Shown here: positions 1 to 64,000 of the stretch, in pieces
How the letters are laid out: each line of letters starts with the position of its first letter
Numbering within the stretch: the first letter of the stretch is position 1
Assembly (NCBI GenBank): GCA_000310025.1
Contig: FN649751.1
Location: 6,482,717 to 6,546,716 of the forward strand
DNA: 64,000 bases
Origin: Ectocarpus siliculosus
Lineage: Eukaryota > Sar > Phaeophyceae > Ectocarpales > Ectocarpaceae
Reading direction: 5' to 3'
Position numbers and translations under genes: made by a program
Notes under the pieces: model-generated
What the model was told of the DNA's origin: nothing
What the model saw: the letters and a program-made list of their open reading frames with translations, nothing else
Databases searched by the model: none

Positions 1-412
1 TTGGATATCTCCTGGACATTTCCCACAACAAGATACACCGTTGTCGTTACAGTACAGTACAGTAACTACTGGTTCGCTCCGTGCACCTCTGTGGTTCCCA
101 TACGCCTAACAGGCCGTAGGCTCAAGGGGGGGAAGATGCTTAATTTTGATGTTGACGAATTTTGAAAACAAACTCAAGAGGTCCAGAAATTGCACAACAG
201 ACACACAAGACGAGTCGGAAGGCATCGCGAGTAACAGAAACCGTTGATTCTCGCACAGGGCGGCAGTAGAGGCTGCTCAAAGCATACATTTCACGCGTCT
301 ACCTCCGTCTACCTCCACACACCTCCTTTGAAATCAAGATAAAATTTCACACCATTCTAAATTCACGTCAATAGAGCCAAAACGGCAGGCGCTCAAATAA
401 GGTCAGTTTTGA
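1..412. other. Non-coding left edge
   Basis: No open frame with coding character, splice-bounded exon or RNA gene was recognised here. It may be intron or 3' part of the gene whose last exon lies at 1225-1398, but nothing in the sequence proves that. Confidence 0.4.
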
Positions 413-868
413 GGGTTAGGTTAGGCATTCTAATGTCAGCAGTAGAGGACATCATGAAGAGACGTCTTGCGTGCTGGCACGTTCAGGTTTGCTACTGGAG
501 CTGAAATATCGAAGGTCGCAGCAGCCTCTGAAAACAGTCCGAAATCTGCGCCGGAACCAAGCGGCATCCAACATTTGTCACAGCCATGCTCGCCGCCACC
601 GACCCCAATCTCCTGAACTACGGGTTTACAGCAGTAGCTGATGCCACTAGCTACTGCTGACACCCCTCCGTTCAGGGGTTGACGGTCCGTGGCGGTGAGC
701 ATGGCTATGACAAATGTTGGGTGCCGCTTGGTTCCGGCGCAGATTTCGGGCTGTTTTCAGAGACTGCTGCGACCTTCGATATTTCAGCTCCAGTAGCAAA
801 CCTGAACGTGCCAGCACGCACGACACCTCTGGTGTCCTCTACCGATGACAGAATGCCTAACCTTACCC
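413..868. repeat. Foldback (long inverted-repeat) element, MITE-like
   Basis: The left arm (about 413-600) is the near-perfect reverse complement of the right arm (about 690-868), with a loop of roughly 90 bases. Arm ends are GGGTTAGGTTAGGCATTCT on the left and AGAATGCCTAACCTTACCC on the right. Short open frames on both strands inside it are mirror images of one another, which explains their similar peptides. Such structures are typical of non-autonomous foldback or MITE elements. No transposase is encoded, and no clear target-site duplication was seen. The loop contains a second short palindrome near 640-680. Confidence 0.75.
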
Positions 869-1224
869 TGGCGGGAAGGTTGTTTTCTTTGTTTGTATAG
901 GATTAAGCTATGGGAAAAGGGCCAGCGTCAAAATTCCTGTTCTTCCCCCCGTTAACCCTTGAGCCTTGTCCTGGAGTCGCATGCTACTCTGAGGTGCCGC
1001 GTTCATGTGGCCCCAGACTTGGTGCCTCGCGTTGGGTTTGATCGCGTAATGATCCGGACATTCCGTGGTATACCCGTACAATATCTGTGCTACATGGGTT
1101 TGGAGGGCTCCGCTGAAAATCATCCACACACGTACCGATCTTCATCGTCTTTCGATATTTTCTCCGTTGCCGCTCTCTTCCTGCATATTCCCTGTATTGT
1201 GATGTGTATCCCTCGACGAAGCAG

Positions 1225-1398
1225 TTGTACGCAAAGCGAGGGAACCTCTTGTACCTCACGCCGCGGCCAGAGGTGAAGGCAAAGCTAGAAGCCAGCGAGA
1301 AGGGTGTCGGGGAGAGGCTGGCGAAGATGCAGAAGGCAGCAGAAGCAGCAGCAGCAGAAGCAGCAGCAGAAGCTTCTGAGCCTGCTGCGAGGCGTTGA
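1225..1398 (+). CDS. Terminal exon of an unidentified gene (5' part outside or unresolved)
   Basis: An acceptor ending CGAAGCAG at 1224 opens a frame of 57 codons ending in TGA at 1396-1398. The peptide starts LYAKRGNLLYLTPRPEVK and ends in an Ala/Glu-rich helix (AAEAAAAEAAAEAS) and AARR. The conserved-looking first half and the low-complexity helical tail are typical of a C-terminal exon, with 3' UTR following. I do not recognise the family. Upstream exons were not found with confidence; they could lie before the foldback element or left of the window. The minus-strand Leu-rich frame over the same bases is a shadow of the GCA repeats. Confidence 0.45.
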   Translation: MYAKRGNLLYLTPRPEVKAKLEASEKGVGERLAKMQKAAEAAAAEAAAEASEPAARR

Positions 1399-4391
1399 AC
1401 TCTCGACATGAGGCATAGCAAGGTCGATTGACCTCGTGTAAACAAGCCATGGATGAGCCTTTTCTCTAAGCTTCGGAGCATGAATCTACAGATTCGTCTG
1501 CCACCAAAATACTGCAATTGGAACTTATGCATCTCTACAATTGACGTATGAGTGGTATGGAAAAGGTCGTGTGCAGCGCGAGGGTGTTCACGGACCTATG
1601 CCTGCCATGAACGCCAGGCTGTCCTCTCTTGCGGCCGCTCGCTGAAGATGTGTACTTTGGTACACACGTAGAATTCTCAATTCAAGGTGTGAAAATTCCC
1701 ATGCCATGCAGAAGGGCAGAAGAGGGGGGGGGGGGTCACTGGAAGGCGGTGCTGAACGATCCTTCTCGTCACGAGCAGATTCGAACTTTGTACGTTTGCA
1801 TACTAGCATTCGGGTACGGCAAGGTGTTGAGGGGAGGCTGTCGAACATGCCCCCCTTTTCCTGGAGAGGCCTTATCCTAGCGACTCGTTTCTTCCTGTGG
1901 TTTCGTCGTGAACGGAGCAACGTGATGGAAGCGGTCTGGTGCTTCGATCGTTTTCATGTAGTATAGGAAAGTTAAAAGTTGCGTTGGGGTGTTCATGCAC
2001 CCTAGTACCGATTGCACCGCGACCCGCCGTGTAGTGGCTAGGGATCGCACGCACAGGACATTCGCACAAGTCGCGACCACCTGGCACTCATGCGGCCACG
2101 AAGATCTTCCAACTCTCAGTTACAGTCAGGCAGTGCATCGATGTGGGCCCTACCAAGTCGGGGTGGATCATGCAGCCAACTTTTTGTACTGGGTAAATTC
2201 CTCCTTGCGAGCCCCTTATTTTTTGGTATGTAGTCATGGGCTTGGCGGGAGCAATTGAACAAATTCCAGAGGTTGACATTGACAGTTGATTGACAAATCA
2301 ACCCTGCCTGGCGTGACAATTCAGAAGGTCAGCCCTGTCTGTTGGCGGACCCTTGGAGGCGCATGACGATCGCGACCTTGAAGACACCGATAGCGGCATA
2401 CCTAGCGTCGGGGGTCGTCTTAGACTGTCTCTGTGTATCATTCGCCGATGTTGGTTGGAAAGAAAGTGGGTTTACTTTGGTATTGGTATTGCACAAGAAG
2501 GGCCTCCTCTTTCGTCGCCGATCTTCTCGGAGGGATACACAATGATGAGGGTGTTTGAGATCGTGTTTCGGCGTACGTACGATCTTGGTAGCGCAATGTT
2601 GAGCAGGAAAGGTCGGTCGAGTCACGAATTGTTCTTAATTCGCTTGACGGAACAGGCAGTACGCATGAGAAGTGAAGTTTTCATCGGCCAAAGTATCCCA
2701 CGTTTCTGCGGATAGGATGCCGTACCGTTGTTTAGCGCCGGGTGGATGTTTTTACTAAGTCATGAGACTTTCGCATAGATCGCTGTCAATTTTCGCCTTT
2801 ATGGACCCCCCGAGGAAATTATTGAATGAAGTTTGGAGCTATGGAAGGAAGGTGATCTCTTTCATTTTTTGTTTAGGCAAAGCGCAGCTTTTTGCCACTT
2901 GTCACCCATCACACCGAACCAACACAACAACTCAACCCGGGATACAACGAACTGTAGCTGTGCAATGGATCTTGCCTCTGCGCGCCGCAGGTAGCATTCT
3001 TACATGTAGTGTCAACGGCCACTTGATTGCGCCTTGTTTCTTATTCAGGCAAGATTCTTTACCTATTTTTTGGGACACGAGGACAGAGAATGAGGGCTCC
3101 AGATATAGAAGTACATTGCATCGACCCTTCTTCATTGTTCCTGACTCACCTGCGGCGCTGGTCGCCGTCGCCATTTATTTCCTAACGTCGAGGTACGGGT
3201 CCATTTGTATCATTCAATTTACATGATTCAGCTAGGATAGGCTAGACAATACTCTGAGCAAAAAACACACAAATCGTGTAGACCAAGGCGTTTCACCCGC
3301 TGGTGCCTGTAATAACAGATGTATGTATGTACCGACCGCATGACGACGGTGTCAACATACGGGCTGCCCGCCCCTGTCACACTCCGTTTTCTTGAGGGGA
3401 CTCACTGTAAGCGATCGCAGTTTGGTCAGATATTTTTGCATCATTTTGCTTGCTGGAAATAGTATGTTTGCGTGGTACCCTGTAACATGTGAAGAAAATC
3501 GATCATCTTGCTCAGCACGTCTGTCTGTCTGTTGGTTTCACCGTACGTACGTACGTACGTACGTACGTACATAGCAGCATGAACAAGTACGTGCGCTGAG
3601 TCGATCGATCATGTGTACCCCGGCGGCGTGTCACGGCTCGCCGCGTGTGTATGTACGAAACAAAAACGACATGTCGTAATGTGGTAATGATAGCGGGACT
3701 ACATGTGACTGCCTACTTTATTATCGCAGCCAACCACACCTCGTACTACTATGCATACGCTTACAACAACTGTAGTGTAGTCTATGTACATGCTTTTTGG
3801 TTTGTTTTTGGGGGTCATTTTTACAGTAGATGTTTATGTTTGAATCCATTCGTCCGTCGGTCGGGTCCCTCCGAGTCATGTTCATTGTTGCCAAGTTCGT
3901 GTTTGGCATGTGATCAAGGGTGCGCGCAAAATGATTTACCCACCTATGGCAGTAGTGGGGCCAGCCATTTGTGCACGGAACAACTGGAAGAAGGGAGGTA
4001 GTGTTCGTATGTACAGCGGTACATTTATACTGCTGCTGAGCAGGTGGTGGTTGACGGAGATTGGCGGAGCGATTTGACAGAATGTTTGGCGGGTTTGTTG
4101 AGGGGCCCCGACCATCATGTTGTCCCTGAACGATCATGTCGCCGGAGCCCCGTCGAGCGCATGCAGTACACCAACCAACAGAGTAGTGTGGTCTGTGGTG
4201 GCACCTTGCCTGTTGCAGCCAGTCAATGCAGCAGTAGACCTGCATCTTCTCTAGGGATTTCGCATCTGCAACACGGAGTACCTTGCTCTGCTACTGTGCT
4301 GCTGCTGGAGAAGCCCAGGGCGAGAGAGGGAGAACAACGCCCGCGCAACAGAAGTCACACCGCCTGGTCGATGTGCCTCAATTAATTCAAA
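1399..4391. other. Intergenic / UTR stretch without a supportable gene
   Basis: About 3 kb with many short open frames on both strands but none with a recognisable family, splice-bounded exon or biased codon use. It presumably holds the 3' UTR of the preceding gene and the promoter/5' UTR of the large chromatin gene that starts at 4392. No core promoter element could be assigned. A palindromic (GTAC)n run lies at 3542-3570. Confidence 0.4.
3542..3570. repeat. (GTAC)n microsatellite
   Basis: About seven tandem GTAC units, a self-complementary tetranucleotide run able to form a cruciform. No coding context. Confidence 0.85.
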
Positions 4392-6393
4392 ATGTCTGTA
4401 GACCGCGGCGCCGACAGCAGCGGCAACACCAGTCATCATGAGGGCCAACCCGTCATCGTATGTGGACAAGATGCAGGTGGCAAGACCTACCGTTCTGCTA
4501 TGGTTACGATGGTGAGACATAGGCGAGCGCCGCGCTGCGCACGTGTGTTGGCGTGCATGTACGCATAGGCCGCTCTCGTGCCCGCCGTGTGGGTGCGTGC
4601 CATGCTTCATGTTGCAAGCTGCGCTGGTATTGTCTGTTGCTGGTTCACATCCTCCTAAAAGGCTGTCGCTTGCTTTAGTACGGAGTATCAGCATTCGGTT
4701 GTTCTCTCCGACAGCGGCCCTCTAGTTGCTTGATTAACTTTCTCTAGTGGAGCTGCTGTTGTTGGCGTCTGTCGGCGCGCACGGATGTACGCATATACGT
4801 TGTACCCTGCGCCGCTAGCGGAGTAACTTTGGTGTTGGCAACATGTTCCTTGCTTTCACGTTGCTCCGCCGCGTCATCATGAGACACGAGGACACGAAAA
4901 ACAAAAATCCTTGTAGCCTGCACGCCCGTTACAAGCAGTCAAATCGAATGGCAGCTCGCTTTGTGTTAGCATACGTCATACAATAGATGGTTTGTTCACG
5001 GGAGTGTGTCATCTTTTCCTTTGTTTTTTTATGGTGTACCTGGTGCTACAGCTGTGCTGGATAGAAAACCATTTTTCCCACACACGTACCTGTACACCGT
5101 TCTGATTCCCTAGGGCAATGCGTGCGTGTTGTCATGTACTGTATACATAGGCGACAGAGCACATCACACCCCCCTGGGCCGATTTTCATGCTCGGTTACT
5201 CCACAGCAGAACAAGTGTTAGTGTGGTATTGATTGTGCCAATAGGCGGTGTTGGACCGCCTCGTCTTAAAGAGGTTTCCCAATTTCGAAACGTACCGTTT
5301 GATTTGTACTCTTTGGAGATATCAAGCTAGAACTTGTTGGGTTGTTCCCGAACCCAGTTTTTTCACCGTCCGTCGATGACATCTAGGTTAACGCAACAGC
5401 GTGCATGTCACGCACGGGAGAATTTTCCTTCTTGGTTCCTCCACATTCCTTCTTCCAAGGGGCATCCCCCGCTGACCCAAACGCACACAGTTAATGATCA
5501 ACCTTCTCACATCACATAGAAGATCTCGGTGGTCGTGACACTCCAAAAAAACTCTCATACTTCCGCTTCACCGCTTCCCTCTCGAACCTACGCAAAAGGA
5601 AGTCCGTGCTCATTCCTTCCTACATGGCCGTGATAAGTTTTAGTTTCTCTCTTTGCTTTTGTCCGCATTTGGCTCAAACATTCTCCCTCAATACCATGGC
5701 TACCATAAACTACAGTACCCGCGTACGCACTCCCTAACCCGGGTACATATGATAGCTTGGCGTTATCCCTCCACCCACCCACCCACCCCTTCCCCTTCCC
5801 CCCTTTAATGGACACTACACGTCACAGACGAATCTCGTCGAGGACTCCGATCCGAAAGAAGGAGAGGCCGAGGCCGCGACCGCGGCAGGCAAGGTTAAGG
5901 TTAAGGTTAAGGTTCGGTTCACTGGCACCTCGAAGGGCGCGTCGGACGAGATGGTCCAAGCCAAGGACGTGCTTCGCGTCACCGAAAAGACGATGCAGCT
6001 CAAGAAGGTACAGTGTCATCATACAGCAGTACTATCATAGAGTCCTCATTTGCCTTCGTTTCATTGACAAGCATGGGTCGCGCTAGCAGGCTGGATGGCC
6101 GATGGAAAAAAGTAAGAAAGACTAAAAAATAGTATAAATCGTATGCTACGGCAGGGAGACAAAAACACAAAGATTTGTACAAATGTGCCGATAGAAGGGT
6201 TTCTAGTCCACGGGCTGCCCGGACAGGGGGGCGCCCAAGATATTGAGCAGAAGGTTCCTGTGTTGCTATTCATTATTGTAGCACGAGTTCTTCCCTGATG
6301 AGAAGCTTCTTGGTGCTTCTACGGTTCGTCCTGCTGAACTTGCTGGTCATGCTGCCGGTGCTGATGGTGTTGTTGCTTCTGTTATGAATGGTG
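4392..6393 (+). other. N-terminal exons 1-3 of the chromatin gene
   Basis: Exon 1 (4392-4511, 40 codons) begins MSVDRGADSSG and ends at ATG|GTGAGA. Exon 2 (5828-6007) follows a long pyrimidine tract and CACAG. Exon 3 (6282-6393) begins HEFFPDEKLLG. Joined, they contain alternating hydrophobic/basic strands (KVKVKVKVRFTGTSKG, then MVQAKDVLRV) after an acidic stretch, a pattern like an SH3-fold Tudor/chromo-barrel. That assignment is inference only. Exon 3 is the one whose downstream phase does not resolve. Confidence 0.5.
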
Positions 6394-8353
6394 GTGAGTT
6401 GCACTTCATTTCTGACTTGTAGACCTCTTTAGATGTCGATGTCTCACAGCAGTATCTAGTTACGTGATGTGATGTGAGTGCGTTCGGCGTAAGCCCAAGC
6501 AGTCGTAGTTGCGTCTTCGCGGTTCTCAGCGTGAATCCCATGAAACTTCTGCTCGTTTGACGTTTGCACTCTCTCGCACACACACGAGTTGGTGTGGACG
6601 TTGGTCGTGCCGAACTTTGCGGTTTGTCCCATCCTGCCTTGTCCACCAACTGCCGAGCGTAGGATGGGAGGGGCGGTCGCAATATTCCACTGCCTCTGTA
6701 CGCATTTTCTCTTTTTTTGCCGAATTCTGCTGTTTCAATTGGGCAACGATTTGACCGTAGGTCATTCTTGCCGCCTTGTCGGCGTCTCCGACTGACTCGA
6801 TGGCTCTATGGCACGTCGTGTTGTTTTGAGCGTCACTTTCCACATCGTCCCCGCACGTCACGTCTTGGTGTATCTCCCTCATGAATACGCCAACGCCACG
6901 TGTGTGATTGGTATCGTCATCCGTGTCATACTTTTGTGATGCGTGTTCCCTTCCGCCCTCTCGAAAAAACAACAGGAGTACGAGGCGCGGAAAGGAAAAG
7001 GACACAAGCCGTCAGGAACGGGCAGGGGTCGCCCACCGGAGAAGAAACCAGCCCCGACGGAACCGTCCACAGCAGCAGCAGCACACGGAGGAGGTAAAGA
7101 AGCGAGACTGCTTCTCGGTGCGCAGGCTGGTGCAGGAGCACCACCAGTAGCACCAACAGCAGCAGCAGCAGCAACAACAGCGCCAGCAGCTACAGTAGTG
7201 ACAGGCGCTTTGGCCGGTGAGAATCCTTCCTCCTTCCTGCCGCGGGCAACGATAGAAGCAACAGCAACAGCAGCAGCAGCATCAAGCGGCCTCAGCGACA
7301 GCGGCAAGCGGACACCAGGTGGCCTAGTGCTGTCGAGGCCTTCACTTTTGCCCTTTGCTTCCGCTTCCGCTACCACGGCTAAGTCCAAGTCAGGGGTTAC
7401 GGTCGGTTCGACTGTACCGGTGGAGCGCGCTGCTTCTCCTGACGGAAGCAAGAAAAGCAGGGATAGCAGTAGTGCCAGTGATGTCGATGGTGGTGTTGGT
7501 GGTGGTAATGGCAGCACCGAGGCGAGTTCCTGGTCTGGCGATGTCATGAGAAGCGCCAGGGGTGGCTGCGATAGTGACAGCAGCAGACGGCCAGGGGAAG
7601 AACAAGAAGAACAGCTGCAGCCGCCGTCGTTCCCGGACATGGTGGTCGAGGCCTTACACGCCTTGTCCGATTCGAGAGGGTCGAGCAAACTCGCGACCGT
7701 TAAGTGGCTGAAGTCGAGCAGCCGGTACGGGTGGATGGCTGCTCCTCCGGACGAGGCTAAGTTTAAGGCTAACGTCGCCGCCGGGGTGAAGCAGGTGGGC
7801 CGATGGCTTGGTGGGATAGTATACTGTATACTGTATGCATGGGAGGGTTAGGGTTCCGTGAGAGCCGCCGGCGCCATGTGGGGAATACACTTGGACGGTT
7901 GCCCGTCCCTCTGGTAGCACGTTCTTGGAACCGAAACTTGGCCTGTGTTGAGCAAAAGTGCAGGCATGGTGACGTGCCTGGGTATGTTTTTCCCCTCTCC
8001 GTAACTTATCAAGACCTGCCATACTCGTGTCACTTGCGAGCAGGTGAAAATATTTTGTTTGTCCTGTCTCCCCGCTTTGTGGTTTTTCGTTTCTGCCGTG
8101 CTCGCCTGTTCTTGCGGCACGCGCGTGTTAATCTTCTCGCCCCTCTTGGCGTTGCCCTTGTGTGACCACTCAGGCGCTTGAAGAAGGGAAGGTGGTCCAA
8201 GTTCGAACCAACTATCGGATCTCACCGGATCACGCGAGAGCTCTCAGTCTCGGTCTCCCCACCAAGCCCAACAAGAGGAGGAGAAAGAAGAGCTCTACCA
8301 CCAGCGGCGGGAGCCCTGATCCTACCCGTGATGCAAGACCTGCTGTTGATGAC

Positions 8354-8384
<31 letters not shown>

Positions 8385-11300
8385 CTGCTACCGCTGCTAC
8401 CGCTGCTACCGACGGCACTAGAATGGACGACACGGAAAGGGAATCAACTCTGTGTGGCGGCGGCGGCAATAGCGGCGAACGTGGCGGCGGCGATGGCGAC
8501 AATGACGACGAGCCGACAACGACAACGGAGATGACCGTTGTCTCGGCACGCGTCGAAAACCCACACACCAACACGGGGGCCGACGATGACAGCAGTGCTC
8601 CTGGACCCGCTACAGGCGCAACACCGGCAGCGAGTAGCATCAGCTCGGCGTGCTGGGAGCCCCCGCCCGAGTCATCACCGCCCCCCCATGTAGGTGACGC
8701 CGGCGGCGGCGGCGGCGGCGGCGGTGCCCCCTCGCATGGCGTAAAGGAAGCGGTCACGGAGGAGGAAGGGACAGGGGAGCTGGCGTGGGCGGCGGGAGAG
8801 GAACCCAAGCCGAAGGCGATCAAGCGGCCCACGGGGAGATCGAAAGGACGAGCACCGAAAACGATCGACGGTGGGGGGTCCAGCACCTCTGGGGGCGGGG
8901 GGGGGGGTTCGAAGGGGTCGAGTGCGAGCCGGAGCCAAGCGCTGGATCTCGTCGAGGATGACGTCTTGCATGCGAGGGAGCAGGAGACGCAGACGGGCGG
9001 CGGCGCCACGGCCGAGCCGCCGCTGAGGCCGGCGCGACCGACCCCGATAAATCGATTGCGGGTCTCGGCCGGGGCGGTCGGGGATCTGGTGACCGTGTGG
9101 GACTTCCTCAAGGTGCTTGCTTGGTCGGGCAGGAAGGCGTTTGTCTTGGGGGCCTCCCTCTCTTATGTCGTGCTACCGCCTTGGGGTGTTTTGGATGGAA
9201 GGTCCCGGCCGCGGAAGAGGCGCGGATGGTCTGTGCTTCTTTGCCGTTCTGCGCGCCCCCCTCACCATGATGTATTTTCTTGTCTGTTTTGTGACGTCTT
9301 GGTGGTACTGTACGAAGGCCACACACTGCACTCACTGCTGCTGTTTTGCTGCACGTTTTTGTTGGTCACATGTTTTGGGGCCCTCTCTGTTGCTGGCTGA
9401 TTGGTCGTTCCACCTTTTCAACCATGAGACTATCCTCTCTCGCACCCTGTTTTTTGTGCCTCCACCAATTTTGTCTTCGACTGTCGTCGCCGTCGCCGTT
9501 ATCGTTGTCGAACCTCATGTTGATGTTTGCAATTGTCACTTTTTTCTTTCCGAAAGACGTTTGGGCAGGAGCTGAACTTGAAAGAAGCTTCCGTCCTGAC
9601 GTTGGAGGAGTTCGAGACCGCTGTCCTCTGGAGCAGTAGCAACAATAAGAGTAAGAAGAGCGTGCATCCCCTCATCGCAGGTGCGTGAAATCGACATAAG
9701 ATCAGAAACTATGTTGGTGGTGGTGTTGATGAGGAATGTTGTTAATGTGTTGATGTAGGTGACGATGATTGTGGTGGTCATAGTTGTTGGGGTTGTGATG
9801 TCGCCTCAAACTTTTTTTGTGGGCTGTGACGACCAAATTTCGTTTTCTTTTTCTTTGAGCGCGAAAGAGGTGACACTGGGTACTGTATAGTCTAGGTCAG
9901 ACCGGTTTTCAACGTGACTTCAGTTCCCCCCTCCCCGTCTTGCCAGAGTGTTTTTAGCTCGAGGGCGTCAGGCAGCGGCAAGAGTGACGATCGACCCAAG
10001 AACCGTGCAAGCTTTGCAATGCAAAATGTCTCAAGTCAGAGTTTTACCTAGATCCAGGTCTGAGTTTCATTACTTCTCTGTCTGCGTATGCGTGCTACAG
10101 TTCCTGATCATTTGTTTGTTTGGATTGCTCGTGTCGTGTTCTGTTTCCAGGATTACACTTGGCGCTGCTGCGAGAAGCTCTAGGGAGGAAAGCGGATGGA
10201 TCGCCTTGCGGAGAAGCCGAGGCGGTCATGACGTCGATGGTGATTGTGATTCATTCAGCAATTAAGCAATCAAACGTTCTCACTGGTACGGTAGTCCATT
10301 TGGCAACAAGCAAGCTGACCATGGTGCAGTGGTGCTGTACAGTAGACACGTTGCAGCGGTTCTGCTGTTCATCGGTTTCAAATAAGCACAGCGAAGACAG
10401 GAACAAGTGGACCACCAACAGCACGTCAAGATGTGCATACACCCTTCAACGATATGCTGGGATGCTATCCTACGTTGTACCCCCACCGCTCCCTCCCACC
10501 GCCCACTCTCCCACCGCCCGCTGACCGCAAGGCGCCTGTCCGAAGGATCTTGGGAGATCTTCTCAATCCGGCCACATGGCCCGAGGTTATACGACGGTTC
10601 GCCATGGCCTACTTGCGGTACAGCCGCGCTCTCTTCTCGAGGCACGGGAGAGGGAGGGGGGAGTGGGTCGACGAAGGCCACCCGCTTGCTACCGCGGTGG
10701 AGGTGATATCTGGTCTGCCCTGCTCTGGTCTGCTCTGTTCTTGTTTTCGTCCTTTGTTCCTATTGTTGTCTCTGGTAGTATTGTGTTTTGTGGTTATTGC
10801 TACAATATTCATTTGTGTCCGATTCGTGCTCGCCTGGTGAGATTTTTGCGTCTTTGGTCATTCATTCCCACACAGGAGTGTTCATCATGGTTACTGTATG
10901 ATGTTGCAGACCTGCGCTTGTGCTAACTCCTCTTGTATTTGTCACGGTACATAGGTTTGCTTCATTTTTGTCTGCCTCTTCTTGCAAGTGAATGGGCAGA
11001 CGGTTTTATCCACGGCTGTTGTTGAGAACGAGTGAAGCGACCGCTTGTTTGCGCTCAGTGCTGACACGCGCGGCAAGATTGTATGACTCGTTGACTGTGA
11101 GGCCAACTTCCTCTATGCCCGAATTAGGAAATTGTGATACATCCTGTCCGGTGGGATTTCGTGTGCGGACGAGTGCAGACCCGCAAATTGTGAACCGCCA
11201 CATTGTGAAGGCTTGTCTTTGCTGACGTTCAGCTTTGAGCACCCTTCTCGAGAGACCTGATTTTACAAAATTCCACTGTCCGCCTCGCTTCGTTGCCCTT

Positions 11301-14300
11301 CAGCATAGAGGTTGACGTGCTGTGCAAACATCCTGCTGGCTTTAAAACACCACGAATGCGAACACACAAAACACCAAACACAAAACGTTGTACGTGTGCT
11401 CGTTTCACTTTCGTTTCTGTAGTCTCGGCGATGTTTGTAGCCTTTGTTCGAAACCGCTATTGCCGTTTTCGTCACATCGTTGTTTTGGGACCATTTTCAG
11501 ACTCTTTCCCGACGCGGCTACGGCGACCTCTCGTCCTCGGAGACGCTGTGCGTGCTCCGCTGGCTTTCCGACGTCCTCATGGACTCCCGCTCTGTGAGGG
11601 TAAAGATTGCTCAGCACGCGGAGCGACAGTCGAGGGCTACGGTGGGAGACAGAAAGAAGGCCGAGGAGCGAGACCACTTGGTGGCGGAGTCTCTCTCTCG
11701 CTCGCTCGCTCACAGGGGTATGGGTGAGTGAGATACAATTGTACGGCACCGGGGGGCAGGGAGGAGGTGAATTGGGGGGGTCTGTCTTCTCTCCCTGTGT
11801 TTTAGGTCTGCATAGTTCGACAATTTCCTGCTGAGGATGAAGATTTGTCTTTCACTCCCCAAACAAGGCAAGCATCGCCACGGAGACCAGGAGACAAGGA
11901 AACCAGGAGACAAGGGCGACTTTCGTGGAAATCAGCTCATTCGTAACCAGGCACTCCGTCGTGTTCATTCCAGATACGCCTGCGTTTGTCCGGGTGTGGT
12001 CTTTAGCTCGGGGCCATCGCTCCCTACCTACTCCTCCTGTTTCTCTCCGTTCCTCGTGTGAGCGGCACACGTGGACATGATTCACTACATCCCACCCATT
12101 CGCGGCCCGGCTCAACGGGTGGGGTGTAGTCGCCCATGTCCATGTGTACCGCTCACGCGAGGAACGGGATAGGTGGGGAGGGGTAGGGAGGGAGCGATGG
12201 TCCCGAGCGAAAGACCACACCCGAACGAAACGCAGGCTAAGTTAGGAATGAGCACGACGGAGCGCCTGGCTACGAATGAGGCGACTTCCACGAAAGCCTC
12301 CCTTGTCTCCGGTTCCCGTGGCGACGCTTGCTTTGTTTGGAGAGCGAAAGACAGTCTTGTTGTGTTGTTGTTGTGGTAGATGTCTCTCCAGTGTTCGAGT
12401 TAAGTCTACATGTAGTAGTAGACCCCTAGAAGAGAATACAATGTACCAGGTACAATGCCGTTTCTTATTTGGCCGCAGCCTATTCATTTCTTCCGTCCAC
12501 CCCGCGCGCGCGGGCCTCCTCTTGCCTGCGACGCTACATCTGTAACCGCGACGCAGTCGATGAGACAGCAATCGGTAAGACAGTAGTCGGTAAGACAGCA
12601 GTCGATGAGCGTCCGAAGCCCGAGGGAAACGAGCGTGTGGCGGAAGAACGGATCGAGCAGGCGGCATCGGCAGTGGTCGGGGGGGACACAGCAGGGACCG
12701 CAGCGTCTGGTACCCCCCTTACCCTCAAGGAGAAAGAGGCGCTGGTCAGCGCCAGGGCGGAAGAGAAGCGATCGGCTGTCCGTAGGGAGGCGCTAGGTTG
12801 GGACAGGTATGATACATACATGTCTGCGTGTTGCGAGCTTCCTTTTGGTCTTGATCTCTCTCGTGCTGTTGTGTGCGATTTGATTTGTTTGTGTCGTCTT
12901 CTTCTTAACACTTGGCATGGACCGCGCGTCGATCGTCCGGCGTCTACCGATAAGAAGACGCCAGTTCTTTCACACAGGAGGACATAGGTCTGAAATATTT
13001 CTTATTCCACGGCCCCCCTCTGACAGGGGCGCCGCAGAATCGTGTGTGTCCGTTTTGCCCAGAAGACACATCGTTTTTTTTTTTCTTGTTGCCTCCAAAA
13101 CGTGTTTGTTGTTTTTTCTTGATGTCGTCGTTGTCTGGTGATCACCCGTAACCCCCCTCCTTCCCCCTGCCCATGGCATTGGGACAGTACTCTTCCACCT
13201 TACACTGAACTCGACTCGACACGTCGTCAACTACAGTACCCTGCCCTAGTTCGTTTCTTCGTCTCGCCTTTTGAAATTGTTCGCCGTGCTGCCGATTGCA
13301 ATAATAGCAGTACAACTGGTCCACAGCAATCAATCTCACTCGCCCCCCACTCCCGTTTTTTTGTTTTGACGTTCAGGGAATTCAACAGGTACTGGTGGTT
13401 TGGTGGGGGCCCGTCTGAGGTCATCCACGTAGAGGAGAAGGGTGGAGACGTGTGGGGGCAGTACAGGAGTCAGCAGGAAGTAGACGCTTTGATGGACAGC
13501 CAGCACCCTCGAGGGAAGCGGGGGGCTCCGTTGAGGCGAAGGCTCTGCCAGGTATGTACTGTAGAGCTTTTTCAGTCTTGTGGGTCGGGCGCTCGTAAAA
13601 AGTTGTAGGAGAGTTGAGCATGTTGCTGCGGTTGTCTCCTCTCATCGTGGTTGGCGTTTTCTTGGCGTGATGGCCTTGCCATGCCATGTTGCTCGTCGTG
13701 GTCGTCGTCGCTGCTGCCGTGTTGGTGTTGTTTTGAAACGTTTATTGAATAGTCCAACATTCGAGGCGTCCAGCGGTGGTATATGTGAATGTATTGTGCT
13801 CTGCGTTCCTGGTGCATAGTATGCCGGAAACGAGTGCGTCATTTGTGGTATGTGTGGGTATTTGTCCGATCGGTCACGCAAGGCGTTGTTGAAGGTGAGA
13901 ACAGAGGACAGAGGCTTGAAGTTTGTCACAGACAGAGTGTGATAGTCTATAAATTGGCATTGCCCACCGGGGGGCTATATTGATCAGCCAAGTTACCACC
14001 GGAACCCATCTTTGGTACTCGTCCGCCAGCAAGCCAAAGCCAAGCCACCCAACAGAACAGCAAACCAGGTGTGTGGTCTGTACACAACGACGAAACACTC
14101 GAGACGACGAGGGTGAGATAGATGAGACGAGATAAGGGTATCGTCCGAATGCGTCCAATCGTCGAAATAAAGAAGTGGCAATCGAATCCCCTTTATCTCA
14201 GCAACCGAAACGCCGCTTTTCAATCCCCGTCTCATACCAATCTATCCAAGAGCAAGGACGAGATGCAAGTGGGGTTCGAGAGGGTGCGGCTTGTTGACGC

Positions 14301-15916
14301 GGCCGAGGAAGCCGAGCGGAAAGTGCGGGAGGACATAGAGCAGGAGCACCTCCGACAGCTGGCTGCAGTCGAAGCCGCAGCCAAAGCCGCTGAAGCTGCT
14401 GCCGCTGCAGCGGCAGCAGCGGCAGCGAGAGGCGCAGACGGCGACAGCTCCACTCGACGATCCTCTCGCAAAAGGCCGGGCCCCTCTTCTCCGGTGCGGT
14501 GCAGTTGCAAAAACGTTTTTGCAGGCGCAGGGTTTGATGCGAGTGGTTCTCCGGATGCCGGTCGGTATGAAGTGAAGGCGTAGGCCCTGGTTGGACGATG
14601 GTACGCATAGTCTACGCATGTACCGTCCGTCCCGTCCTACAGTCAACACTCATTGTTCCATTAATTCACAGAGGAGAGGAGAGCCGCTCACACGAGGGTC
14701 GTGCTATGCCTAGCTCGCTCCTTGTGGGTGTCATACGGTGCTATCACCCTCTTCGCGCTTGGTGGCCTGTGGAAGCTCCTTCCCCAATACCCCGCGCTAC
14801 TACCCTTCGGGTCCATTTCATTTTCGTATACCTTTTTTCGGTAAGTTAGCCTGTGACCACGCGAATCAACCGCGTCAAGTGTTGGACTAGTACGGGCAGA
14901 AGAAGGTATTGGGCCGAGAGAACGGAACGGTTTTAAATGTGAAGACAACAACAACAACAACTAGGCTATCAAATTTATGTGAAACTGTGTTAACGTTTGC
15001 TACTCCTGTGTTGCTCTACAGGGGAAATTTGCCGCGGTGAGTACGACCATTGCGTCCCCCCCAGTCGGTGCCCTCGAACACCGCACTCAGGGCAGCAACG
15101 GCAACAGCAACAGCAGCAGCGGTAGGATGGAAGCGGCGAGAGCGGCTGCGGAGGCAGAGGCGGCGCAGCCGTACGTGCCGCTGCTCCCGGCGTGGCGACA
15201 CGTGGCTCGAAGAGGAGACAGGGACTTCCTTCGGAACCTCAAGCTGGAGCTCACTAGCCTAGAAGAACAGGTGAGGGTTAAGACGTTAAGACGAGTGCGC
15301 CTAGCGAGAGAGACAGGCAGGGTAGCCTTGGGGGGGCGTCGGAATTGAGGCCGGCTCCGGTTAGATTGTTTGTGTCTGAAGCACCAAGGTTGGTAGGGTG
15401 GGAAGATCTGCCGAATCTCGCGTCAAGACGGTTGCTGGCTCGCTGTAAAGGCCGAAAGGATGCGTGTTCCGTCATGATCCGGCGGTGTGATGGTGACTCT
15501 TTTACGGTCCCTCGTGTGCGGTGTTTGCTGCCGTCGTTTTTACCGCTGTGTGTTTCCGGCAGCCTCGTCTCCCTCACTGTGAACCCCTGTGTCCTTTTCT
15601 CTCTGTCTCATAAAGTGCATTCGGTGTTCTCTCGCGTAACCCTCACCCTACTCTCGTACAGATCGTTTTGTCTTGAACCGAAAATCCATGGTGTTCGGCT
15701 TGGCTGCCGCGCTTTTTTGTTGGTGCCGAGGCCGATTGCTCTCTCTCATTCTTTGTACGGTTCGCTAAGTGTGTTATCCCCATGACAGTTTAGTCTATTC
15801 CCACATGCCTGCGACTGATCCACCTGGCATCTGTGCTGTGTCTGTCTGTCTGTTGGCCTGTCTGCCTGTCGGCCTGTCTGCCTGTTTGCCTGTCTGTCTG
15901 CCTGTCTCTCTGTCTC

Positions 15917-15947
<31 letters not shown>

Positions 15948-18900
15948 GTCTGTCTATCTGTTTGTCTGTCTGTCTGTTTGTCCGGGTCTGCTGATGGCTG
16001 TGTCCAGGTTGCGCCGCTCGGGAACACGACCGTGACAGGAAGGCACTCCAAAGACCGGCACGGCTGGGTGAGGGAGGTGGCGACGGCGAGGGATGTTCTT
16101 GCTCTCCGCCGACCCGCGGTACAGCTTGAACGAGCATTGTATGGTGAGGCCCTTCCTCCGCCACGGCTATTTGTGCTTTTGTTCATTTTTTTTTTACCGC
16201 TCGGCATTGTCCTTTCATACCTTTCATACCTTTTATTCGTTTCATACCTTTCATAGGTTTCATAACTTTCATACCTCATAACGTTAATACCTTCATTATA
16301 GGTCCGGAAGCCGGGCCACAACCCCGAGGGGGCCATTTGGTGGTTGTGATTGATACCTCGACGGTTTTATTAGTAGTGCTTGCCCGACCGGCCCTGCTCA
16401 AAGGATGCTACTCGGTAACTTTGATCATTCACCACAGCAGTCTCTCTGAGGTGTGAGGCGTGAGGTGTGAGGTGTGAAGTGTGAGGTGCGCGGCGGTCAC
16501 GACAGAGGTGGATGGCCCAAAAGCGCTAGTCGGCCTGGAAAACTGCCGATTTTTCCGTGTTCTGCAGGCCGAACACCGGGTGACTTTTCATCTCCGTTGT
16601 CGTCCGCATTGTTTTGTGCTGCACATTGATAGTGTGCTCCCGACGCCTGCCCCACCTACTACTGTCGGTTCGGCGTGTTTTGTTTCCTTTTTTGTTTCCT
16701 CCACCGGCCCATGAAGCGTGCAGCCGGGACATGATGGAAAACCTGGCGATGGACTGGTCCAGCATGGCCGTTGCCGAGGGGGAGGATGTCTCGTGGGACA
16801 GCCCGTACGATTGGACTTTTCTCAAGTCGCAGGGGCGTGACCGCCGAAAGGGAAAGGATCGAGAGCAGAGAGCCTCGTTGGGCGAAGACGGCAGAGCTGC
16901 TCCCAGTGCTACCGTAGGCAGCGGCAGTGCGGCCATAGGCGGCGGCGGTCCAACGGCAGCGGAAGTCGGCGCGTCAGCACGCGCTCCTTCAAGAGGCAAG
17001 CGTAACGTTGCCAAGAAGAGAGAGAGCGGTCGAGAGTTGACAAGTCCCGCTGCTGCTCAAGCTGCTGCCGCTAAAGCGGCCGTGTCCCCTGCTGCTGCTG
17101 CGTTTATGGGGAGGGGGCGGCAGGAGGGAGAGGGCACAAGAGAGGGGGCCCAGGGGGCGAGAAAGGTGGCGAGGGAGGAGGTTATAGAAGAGGCTCGTGT
17201 GTTCGCCGCTGGTGACAGCGCGGGTGCTGGTGTTAACTCTTTGGCGGAGCTACTGGTGCCGGGGGGGAAGGCTCCACCGGAAGAAAGCTCGGCCGGATGT
17301 TTACCCTCAGCAGGGCGTGTCGTTTTCCAAGATGAGGATGATGCACAGAAGGTGACAGAAAAGGCCGACTCTCAGCCGGCTGCGTCTGATACTCCTGTTA
17401 CTGAGGCGACTCCAGCGACTGGCGACGAACAGGATGCTGCCACGAGTGCTACCACTACGGCAAGATTAAGCGGGTTACAAGCTAGCGATAGCGTACAGGG
17501 GGGCGCGTATTCTACGCCGTTAGAGGGGAAAGTAGGAGTCGCCAGGCCCGCGTCCTCCTCTCTGCAAGCGACGGCACGCGATGGCGGCGAAGAAGGCCTC
17601 AATGCTAACAGCGCTAACAGTGCTAACAGCAACAGTAATAATAACAGCAACAGCAACAACAGCAGTGCAGCCCCTGCCGACGCCGAAGGTAGTAGCATTG
17701 ACACCAGTGACACCAGCACCGCCACCGCCCGCACCGTTCCTTCGGAGCCAAAGGCCACGACGCCGGCTGTAGCAACTCGTGCTTCCGACGAAGCGAAGGA
17801 AGTGAAAGAAGTGAAGGAAGTGAAGGCAGGGAAGGCAGGGGAGACTGACATCTCCGGAGATAGTAGCGGCGGCTTGGGAGGCGGTGGGGTTGTTGGTCTC
17901 GCCGGTGTAGACGACGAGAAGGACCGCACGAGGCTAAAGGAGGGAGCTGATGATAGGACAGCCACGGATGCTGGTGGCAGTATCAGCCATCCGCCAGAAG
18001 CTGCCGGTGGGGGGAGTGCAGCCGACAACGTGGCGAGCGAAGCAAACAGTGGTCCGATGGAAGTAGAAGGAGGAGGGGTGGAACTAGAGAGGAACTCTGG
18101 GACGATGAAAACGGCGGCCGTCGAGGATTCGCGAGAAGGAGAACCAGCAGGGATGAGCGATGATGGCAATGGCGACAAGACACCGGTCCTAGATGGGCAA
18201 ACGGAGGCAACCCCCGATGCTGGCGGTGATACAGGCCCCAACGCTGCTTTCCCTGTGGAGGATGCGGCTGGAGCGGCGGCGTCAACTCCTGCAGACTCAG
18301 GAGGCAACGAGGGCGACGGCGGCAACCCTTCCAAGACTGCCGGTGTTGATTTGTTCGAGAAGACGAAACCCAGCGGTACCCGGGGTGATATTGATGATGG
18401 AGATGATGATGCGGAAGTCCCGGAGTCCGTGAAAGGCATGCAGGAGGGGGGCAGGAGAGACCAAGGAGCAGGGGAGCAGCAGGTGGAGGAGGACAATGCT
18501 GTTGCCACTGCCGCTGCTGTTTCTGCTGCTGCTGCTGCTGCGACAGTCGCGCTAGGCGTTGGGGGTGATGGGTCTACGAAAAAGACTCCGACGACAATGA
18601 CGAAGGCAGAAGCGGATGATGCGGGTTTAACGGAGGGCAACGTGAGTCTGAAACGGGTCGGCATGGAACCCCGTATGGCATGGCATTCCGGTTGCGTCCG
18701 GAGATGTTTTTTTTTTTTGCACCAGTGGGGTGAAGCCGAGGGTTTCCCGGCGCTTCTGGTCGCGGTGGTACTTGTCGGTGTTATTTCTTTTTGCCCCCGC
18801 ACACACCGTGCAGCTCGTCTCGAGTCCCGCGTAATATGGCAGCAGGCGGTGGTACCTGCGGCTAGAACGAAGGAGGGAGGAAGACGCGACTGTTTGTCTT

Positions 18901-21900
18901 TGTGCGATGCTGCCTTGAAGAAGACTGTTTGCAGTAGTTGGAGCGGCCGCGGTGCTGTCTCGTAAAAGCGATGGAAAAGCCGTACAGGCCATGGTCCATC
19001 CCGAGCGCGGTTTCGAGGGAGCCAGCAACTTATTTTTGCTCGTGCGGATCCTCGTCACCGCCTGCCCCTGGCTCTTACCCGACTCCTCGTAGCGCTGCCG
19101 TCGCCTATGTAGCATCCCTCTGAGTTTGTCTTTGACACCCGTTGCATCCCATTTTTCGATCATTTGCAATTTTTGTGTTCGTTTTCGTTTGAGTAGGCCT
19201 TTCATTCTTATTCCGCTTGCATTTCATTTCAATCGTGCTGTATGGCATCGCGTTGCACCATACAACATCCCACAACATCAGAGGCCCCCGTCATCGCCAT
19301 CAAGTGCATTTGCATCGCGACAACACCACAAGCAGGAGATGGACGGCATGGACGAAGCAGCAGAAGAAGAGGAGGAAGAGGAAGAGGAGGAAGAGGTCGA
19401 GCCGGAAAAGCGGTGGGAGATGGAGAGGGAGGGTATTGCATTGGCTAATCTCTCCGCGGAGCTACAGGTGTGTGTGTTGTGTCGTGCGGGGGAGGGAGGG
19501 AGGTTTGTTGTTCTTTGATGGCCGTAGCCGTTGGACCATGATGAAGCACTCGTTGGTTGAGATTCACAAAGGCTTCGTTGCGGTTCCTATTCATTACAGA
19601 GCACATGTAGTGGCAATGCTTCTTGTTATCGTCTTGGCTCATGTCAATGTTCCTACCGTAACTCGTGTGGAAGATATTATGCATTACCCCGGCGCATCCT
19701 TGACAGAGTTTGCTTGGCAGTCTCACATGCGGGAAACTCCTACATGTATTTGCAACTTCAACGTTGTACTCGGAGCGGTTTTGCTCGCCGCCCATACATA
19801 AACATGTAGTTCGTCCACCTTGGGACATGGTAGTGTATCTACCAAAAATCGTGGTTCAAGGGTCTACCGACCGTGGTTCTCCAAGGGGTGGTTGTTGAAA
19901 AACATCCACTCCAAACATACAGTCCGTGAGTCTACAATAGCCTCGCTTTTTGAGACGTAAGGCTTGACGTGAGATGAGGCACGCCGTTGGGGCAAGCACG
20001 TACGCTACAATTCACTACAGCAGTGCAGTACTATACGGCAGGGTTATCCGTGGCACGTTTATGCGAGTTGCTGGTAGGCGCGTTGTCCTTGCCAAAGCCG
20101 TTCGCCTTGAAAGATCATTTCGCCCGCCCCGTTTTCGTGAAGGGCGCCCTATCCACGGACCCCGCGTTTCGTGAGGCGTGGCGGAAGGAGATGCTCGCCG
20201 CTCGCACTCTAGCCGGGGTGGCGACGTTGGTGTACTCGCTCCTCACAAGCGCGGCAGGGGTCCTCCCTGCCCTTCAAGAGCAGGACATGCAGGAGCAGGC
20301 TTTGATTAACCAGGTTGGTGGAAGGGCACCTGAGAGAGAGGGAGATAGTGATCGGGAGGATGAGAGGGGACCCTCTTTAGCCGGTCGGGCGGGGTCGTTC
20401 ATTTTGTGAATTACTCCTAGTACTTCGAGGACAGAGGGGAGGAGGAAGCAGCAGGCGTTGCTGTCGAGGAGGGGATTGGGGGGCGCTAGACAGGGGTGTC
20501 GGTCTGCTGTGGAAAACGTTTCAACCACACGGTCCTGTGTAGAAGCACTTCCCACCCGTCTATCTGGGGTGTTGCCGAAAGGCTATGTGAGCATTGTGTA
20601 CTTTCTCGGCAGGGCGAACACTAGGCGGGAGAGGAGTGGGATTGACTGGCATCACCGAACGTTTCCTTTCCTATTGCAGCTCTCCGATCTTGCAGTCACG
20701 CGGTAGACCACTCCGCACACCAGAATTGTGCCTACACCTCGACGAGCTGATCTAGTATACTTGTACCATTTCGCGATATCGAGAACAGCCTGTACCACCA
20801 AACATGGCAGCGCTCCATTTCACTCCATTCTCCTACCCATGGCCCTCGCCCCGTTTCGGTTCCGTTTCGACCCATTGCATCCCACGCCTCCGGAACACAC
20901 AACACACCCGAAGGACCTCGCCACCAACCAGGCGCTGCGCGTTCGCTGCTCCTCTACGTCCGAGATCGTGTGGGCTCGCTTGCACGGGTTTCCATGGTGG
21001 CCAGCTCTTGTCGTCAAGCCAGAAGGGGTGGGCTTTCAGGTAAGGAGAACCGAGGGGCACAGCAGAATCGATTTTTGTTGTAATCTGGGGGGGGGCGGGC
21101 GGATGGGTGTCACCTGGAAGCTAAGAGAGGAGGTATTCGGGGACGGCAGGCTTGGGGTTGTTGGGTCATGTCATGCTGGCTCGTGTTTGGCTTCCGTGGC
21201 GTGTTCGGCGTTTGCAGGTTAGTGTTGCTTGATTCGAGTGCGCTGCAGGTAGACGCAGTCCGTGCGAACAGCCTCTGTAGGTGGCCATCTTGTTGTTCTG
21301 CCTCTTTTCACGTAGATTACAGGCACGCGGTGCTGCTGTGATGTCTACATGTGCCGATGCGGAACGAGGAGACGAGATGATGTTGGTGTTTGTGTCCTCC
21401 AGTTAATATGAATTTCGTCGTTCCCCCCCGCCGTCGGTTTACTTGAAGAAACCCCATCACCGGCTGCGGATTCCTCTTTGCATCCCCACTTCCATGCGTT
21501 CCTTGCCCTTCTGATGCATTCCTGTTTCGTTGAATGTACTCGGTGAGGCAGAACACGCCGCTCTTAGCCCTGACTGTTGTAGTGACCTCTGATTCTGCTG
21601 TTAATGTTTCTCCGTAATTTTTAGTGGCCTCTGGTTCTTCTCGTTTCTCCGTAATTTTTGCCGCCGGTATCCCTGCCGCCGCTGCTCCTGGTGCTGCTAC
21701 TGCGTTTTTTATTTTTTTATGTTACCGATGCCATCTTAACCTGAATGCGTTTCTGCTGTTGCATGGCTGGTGGTGATGCTGTCGCTGATGGACTCCACAA
21801 ATCCTGGGAAACGATTGATTCAGCGGAGCCTCCTAGAAGCGGGTGATCGCCTCGTGGTCTTCATGAACGAGCACCAACAGTTCCGGGTGAACCACCGCTT

Positions 21901-24900
21901 CTGCAAGCCATACGTAGGCACGACCAAACACGATGACGTCATGCGACGGGCAAGCCGCAGCAACAGGAGGATGGCCAGAGCGATAAAGGTACCTGGGCGG
22001 TGCCGCCTTGTATCATGAGGACGTGGGAGCTGGTGTAAGGGCGGATGACGCCAGGCTAAGCTGCTTGTACGGGTAGGGATATTGTGGACAGCTACCGATG
22101 GCGAGACAGACTGCTGAATAGTCACAGCGAGACGGTTACGGGAGATGTAGAGCGTGCTTTCCCAAAGGCAAGGAAGCCCTAACAAAGGACGCCTTGCACG
22201 GGACTGTATCGTTCCAACATATGGATCGATTGATCTTGATGATGATTTCTTCAGTGCCTCGAGGTCGAGAACAGACTCATTGGCAACTAGTCTAGGTGTC
22301 GTCGAAATGCCGTGGCTCATCGAAATGTTCTTTCTTCACCAGTACAGGCAGGAGCAGCTACAGTGTCTCAATCCATTGCTTGTCTGTGCGTCTGTCTTCA
22401 TGGTGTCTTGAGGCTTTTCGGCATTAGTTCTCCCTGCCATGTAATCTCCGTCCGATGGACCTAAAGGTCAAAGTGTCCCCGAACAACAACGTTCACGCAC
22501 ACAAGAGGAAAAAAAAAACACACGCCTTGTCTTTGTTCCCTGCCCCTTTGGGGGTACTGTACTGCACTCTACTGCACTGTACTTTGTTGTTGAATTGTTG
22601 AATACTGCAGATGGCAACGAAGGGGCTCCGAGTGGCGCACGAGCGTTTCGGGAGCGACGGTGACCCCAACGCCCCTCACAACCGACCAAACTTCGACACA
22701 CAAGACACACAGCAACAACAACCAGCCGCCGCCGCCGCCGCCCCCCCCCCCGCCGCTGGTACGCGGTTGACGGGGAGCGCTACCGCCGCACCACCTGCTG
22801 CTGCTGGTGAAGTCTTGACAGGGAGCGCACCCGCCACCTCTCACCGCTCAGTGCCCCCCGGGCAAGCAGCTCAGCGGGGGCTAGCGCTGGCAGCGGCGGC
22901 GGCAGCAGCGGCGGGGGTGGGTGCGGCGGCGGGAGGGGAGACGGGTAAGGTTTCCAGGCCCCGCCGCACTCCGAAAGTTCCCAAGTATCTGACAGAAGGG
23001 ATGGTTGGGGACGGCGGCGCGGATGCGCCCGTGAGATCGATTGCGGGCAAGGGCAAGGTGTGTGTATCGTTATCGTGTATGCTTTTTACTCGGATGTCGA
23101 GTGAACTTGGTGTGCTTGTTGTGAGTCTTTGTGCGTGGCCGAGCATGATGGGATGGCCCAATGGTTGGCCTCTTTTTCATGGTGCACTATCATGGTCCAC
23201 ATTTTCCAGTTTGTTTCTGCGCTTTGAAAAATGCTGCAAGTTTTTGTTTCATGGTGCCTAGACTAAGGGTGCATCGTGGGGCACCGTGAAAGGCGCGATG
23301 ATTTTCATGGACCTTTCTTAATATAATGATTATTTCTAACCCTGCAATACCATTATACCCTACTTCGTACACGCTGTTGCTGACTGCTTGAAAACGTTTA
23401 TTTAGTGTGGCAGGACGCATACATGTTTTGGGTGCTAATGCTAGTGTAGCGGTGGCCTGTACTGTAGCTGGGTCGAGGCATAGAAGAGGAGGTGTCCGGC
23501 TTACCGTACCAATAGCCGAGTGCAGTGCAAGTATGGTGGCAGAGCTTACCATACCCATCGTCATGCCCTAAGGTATACCAGAGCGGCACTTGACCCTCCG
23601 GCCCTATTGTTCCGCGCGAGTTCGCCGACAGCCGCACCCAATCCATCGTTCACCTTTTGTTTGTCACCTCGTGCTTTAATGTGATCATTTTGATAATAGA
23701 CTGGCATTGCCGCTGTTGTCCGCCACTCTGCGCGCTCTCGGCCCACCGGTACCGTGCCCTGGCCTTCTTTTCTCAAGTCCTACTTCAATCATATTTTCCG
23801 TTTCTTGTTTGTTCTCCGTGGGCTTTTCCCTGTGCCCGTTGCGCCTGTAGAAGCGTAAGGATGGTCGTGTTGGTGGGTCCACCGGCATGTGGCAGGCAAG
23901 GAAGAGCCAGAAGCGGGGCGGCGGCGGTGGCGGCAGCGAGTTGGAGCAGCACCAACCCGCGGCGCCGGCGGAGCGGCAGCCTTCCCGCAAAAAGATGCCG
24001 GCCGCCTTGGCTCAAGCGGAATTAGCGAGCGGGTCGATGAGCATGGTGCGTTAACTGGGACTGGGTTGCACAACTGGGTGTCGTTAGTTGTTTTGTGCGT
24101 TTCGGCGGTGTGGGCGCCAAAAAATCGATTTGTATGTTGACGCGATTGTAGTTTGTGTGGGATGTGAAATTCTTGTAGTATGTTTCGACGTTCTCGTCCT
24201 TGCACAATTTCCTTGGCCGACCCCCAATGCCTACACCTACCGTGCTTGCTCTCGCCCCACGGTGGAAAAACACTTGTCGGCTCCAGCAGCAGGGGGTCCG
24301 TGAAGCGCTATCATTAGCTTCAGGCCAGCGATGCCACTCCACCTATGCATACCACAACGACACTCGCCTGGAGTCTGGCTCCAATTCGCGGCCCCGAGCG
24401 CCGGTTGCCGAGCAAGGCCGACGAGGCGTCAGTGTCAGTCTTGGCCTTGACGGCCCTCCTCAAGGACCCCTGCTGTCGCATAGCGTGTCTCGCGGGAGGG
24501 ACTGGTACAGCAGTGCCGCAGACCGTGGGGCCGCGACGCCTATCTACGTTCGAGACGGCAGCAGGATGACGGTGGCAGGCAGCGGCAGCGACAGTTTTGC
24601 CCATCATCGCCCTTTCGAGATACAGCAACAGCAACAGCGGCAGCGACATGAGCAGGAAAGCGGTGCGAGCATCAGCAGCAGTAGCATCAGCAGCATCAGT
24701 AGCAGCGGTGGTCTTGGTCGTGGAACGGCCCAACGTGAGAGCAGGCAAACGCCGCCGAATCGATGGCAAGGACAACAGCAGCACCACCAGCATGGAGCCA
24801 GGTGGGGGGTCGGGGGGTCCGCAATCGGGGCACGGGTTACTCCCCCCGCGCAAGGCGCTGCAGCGGCGGGGGCGGCTGCAGGCGAGCTTGGTGCTTCGGG

Positions 24901-25410
24901 CCGACAACGGGTTCTGGCTGACGCGCTTTCTCGTGGCCATGCGGGACTTGGGCTGGGGGCGATGGGCATGTTTGAGGGGTGTGCTGCTGGCAGGACAAGC
25001 GCAGGCGGCGTTGGCGGTGTCGCATCGTCTTCGCCCAGAGCTGGAGGACAAGGCATGCTCGTCGCACGAGACAATCTGGACTTTCCCCCGCTAGGCACTA
25101 GTGGTGGAGGTGGTGTTGTTGTCGGGGTCGGGCCTGAGTCAAGCCATGTCCAGCTCGGGCAGCAGCACCAGCCGCCGCAAGGAGGGCGACGTTCGTGGGC
25201 GCAAGGGCAGGAGGCTGTCCTCTTGGCGCAGCGTCGTACACAGGAGTTGCAGGCTCGGCAGTGGCAGCAGCGACAGCGGGAGGACCGTCTCACCTTAGAA
25301 CCCGGCGGAGGTGGTGTTCAACAGCTGGGGGGTGGGGTCACGGGGAGTGTCTTTGGCCTGGGCGAGGGGGAGGTGGGAGATTTTTCTTCGACGTTCAACA
25401 TCCAAAGGCA

Positions 25411-25441
<31 letters not shown>

Positions 25442-26622
25442 CAACATCTCTATACCCTGCAGCTCCAGCAGCGGCAGCACCAGGCGAGGTTGTTGAGACA
25501 GCAGCAGCAGCAGCAGCAGCAGCTACAGAAACACCAACAACAACATCAACACGAGCAATACCCCCCCCAGATCCCTCTTGAGGCCGTTCTCGGCGTTGGC
25601 GGTGACGACATCTTCGAAGAGCAGACGGGAATGGGCGGCGGCGGTGGCGGCGGCGGCGGCGGCATGCAGCGATCCGCGTTGTTGCTCGGCTCGCCGCCCT
25701 TGTCGTGGTCGCAACAACGCCAACACCAACAGCCTGCACTAGACCCGCTTCGAACAGAGCAGCAGCTTCTTGCGGATTCTCCCGTGTTGGCGGGCGTGCC
25801 TGTGCTAGGGCTGGACCAAGGTCAGCACCTGGACGGCATCGGGCAGAGCAGGGACGGGGGTTATGGCGGCTCGTTTACGAAGGGGATGACAGCGACGTTT
25901 GGTGGGATGGACATAATGAGCGCGGACGGGATGACGACGTTGGGTGGAATTGGTAGCGATGGAGGAGTTTCCGTGCCCCCGCAACAGGTGCTTGTGGGGC
26001 GTATGGGTCAAGGGGAAGCGGCCGGGAGTCGGCAGCCGCAGCCGCCGCAGCCGCAGGCAGCGACCCTGTTTTTTCAGCAGCAGCACGTGAGGATTCGGTT
26101 GTTGAGTGATACGGGTATGTAGTCTCATAGAGGTGTAAGCTGTTCGACTCTTTTTCATGGCGGCGCAACACGTTGTTGCCACACCCCCTTGGAGTATCGC
26201 CTACCTCATCGGCGAAGCCCCGTTCCAGTGACATTCTGGGGATGCGATGCGAGGGTCCAACAACGACACACGACAGCCATAGTATCACTTCTCCTCCGTT
26301 GTTGTGGTTGCATCGTTGTGGTTTGCTCGGTTTCCCGTCCAAGCTTTTTGTGATTCTGGCTACACAATATTTGTTTGTCTTCTGTCTGCCCTTGTCTCCT
26401 TTGGCGCAGCTTCAGCATCTCGACAACTTCTTGACGGATGCTCAGCAGCAGCAACAGCAGCAACAACCCCGCCTAGCAACGCAGGTGTCAACACCGGAGT
26501 TCCGAAACATGAGCGCAACGGTTCCATTCGATGGCAGCATCGACGGTAGCGAAGGTGGCGGCGGCAGCGGCGGCGGCGACGGTCGTGAAGCAGGCAGTTT
26601 TGGGAGGGTTGCGACTTTGTAG
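4392..26622 (+). CDS. Giant multi-domain chromatin protein: H15 + DDT + WHIM + PWWP (about 25 exons)
   Basis: Proposed exons (all GT-AG): 4392-4511, 5828-6007, 6282-6393, 6976-7794, 8174-9112, 9569-9680, 10151-10239, 10532-10702, 11501-11723, 12557-12806, 13377-13551, 13988-14068, 14251-14493, 15022-15270, 16008-16143, 16717-18641, 19336-19467, 20029-20313, 20914-21039, 21824-21988, 22611-23057, 23851-24045, 24287-26086, 26410-26622. Phases agree at every junction except exon 3/4, where a boundary is wrong or a small exon is missing; another exon may lie near 18.9-19.1 kb. Product is about 3,060 residues: AT-hook and H15 near residues 150-430, DDT about 705-775, WHIM motifs about 800-1060, PWWP about 2090-2165, then Gln/Gly/Pro-rich tail. 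DDT-WHIM proteins (BAZ/ACF1, Itc1, plant RINGLET) partner ISWI remodellers and measure linker DNA, so a nuclear nucleosome-spacing role is inferred. The start is the first ATG of a clean 40-codon exon; stop TAG at 26620. Confidence 0.8.
7621..8236 (+). other. H15 (linker histone H1/H5 globular) domain, split by an intron
   Basis: The end of exon 4 (PPSFPDMVVEALHALSDS, then GSSKLATVKWLKSS) and the start of exon 5 (ALEEGKVVQVRTNYRIS) join across intron 7795-8173 into one winged helix. It has the H1 hallmarks: P-P-x-x-x-M-V-x-E-A-L, G-S-S, the helix-3 region and the wing G-K-V-V-Q-V. About 80 residues, the normal H15 length. An AT-hook-like GRGRPPEKK lies about 190 residues upstream, as in plant HMGA-type proteins. 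Together they suggest binding to linker DNA near the nucleosome dyad. Confidence 0.8.
9047..10239 (+). other. DDT domain over three exons
   Basis: The end of exon 5 gives GDLVTVWDFLK, exon 6 (9569-9680) gives LTLEEFETAVLW, and exon 7 (10151-10239) gives GLHLALLREALG. In order these match the DDT consensus: x-L-L-x-V-W-E-F-L, L-x-x-F-x-x-A-L, then L-H-x-x-L-L-R. The exon 6/7 junction is phase 1 and splices a Gly codon exactly, restoring the LHLALLR helix. DDT domains are helical and bind DNA or ISWI-type ATPases next to WHIM motifs. Confidence 0.8.
10532..13551 (+). other. WHIM1/WHIM2/WHIM3-type motifs (ISWI-partner ruler region)
   Basis: Exon 8 (10532-10702) carries LNPATWPEVIRRF, like the segment following DDT in plant RINGLET proteins. 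Exon 9 (11501-11723) gives YGDLSSSETLCVLRWLSDVL (WHIM1-like). Exons 10-11 give EALGWDREFNRYWWFGGG, then WGQYRSQQEVDALMDSQHPR followed by GKRG, the signature of WHIM2/3 (L-G-x-D-R-x-x-N-R-Y-W-W-F; S-x-E-E-L-D-x-L; P-R-G). The Arg of the D-R dipeptide is spliced across a phase-2 intron, and the frame is exact. WHIM motifs bind linker DNA and histone tails in Ioc3/Itc1/ACF1-like proteins. Confidence 0.85.
11839..12359. repeat. Second foldback element, inside intron 9 of the chromatin gene
   Basis: The left arm (about 11839-12085) and right arm (about 12118-12359) are diverged inverted copies. For example, CCAAACAAGGCAAGCATCGC on the left faces GCGACGCTTGCTTTGTTTGG on the right, and CGTTCCTCGTGTGAGCGG faces CCGCTCACGCGAGGAACG. 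The loop is only about 30 bases. It differs in sequence from the element at 413-868. No coding capacity. It sits between donor 11724 and acceptor 12556 and so is removed by splicing. Confidence 0.75.
13988..16143 (+). other. Exons 12-15 of the chromatin gene: basic and coiled-coil linker
   Basis: Exon 12 (13988-14068) is short and basic and the least certain of the set. Exon 13 (14251-14493) is a charged helix rich in Glu/Ala (EAERKVREDIEQEHLRQLAA) ending in a basic RRSSRKRPG patch. Exon 14 (15022-15270) ends FLRNLKLELTSLEEQ. Exon 15 (16008-16143) continues VAPLGNTTVTGRHSKDRHGW. Phases are 0, 0, 0, 0, then 1. No catalytic domain is visible; the region looks like a helical spacer after the WHIM module. 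Confidence 0.6.
15838..15987. repeat. (TGTC)n-rich microsatellite in an intron
   Basis: About 150 bases of imperfect CTGT/CTGC tetranucleotide repeats in the pyrimidine-rich part of the intron before the exon at 16008. It forms the long polypyrimidine tract of that acceptor. The open frames on both strands here are repeat artefacts. Confidence 0.85.
16717..18641 (+). other. Exon 16 of the chromatin gene: 640-codon disordered acidic/Ala/Gly-rich region
   Basis: An uninterrupted 1,925-base exon between acceptor CCCATGAAG (16716) and donor AAC|GTGAGT. It starts near ACSRDMMENLAMDWSSM and is rich in Ala, Gly, Ser, Glu and Asp, with Asn-Ser repeats and a K-E-V-K-E-V run. No domain is recognised; intrinsic disorder is inferred from composition. 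The 476-codon minus-strand frame opposite it is a mirror of the codon bias. Confidence 0.65.
19336..20313 (+). other. Acidic run and helical exons of the chromatin gene
   Basis: Exon 19336-19467 encodes an uninterrupted run of about eleven Glu residues followed by a helix ending ALANLSAELQ. Exon 20029-20313 encodes a mostly helical segment (LCELLVGALSLP, later AARTLAGVATLVYSLLTSA). Both are phase 0. The Glu run may mimic DNA or bind histones (inference). A further exon may lie between 18641 and 19336: a hydrophobic open frame at about 18.93-19.09 kb lacks a good donor. Confidence 0.55.
20914..21988 (+). other. PWWP domain over two exons
   Basis: Exon 20914-21039 encodes IVWARLHGFPWWPALVV, an unmistakable PWWP core (here P-W-W-P). 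Exon 21824-21988 continues GDRLVVFMNEHQQFRVNHRF and a basic helix SNRRMARAIK, matching the rest of the beta-barrel and first C-terminal helix. The junction is phase 0. PWWP domains bind nucleosomal DNA and methylated histone H3 (usually K36). The aromatic cage (F-x-W-W plus the F of V-V-F) appears intact. Confidence 0.88.
24287..26622 (+). other. Gln/Gly/Pro-rich C-terminal exons of the chromatin gene
   Basis: Exon 24287-26086 (600 codons) is rich in Gln, Gly, Ser and His, with long CAG/CAA tracts near 25408-25560 and a GGC run near 25635-25663. The last exon (26410-26622) adds LQHLDNFLTDAQ, another Gln run and the stop TAG. Prion-like or phase-separating behaviour is possible from composition only. 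Exon 23851-24045 before it is basic (KRKDGRVGG ... QPSRKK). Confidence 0.65.
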
Positions 26623-26783
26623 CATGGCTATGTGAGTAGTTCTGATGGCAGTGGGGGTGGTAAGGTGCCATAGTGTGTGGCGGTATTGTAGGGCTGAGCT
26701 AGTGGCAAGCGATGCAAGAGCACGCGTACGCGGGTCAAAGCCCTTGCACTCATCTGGTACAGAATCTTGTGTGCGAACGTTGT

Positions 26784-26830
<47 letters not shown>

Positions 26831-28959
26831 TTGATTTCTTGTCAAAAGTAGGTTTCGCTACCACCAGTGCATGCCGTTGCTGAACAGTGTGGCCGCAACA
26901 TTTTAGCGTACAGCAGTACCGACCGGGAGAGAGCTGTGTTGCCTTTTGTTGGCTCTTCAGGGACACATTTGTCTTCTTTTCGCGGACCCGTTCTTCGATT
27001 TCCAGGCATTCTTGGCGTTGGTGACGCCATACGCTTGGCCGACACCCACAGAGTTGGTGTGCGTCTCGTAGATTGCCGGGCAGGGTTTGACTATACTGGC
27101 TCACACTCGGATGAGAACATTGTACAGCTGTCTATTGAACATTGTAGCATACCACAGACGATTCACCACTCTGTCAATACTTCCACCTACGGCTGGACAG
27201 TTTCACACCATGTTGTTTTGTGTCTTTTGGCGGCCCGGGTCGATGTGCTGTCATGCTTGTCTTGTACACTCGTCCGTGTCGTTTTTCAAATGTAACATAC
27301 GACGGGTATCATGTCCCTCGTTGATTGCGATGTGTTTGTTACATTTTTTGGTGGCGTTATCTTTTCTCCGTTGAGTTGTTGTTTATTCGATCGTGTAGCT
27401 GGGCTCATTGCAAGAAGACTTTGGCTAAAGAGAGAGGTGGAACCAACTTAAAACCTTGTGTATGTTGTACATTTCACTCCCGTTTCGTTACGTTGCGTAG
27501 TGGTGCTCTTGTTCGTCCGGTGTTTCGTTATTTAGGCCTGTGCCAGCTTTATTTCCAGCAGTGTGTCTGTGACATGTATGTATGGTGTGGAGCAATTCGT
27601 TTAATTCATGAGGTGTATGGTGCGTTTGCGCATATGCAGCAGCAACAGCTGGCAGCGAGCAACTGAAGTGGGGGGAGGGGGATCGGCTGTTTAAGTCTCC
27701 TGGTGGCGATAGAGGCGGTGGAATTGCATGATGCCGCTGGTGGTGGTGCAAAAGGGGCACGCGGAAACGAAGAGGGTGTAGGGTATGGGGTAGCGGCGGC
27801 CACGGCCGACAATGCAAATATGGTCTTGTGCGTGAACAACGTGTGCTGCGGTTTTGTGTGAGTATCCGTCTGGTGTGTGTGTGACATAGGTGAGACGTAC
27901 ATAGGCAGTGTGTTTATAAACGTGGAGGGTAGTAGGGAAGACGTGGTCGTGTGTAGCAGATTTGTGCGTGGCACACGCGCCTTTCCCGAGGGCACAACGT
28001 AGATGACGTTACGTGCTCAAGGTTTCCAAAATCTCACGGACAACAACAGCGACGGCCAACTTTAACGCAGAACAAGTACATCGGTTTTCTTATCGGTTTT
28101 CTTCGTGTTCTGTTCCAGGATTATGCGCGCAACGTGGAGATGGTGATTGCCGGTCGTGTCTAAGGCTGACTTGTGCATGGTAGACGGTATGCGCGTATTC
28201 GACCAATGGAATCTGAAAATGATCACACAATCGTGAACACGGCTTTCACACGCACGTATGATGCCCTTGCCAAAGGCGCTGGCTAGTTCGGCGACGGTGG
28301 TGCATGTTTGTTCCTCTTGGGAACCCGCCGCCCGACATGTCTTCGTGTACCCGAGACAAAAGAACGGCACGTTTCACTACATGACAAAGAGACGAGGTGC
28401 ACGGAGAGAAAAGGCAACAACGTACACCAAATAAAGGCTGTCTGAGGAAGTTTCGCTCCGGTGCCGGCGTGAACCGTACGTTTTCGTGCACAACAAGATC
28501 GTGTGTGCCTTGTTGCGATTGTCTCTCACTCCTTCTTCTTCTCGAAGCTTCCTTCCTCTCCATCTCATGAACGCCCCCCATCGGGTCGATAACGTGCCCC
28601 CTGATGGGTGTGCAGCTCGATCCCATCGGGGTTTACGCTTCCGTGGATTCTGCCGGCTTGCCAAGCCAACAAGCAGCCCACTTAGTTGCGCGGCTTGCAC
28701 ACGGTGCATGTTATAACGTTTCTGGTGGTGGGTGGGCATGGGCATTTCTCCTATGTAGCTAATTGGTGGGTTCTTCGTCGTTGTTTGCACTGCCAAGATC
28801 GCAATTCATCTCGTCAAACGGCGATCGATGTCAATGTGTCTCCGAGCACGCAGATGGACACGTGGACTCGCCTCCTCCATGAGCATTACTGTAAATAGGA
28901 ACCTGCCTAGGAGCGGATGAGTAAGAGGGAAACGTGCGCTGTGTTTCCCGTTATACTGT
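26623..28959. other. 3' UTR and intergenic spacer
   Basis: Follows the stop of the chromatin gene; the first several hundred bases are probably 3' UTR. An (AG)n microsatellite lies at 26785-26827. Short frames near 27.63-27.85 kb have some coding-like composition (for example LHDAAGGGAKGARGNEEG on plus), but no splice context or family supports them. Nothing else recognised. Confidence 0.4.
26785..26827. repeat. (AG)n microsatellite
   Basis: An uninterrupted AG dinucleotide run of about 43 bases in the presumed 3' UTR/spacer of the chromatin gene. Confidence 0.9.
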
Positions 28960-29410
28960 AGTTCACTCACAAAGTGCTCGTGTTATTCCGCGAATCTTCG
29001 GATAGGACCTATGGTGGGTGGTGGTTTTGGACCGAACCGGTTTTGTCGCAAGGCGACAAGCGTACAGCAAGCAGTAGCGCGAAGACGGCTTTACTTGATT
29101 CCGGGATACGTATGTTCCCAGTTTGAATATGTGAACTTGCTCAGATGCATGTAGGCAGCGTTGTCGTCGTGAGTCGTGAACCCGACAGGAGGTCGAATGC
29201 TCCCGTAGACACGCCAGCAATACACTTTTGATGCCTATGGCATTGTAGCCACGCAGAGGGTGAACGGAGGCCGTCCTGCGTTCCTTGGCGAATAGGAGGC
29301 AGTGTGCGACAAGCGGCCCCGGTGTGTGTTGCGACAAATGAGAACTGAGACCTTGAGTACGTGAGCTCCTCAACGTCCAGGCAGAGGGAAATATGTAGCT
29401 GTAGATGGCG
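28960..29410. repeat. Dispersed repeat family, copy 1
   Basis: Shares ordered blocks with 34700-35110 and 39680-40215: CCGCGAATCTTCGGATAG, an ACCGGTTTTGTCGC block, CGTACAGCAA, TTGTCGTCGTGAGTCGTG, CGTAGACACGCCAGCAATAC and CGGCCCCGG with TGCGACAAATGAGAAC. The three copies are diverged but collinear. No long open frame is conserved, so it is probably a non-autonomous transposon or solo terminal repeat. Confidence 0.65.
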
Positions 29411-32162
29411 CTACTGTATATTAATTGATCTCTAGGCTGTCCTGTAGAATAATAGCTGATGGTGGTGCTCGGAGCATGTACCCCTACTTTACCAGCTCCA
29501 CACGGATGGTTCATTTCACAAGCTGGCAAAGCGGGCACGCGGGCACGCGGGCACCGATGTCAGAACCAGTTCTCAGTCGACCCGAAACGATTTCAGAACC
29601 TGCTCTCGCACCTTTGCGCACCCTGTGCGCGTGTGCCTCTTTTCTCGAGCATCTCTGGTGTCCCCTTCTTTCTTTCTTCCTGGCCGACGACCGAGTATTG
29701 GCACCAATGGACGACATGATTGATCACCAAGGTGAGAGATTGGCGCTGCTATGGACTATGTGGACTTCGGGACTCCGCACATAATCCAGATTACATTTGC
29801 TGTATCAGACAGCAGCAGTCCAAGTCCATGTATGTAGATAAACCCCGCACACCCCTGTAGTGGAACTCACTCCCATGGAGGGCTGCACAGTTGCAGAGGG
29901 GGATACTGCCTTCGGCGAGTTGGTGTCACCGTGATGGTCTGTTGGAGTAGGTGACCCTTTCCGTGGAAGGTTTGACGTGCAGTCTAGAGCGTCATTCTGA
30001 CCCTGTAGGTTGCGTTAGAACCCCCCCCCCCCCCGAAAGCGGCTTCACATCCATCCGTGCTGTGGCATGGAATGAGACCACTCCGCCTGAAGTAAAAGTT
30101 TGAATTAGCCTGAGGTACAAGGTTGATCAAGTACCTGGCTGAGGTTACTTCTTATTGGAGGTTTTTCCGCGTAAGCGAAAGAACAGCTCGGAGCGATGGC
30201 GGAGTTTTCACGGTTGTTTTCGAGAAAAACTGGTGAGGTTTGTTCAGATGGAGATTATCTTCTCCTTTCTCCTGTGTGCGCGTGTGCGCACGTGAAATAA
30301 CACCCCCTGCTGCTACAGCGCCCCTTGAATTTGGTGCTGTTCTCAACTCTCCGTGCGGTGTTTGTCCGTGTCCTCGGTTCGCACATCTTTTCGCCGATTT
30401 AAGAGTCGTTCGGGGACTGATTTACGTGCATTAGTCTAGTTGCAAACCTCCGGCATTTTCATAAAACCTTCAGCACCTTCCCTCCCCCCAAACAATAGCC
30501 AGTTCAGCTCATCATACCCCGTTTGTCCTTCCATTGCAATACCCTTCAGGCACCCTTTCGGACACACCTGAAATAACCGTATCGTCTATGCACACACCAT
30601 CTTGGACGACAAGAGGCTAGACCGCAGCGATCAGAACACACTAGGAGCAGAGCAAAATCCATGCCCGGTGTGTTGGGGCAGTTTCAACAATTGGAAGCCC
30701 ACATCGTGCTCTCTCTTGTGCCATCAAACATGGCGCACATGTGACACCCACAACATGCACACGGGCACCGCGGTTTGTTTAAGTTTTTTTTCTCGATCTC
30801 GCCCGTGATGCCGCCCAAGCCCTAACTTTCACACCCGTTGCAGAGAGACAACCGGGCATCTCCGCTGGCGGCTTTCCCTATCAACATACCACAGAGGGTG
30901 TTCGTGTGAGTTTTTTGGACCGCGAGAGGGGGTTGGGAACCGCGAGAAGTCGAGGTGCTTTGTTTTGAGCTCACAGTACCGATTTGGCCACTCCTGTGGT
31001 GGTTGTCAGGGCTTCTCAATGCCACGTAGCCGCCATTCCTACATCTGTGTGGTACCAGGAGTGTCGTCGGTTATTGGGGTCTACAGTGTAGCGCTGCTCT
31101 TTGTTGTGTACTGCTGTGAGATTTGTGAGAGATTTCTCGCGGCCCGAGCGGAGGGGGGCTCGCAACAAGAATTCGGTGGGGGGCGAAGTGCTAAAAGGGC
31201 ACATCCGCATGGTGAGAGTACATCCTGAAATTCGCCACGGGGATCATTCCCCCAGCCTAGTGAGGTACTTCTTCGCATCATGGGTAGTGATACTGTGATG
31301 AATCGCCGAAAAAACTCCCCCATTCCAGGGTTTCTAGTGTCAGCTCAACCTGAGCCAGCCCTCACATTGCAATGTTCGAATAGTGGCGAGTTGTGTACAA
31401 CCATGACGAAGGAGGAACATCCTACCCCGGCCGCGGGCATACCCATGGTAACCATAGTGAGAGTGGGACAGCAGTGGCAGCAACAGCAGCAGTAGCTAAG
31501 CAAATGTCGTATTGAAAGCATTAACACTCCCTTGGCACGAAAACCTTGTCTCGGGGAATGGTTTTCACTCGTTCAGGAAACACAAGACACAGAGCAATGA
31601 AGCTGTTGAGGTATTCGGTATTGACAAGTATGTTGTGCTGCCTTGCCCGCACGAAGCACCATTGGCTGGCCTTGCGCGCCAAAGAGCAGCGTTGCGCTTC
31701 TGACTTGAATTCACGCGAGAGTCGAGAGACGGCGGAATCGACGGCAACAAAAGGAATCTGACAAAGCACAGAGACTCGCCCTAACATCGTATGTTGCCCT
31801 CACATGCTCACCCCGAAATCCACGTGGCTTTCTGTCGAAGGTATGTTTTGTTTTGAACCTGGAACGCTACTTGCAGAAACCATTGCAGTATTTTGCCAGT
31901 CTCGCCGCTAGGTACGTCCCCACGGCTTCGCGCTTCAAGCTACCCGCGCCCCGTTTGTCGCGGAGAGATCGACTGAAGGGGGTATACATGCCTCCTGGTG
32001 GTTCTCACACCGCCTCGCGTTCCCTTTTCCAGCGGCTTCTGCTGCCTCACACCAACGTGTATCGAACGGCCCGCTGTTGTGCCTCAGGATACAACTGAAG
32101 CTGATATTCTTCTTGACTTTTCTTTGTGTGCGGTTGCCGTACGTTTTGGTGCTGGCGTCCGT
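29411..32162. other. Spacer without a supportable gene
   Basis: Contains a poly-C run near 30018-30033, a short CGGGCACG tandem near 29537-29555, and scattered short frames. One near 31.55-31.76 kb gives a basic peptide of no known family. No gene, RNA or mobile element recognised. Confidence 0.35.
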
Positions 32163-33356
32163 ATGTGTGCAGAGAGGAGTCGGTGCCTTGACGCCTTCAT
32201 CGTCGCCTTGAGCCAAGCGTGCGAGGGAGGGGGGAAGCAGTGGTACGCGTCTACGCTGGAGCTGCAGCTGACGTCGCTAGATTTCTGCAGGGCATGCAGG
32301 AGCGTCCCAACGCTGGACGTGTCTGTCGATGAGCATACACCCCATAGCTATTGGGCTCCAAATACGACGCAGACCCGGCCGATTACACGCAGCTCGAAGG
32401 TGGCTCGCATCTCGAGCCGGGTGCCGGCCGTCCGGGCTGCCGGCTTGACGTGGGGGCTTCTATTAGAGGTCCTGTTGCAGAGTACCGCGATGGAGCTGTG
32501 GGGATGGTCGAACGTTCTACGACTGCGCGGGGCTGTGGATTCAGCTAGCCTTGAGTCGGTGACTTGGCCGCCGCGGCTGAAACTGTTGTCGTTTGGAGAT
32601 GGCTTCAACCAGCCCATCGCCGGAGTTGCGTGGCCGGCCTTTCTGCGGGAGCTCTTGTTTGGAGATGACTTCAACCAGCCTATCGCATGTGTTGTGTGGC
32701 CGGCCTCCCTACAGCAGTTATCTTTCGGAGTTTTCTTCAACCAGCCTATCGCCGGAGTTTTGTGGCCGGCCTCTCTGCAGCAGCTGTGGTTTGACAACGA
32801 CTTCCACCAGCCTATTGCCGGAGTTGCGTGGCCGGTCTCTCTGCAGGAGCTATCGTTCGGAGAATTGTTTGACCAGCCAGTCACCGGAGTCGTGTGGCCG
32901 GACTCTCTGCAGCATTTGTCGTTTGGAACTGCCTTCAACCAGCCTATCGCCGGAGTTGTGTGGCCGGCCTCCCTACAGCAGCTGTGTTTTGGACCTTTCT
33001 TCAACCAGCCTATCGCCGGAGTTGTGTGGCCGGCCTCCCTACAGCTGCTGTTTTTTTCAAATTGCTTCTGCCAACCTATCGAAGGAGTTGTGTGGCCGGC
33101 CTCCATACAGGACCTGTCGTTTGCAGGCTGCTTCAACCAGCCCATTGCCGGAGTTGTGTGGCCGGCCTCTCTGAAGCAGCTATCGTTCGGATATGCATTC
33201 AACCAGCCCATCGACGGAGTTGCGTGGCCGGCGTCTCTGCAGGAGTTGTCGTTCGGGGATAGCAGTAATGGGTCAAAATTTTCCCAGTCTATTGACGGGA
33301 TTGAATGGCCGACCTCCCTTCGCGCTGTGATTCGTGCGGGAGTCCATCTGCTATGA
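32163..33356 (+). CDS. FNIP-type leucine-rich repeat protein
   Basis: Single-exon frame of 397 codons from ATG 32163 to TGA 33356; an upstream in-frame extension exists without an ATG, and a later ATG near 32490 is also possible. Residues 1-140 are unremarkable. From 32604 there are eleven repeats, ten in the main register of 22 residues, built on F-N-Q-P-I-x-G-V-V-W-P-A-S-L-Q-x-L-x-F-G. This is the FNIP subclass of leucine-rich repeats, in which Asn, Pro and Ile follow the aromatic residue. Two or three positions per repeat vary strongly while the frame is nearly invariant, as in a binding surface. No signal peptide, kinase, GTPase or F-box was seen, so the ligand is unknown. It lies amid repeats and could be one copy of a multigene family or a decaying one. 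Confidence 0.7.
   Translation: MCAERSRCLDAFIVALSQACEGGGKQWYASTLELQLTSLDFCRACRSVPTLDVSVDEHTPHSYWAPNTTQTRPITRSSKVARISSRVPAVRAAGLTWGLLLEVLLQSTAMELWGWSNVLRLRGAVDSASLESVTWPPRLKLLSFGDGFNQPIAGVAWPAFLRELLFGDDFNQPIACVVWPASLQQLSFGVFFNQPIAGVLWPASLQQLWFDNDFHQPIAGVAWPVSLQELSFGELFDQPVTGVVWPDSLQHLSFGTAFNQPIAGVVWPASLQQLCFGPFFNQPIAGVVWPASLQLLFFSNCFCQPIEGVVWPASIQDLSFAGCFNQPIAGVVWPASLKQLSFGYAFNQPIDGVAWPASLQELSFGDSSNGSKFSQSIDGIEWPTSLRAVIRAGVHLL
32604..33344 (+). repeat. Array of eleven 66-bp FNIP-coding repeats
   Basis: Period exactly 66 bases from 32604 through 33198. The tenth unit has a 15-base insertion (extra residues near SSNGSK). The last unit, from 33279, is diverged (FSQSIDGIEWP). The high DNA identity between units suggests recent unequal exchange or gene conversion. 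Confidence 0.85.
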
Positions 33357-34699
33357 ACATTTCTTTGGCGTAAATGTGGTGTCGTGTCTGCGGTGCACGG
33401 CACGATAGCGCCATACCCTGTTTACATGGCTACAAATTGTCCACCTGTTGAGGTAGGGAATTGGACAGCAGTCGATCGGCGGGTCGTCTTTAAACTAGGG
33501 TGACAGTTCGGTTGTCGTAGGTCCCTTCTTTTGCGTAACAGGGACGGGATGCGTGGGCTGCTTTCTGAATCCAGAGAAACCATAGTGCGAGATCGATGCG
33601 ATTCCCGTTGCCGTCGATCTGGCGCGGTTTGTTTGTGCGCGCGGCTGTGGGTACTAGGCTTTTGGCGGGCGGCGCTACCCAAAACTGTGCAAAAAGTATG
33701 AGTCCTTTTTCGCTTTTTCGAGTTTCTTGCCCATTTTTCGCGCCGCATTGAAAGAGTTTTGATCTCTCCCCAGTAGATCATTTGCCTTGAGGCAACGCCA
33801 CACCCCGTGTGAAGGTCACAGACTCATGCAGGCTTGGCTACTTTTCTGGGGTTATGACGGCTCTCACACACCTCACCAGGAGGCCTTTCCAACGTCGTAT
33901 ACACAGGTCTTGCTGATGTGCGTTGCTGGATTTGTTGACTTGGTGTGGAGACGATATTCCTATTGGGTTGTTGTTCTGCACAGAGAGTTGTTTTGCGTTC
34001 CGAACTGCGCGTCTGACCCGAAACATTCCGACATCTGTGGCCTGCCGACATGAAGGGCATTGCAAGCACCATCGACCGTTGGAACAATACAAGGAGATGG
34101 GGCCGCAGTTGTTACGGAAGCCGCCGTTGTGAAGGCGCACAAACATGGCGCCTTCCGGCGTGCAATAGACGCGTTGCACTCGCCGCTGCCACCGCTGCCG
34201 CTGCTGCCACTGCCGCCGTTGTCTGCGCCCGCGCCCGCTCCCGTGCACGTGAACGCCTCTTCGTATCCGCCCGTTCTCTTCTGGGCCTGTTCTTGTTCTT
34301 GTTCTTGACTGACATGTTTCACCTGAGACAGGAGGGGAAGAGGAGGTTGGTGCGGGACGGCATTGTAACTGACGTATTAGCTCGACACGTGCTAAATAGG
34401 ACGACAGTCAGTTGACTCAAGATATATTTGGGCGGGGGAGGAGCGTGGATGCAGAGTTAGGACAGAGGGCCCGTGGGTGGAGCCATCGCATTGGGGGTGA
34501 AGTTCGGATGGAGGTTTCGCGGTAGAGGGGTATGGCGGTCTCCCATACACGTCCTTTAGGTAGGAGGGCAGAATTGCAAAGATAAGTCGGGCGACTTTGA
34601 GATATGTAAGTCGTGCGACATAAAAATGATGTATTGGCTCGAAAACGCCACACAGAGGCCGAAACCCGAGGAGATATGAGTTCAATGAGTAAGAGAGAG
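33357..34699. other. Spacer without a supportable gene
   Basis: Follows the FNIP gene. Open frames near 34.05-34.4 kb on both strands are Ala/Arg/Gly-rich mirror images over a GCN-type repeat. No feature recognised beyond presumed 3' UTR. Confidence 0.35.
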
Positions 34700-35110
34700 A
34701 AATGGGCGCTGTTCGCTCACTGAGTGCTATTCCGGGACTCCGCGAATCGTCGGATAGAACCTCTACAACACGGAATGTTACTACAGCGCCGAAAGTAGGA
34801 CTCAGGCTGGACGCAGGACTCAGGACGTCAGGACCGGTCAGGACCGGTCAGGACCTACAGCACTTAACACTTAACAGTAGTGGTGGTGGTTCTGAACTGA
34901 ACCGTTTAATAAATAGAAAGTGAACCGGTTTTGTCAAAACCGGCAAACGTAACAAACGTTTTTGTACAGCAAACCAGATTAAATGTGTTGACTTGCTCGG
35001 GCATGTAGACAGCGTTGTTGTCGTGTCTCGTGCGTCGTGCTTCTGACAGGAGATCGCATTCTCCTGTAGACACGCCCCGCAGACTACTTTCGTTTCGGGC
35101 TTAGAAGTTC
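34700..35110. repeat. Dispersed repeat family, copy 2
   Basis: Collinear with copies 1 and 3: CCGCGAATCGTCGGATAG, GAACCGGTTTTGTC, TACAGCAAACCAG, GTTGTTGTCGTGTCTCGTGC, CTGACAGGAGATCGCATTC and TAGACACGCC. It carries a short direct duplication (CAGGACCGGTCAGGACCGGT, 34837-34856) absent from the other copies. Confidence 0.65.
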
Positions 35111-37699
35111 CAGGAACAACCCAGTCGCCAGTCGCAAAGGCGATGCCACTGTACTTTTTCCAGCAAAACCAAGTCTTGGCTCTTTGGCCTGATAACGAGG
35201 CGATGACCAATATGGACCACATCCACACGTGGGTGCTGTGGCGTTCGCCCACCCATCCTGCCCCGCTTTTCGCTCACAACTGTCTGAGAAGGAGAAGGGG
35301 GGATCGTGACTGTTTTCCTGTCCGATTTGTCGCAAGGTTGGATGTTTGCCGTAGAAAAGTAATTAATCAGCTCGGGTGATACGGTAGCAACCTCGAACAA
35401 ACACGAAGGATCTCATGGCGACGGCTACAGTATAAGACAAACCGCACTAAGGATGGCAGAGTCCGATATAGACTGACCGAGCTTGTTACGCGATGCCTCC
35501 GAAGTTCGAAGCCAAAACCGAGCGCAGGTGTTCGTCGCTGCGGATGCTGATATCAAGTTCGTTCAAAAAGTAGGTAGCTCGGGGAAACTTCCGAGAAAAA
35601 TCTCGGCGCAGAGACCAGCTGACAACCTCGGACCTTCCGCTGGTGTGGCTGCTTGGTACGTTGCCATGGTACTCGGTTGAAACCAATTGGAGCTGAGCGA
35701 TAGCTGTCTCTCGAAAGGCATCTACTCCGCTCTCAACGCTGCTGCAGGTGAAGCCACACTCGTCGTAGTTGCGGTCTTGTTGTCGGGACATCCCTTTCGG
35801 ACGGCGATTCGTCCGCTGGCAAAATACACCCAGCCTCCTCCCACCAAGGCGATTCGTTACCCCTGCTCTTTGAAGCCTAGCTGTGCAGCACTTCTGAACT
35901 CGGAGTTACGGCTTTTGCAAGCAGGGCCATCTGGTTTGTCTCAGCCAAGACCTACAGCAGATGTGAATAAGGGTGAGGGTACGTGTGTCTCTCGGTCACT
36001 TCTTTCTTGGTCATCCGCATCGTGTATGCACCCTACACAGCAGTCAGGTGTGTATGCCTTCGGGTTCCAAGCAACTTTCCTGCAGCGCCCGGCACCCTCG
36101 TTGTGACTTGCCTAGGATCAGCGGTGCTTACATTTGTGGCTTCCGTCAACTTTATTGTAGTGACTCATCAGATCCGTGGGGATCAAGCAAAAGCCAATGA
36201 ATCGCGAGGCTTCCCCACGACTCTAAAAAACTCTACAACAGGGAATGTACGATAAAGGAAACCCAACGAGACCATGTCACAAAAAACGCGTCGCGTGTAC
36301 GGGGTCAAGAGGTGTAATATAGGCAGCAGCAGTGGGTCAGGAATCTTGACCGAACATCTGTCTGTCATGATGGTGCTGGGAGTCACGGATCCTCATCTCC
36401 TAAACTGTGGGTTGTGGTATGGCCCGTGGTGCTGTAGACTTTAGCAGTGGACCCTCAGCTCCAGGTCAGGAGTCGGGGCGGCTAAGCACAATGTGGTGTC
36501 GGTTCAGATTGCGGACTTACATGTGGAGCTGCACTGCGACTGCCGCTGCTCTACAAAAATCACTCTTCCCCGGCAGCAGATCTGGATATGCCAGCAGCCA
36601 TGTCACATCTATGACCAATGCCACGATAGGGGGGGCACTTTTTGCAGCCTCTCGGCCTGGGCTACAGGTACCTTCTTTGAATTTTACCCCGCTATCATGG
36701 TGTCTGTATTGATCCAATACGGTACTTCTCCAGTGCTGATTGGACTTCAACCTTCAAGCGAAGACTCCTCCCAGTCGGCACGTCAGACGAAAAGAACGCC
36801 CACAGTAGTGTTGCATGTTTTGTTGCGAGTTCAAGAGTCGGGTTAGGAACTATTTGACAGCCCGTTTGTTGTGCAGTTAGTTGGAGATTGACTATTTTTT
36901 TGTGCATGGAGGTGCAGCCCCGCTCGCTCGGTGAGCGAACCAATCATATTTTGTTGCGCAACGCTTCCCGACTGATATGGTTCGTTCGCGGTTGGTCAGG
37001 TTTATCGCGCATTTTTCATACCACCAAGCAAGCCCAAGAGACGACGCTTCGTGCATCGCCATCAAGACATATTTTTTCGTTGTTTGTTTGCGTCTCACGC
37101 GCCACACACCCTCGTCTCCAACCGCGTACTCCCTTTGCACTTTTTTGCCAGTTAGGTGTGTTCCCGTCTAACCCCGGAAGTGCAAAAGTAGACATTGCAC
37201 TGAGTGTGTTTACTTTCCCCTGTACACGCAAACTTTGTCTGCCGCCAAACTGATCGCTATCACCCCAGGAAACGAACATCATTTGGCGCACAATCGCACA
37301 CCTGACTACTAGAATAATATGGTAGTGTTATTGTCGTTGCACTGTCGGAGCTAGTTTGTTGTCGTTTGCTTTTCTGCTATGAACTCTCCTTGACTATTAT
37401 GTGCCCTCGGTAGGCACCGCTTCTTTGCCCACGATGTGTCCACTTTGCCCCAGCACGTGGTCGAGACTCCTGCACCAATATATTTACCGCGCCGTTTGCG
37501 CGAAGCTTGCACGACAAGCCGAAGTATGTCTCCACCCCAGCTAGCCTGGTCGTAGATATTTGTGCGTTTTCGGTGACAACCCCTCCCGCTCTCACTACCC
37601 CTCGTTCCTTACATGTTTGTCGGTGCTCTGGCTCACCTGCTACAAGCAGAACACACACGCAAATCGGTTCTCACACAGCACAGGTGGTCCATTCGTCGT
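35111..37699. other. Spacer with an interrupted open frame at 35483-36106
   Basis: One plus-strand frame runs from 35483 to 36106, broken once by TGA near 35678. It contains NRAQVFVAADADIKFVQKVG before and SALNAAAGEATLVVVAVLL after the stop. The opposite strand is also open over 35486-35791. I recognise neither. It could be a decayed gene fragment. The rest of the stretch, including frames at 36.4-36.85 kb, has no supportable feature. Confidence 0.3.
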
Positions 37700-39674
37700 A
37701 TGGCAGCACCAATGGACTCTGCGGAGGGGGGTAGCGACTACTATGATTCTGGAGACGAACAAGGAAACGACCTCGGCGACGTGATGAAAGAAAATCCTTC
37801 TCTATGGGTATGTCGTAGCAGTGTCATAGCAAACCGGCCGTTTTTGTATATGCTCCTGTGTAAGGAGGTGGCGAGCTGAGCTCTGACCTTCCTTGCTTGT
37901 TGCCATGCTGTGAAACATATCGCAACTGAACTTTTGACAATCTGCAAACAGTTTGTAAATGCTCTCACATGGTAAGACTGTTGGCTATATCATTTTTTAA
38001 ACCTCGAAGGACAAGGAAATCCGGGAAGCCGGTCCTTTCCGATTTCGCGTGTGTGAATACCCAGCTCGCAAACCGCCTTCTGTCGCTACCGCAACCATGA
38101 GCGAGGAGCAACTGTTGAATGTCCCGTTGTGGTTCAACGACAAGTGAGGTTGTTTCCCTTTTCCTGCGTTTGCTTGATGCTGTCACAGGCCATGTTCATC
38201 ATGGCATATCTGGTGGTGTGGGTTCAGGGCTTGGCCTTTTCGTCCACGTGAGTGCTACACACACAACACCAGTGTAATCTGTCGCTCCTGGTGAAACGTT
38301 TCCGGAAGTTGTGGGGAGAGGCAGAGAAATACAAGCTGGCTGACCGGAGCTGAGTGTATTGTCGATTGAGCTTTCTGCAGACACATCCAAGGCACAACGG
38401 CGGGAGTATTGCGAGCGATGGTTGTTGACAATGCCTGGAACGAACTGCCAGCGCGCGATACATTGAGTGAGTTGGGTGAGCTTTTTCGTGGTAGGATCCG
38501 GTGGTTTTGTTCTTCTCTTGTCTGAACCCGAGTGCATCACCAGGGATTGATATATGCATCACGACGACTGTCGTCGCAGAAGTCCCCACTGAAGTCGTCT
38601 CGAATGATGCCTCTGCCACCGTCCCAGGTGCTTCAACCGTTCTAGGTTCTACCGGGGGGGCTTATGCATGCAGGGCCACAACCCCATCTCGAGGATGATA
38701 TTTGTGGTGGGTCATAGGCGGCGACCGTAGACGACACAGAAGCGCCGTCGTGATGATGATATCATCGATTTCTTGAAGCGCCGTCGTGATGATGATTTCG
38801 TTTTGATAGGGACGGGTTGCCCCAAACCCATCCAGTGCCCCATCGCACGGCACCCTTTCTTGCGGTGCATAACTTCCGGCGCGGCGTCCGTTACGAATAA
38901 TTGCCTGTAAGGTCGCACTCCGGCTCCCACAAAACTGCCTATGCTTAACCCGCTGTTCCCCTTTTTGTGCCTCTTACAGCATACCGCTACGTCGTTTGTT
39001 CCCCAGCCGTTCCTCGTACTTGTTGTCGTTCCAGCATTCGGGATCTTCACGGCGCCAGTCATGACATGCTGGTCACTCTGCCGAGTATGTTTCCTTCTCG
39101 GAAGGGTTGACTGCGACTTCCCTGGTAAGCTTTCAAGTTCGTGGCTTCTCTACTTTCGCAACTTTCTCACACCCTCACGGAACGGTGGCGTTTCGTAATC
39201 ATGGACTAGAATGAAGGTCGAAGAGTGAGACAAAACATCCTTCTTTATCTACCCGAGCCCACTCCCCACCCTCCGTCCGCGCTCTGTACAGCGGGATGGC
39301 TCATGAGGCCCCCCCAGCGACGTCGCCATCTCTCCAACTTTCCGAGCGGGAGAGAACGGCGCTGGAAGCGTCGGGGCTGGCTCGTGATGCTGCGAGCTCG
39401 TCACCAAATCTTCTTGGCACAGCTACAGCAGAATGATTCTCAGCCTTGGTTATGCAAGCGGAAGTTGAGAGATCTGTGTGGTATCACGCGGGTGATGACG
39501 GCGGATGATCCCCTAGCGACCGCCGGCAACGAGCCTTCCGTAGGCGCGCAAGGGATTGCTGACATTGAATTGAATGAGCAAGGCACCTATGACCAGGAGT
39601 TTGCTCAGGCTGTGGTTTCGGTCGCGGGTATCATGGAGGAAGGCATTTTTCGCGGGATTACCTTGTATCTCTAG
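37700..39674 (+). CDS. Six- or seven-exon gene of unknown function
   Basis: Proposed exons: 37700-37807 (ATG start, MAAPMDSAEGGSDYYDSGDE), 38010-38143 (DKEIREAGPFRFRVCEYPAR), 38381-38475 (HIQGTTAGVLRAMVVDNAWN), 38580-38627 (VPTEVVSNDASATVP), 38980-39084 (YRYVVCSPAVPRTCC) and 39292-39674 (ends GIFRGITLYL, stop TAG). Phases 0, 2, 1, 1, 1 agree at every junction and give about 290 residues. Donors include GTATGT, GTGAGG, GTGAGC and GTATGT. The first part of the last exon is open in two frames, one of them (MAHEAPPATSPSLQLSERER) also coding-like, so that exon could be wrong. There is no signal peptide or membrane segment, and I do not recognise the family. A dispersed repeat begins directly after the stop. 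Confidence 0.5.
38735..38797. repeat. Short direct repeat in an intron
   Basis: The block GAAGCGCCGTCGTGATGATG occurs twice about 41 bases apart, inside the intron between 38627 and 38980. No function assigned. Confidence 0.6.
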
Positions 39675-39679
39675 GACCT

Positions 39680-40215
39680 ATGGGTGGAGGTCGCTGAACC
39701 GAACTGGGTTTTTTGTCGCCGAGCGGGAAACGTACAGCAAACAGGGTGGGCATTTGATAGACAGATGGTAGTCATCTGGTGGTAACACTGAAGACACTAG
39801 TGTACCCAGAACCAGCCAGGCGCAAGGCCGTCAGCTCCCTCCCCCCCACGTGGGCGAGGGCGTTGAACCTGCACACGCCGTCCGCAACAGCAACGTAAAC
39901 AGCGGGAAGTTGTAGACTACAGCAGAAGTTAGATATGTAGAACCTTACAAATGCTTGCTTGATTCCGCGGTACGTGTGCTTCCGGTTGGAGTTTGAACTC
40001 AGATGAATAAAATATGTGGTAGCAGCTTAGTCGTCGTGCGTTGTAACCCGACAGGCAGGCGAGGTCGCATGCTCTCGTAGACACGACGGCAATACACGTA
40101 CGTTTGGTGTCCATGGCGTTGTCGCTACGTACAGTGTGTACGGAGGCTGTTTGTGACAAGAGGCCCCGGTATTGGGTTGTGCGTTCGGACAAATAAGAAC
40201 CGCAGAACTTGGGGA
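39680..40215. repeat. Dispersed repeat family, copy 3 (with internal insertion)
   Basis: Collinear with copies 1 and 2: AACCGAACTGGGTTTTTTGT, CGTACAGCAAACAG, CTTGATTCCGCGGTACGTGT, GTCGTCGTGCGTTGTAACCC, GTAGACACGACGGCAATACA, GAGGCCCCGG and CGGACAAATAAGAACCGC. About 200 bases (roughly 39746-39950) are inserted relative to copy 1. Confidence 0.65.
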
Positions 40216-41166
40216 TATCGAAGTCACTCCCGCATCGTAGGTCGAATCGTTGGCAACAAGAGAGCCTAGAGAATGCTAGGGACGTAGCGTTGTTCTCGCT
40301 GGCGTTCTACACGAGGTGGGAGGATTCGACATCTATTCGACGCCCTTGGCCGCCCTATCAACCGGCGAACCTCTTTTATCTCTTCCGGCGCCGCGTGCCC
40401 ATTGTAAGGTACTGTTGAGAGCGATTAGATCCCCAATGATTTCGTGATTTCACGATGCTATACATATGCATACCAATGTTCAATTTGAGCAGCCTGATGG
40501 GAAAACTCGCAAAATAATGCAAACTCTAATCTCACCGCACCATCGAGAAAAACAAAACCGTGAACATCCCCGGGTACTACTCCCAAAAGCATGACCATCA
40601 CAAGCTCTTTTAATTGGGCAGCCCCCTATTCCCTTCTCCGCCAAACGGTCTGGATCTGCCCAAGAGCTACCGGCAGCTTCCTTGCTCAAGGAGTTGCCAA
40701 CTTCACCAGCACACTTGGTGCCGACACCCTTACCCATGGCTCACGTCAAAGATGGGCCCCGCACATCTACCACGACACAAGAAAAGGAAGTTTACACGCA
40801 AACTAGCACCTTCATATTTGCTAGGGTTGCTGGAAGACACACCACCTACAACATCTATCGAGGTGCTACCACTGAGGCACGCAAGGGTGGGAGGTGGGAG
40901 AGGGACAAAAGAAAACGATCCAATCACCCAAGATCTTGCAGCGTGTGCCCGAGATGCCATTCCTCCACTGGTCGGACAAAAACAGTACACGGTCACGGGT
41001 TCAAGTTTAACGCCTACTGTACGATCAGTGTCAAGTTGTGTTGCACCCACAGCACTCACTTTGAAACAGACACGGACGCAGCGCCATAAATAGCGCGTGT
41101 AGCCGAGATGGCGGCGAGACGCTCCGGCGAAGATTGTATCATGTTAAGAAAATACGGGAGGTCAAT
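40216..41166. other. AT-richer stretch upstream of the retrotransposon
   Basis: Lower GC than its neighbours. Three overlapping plus-strand frames (40591-40806, 40614-41093, 40682-41089) are open, but none matches a Gag, protease or other family I know. No 5' LTR or primer-binding site could be identified here. It may be flanking DNA, or eroded 5' sequence of the element. Confidence 0.35.
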
Positions 41167-43481
41167 ATGACCACGGAAGCGCTGGACCTGGGCTCGACTG
41201 CATGGGAGGACGGTGGCTCCCTACGTTGGCCAATGACTCTGGCGGAGCAATAAACCATCCCGGGGAGGGTCAGCATCGAGGTGAACGCCCTGTTGCCGGG
41301 CCCCCAGCCCCACACGGCCCAGCTGCTGGTCGTCTTCCCCCTCAGGAGGTTCGACCCTCAGAACGAACCAGGTATCAGCGTGGCCCGAGGAGTGCAGTGG
41401 TGGAGGCCCGGCACTCTTCCGAAGCTCAAGTTGGTCAACCGCACAACCACCCCCAAGTCCATCGGGGCGGAGGTGCAGGTCGCCATGGCCTACGCCACCA
41501 ACTGTGACGACATAGAGAAGATGGTGCTGCTCAAGGAAACGATGCCGACACTATCGCCGACGCGGCTGACGCCGGAACCAACGCCCTCGGATGCCACGCC
41601 GCTACCGGACCCACCTGCGGAGCAGGGCATACGCATCAGCGAAGCGAACACTGGACAACTCGGCCCCAAGTCACGCGCCCGGCTCCTCGACAGCATCGGC
41701 GAGGCAAACAAGAATGGACTGTTCCCCTCCAACCCCACGATCGTAGATGCCCTGCCGGGACGCGAGGTGCCGACCCCTCTGGTGGATGAAAACGTCACGC
41801 CGGTTGCTTGCAAACAGCAACAGTACACCCCCATTCAAGCCGACATCGTCAACAAGCAAGTCGATCTCTGGTCGACAACGGGTGTGGTACGCCCGTCGAC
41901 TTCCGCCTGGTGTAGCCGTACCTCGATTGTGAAGAAGAAGGACGGAAGCAACCGCGTGACGGTCGACTACCGACCGCTCAACGCCGTCACGAAGAAAGAT
42001 AGCGGAGGCATCGGCACGCTGGCGACCATGCACCACCGCATCAAGGGCAGTAAGTTCTTCACACTCCTCGACTTGCCATCAGCGTATCATCAACTCAGCA
42101 TACGCGAGGTCGACCGCCACAAGACAGCCTTTAGGGATGCGCGGGGTCGACTCTACGAGTTTACAAGGTGTGGTTTTGGACTCACGACCATTCCCGCGGT
42201 CTTCTCCGCCCACCTAGGCGACACCCTCCGGGAGGTAGAGACCGAGGGAGACGTAGAACGATGGCTAGACGACATACTCGTGCACGGCGCCACCCTGGAC
42301 GAACACCTCGCTCTTATCGAGAGGGTCTTTGGCCTCTTACACGGAGCAGGGTACTCAGTGCACTTCCGCAAGTGTGTGTTCTGCATGGCAGAGGTGGAGT
42401 TCCTCGGCGTCATGGTCGGCCGGGCGGGTGTACGATCCTCGCCCTCCAAGATCAAGGCGGTACGGGAGCTAAAGATGCCCACTACCGTGGGAGAGGTAAT
42501 AGCATTTCTGGGATTCGCCGGCTTCCTACGGAGCTTCGTCCCGGACTTTAGCGCACTCACGGCGCCGATCACGGACTTGCTGCGGGATGCGGCGTTCAGC
42601 TCACGCCGAGCACGCAACCGCCGTGTACCGTGGGGCACCCCGCAGACCGAAGCCTTCCGATCAATCATCGGCGCCCTCATCTCCCACCCGGTGCTAGCGA
42701 CACCAGACTGGGGACTCCCCTTCTCGCTGCACACGGACGCCAGCGAGCTAGCAGCAGGAGCGGTTCTCACCCAAGCCGTCGAGGGACGCGACACACCTCT
42801 GGGGTACGGCAGCCATCGTTTCACCCGGAGCGAGGAGAAGCTCTCCCCCAACGACCGCGAGGTCCTCGGAGTGCTGTACGGCATTGAGCAGTTCAGAACT
42901 TACCTGCAACACCGTAGATTTACACTGATCACTGACTGTGCAGCTCTGACGTGGCTGTTCACCAGCCAAAACCTATCTTCAAAGATGCACCGGTGGTCTC
43001 TACGGTTGATGCAGTTCGACATCGACCTCCAGTGGCGCAAAGGCAAAGACCATACGGCCCCGGACGCCCTATCCCGACTGCGCCGCAAAGGACCGCCGGA
43101 GCCGGCAATCGACACAGCGTTCCCCGACGACACTACGCAGCCGGTGGAAAACCAAGGCCCCACAGGACCTGTACTGGATGGTGTACCGCTCAGGACCCTG
43201 GCACCACCCGCTGACGAACGAGACGGCGACCCTACCCCACTGGAGTCGGCGGAAGACATCCACCTGGATCGGGATGACGAGCCTGTACTGGATGGCGTCC
43301 ACCTCACCGCACTAGGCCCCACCGAGCCCTCCCGAACGCCGGAGATGAGCCTGGCCGCCTTCTACGCCCTACAACTCACGCCGGAGCCTCTGGAGGATGG
43401 TGATCTTCAGCGACGTCGGAACTACGAGGACACACGTTCCGCCCTGGCTCCGAGACTGCCACGGGCTGTCATCCTCGACTG
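41167..43481 (+). pseudogene. pol: pol part 1: reverse transcriptase and RNase H
   Basis: A frame from ATG 41167 is broken by TAA at 41251, then open to 43644. Residues after the stop (TIPGRVSIEVNALLPG) resemble the segment following protease in Ty3 elements. Reverse transcriptase spans about 41.86-42.46 kb: RVTVDYRPLNAVTKKD, FFTLLDLPSAYHQLSI, FGLTTIPAVFSAHL, and the catalytic box W-L-D-D at 42262-42273, where Y/F-x-D-D is usual. LGVMVGRAGVRSSPSKIKAV and FLGFAGFLRSFVPDFS follow, as expected. RNase H at about 42.72-43.08 kb shows LHTDASELAAGAVL, REVLGVLYGIEQFRTYL and TDCAALTWL, ending with the K-D-H-T-A-P-D-A-L-S-R motif. The frame leaves coding register near 43480. It belongs to the chromovirus-like Ty3 group by layout. 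Confidence 0.85.
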
Positions 43482-44354
43482 TGAGCTGGCGGAGCACTGC
43501 TGGCGCTCCAGGGCCTCCTGCACGTCCAGGCCGCCGTCGAACCGGACTGGATCACGTTGGAGTGTGCCCGGTTCAACAAATGGAGCCGAGGAATCCAGCT
43601 GGTACGCTCGCCCCTCTCAGGCAAGCACTGCATGCACACACTAGCGGAGGCGCGACCGGAGGTCCTCATCGGTAACGCATGTCGCCGATACCACGCTCAC
43701 AGCCACGGGGAGACCGCCGCACACCAGGCAACGGAAATCACCGAGACCTTCACCGCTTCGCGGGCGCAACTCCTGCTCATGGAGTGCCCAGCGGGGTTCG
43801 CAAGGACCCCGGCCTGGCGCGACGACCTGCGACCGCGCTTGGAGCAAGCCCGGTGTACCGTAGAGGACGCCACCCTGTATGCTACGGATGTTGGCGTTCC
43901 AACTGGGAAGTGCCGAGTATTCATAGTGGCCATCAGGCGGCGCCCCGACATCCCACCCGAGACCTCCGCGTCGAAGCTGGCCCTGTGGAAGCGGCACTTA
44001 CAGCAGAGAGTGACCACGAAGCCGACCGTGGGTGCGCTGCTGGGACGCCAGGGCCACTTCTTCCTGAACCGTCCGACCGGCGACAAGGGAGTCTTCAGTT
44101 TCGCGCAACCGGCGGTCACCATCACGCATGGGATCATCATGGGCCGCCGACCGACGGAGTACCAGCCTCACCCGGCCGATGACGGACCCTTCGCCAAGGC
44201 GGAGGACCTGTCACAGGAAGAGTTTGTGCAGCTCACTACGTGCCTGACGGACTTCACCGTCCCACCGAGCGTGCGACGGATTAATGTCGCAAGGGCGCTG
44301 GAAGAGTTCACCCTGCCCCCCATGCTACGGGAAGCCTTCAGCGCGCTGGGCATC
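43462..44354 (+). pseudogene. C5-cytosine DNA methyltransferase-like domain within pol
   Basis: About 295 residues between RNase H and integrase align in order with Dcm/DNMT motifs. Motif I: ILDCEL in one frame, then AGGALLALQGLLHVQAAVEP in the next, so the frame break falls inside it. Motif IV: LIGNACRRYHAHS, where P-C-Q is expected; the Cys is kept (codon at 43680) but Pro and Gln are replaced. Motif VI: LLLMECP for E-N-V. Motif VIII: ATDVGVPTGKCRVFIVAIRR. Near IX: GVFSFAQPAVTITHG and Y-x-x-H-P-x-D-D. Motif X-like end: LPPMLREAFSALGI. The reaction would be transfer of methyl from AdoMet to cytosine C5. The changed motif IV and the frame break make activity doubtful for this copy. Family membership is inferred from motif order and spacing, not from a search. 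Confidence 0.75.
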
Positions 44355-44499
44355 CACGGCATCGTCGACCGCAACGCCGACCATCGTGGTACCATGGAAG
44401 ATGAGCTGGCGATCGCCCTGGCCAACCTGTGGACAGACTCCACTGACCATATCGCCACCCTGGACACTGCGGCAGCGGACCAGGCACGCTTCGTCGTGA

Positions 44500-44960
44500 T
44501 TCCACGAGTCACGAGGGGTATGGCCCGCCGAGCAACACGACCAACTCCAACCCCCAGCACCACACCGCCACCACGGGAGACGGCGAACGCTAGCGAACAT
44601 CGCAACCGCGACCCTGGGAAGGAGCCCAGGCGTCGGCCACCGCCGACCCCGCCCGCCGCAGAGCCAAGCACAAAGGAACCCGCGCACCCCGGAACAGCCG
44701 CGGCACCCGTCCAAGAACCGGCACCGCCCCCGGTGCCGCGGGTGCCACCCACTGACGCTGTGGCTGGCCCCGCGCCAACGACCGCACCGCCGCCGCCGTC
44801 GACGCCACCCCCTACACCGGCGACGCCGCGGGAGAACCCCCGGGACGGCAACATCCCGCTGGACACGCCGGACCTACGACGGGGTCTGTCTGCCAAGCTA
44901 GCGCAAATGGAGGACACCCTGCGCGAAACCGCCAAGCTCGTGGACGCGCAGCGGCGAGAC
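44500..44960 (+). other. Proline-rich linker between methyltransferase and integrase
   Basis: In the same frame as the second half of the methyltransferase, about 150 residues rich in Pro, Thr, Ala and Glu (for example PTPTPSTTPPPRETANAS). It joins the inserted domain to the integrase zinc finger. Presumed flexible; no domain recognised. Confidence 0.6.
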
Positions 44961-44999
44961 CCAACACTTCGATGCCTCCGGGCCGATTTGGAAGCGGGA

Positions 45000-46692
45000 C
45001 GTGGAGAGGACAACAATTACGTCCTGGCCGACGACCATCTGCTGTGGCACGCCCCGCGCGGCCGCGCGTATGCGATCGCCGTTCCCAAACAGCTGGTTCC
45101 CGCCGTGCTGGCGTTGGTCCACGGCACGTACGGCCACCCTGGAGCAGCGCGCACTACCCTCTTAGTTGAGCGCAAATACCACTGGACGACTCTCAAGAAG
45201 GACGTCCGAGCTTATGTCGTGTCGTGCAAGTGCCGCCGGCGGAAGCGGGCCTGGAGCAAGCAGCTGCTCATGATGCCGGCACGGCTCCTCCAACCGTGGG
45301 AGGTGCTGGAGATGGATATCCAAGACCTCAAGGTCACGTCCGACAAGGGCAACCGCTACCTACTCGTGGTGGTCGACCGGGCCTCCAAATTCCTGACAGC
45401 CTTCCCGCTCCAGTCCAAGGAAGCTATTGGGGTGAGCCGCAAGCTCCTGGGGCTCTTGCTCGTATTCGGCCTGCCCCTCTCCATCCCCTCTGATGCGGCA
45501 CCTCTGCCGATGGCTGAAAGTACCGCTGAACTACGGCCCCACCAACCACCCCCGCGCACAAGGAGCGGTCGAGAGGTTGGGGGGGTGGCTGCACGAGGCC
45601 TTGTCCCATCTGTGCACCGCGTGGCCCAAGCGGTGGGACGAGTTCGTGCCCGTGGCTACCTGGATCCACCGGGTGACACCCGACGCGGCCTTGCCCGGCG
45701 GAGCGTCCCCTTACCGAGTCCTATTCGGTCGGGAACCACGGAGCCACATCGACGTCGTCTCCCCAGCCCTGAACGACAGCTCCTTCGGCCACGGACTCGA
45801 GCGGACTGTCGCAGATCAACAACGCATGACGCGGGAGATCCTCACCTGCCGCCACGAGGCCCAGAACCGTCAGCGGGAACGCCACAATGCCCGGGTAGCG
45901 CGGGAGTCACCAGGAGCCAAAGCAGCCATCGGAGACGCCGTCCTCGTCAAGGAACCGGCCAACACGCTACACCGAGACAGCCACCACCCGAAGCTCACGC
46001 ACGACCACTACACCGGTCCGTGGAAGGTCACCAACGTCATCCACGACCGCCTAAGCTTCGCGGTTCAACTCAACGGCCGCCGGATCCGCCGACGCAAAGT
46101 GGCAGCGCCCGACCTCAAGCCCTACCACGTGCGACCGCAGGACCTCCGGCTGCCGTTCGAGGACGAGGTTGCGCATCTCGTGTGGTCGTCCGACCTTGGC
46201 CTGGCCGACACCTCCGTCGTCGCTGTGCCGCTGTACACGCTCGTGGACCGACGGGTGGTATACGGCACCGGTAACACGACGACGTGGACATGGGAGTACC
46301 AAGGCCGTTACCAAGATGGTGCCCTCTCGCCTTGGATGACTGAGGATGAGGCCGGCGACAGCTTCTCGCCACTCCAGCTGGACGTCTTTCACGCGCTATA
46401 CGAGGACTACCACGGCGAGGACGCCACCCCACGACCCGCCGGACCGCCTACCCGGGCCGAACGCGAAGTAGCGTCCAGGGAGCAAGCGTTGCAGCTCTTT
46501 CCTATGGGGACGCCAGTTGGTCGAGAATTTGCCGACACCGACGGACAGCTCAAGGTTTTCAAGGCCAACGTCTTGGACTACTGCAACCCCTACTGGCGTG
46601 TGGAGTACCCGGACGGAGATTGGGAGGAACTCACGAAGCGCGAAATGGATACGGGCGTCGGCGTTGCCGCTCGACCATCCCTCTCCGCTTAA
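45000..46692 (+). pseudogene. pol: pol part 2: integrase with Tudor-like C-terminal tail
   Basis: The zinc finger at about 45.08-45.25 kb reads VHGTYGHPGAARTTLL ... AYVVSCKCRRRK (His, His, Cys, Cys). The DDE core has D in LEMDIQDLK, D in IPSD (codon 45492), then a frame change. The next frame (45493-46692) continues HLCRWLKVPLNYGPTNHPRA, QGAVERLG with the catalytic Glu, and RWDEFVPVATWIHRVTPDAA. About ten residues expected between the second Asp and HLCRWL are missing, so a deletion of 3n+2 bases is likely. The tail has a GPWKVTNVI barrel (G-P-F/Y family), a W-x-Y-Q-G-R segment that may be chromo-like, and YWRVEYPDGDWEELTKREM, which resembles Tudor-type modules in algal and plant proteins. 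Stop TAA at 46690. Confidence 0.8.
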
Positions 46693-47486
46693 CTCTGGAC
46701 TACGGCCTACTACCACTGCCTAGAGCCCGCCGACTGTCGTCTGGCGGCCTGGGGGGGTGTACCGGCAGTGGAAGAATGTGCAGGAGTACCACGTCGTCTA
46801 CGCAGCGGGGGAGACCCAGATTTTAGCTGGGCAGGTAAGTATAAACCGTGTATGGGCACCGTGCGGCCGCCCCGTTAGCATAGCCGTGTACCACGGTCAA
46901 TGCTGGGGGGGTGTTCCGGACGGCCGCGTACACCGGTGCTAAATAGTGCGATGATGGACACTCGTGACGCAAGGCGCAAGTGTCCGGAGCGCTCGTCCCT
47001 GTGATGGGCACTGCATATGTGCTCGGAGGGGGTTTCCCGAGAAGATGTAACCGTCGCTCGGGCTAATAATGGAAACCAATGGAAGAATTCCGATTGGTTA
47101 CCATTCCCCGTGCGATGATGAAACGGTTCCTCCGCATGACAGCTTGCAGCGATCCCGCCCCCCAAGCTGTCAGTGGCCTTTGAGTCCGGAAACTGAGCAC
47201 AAACCCTTTGTGAACGAACCTGACCTGAGCGCTACTGATCTGCTATCGCAACTGTGAGTGATGACCCCGCCTGCCTGACTGGATCATGAAGTATCATCTG
47301 CCTGCTTGGAGTACTACTGCTTGCTCGCTTGTGTTGATGATGGAACGCTTGGCACATGTCTACAATCGAACTCGCAGAGACTAGCTATGATCTGCGCGGG
47401 TGAGAGTGGCTTTGCCTGGAATATCGTAGATTAGCCCTGTCTCTGTAAGAGTTGTTGTTGTCAGAGTGGAATAATATCCACGCGGT
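46693..47486. other. Putative 3' LTR of the retrotransposon and spacer
   Basis: After the integrase stop, a G-run precedes TGTACCGGCAG at 46757, where a 3' LTR would begin. A TATA-like GTATAAACC lies at 46837-46845. The LTR end cannot be fixed because no 5' LTR is present for comparison. Nothing else is supportable up to the Helitron remnant. Confidence 0.35.
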
Positions 47487-48720
47487 GTGGCGTCTTTACG
47501 CTGGTGCCAACTCTTCCGACGGCAAGAAGTTCAAGCACGTCAGTCACCGTATGCAGATAACGCGCAACACGCAGAACTAGCAAGATCTCGCAGACGAAGA
47601 CGTGCTGGAATCTTAACGGAACGTCGACATCGCAATGCAAACAAGAGCACACCACACGACGACTCAGACCCTGAACTCGATATGATACGTCAACATTTTA
47701 GCCAAATGAGGAATCGTGCACCAAGGTTACCGGCACCGAGTCTAGACAGCCATCGCGGTGATGCTAATAACCAAATACGCCTTCGAGTGCAAGACATTGA
47801 CTCGCAATCGGCACGCCTTTCGAGCTAAAACACACGGATTTGGATGATCCAAAAATATCACATGTTCTCACTGCAATACTCAACTTTGGAAAGAAGAAAA
47901 GAGATCACATAGTTGTAACAAAGGCAAGCCGTATATCCATCCTCTCAAATCTATCCCGCACCATCTTATGGCGCTGTTTTGAAACTACTAAATTCATTTC
48001 TGCTCAAAGAAGGTACAACGGGCTTTTCGGATTTACTGCATGAGGCGCAGGTGGTATTCAAAAAAAGACATGGACTGAACCGCCAGCCCCTTCAATGCTC
48101 ACCTTGCATGGACGTGCTTACCACCGCACATTCGACCTCCAACAACATTCAATTCATTCTGAGAACTATTCCGTATCGAACAACTCGAGGTTTTTCATAT
48201 ACGATTCTGAATTCACACAGAACATTTGATCCCTTAAGTTAGACGCAAACATCGCGACAACTTTACGAACGCATGTGCACAACAATATTCCGTGGGCACA
48301 ACAATACCGATCTGCTGTACATAGCATTATTAATCAACCTTACGCCCACCACGCTGAATCCGCGGACCCTGCGTACATTGAGTTCGCTGAAGTAAGCCGA
48401 ACAAACGACGGACCCGTTGAAGGTTAAAAAGTTTCAGCACCGGAAATTGCAGCTTTAGTCTTCACATCAGGTCAGGAAAACAGCGGATCACGTGCTGTAG
48501 TAACTTATCCACGTGATGACAGTCCGGACGACAAGCCTAGGTTCCTACCCTTGTGGAGTGCAGCGTACGAAACTCTTCAGTTTCCGATGCTAATGCTCCA
48601 CGACTTGGCTACGTTCTTACCGGCGCAAGAAAAGAGAGGCGACCGTAGCTCACATCTCTTTTTCGTTCGCACCGGGCGAAGCTAGACAAAAATTCACGTA
48701 CACGCGACTCTTTTGGCTTC
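47487..48720 (+). pseudogene. Decayed Helitron Rep/helicase N-terminal fragment
   Basis: Pieces in several frames follow the order of the Helitron-like N-terminal domain. An Arg-rich start is HAELARSRRRRRAGILTERR. A zinc-finger-like CSHCNTQLWKEEKRS then SCNKGK follows at about 47.86 kb. HGRAYHRTFDL, then NNSRFFIYDSEFTQN, corresponds to the usual H-G-x-x-Y-H ... Y-x-x-D segment. LDANIATTLRTHVHNNIPWA (from 48240), KVSAPEIAALVF and RAVVTYPRDD are next, then AAYETLQFPMLM, the counterpart of Y-D-x-L-Q-Y-P-L-L-F. At least one in-frame stop (TAA near 48425) and several frame changes show it is dead. The Rep HUH motif and helicase are absent, so only the N-terminal part remains. The sequence is AT-richer than the neighbouring retrotransposon. 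Confidence 0.65.
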
Positions 48721-50801
48721 ATGTTACACCGGGAACGGCACATTTATTTCTCGAATACAACGCGAACATCTTCACACCGTTCATTCGATTACCCTGCGGC
48801 TTCATGCCCTTGGTATGCAGTGCACAGCCGTCACACCTTCCCTTTAAGCCTACTACTGAGGACGAGCGCGCCTCTGCGCCCGAAGTCCGGAGCCCTTGTA
48901 TATATAACATGATGAAGAGACCTGCCCAAGGCCTCGGCGTGCGCGTGCACTGTACGAAACGCGGGAGATGCGACAACGCCCTCAGCGTCGCGCCGTGGGT
49001 CGGGTGAGCCTAGCGCCGTGGATCTGGGTGAGCCTAGCGCCGTGGATCTGGGTGAGGGCACACTGACGCGCTTTCCTCTACGCCCACACCAAGCCAGTTC
49101 GGTTGTGACTGTTGCGAACAAACCCAAGAGGAGGGTCGCACCACGCGCCCTTGGCAGCACAAATCCAGGCTGGCACATCCGGGCTCTCACAACGGCCCCG
49201 ATAGGTACCTTTTAAACGAGGTTCACCACAGCGTCAACCAGGACACTTTCGTTTGAGGTGGGAACGGATCTATATGTTCTCAATATTCGGATGCTGGGCA
49301 GGGCCGAGGCCCTCATTGTACGAGCCACGCATTAATACGGGCCCTGAATTCACTGTATATTTGTACGAGTAGACTACACGACGCCGCCGCAGAGCTTGTA
49401 GATGTTGTTTTGTCGTCTTCCTCTTTGACAACGACACGTTTCGTCCCGTGTGCATTGACGTCACAGGATCGACGTTTTCTGATGGAGGACCCGACGCGGT
49501 GGAGACAAACCCCGAGGGAGACAAACCCTGAGGGAAAGGGTAAATAGTGCCCTCGTCTTGGACGCTCAGGGATCGGCCTCATGCTCATCATCAACAAAGC
49601 ACCACATGTTTGGTTGTATGTTCGCGCGTTGTACGGGCCGTTGTTTTGATTTGCGCCAAGTGTCGTTCATCAAAAAGCTTTTTTGCGTACCCTTGCGTGC
49701 TGTACTTTGTATTTAGCAGATTAAACCGCGTTCACCGTGTGACATCTGAACTACTGTACCTCTTGTTGGGGAATTTCATTGGTGTCTGTGTTGTTGTTTG
49801 TTATTTGTTTTTTCTTTTTTTTGTGGATATTGCATAAGTGGAACGACACCTTGTCGGAAAGCTCTTAACGGGACGGCTTCTTCAACGTTGCCGTTTTCGG
49901 TGCTGCCACTCATTATGTTTCGGGGAGAAAAATCGAGCTCTGAAAAGCGGTTCAGGGGGTGCGGTATCTTGTGTCACCTCCGGTACGTGCTGCGGATCTA
50001 GTTTGTTTGTTTTTTCCGTACTTGTGGACTGCCTCTGGAAATCAAAACACATCGTACTCCGGAGTATGCATATTCTGATACCATATTTAGTATAATACGA
50101 ACACATATGGTCGGGTGAGGACTCTTCAATGAATGGTGGTGCCTCTTTTGGCACTCTAAATACGTGCCATGGTGGCACAGGATATACCTGACCAGAATGG
50201 TCTCTCCACAAGGTCTCCAGTAGGCGACCTTGTAGAACAAGCGTCCCTGGCAGGGTCTCGACAGGGTGTGTGCAGAGTGTGTGCAGGGTGTTGGCCCCGC
50301 AGGGTACCCAAAAGGCGGAGCAAAGTGGCTGCGTGTGCAACCTGTGTGACCGGTGCTTGCACAACCAAGAGGTGTGGCCTAACGTTGTGGCTGCCTCCCA
50401 ACCTTCCGCATCCATCCGTCCTTGTACAACCAAGCCGTTTGGCCAAGGTTGAGGCCTCCTCCCAACCCCCCTCTACCACCTGCCCGTACCTTGTGGATGC
50501 TCACAACCCACCCACAACGTGCCCTCTGGCCACCCGTGATAGCATCGTGCTGCTGCGAAAAGCACCGTGCACCCAACGACTGCTGCTGTAGCAATGTGCG
50601 ATCCATGCGCAGAAATGTTGAGCACTACTGCCAACCAGGTTTTCCCGGCCCCGGAACCTTAATGCCTTCACTCGTTTGATGACTCCATAGGGTTGTGGCG
50701 AGAGAAGACTGAACTGAGTTGAAGACAGACGCTACTCATAGCTTCTTGGTTCAGGTTGAAAGGGCAGAAAAACGACCCCGCTGGCTATGTGTTTTGTCAA
50801 A
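48721..50801. other. Spacer / 3' UTR of the minus-strand surface-protein gene
   Basis: No supportable gene. It probably contains the 3' UTR of the gene ending at 50802 on the minus strand. It includes a short tandem (CCTAGCGCCGTGGATCTGGG twice, near 49007-49054) and low-complexity frames near 50.2-50.6 kb. Confidence 0.35.
49007..49060. repeat. Short tandem repeat, about 24-bp unit
   Basis: Two adjacent copies of GAGCCTAGCGCCGTGGATCT plus a partial third. It creates the STALGSPR-type repeat in a minus-strand open frame that is otherwise unsupported. Confidence 0.7.
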
Positions 50802-53800
50802 CTAGTGCACAGTCGAGGACCACAAAAGGTAGGCCGCGGACAGCGCCGCAGCACCGAGGTTGAACACCGGAGCCAGCTGAAGAGCACCGTCCCCGTCACC
50901 ATCGACTTCCTATCACGACGGGCAGGTTCGGAGACAAAACGCGCCAAGGAAGAGAAGGGGGGGGCGGAAGAAAAGCCGGGAATCATATGCTTCTTGTCCG
51001 CTCGTAGCCCCGGAAATCATTGATGCTACGCTACAGGGCCAGATCGAATGTGAGCTACCTTTCTGATTTTCAACTCCATGTCAAGGGCGACAAACGCTTC
51101 GATAAAAATTGCTGCATGCCTTTCACAATACCGAAGAGATTACTTTGCCGGTACGAGTTGAAGCGCTACTGAGCGCTGGTGCATCCACAATCAGTCATAA
51201 TGCGCAAAAGTGAACCTACTCGTATCTGGATGCCGTAGCTCGGGGAATTGCCTCTTGGAGTACGCTTCGAGCTTAACTGCCCGGGATGGTAGACTCATAT
51301 CTTCACGAGAAAAAGGAACACAATTACTGCTGCATGAGATTTTTTTCCGAGACTACACCCATCCTATTACTATGATCGCGACCTGTTCAGCATACACTTC
51401 TCTGAACTGTACACCGAAGGGCAGGGCTGACCAATATTTGGCATGATCGCTGTGGTCGTGCGCCAACGGGAGAACACGCTGCATGCCCTAACTTCGTCAT
51501 GAGTGAGACCTTGTCGAGGCCGGCCCGAGGGAAGACCGCCTCCAAAACGGCAAAATCGGCGTATGTCATTGGCAGCGCGAAAGAGCTGCCTCATACGAAA
51601 CAAATGGAAGCAGCACTACCGTCTCAAAAACTCAAACTCAACGGCAGCACGAGGTCCTCCAGAGGGGATGGGGTCCCATCTTACCGTGCAAAGGTCTTCG
51701 ATGTCATCGCAGGTCGCCGACTCTCCGCTAACTCGGATGTAGAGGTACTCAGCCCTCTCGTCGTTGGTGCAGTACACCTGCAGGCGGACGATCCTGTTTT
51801 CCAACAGTCCCCGGAGGTTAGGCTCCCAGTTGGCCTGTATCGTGGCTGCGTACAGGTCTCTCTGGGTCGGGTAGAAGACGTGCTTGAGCTCGTGGGTCTC
51901 CCCGTCAGACTTGACAAACTGCGGTGTTTCCCGCCAGAGGTACAGCAGACAGGAGAACGAAAGAGCGGAGCGAAGAACGGCCGAGTAGAAACGAGTAACG
52001 CGGAGGACGTGGGTGAAAGGCTACCAGAAGCGAGCCTCGAAAAGCCGTCGTTGCTCCCACCAGGCAGGCATCGCGTAGAGCCCGGCTCTCGGGTGAGGCG
52101 GAAAGAGCAGTTTCAAATACCCGTGCGGCGCTGGATTGATAACCGCTCGGCCGCCAGCGGCCATGGAGGTCAGCCAACTATGCGAACTGGTTGGTTCGCA
52201 GCCAACAAGTGCGTTGCGGGTGTTTGTGACCCACAACGTCGCGTCGTCTTGGCTATTTCGGTCCTTTCAAATGGAGCGGTGAGCAATTTATTTCACCCCG
52301 CTGCCTTTTCGCGGTGACATCCATAGCGGCTTCGTGATCAGGTAAGCTTCGATCAACTCGCCTCGTCTCCCCTCCTCTCTCGATACGATCCCCTCTCTTG
52401 ACACGGTCTCTCCTTACCTCGGTCTTTGGCACCGCCGAAGCACAAGCATTACTCTCAGGGCATCGGCCTACACCAACCTGTGGGAAACATATATCACCCC
52501 CGATAATGCCACATTAATAACCCTAATAGAGGACCGAGTTTTCTTTCTCCCATTCATGGTGATGTTCATGGTGATGGACTTTCTATCGGATGCTTCCTCA
52601 CCGCGTTGTACCAGTAGCCGTCCTCTCCCGAGTACTCCGCCGAATCTCCGTTGCAGTAGGTCTCCGTCGTTGCTCCGGTCTTGGTGACCACGGAGTTACT
52701 CGTCGTCAAGAGGACGTCCCCGGGCGAGTTGGGCACGGCCTCCGGAATGTCGAACGAAGGCAACGCCGGGTCGGAGAACCGGTACCCGGCCGCGGCTCCG
52801 TCGACGTCTGGGGACCAGTTGGTAAACCTGCGGCGCAACCGCGACATGGTGACAGATAGATCCAATAGTTTTTTTCGTTTATTCTCAAAGTACTCTGAAA
52901 AACGCGGTGAAATTCCCGGAAAACCCGGTGTAGCTTTGTTGGGGGGCGGTTGAAGTTTGGTTTCGCTAGGCAGAGATACCCAAAGCATCAATAGGATTTG
53001 CATCGGTCATGCGCTTTAGTTTCAAAAGGTCAACGGGCGGTCACCGATAGCTTGTTTTTTCTCGTGGGAAAAAGTTCCTTCAGGTCGTGGTTGATTCGGC
53101 GATTCTTTAGAGACACAATCCATCGACCCCTCGTCTTCCGGCACCAGGAGGCAAGGGAGCGGGGGGCAGGGGGAAGAGGGAGCTTAAGGGCGAGCGTGTG
53201 GGTATTGTAGTGACGGGCACAGTACGGTTTGCAGCAGCTCTTAATTCTGGAGACAATATTACTGCACTATTTTTGTCAAGGATGGAACTGTTCAGTTGAT
53301 CCTACTCTCTGGTTGGCCACGTCAACACCAACTCTTTTTGTTCAGGTTGCTGCCCGTTGTTGTCGAGGGTGGCGGTGTGCCGAATCCCTGTTCCGATCCT
53401 CGGGTGCGAGACAAATAGCACCCTATACAATGGAAAACGCACTAGTTCCCTCTCGTGTGGCTGGACGAGGAGATGATCGGACGGCTTTTCGAGTGGGAGG
53501 CGATGGGTACACTCGACCGCTACTCATTAGCCGGTTGCAACTCACGTCGGCTCGAAGATGACGCAAGAGTCGACGACGACGTTGTCCTCCGGGCACGTCA
53601 GGATCAGCTTTACGTAGTTGTACTGGAGCTGGTTGTAGAGGCTGGGAGCCATCCACGACTCGATCTCCGTCACCCACAGCTCGTTCACCCCGTCTACCAA
53701 GCTCATGTAGAACATGTCTAGGTCGTGGGACTCTCCGTCGATGGTCTCGAACGTCGACCGCCATTCCCCGTTCTTGGGGTCCCAGAACTGGGCAGAGCTA

Positions 53801-56800
53801 CCCGTGCAGCCGCGCTCCTCGCTCTCTTCTAGTGCGTTCTCTGTTTTTCGGGTTGTGCGATGGGAGTAAAGGGACGCGGAATTCTGGTTATGGCCTGGCG
53901 TTTTTCTGCTATGTTGGGCGGGGACTTGGGTGCGAGACTGGTACACCTTGGAGGTGGCGTTTCTGTCCAAGCAAACAACGCGCGAAAAGTCATCCATCAT
54001 GCATTGCCAAAGCTTTAAACATTTCAACCACGCAAAATGTAATTTCCATTGTCCTGTTCGTCTAAAAGCTCAAACGAAAACGGAATACTTCTATTTTGGC
54101 CAGCCCTCTCCCGCCAGACAACATGCAATGCTTGTTTGCGAAAACGGTAGCAGGAAGCAGAGCAGTCGAAACGAATGCGGCTGAGATCCTTCGAATGATT
54201 GGGACTGTGCAAAACCTGGGATGAAATGTACAGATCGCGGGACATACCAACCACCAGGGGCACTGCTTGACCGATTCCCGCTCAACGGAAGCGGTCCGTA
54301 CTGATCCAGGCCGTGACAGAACAGCCGGCCCCGTTCGAACCAACCTCTACCAGCTGTGCCGCCCGTCGAAACGGACGTTGTTTGGCTGGTACAACCCGCC
54401 ATTCTTCATACAAAAACCACATTTTTCTCCTACAAATAGTGTGGTCGTCAACCTACATATAGTCTAGCCCCAACGTTTCATCCATGTAGTTGTGAGTGGC
54501 TTCACCCTCGTTTCCATTCCCCTTTGGGGACCACACCAATGGTTCACGCAGTTTCACCGCTAGGGTGTAAGTCCCAAGGTTCATGTCCCCGAAATGCTTT
54601 TCGCGTGTCATTGTCAGAGCTTGCATGTTCCAGGAAGCTCTCTGCACTTCACAGCTACAGCAATCAGGAGGGTTTTGTGTGTACGAAGCGACAAGCGTAG
54701 GCTAGCGATGCGGTGGGTTTCCGGTTGGTACCGTGACCGTGCAGTCGTTAGCCCTAGCAACACTTTTCCCTCGTGGCCGATGTTTTCCTTTGTGAGGCGG
54801 CCCTTGCATGCCCCTCCAATCAAAGGCGACAGACCCCTCCCCAAGAGAACTGGGGGAGGGAGCTGCGAGACTGGGAAAATCTAGCTCTGGTGCAATTCGG
54901 CAACGAACCATCCCCAAGGATTCAAATGGAACGAGGGTTAGGCTCACGAGCTCGCGAACGGGCCGCCCGCATCATCGCATGCTCACCTGTGATGGCCTGT
55001 TGACGGAATTCATAAGTGCTCATCGCGCTGTGACCCCCGCAAATTTCGCCGTCGTCGCTCCCGCTGCACTCCATGTTACAATTCGTCGCCTCGCCGAACA
55101 TGAGGTGGTCGGCGTCGGCGTCCTCCGGACCGCACCAGCACTCTCTGGACCACTGTGTCCCGAACTGCCTGGACCCGGCGCACAGCTCTTCGCAGAGCTG
55201 CGCGGGCCGCCGCCACCCCGTCACGAGCAACGATATTAGCGGCGCGATCGTCCCGTCAACACACGGAAGAGAAACGAATTCGTCCGAGAGAAGAGAGGTA
55301 TGTTTGTCCATCAAAAATGTTTTTCCACGTGTGGTCAACTCCGCCGTGCCAGAGGGTTGATCGTGTCACTCTTTGCATACATTGTAGTGTGCGGAATAGC
55401 CTTATTCTTGATGGGTCTTATCACCACTGGAAATAAACCAAACCCTTGGAATTGTGTCGTATATAGAGCAGGTGAAGCATGGGATGCACCGAAGTCCGTC
55501 TCGTGAGATCTGGATGAAGCTCGCTGTTCGACTCGCTGAACACCTCACGGCAGATCGCGTTTGGTGCAGGTGCGGCGAATCCGACATGGTCCATCCCAGC
55601 TTTTAATGTGAGACGAGGGTCTACACAGTGCGATTTGTCATTTTTACTGGTAATCCTCGACGCTGCCCGCTCGCTCTCTCCGTTTCACGCGAGGCTGGAC
55701 ACAACACAAAACACAACAAAACAACGACAGAAAGCAACAACAACTACTTCCACGACTACGACTACGGCTACGGCTACGGCTACGACAACGACAACGATGA
55801 CGACTGTGATGACGATGACGACTGTGATGACGACTACGACTACGACGACGGTCACCACGAACACAAACACAAACGCAAGACACATTCCTCGATTATAAGA
55901 GCCGCTGCGGATAGCAACAGAAACGGCAATCCCCGCTTTCCCCCTAAAGGTACCATGCAGACGACCGTACGTCGTATGCACACCTCTGTGGTCATGTCCC
56001 ACCGCCTTGCCGCCATCTCCATGAAACGTTCACGGTTTCGATTGTCCTCGAAACATCCAAGGTAGGTGTAGTCTGTGGCCGAGGGCGGGGGAGGCGCACA
56101 CGGGAAGGAGCAGACATCCCTTTGAGACAGTCCACGGGGGATGACAAATCGTGGGAATTAACAGATCAGGTCTGCAGTGGAGGAATTGTGCCATAGGCGT
56201 TATTGCGACGCAGGACGCGGTAGTTGACGTACGAGCATTGTCTAGCGCCATAAGGAGCACGAAACAATCTCGAATGGGCGAGAGACTAGGCGGGAGACAT
56301 TGACCAAGAAATGTTTTTCCTACATGCAGCTGTTCTTTGTTTTTCTTGTGTCGTCCTCATCCCTTCTCCCGCCATTGCTCGCAGGACTGACTTCCGCTTC
56401 AGGATTGAATCGTTTCGTACCGAAGAGATCCAATCTAGACTAACACAGAGCGGTCTATGCCACTCATCTTCGTTTTTTTCGCGAAACGGGTCAGTTGTTC
56501 CTTCCCTCCAATACGCACATGAAACTGAACTATCTACGGCGGTATTAGCTATTCAATATTGTTTTGGTGAGAGTTGAAACTCTGATTTGGTTATGACATG
56601 GTTTACACGGGATATCGTCGACTAAATCGGCGGGGGGACCTGTTTGAGTGTGGAAATATTATTGTAACGTATTTTCTGTTGTTCGGAGGATCTATTGTAG
56701 ATGTAATGGCGCACCAATGGGGAAAAAAGGGAAAAGTTGGTCATCCCGATGGACTAAGTGACTATTACTACACACGACAAGCTACCGCTTGGAATTCTCT

Positions 56801-59174
56801 CTTGTGCCTGTTGCCGTGAGTCTTTCGATGTCGCCGTTCCTTGAACACGACGGCTCACCAAGCAGTTCGCACGGCGCTGGGTTATCATCACCGCAGAACC
56901 CGTCGTCACTGTCAACATCTCCCGAGTCGCATGTGTTGTCCTCGTCAGAGCAGCAATAGACACCATCAGCATCGACTATTCCGTCATACTCGGTGCACGG
57001 ATCATCTGTTCGTGGCAGAGCGGGTCAGTTAGGGGCCAGCGCACGTTTGACAGGCCGTTGTGTTGGGAAAGTTTGTACGAATATATATCATGAGGCACAT
57101 TTGCGAATCGCGCTTTTGGCTCGCTGCTGTAAATGGCAAGTCCGTTGAAGTCAATAGGCAGCAGTAACAACGTGCCAACAATTTGAATAGAATCTGTCGT
57201 ACACGCCCGGCACTCACCACTCTCTTCGGTACTACCGTACCGGCTATCGACGTCGGCCCACCAATTGCTCCAGAACTCGTCATCTTTCCGGCTGCCGTCC
57301 TCATTAAACCCCTCCGACCAGGGGAGACCCTGGTCTGCCTTTCCGGCCAAAATGAGCGCGTTTCCGACGCCCAGGGAAGCCGAGCTCGTGGGCCCTATGG
57401 GTGACGCCGCGTGCACTACAACGGACTGCACCTTTTCACCGCTGGAAAATCCGTGAGAGCAGTCGTCGACGAACTCGTATGGTTCGGTGTAGTTGTAGGG
57501 TGTGGCCTCTGTGAAGTTGACCGTGAACTCGAGGCAGCCGTTCTGCAGCGAGCTGGAATGGTCCATCTTCGCGCATGTGATGTTCAGCCGGATCGTGGTG
57601 TCGTTGAGGGCCTCGTACAGACTTGGGTCCATGTGGGGCTGACGAAATAGTTGTCGATCAACGGGAGGAGAGGGAGGGGGTGATTGTCCCCAAGACACAG
57701 AAGAAAAGTGTTGCCCCGAGTATTGGGATACCGTAGGTCGCAAAAGATACCAGACTCCCTGGGCCAAAATTCAAAGCTCGATTACTCCACGCAGAACCAA
57801 ACGGTTCGTTCGCGGAAAGCTTTCAACGCCTTCACTTTCGGCACCCTCGCCGTTCTTGCCGCATGAGCATTAGAGCTGAGAAAACCCGTCCAGGTAGTGT
57901 GGCATCTTAGGCCACCTACGGTAAGAAGGTGGAGCACAAGGCGAACGTGCATGTCTTTCCCATGCACTGTTGTTCATCGTGAAGCGATATGGCGTCGCTG
58001 GGTCGCGCTGGAAACAGGATCAAGGACGTAAACGAAGTAGAATTTGGACCGGGAGCGAAATAACGTGTTGCGGCTAGCTATGCTTGTGAGGCAGATGTAC
58101 GGGCGCTGCTAGAGTTCAGGAGTGGCATACACGAGGCCACAAGCCTCGAGTCGGGGAGTGTAGGTATTTTATTTCGGGGGCTATCCGTTGCTGTAAATGG
58201 GAGGACATCTTAATTGTTTCCCATATTGTTGTTGTTGTTGATCTCTTCACATTAAACTCGTGTCAGTTGCTATTATATAATAATCCCAAAATCTAGGAAA
58301 TACTCGGTCCGTGGTCACAAAAAATGCTGGAGCCACGCCTAATGTTTGCCATATGAAATTCATAATTTCTCAGAAAGGGTACATACCTGGAGGTGGCGGA
58401 CCCAGAGCTGGTTTTGGTAAGTCGCGTAGAACACATCAACTTCGAGCTCGTCGCCATCATTCCCAACGTATGTGGTGTTCCACGTGTCGTCCCCTACTTG
58501 GTAAGCACTCGATTCACCGTTGCAGCTGTGCAGCGTTCCGTCTGTTGTCGTACATGATAAGCAGAGAACACCAGGCATTGAACATGAACAAATATTATGC
58601 AGCATTAGCATTCGCAGTTCTGGTATTTGCCCTGCAGAATATAGGTGCTATTGGTTCGAGACTGGCACCCTGTCCTCCAACAAACCGCCGGCTGGCACCG
58701 TTGACGTACCACACGTACGCGCGTGGACATTCCAATGTGTGCGCTAGCCCAAAGTCATTGCGCGCCTGCATCGCCACTACCGCTGCTCGAGTGCTGTACA
58801 CAAATGCACGGGGAGGCACGCGCACCAGTGTAGATTGCAAGTGCAGCAGTAAATACATGACAATTTAATGCCAACGACGTGGCATTTTCTTTCCGTCACC
58901 TTTGTTTGCGCTCTCGCTTGATACGTCTACTCTCTAATAACGTCGAAATTGACTCACTTTCGTCTTCCTCCACCCATCCTCGTGTGATGATGTTGTTCCC
59001 GAGGTTGAGCTGGACGTCACCAGGGCTGTTTGGCCCTGCCTCCGGCAAGCGGAAGTTCGGCAACTGTCCATCGCTGAAAGTGAAGTTACAGGCGTCTGTC
59101 GTCGTAAACTGGGAGGCGGACACCGCCGTCGTGGACAGCAACGCCACCAACGCGAAGCAACATTTTTTTAGCAT
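50802..59174 (-). CDS. Secreted or anchored WSC-domain protein with three copies of a novel module (10 exons)
   Basis: Exons in transcription order: 59174-58958, 58541-58387, 57638-57218, 57005-56859, 56072-55984, 55197-54987, 53828-53546, 52827-52602, 51918-51685, 50909-50802. Phases (1,0,1,1,0,1,2,0,0) agree throughout and the sum is 2,091 bases, 696 residues plus stop. Residues 1-21 are a signal peptide (MLKKCCFALVALLSTTAVSA). Module 1 covers about 25-235, an acidic Cys-rich segment about 264-313, WSC about 314-410, module 2 about 414-508 and module 3 about 509-661. The end (LGAAALSAAYLLW) is hydrophobic with almost no cytoplasmic tail, suggesting a GPI signal or membrane anchor. Many N-x-S/T sites fit secretion. 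WSC domains bind polysaccharide in yeast sensors and are common in brown algae, so a cell-wall role is inferred. Confidence 0.8.
51685..53828 (-). other. Module copies 2 and 3
   Basis: Copy 2 (53828-53546) has parts b and c only: GCTGSSAQFWDPKNGEW, DGESHDLDMFY, ELWVTEIESWMAPSLYNQL, then CPEDNVVVDSCVIF. Copy 3 has part a in 52827-52602 (PSFDIPEAVPNSPGDVLL, then YCNGDSAEYSGEDGYW) and parts b-c in 51918-51685 (DGETHELKHVFYPTQRDLY, NWEPNLRGLLENRIVRLQVY). Shared skeleton: P-E-A-x-P-N-S-P-G-D-V, C-x-G-x-S, D-G-E-x-x-x-x-x-x-F-Y, W-x-P-x-L. Intron positions differ between copies. Confidence 0.65.
54987..56072 (-). other. WSC domain over two exons
   Basis: Exon 56072-55984 gives YLGCFEDNRNRERFMEMAAR and WDMTTE. 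Exon 55197-54987 gives LCEELCAGSRQFGTQWSREC, WCGPED, then CNMECSGSDDGEICGG and SAMSTYEF. The set Y-x-G-C-F, M-T-x-x-x-C, F-x-x-Q-x-x-x-E-C-W-C-G, C-x-M-x-C-x-G and C-G-G-x-x-x-x-x-x-Y is the complete WSC signature with eight cysteines. The junction is phase 0 at GAG|GTGTGC. Confidence 0.88.
55750..55860. repeat. Trinucleotide-type repeat in a WSC-gene intron
   Basis: Imperfect (GAC/TAC)n tracts (CGACTACGACTACGGCTACG and relatives) within the intron 55983-55198. They create open Thr- or Asp/Tyr-rich frames on the plus strand that are not genes. Confidence 0.8.
57218..59174 (-). other. Module copy 1 (three exons), with signal peptide
   Basis: Parts: (a) PNFRLPEAGPNSPGDVQLNL in exon 1; (b) SCNGESSAYQVGDDTWN and DVFYATYQNQLWVRHLQ in exon 2; (c) MDPSLYEALNDTTIRLNITC and CLEFTVNFTE in exon 3. 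Exon 3 continues with about 100 residues found in no other copy (DDEFWSNWWADVDSRYG near its end). The module shows beta-rich, N-glycosylated character; no family is recognised. Confidence 0.65.
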
Positions 59175-59415
59175 GGCTGTGCAATTATTGTTTAGACTAG
59201 TCGTCGCTTCGTGGCGCATGATGAATGTACACGGCTGGTGTACACCGAACTGAAGTACGCACGTATGGCGTTGATTGCCGGCAAGATGTCGTCACTTGTC
59301 GTCAAGCTTGTCGTTTGTCGTACGCATTCGATTATACGATTGGACGCGAAAGAGCTAAGTAAGCGTTTCATTTGAGCGGGAACAAGAGCGTGTTGAAATG
59401 TTGAAATGCAGCGCA

Positions 59416-59474
59416 TTAAGGAATAATAAAAACACACACAGAACGACTACCCATTCGAGATATACCCACAGTCG
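59416..59474. repeat. Direct repeat copy A (pairs with 61021-61079)
   Basis: Begins AAGGAATAATAAAAACACAC and ends ATATACCCACAGTCG. It is nearly identical to 61021-61079 over about 58 bases, with one clear substitution (GAACGACT versus GAAAGACT). Confidence 0.8.
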
Positions 59475-60954
59475 AACGGGATGTGGTGGAGTATTTTCAG
59501 TGAGTGGAGGGAAACCGGCTGGGTACTGGACTTATTTCGAGTCTTTTTAAGTCTATACTCTGATGATTTATACCAGTGATGCCAGCTGGTGCTAAGTACA
59601 AAAACATCTGTATAGGTAACTTACATTTTACAACACATTGAGGACACTGGCTATTGTCGGAGACAGATGCCGGTGCCGTGGCAGTATTATCCCACTACCA
59701 GGGGAAGGCTATTTCCTCTCGTGATGTGTAAACGAGGAGAAGAGGGTAGAAAGAGAGAGTGGCCATAGCGGCAGAGGGAGAGGAGAGTCGAAGACTCTCC
59801 GCTTCCACTTTCGGCAAGTGGCCAGGGACTTCGGAAGATCTGACAGGTGTCCTCCACAACATCCCCTGTAGTTCTCTACTGGGTCAACGACAAAATATCG
59901 GGGAGAATCCCTCCGTTGTGTCGTGTATTGTAAAATGTAACCTTCGCAGGGGACACGGCGCAGTGTCTATTGACAGCTTGCTGGTTTATTAAACATAGAC
60001 TATTAGGAATAATATTATTGTAAAAATCATGGAAGATGTGGAACGAAGTATACAGCAGTACATTATATTTTACTCGTTTTTCAAATCTACAGATTTTTTA
60101 ATTTGACGGACAGCAGGTGTTGTTTCCCGCCTTTTTTTTGAACTTACAAACCGTATTTGATCCTTTGGGGTAATGTATCAGTGATGTTTACAGCAGTAGA
60201 TGAGGATGGTACAGTAGGTAGGGTATAGCAGTCAGTTTGTTTCATGTTAGCTTGTTTCTTGTTATGTTGGGTGTTGGTAAACACCATCAGTAGAGCACGG
60301 AAAGTTTTCAAATGATTTACATCCAATGTGGTGGTTGTTGTCAACTTCGCTGGTGTTCCTCAGAGCGGTTTGTCGAGATATCTTGTCGCAACCATGTCGT
60401 AATCACGTTGTAGAGCATCCGTCATGAAGGTCAGCAGCAGCAGCGAGTAGCAGTTGGTCTCTCCGTGTGGAGCAGTGGTGGTGTGGACATATGTTATACG
60501 GAGTAGGGCGAAGGATACAACACGTAGAAATTACCCACCTGGATGTACAGCGATCAGCAGCGAAGACGATGTGTGTCAGCCACGAGGTCAATATGGGAGA
60601 GCACCTTAGCACGAAACCCGATACAGCTTTCCCGCCTTGCCTCAAGTCCTATCGGAGGGGCTATATATGTGGTACCACGGCAGGGATCCGAATGCCGGCT
60701 GCTCCGAACTCAATGGGAGGGTTGCGGTAGGGATCACACTGAGAATACGACACAACGAATCCATCTCTATCTATCATAGAAAAAGAGTCAGAGACAGATT
60801 AGCAATGAATTCATAGCGTCAGAAAAAGCTACCTGTATGTCTACGATTTCCCAGACAGCATACTTGTATAGGGACATGATTGCTGTATGCAATAATAATG
60901 AAACGTAGAATGTAGATGCGGTGTAATATGTGACGTTTGGGAAAACGTACAATA

Positions 60955-61079
60955 GATGGGTAGTCTTTCTGTGTGTTTTTTTATTACCCTAACCCTAAGA
61001 CGTTTGGGAAAACTTTTAATTAAGGAATAATAAAAACACACACAGAAAGACTACCCATTCGAGATATACCCACAGTCGT
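60955..61079. repeat. Palindrome plus direct repeat copy B, with telomere-like loop
   Basis: ATGGGTAGTCTTTCTGTGTG at about 60957 is the reverse complement of CACACACAGAAAGACTACCC at about 61034, giving arms of about 30 bases. The loop contains CCCTAACCCTAA (about 60987-60998), and the phrase GACGTTTGGGAAAAC occurs both before (60930) and inside (61001). The right arm is direct repeat copy B of 59416-59474. Confidence 0.75.
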
Positions 61080-62854
61080 AACATGTGTGACGAGTGACGA
61101 GTTCTAGCGAGGAGCTCACGAATGAATTGATGGATTGATGGTTGAGCAGAAGATTGTAATTGTAGCGAGATCACGAGGTGTTGCGAGCCCCACCGGGTTC
61201 ACTCCCCAACTAGTCTATCCCTCAACATTGTTCGTGGGGTGGATTATGCCACCCTTCGAAGGCTACTGTGGTAGTACTCATCATGTGTGGTTTTGAGCTC
61301 TCCTATGCAGGTGCGCAAGTAAGTGCGTGACCGTCCATCGGTCATTTGGATCTTCGGGGTATCTCCGGTAGTAGAATCTTTGGCAAGTTGTCGCGCGTTC
61401 CGTGCTGTCATTCATGGCTTCCGAGTTCCGGACGTTTCTTGCGACTGTTGCTCGCGTGCCTCGGTGTTTGTGATGCACCTGGGTGTCCACCCTCTTCCGT
61501 TGGTTGCTTGTGTCTACGAGGAAGACCAATAAAACGACTTCACCAACTCTTCACATTGTCAACCGGGACAGCTGTTCTCATCCAGCAGCACTCGGCTTGG
61601 GGCCAATCAACAAACATCTCACCTCTGCAAGTACCCTGAGGAAGAAAGAAAGTGTAAGTCCCAAAAGCGGCATCTAGAAACAACATCGACTTCGGTCTCA
61701 CTGTCTCGACAGACGGCCTACACAGACTTCGGTCTGCACATCACACAGACTACTGCCTGGAACTGCACATAGGCTCAACAGCCTCCAGACACGAGCCTTG
61801 GGTATAGGGCACCTCGACACGACGCATTTCTACATGGATGGCACGCTAACTGGTGTCTGAAGACTCAACGAGGCCTCGGCAGAAGAAGAAGACCTTCGTT
61901 ATCGCGAGATCAGCAGAACAATGAGGACTGAAGACCGCCGACAACAGCACAGCAGAGGAGACAAGATAGTACGGCCAGTGGCAGCAGGGATCGCTACCCT
62001 ACTGCGCTGAACAAGCACCCCCGGGAGTGGGCTGGAGACTGTTCGGCGGAATACAAGTCTATAACAACTGGTGTTCACGCTAGACGAAGACCTGAAGTAG
62101 CGGGCACCGGACGGACGGGCATTGAGGGCACTCACCCCGTGACCGGTATAAGTCGTAGGCCAGCGGAAGCGTGAACCCTTCACCCCGTATACAACGGACG
62201 TCAGGAAAGTCCTGCCGTGAGTACGACTCTGTGTAGTGACAACCTCTCCGCTGACAAAATTTAAATTGTTGCGCCGAGATAAGCTCACGCGGCAGGCAGG
62301 TACGCCACCAAACCGAGTCTACAGATCGTACGCTGACTCTCGGGTGAGCAGTAATCCCTACAGGCAGTAAAGCGGCGGGGGTGGAGCGAGCGCGATTCCC
62401 AACCCATGTAAATCGAGAACTGCGGTCGGTGGAATTTGAGTCCTGATCCGGCTAAATTCACACGACGTCTCGGTGGAATTGGTGACGCTGATCCCGTCAC
62501 AACCACGCGAGAACCCCACCGGTAGAAGAAGATCTCCAATCGGCGCGGGTTTACGTCCTGACAGAGTAGGCGGCGCGGCTCCAGACCACCCTACATAAAA
62601 AAGAGCTATGAGTTGGGCAACTAATTTCCTTCATCGAGAGCAGCAGGAGTTGCTGCATCTACAGAGAAAGGAGGAGCTGCATCATCAGCAGCAGAAGGAA
62701 ATTCAGCCAAGACTAGAGATAAGTCTTATCATCAACCATCAAGGTCTCACCGAGTGGGTTGCCGGCACACATACGCATCTCAGGAAGTAAGCCGTGAAGC
62801 CGAAGAACTCAGCAGTCACACTACGCACTAGTCTGACACGGAAAGCTGCAGTTG

Positions 62855-63232
62855 GAATTTTCCCCCGAACCCTGAAGTTTAAGCTGGTGGATTGGTCAGC
62901 GCTTCACAAAAGTGTTGCGCTGGAAAGAAGGGACTGTACGACATTTTCCCGAATCCTGAAGAGAGCTGGTAACTTGTGCAGCACTTTACAATAGGGTTGC
63001 GGTGGAAGACAAGAACTGTTCAAGAGAAGAAAGGAGCAGTTCGACGTCACAAGAATTTCCCCGAACCCTGAAGGCAAGCTGGTAACGTGGACAGCACTTC
63101 GACAAATAGGGTGTCGCTGGAAAATATTGAGAGAGACAGCTATTAATAGCTGTTCGAAAAGAATTTTCCCTGAACCCGGAAGGAAGCTGGTAACTTGGAC
63201 AGCACTTCTACAAATAGGGTGTCGCTGGAATA
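62855..63232. repeat. Four-copy degenerate tandem repeat
   Basis: Units start near 62855, 62940, 63049 and 63160. Each has a core like GAATTTTCCCxGAACCCTGAA, AGCTGGTAACTTGGACAGCA, then CTTCxACAAATAGGGTGTCG and CTGGAA (about 75 bases). Spacing is 85-111 bases because the intervening segments differ. The last two units are most alike. No conserved reading frame. Confidence 0.75.
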
Positions 63233-63749
63233 CGAACCGAGCTCGAACGACGACAAGTACGCCACTCTGAGCACCGGAGGTTGCGCGGAAACAAGAATTG
63301 TGCCAGGTTTGGCTTCCTGCATCAGCAATTCAAGTCGACATTACAACGAAGAGTACAGTTCTGGAAAAGGAAGCCTCAACATTTGAGCAAGGAGCCTCAA
63401 CATTTAAGCAAGGATTTCTTACGCAGCAACAATTCAAGTGAATTGGAAAAGGAGCAAGTGGAAGGTTGTGTTGTACAACCTGGTGTTTTGTCAGAACGGT
63501 TAGAAAGATCAAAGGGGGCACTAAGAGAGAATTGATAGGTAGGTATGTATAACGAAAGGAAAAGAAAAAAAGAAGAGATGCACCTTGCTCACAACAGAAG
63601 AAACATCTGAACGAAAGAGCTAGATAACAAGCAAACAAGAGGAGGAGTAGAAGAGAGACAGAGGAGGAAGAAGAAGGAAGCGAGTGTACGGAAGGAAGGA
63701 GACAGAGAAAGAGAGCAAGAGCATCGTTGGTTCGTTTTTTTTTTTTCAG
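63233..63749. other. Spacer at the right edge
   Basis: Includes AACATTTGAGCAAGGA/AACATTTAAGCAAGGA as a short direct repeat (about 63379 and 63399) and a purine-rich GAAGGA/GAGAGA tract (63655-63720). No gene recognised. Confidence 0.35.
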
Positions 63750-63822
63750 GATCGGCCGACCCGGCGCTTGAGCGAGGGGGCCGGAATCCTGCTGCCGAGC
63801 GCGGGGTCCCATGCCGAATACG
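63750..63822 (+). CDS. Possible internal exon of a gene continuing beyond the window
   Basis: A run of about thirteen T followed by CAG (63749) is a strong acceptor, and GTAAGG at 63823 a strong donor. The frame between reads DRPTRRLSEGAGILLPSAGS HAEY when split at the donor. Purine-rich sequence just upstream argues against an exon there. Too short to identify; the long Ser/Leu-rich minus-strand frame across it looks like a shadow. Confidence 0.3.
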
Positions 63823-64000
63823 GTAAGGCTTGGGACGTTGACGCCGATGCGGCGCCGCGACGAGGAGGAGGAAGAGCAAGGCGGATGGCGGGGCCAAGGA
63901 AGGGGAGAGGACGGGGGCTCGTCGCAGAGGGGCGGAGGTGAGAGGAGGAGGTCGTTGAGCCAGGGTGAGCAACGGGTGACCAGTGTAGAAGGCACGGGGA

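Follow-up and report, generated by a model that had tools for sequence, protein, structure and literature searches.

We identified a C5-methyltransferase (C5-MTase)-type domain inside the pol of a Ty3/gypsy retrotransposon, between RNase H and integrase, in a 64,000-nucleotide stretch of DNA that was analysed as a whole (hereafter, the window). The domain occupies positions 43441..44360 of the forward strand, as delimited by relatives, fold predictions, a profile test and PHROGs matches. On balance, we lean towards the window holding a dead copy of a Ty3/gypsy family, most likely brown-algal, whose pol carries a divergent C5-MTase domain at this position and whose intact copies would methylate cytosine. 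A preliminary description of this DNA had proposed the same placement, which the Pfam positions, the relatives and the predicted fold now support. The observation is real, and the intact relatives are more interesting than the broken copy in the window.

Organization of the pol remnant

The pol remnant spans 41167..46692 on the forward strand, the strand of all pol features given here. It is 5'-truncated and distributed over three frames, as seen from open reading frames and from tblastn of five related proteins (P0011, P0001, P0012, P0003 and P0002, described below). The first frame, which runs to 43482, encodes the reverse transcriptase (RT; 41929..42414, PF00078, E 5.5e-20), RNase H (42631..43017; PF17919, E 7.7e-24, and PF17917, E 1.4e-27) and the first strand of the methyltransferase-type block, PRAVILDC. 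The second, from 43485 to beyond 45490, encodes the rest of the block (AGGALLAL...), a proline-rich linker and the start of integrase, with the H2C2 finger and the beginning of the core domain at 45081..45422 (PF17921, E 4.5e-12; PF00665 (rve), E 8e-4, below its cut-off). The block is thus flanked by an RNase H match ending at about 43017 and an H2C2 finger starting at about 45081. The remaining integrase lies in the third frame (45493..46692; 70% identity to P0011 by tblastn) and includes a Tudor-like match at about 46552-46650 (PF21743, PTM/DIR17-type Tudor, 18.9 bits, cut-off 27.2). The domain order of RT, RNase H and integrase, found with Pfam in the window copy and in relatives, identifies the element as Ty3/gypsy.

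Tblastn of the relatives and the open reading frames located the frame breaks near 43483 and near 45490-45568. Since the first of these falls inside motif I, the window copy cannot make the enzyme, and it is dead as it stands. Tblastn found no match in it to the N-terminal 161 residues of P0011, and a repeat search combined with tblastn found no paired LTRs around it. Beyond the pol stop, the stretch 46693-47460 (+) contains two G-rich tracts that resemble each other (46749-46765 and 46903-46919). This stretch could be a polypurine tract followed by a 3' LTR; a second LTR copy matching it was not found.

Two further repeat features were observed elsewhere in the window. A 452-aa open reading frame of FNIP repeats (31998-33356, +; PF05725, E 3.2e-41) is encoded by a 66-nt tandem repeat in nine copies (32511-33338), and an imperfect 12-nt repeat array, with ACGACTACGGCTACG and similar units, lies at 55728-55872.

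Relatives carrying the block

Using the long open reading frame with the block as query, we recovered three proteins among 3261 candidates, all of them matching RT and RNase H: P0001 (64% identity, 1451 aa), P0002 (48%) and P0003 (52%). A profile of four blocks added seven, mostly fragments (P0004-P0010; 8000 scored candidates). The P0001 block as query returned eight proteins, comprising the first three and five new ones: P0011 (2024 aa, 62%), P0012 (1720 aa, 59%) and the partial P0013-P0015. P0011 carries, in a single open frame and in this order, RT, RNase H, the block, H2C2, rve and a sub-threshold Tudor match (PF21743, 22.6 bits, cut-off 27.2). P0009 and P0012 are unnamed products annotated to Ectocarpus sp. 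CCAP 1310/34, and the probable brown-algal origin of the window is read from these two. All relatives were collected with the block as query, and elements without it lie outside the reach of such searches. Pattern scans gave no relatives among 34 pattern matches in viral contigs (four-member alignment A2) and none among three in genome contigs (nine-member alignment A3). In P0003, a second RT piece follows the block at residues 1285-1458, matching window positions 42262-42780; given these two RVT_1 stretches, its gene model may therefore join two elements.

Relatives from several sources carry the block at the same position in pol. This bears on the reading that the block arose by chance or chimerism in a single dead element, either from unrelated host sequence or through an assembly join. 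Such an origin would suit a window copy that is broken in two places and has no paired LTRs, but hardly a block that recurs at one position in proteins of separate sources, once in an unbroken frame. Its probability is vanishingly small, and the relatives together with the column shuffles reported below rule it out.

Sequence conservation also suggests selection on the block, because its identity exceeds that of the linkers around it. Across ten pairs from five pol proteins, block identity was 53-72% and RT identity 58-80%; in the same pairs, the linker before the block reached 28-50% and the linker after it 16-40%, with some linker comparisons covering fewer than 60 residues.

Sequence evidence for a C5-MTase-type domain

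The preliminary description had read C5-MTase motifs I, IV, VI, VIII, IX and X along the block, and the peptides it quoted are present in the window where it had placed them: the coding sequence of ATDVGVPTGKCRVFIVAIRR starts at 43881, and GVFSFAQPAVTITHG lies downstream in the same frame. Motif I, the motif IV cysteine, the motif VI glutamate and motif VIII (ATDVGVPTGKCRVFIVA, 43881..43931) held up, being in register in a profile alignment, at low stringency except for motif VIII. Motifs IV and VI proved non-canonical, reading GNAC (43671..43682; the canonical form ends in PC) and ECP (43782..43790; canonical ENV). For motifs IX and X, visual inspection offers plausible candidates that the profile alignment leaves out of register. 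Where motif X would lie, LEEFTLPPML (44298..44327) is conserved in relatives, a weak likeness judged by eye.

Ordinary tools gave little. The PF00145 search suggested in the preliminary description gave no significant match, an outcome named there as contrary to its reading: the block scored 10.8 bits against a curated cut-off of 22, as did P0012, and we do not count it as a PF00145 member. The window block matched no PDB chain (E up to 1). A four-sequence profile matched only two non-C5 methyltransferases, over motif I (E 1.2). Pfam searches with the four A2 members returned Prim-Pol (0.0046), MTS (0.044), Methyltransf_25 (0.078), Methyltransf_11 (0.13) and PF00145 (0.31), each in one member, and NCBIfam on the four members gave one weak unrelated match only.

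More sensitive comparisons were informative. Two PHROGs families described as DNA methyltransferase each matched six of the nine A3 members, with best E-values of 1.4e-4 (phrog_363) and 1.8e-4 (phrog_116); for the window copy these were 0.033 and 9.7e-4. We then compared a profile of the block, built from 9 of the 16 block-bearing sequences (P0001-P0005, P0011, P0012, P0014 and the window; the others were short or frame-broken), with 14 bacterial and phage C5-MTases, namely 11 of 12 regions from E. coli and phages (one was too short) and three from plasmids. The score was 37.2 (E 2.4e-4, HHalign probability 43%), and the best of 100 column shuffles reached 23.4. With 11 MTases, the block profile reached 34.0; the reversed profile gave 16.5, and the highest value from 60 shuffles was 22.4. 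The match was centred on motif VIII; lowering the stringency also aligned motif I and the Cys and Glu of motifs IV and VI, but the C-terminal half stayed out of register. Conversely, an HMM of the 14 MTases detected seven of the nine block sequences at E 0.0015 or better (P0002, 0.77; P0014, 0.96), these E-values referring to a database of those nine sequences only. Where ordinary tools fail, the more sensitive sequence tests point one way.

Predicted fold

Two fold models, based on nine sequences (A3, the first fold alignment, with P0006 and without P0014) and seven sequences (A4), predicted a C5-MTase fold. In both, the matches over nearly the whole domain were C5-MTases. They include M.HaeIII, M.HhaI, DNMT1, DNMT2 and DIM2, at 8-15% identity in the fold alignments; VIA-align rows within 1 Z count as tied, and families absent from the rows, such as DNMT3, are not thereby excluded. 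The domain, its placement and its conservation are direct observations from the sequences, and the match of its predicted fold to C5-MTases is strong. Because the relatives share one placement, the profile outscores its shuffles and the two fold predictions agree, the block is more than a chance resemblance.

A different Rossmann methyltransferase, of small-molecule, N6/N4 or RNA type with a fortuitous likeness to motif VIII, would account for the weak single-member matches to MTS, Methyltransf_25 and Methyltransf_11, and for release-factor and N-methyltransferase matches confined to motif I. We consider it very unlikely: the fold matches of both models are to C5-MTases, and motifs VI and VIII align with that class in the profile test. 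An NSUN-type RNA m5C enzyme was also considered on its general motifs, and the fold matches speak against it.

Active-site residues

PC and ENV are the canonical forms of motifs IV and VI, and both are present in the fetched MTases compared here. Among the 16 block sequences, 13 of the 14 rows that cover motif II keep its acid. Of 13 rows at motif IV, 10 have the Cys and three do not, and the final Arg of motif VIII is seen in 9 of 11. Immediately ahead of the motif IV Cys position, all 13 rows have Ala and none has Pro. Similarly, the motif VI Glu is invariant (11/11) and its Asn and Val are found in no row, the position reading ECP in nine, ESP in one and EYP in one. The domain has the predicted fold and the Cys and Glu positions in common with M.HaeIII, M.HhaI, DNMT1, DNMT2 and DIM2, and differs from them in the neighbours of both residues. 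From this pattern, the SAM site and the two main catalytic residues likely persist in an altered setting.

CpG is not depleted in the element (observed/expected 1.02, compared with 0.95 in the rest of the window). This fits a lack of heritable 5mC, and an inactive domain would be expected to give the same result. For this reason, the main rival to our preferred reading is a C5-MTase fold kept without its chemistry. Such a domain would serve pol as a module that binds nucleic acid or SAM, and might for instance help to target integration together with the Tudor-like domain. The uniform changes from PC to AC (13/13) and from ENV to ECP, ESP or EYP (11/11), the undepleted CpG and the reported lack of cytosine methylation in brown algae (accessible text of PMC13076208) would all suit such a module. 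Pure binding, however, would not need the Cys, the Glu and the SAM-site residues that most rows retain. We regard loss of catalysis as a serious possibility, less probable than a working enzyme in intact copies.

Comparison with known systems

Retrotransposon-encoded DNMTs have been described in dinoflagellates and charophytes (PMC5890265; PMC12344493, as far as accessible), and by Pfam, relatives and predicted fold the present family likewise has a C5-MTase domain within a retrotransposon coding region. KnitGypsy-Dnmt3 of Klebsormidium nitens also places its DNMT inside the Pol polyprotein of a Gypsy LTR element (de Mendoza et al. 2018, PMC5890265). According to the accessible part of that source, it is of the DNMT3 class, was found with PF00145, conserves the key residues and has a host with a plant-like methylome. 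The domain described here, in contrast, has altered PC and ENV, scores below PF00145 and has hosts reported to lack 5mC. SymbioDIRS-Dnmt3 and SymbioLINE-Dnmt of Symbiodinium are retroelement-encoded C5-MTases as well, the former sharing an ORF with reverse transcriptase, but they belong to DIRS and LINE elements rather than Ty3/gypsy, and their functional positions are reported as conserved and canonical (same source, PMC5890265). Gypsy-10_Ec32 of Ectocarpus is a brown-algal Gypsy with a C-terminal Tudor, where our family has its sub-threshold Tudor-like match; we liken the two by description only, and the accessible text of PMC12477816 mentions no C5-MTase for it. A Sola1 DNA transposon with a methyltransferase of the N4C/N6A type is reported in the same text. 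We found no earlier report of a C5-MTase domain in a brown-algal Gypsy pol in the open-licence literature, supplements aside.

DNMT2 works on tRNA. Apart from DNMT2, DNMTs are described as completely absent from brown algae, based on blastp and PF00145 (PMC13076208, accessible part). In Saccharina, only DNMT2 homologues were reported, yet about 1.4% of cytosines were methylated (PMC6916402, accessible part), a figure at odds with the notion of brown algae as free of 5mC.

Possible role in the retrotransposon cycle

The position of the block inside pol suggests that it would be delivered into the particle together with RT. In intact copies, the domain would bind SAM and methylate cytosine, most likely on new cDNA, template RNA or an RNA:DNA hybrid before integration. 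Such a step has been proposed for SymbioDIRS-Dnmt3, an enzyme with demonstrated de novo methylation of CG (accessible part of PMC5890265). In a host without a maintenance methylase, such a mark would be transient rather than heritable, acting on unintegrated cDNA or at insertion. A more speculative reading, which we hold less likely than not, is that brown algae lost their own DNA cytosine methylases and that an old retrotransposon lineage in them keeps a working AC/ECP C5-MTase, whose marks would be confined to the element's cDNA or RNA.

The C-terminus of pol probably carries a Tudor-like reader, judging from the sub-threshold matches. Its co-occurrence with the C5-MTase domain in P0011 and in the window (46552-46650) makes a reader and writer pair within one retroelement possible.

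The domain escapes PF00145, a tool used both for the brown-algal survey and, according to its accessible text, for the 2018 survey of retrotransposon DNMTs (PMC5890265). If active, it would represent a further capture of a C5-MTase by retroelements and a clean test case: in hosts without maintenance methylation, 5mC on cDNA or fresh insertions would be made by the element. The question of what use a DNMT is to a retrotransposon becomes directly testable. If inactive, the domain would be a C5-MTase fold that a retroelement has retained to serve some other purpose, and this too would be new. Should the AC/ECP reading be true, all DNA 5mC in a lineage believed to be free of it would come from a selfish element, and C5-MTases would include a new form of active site.
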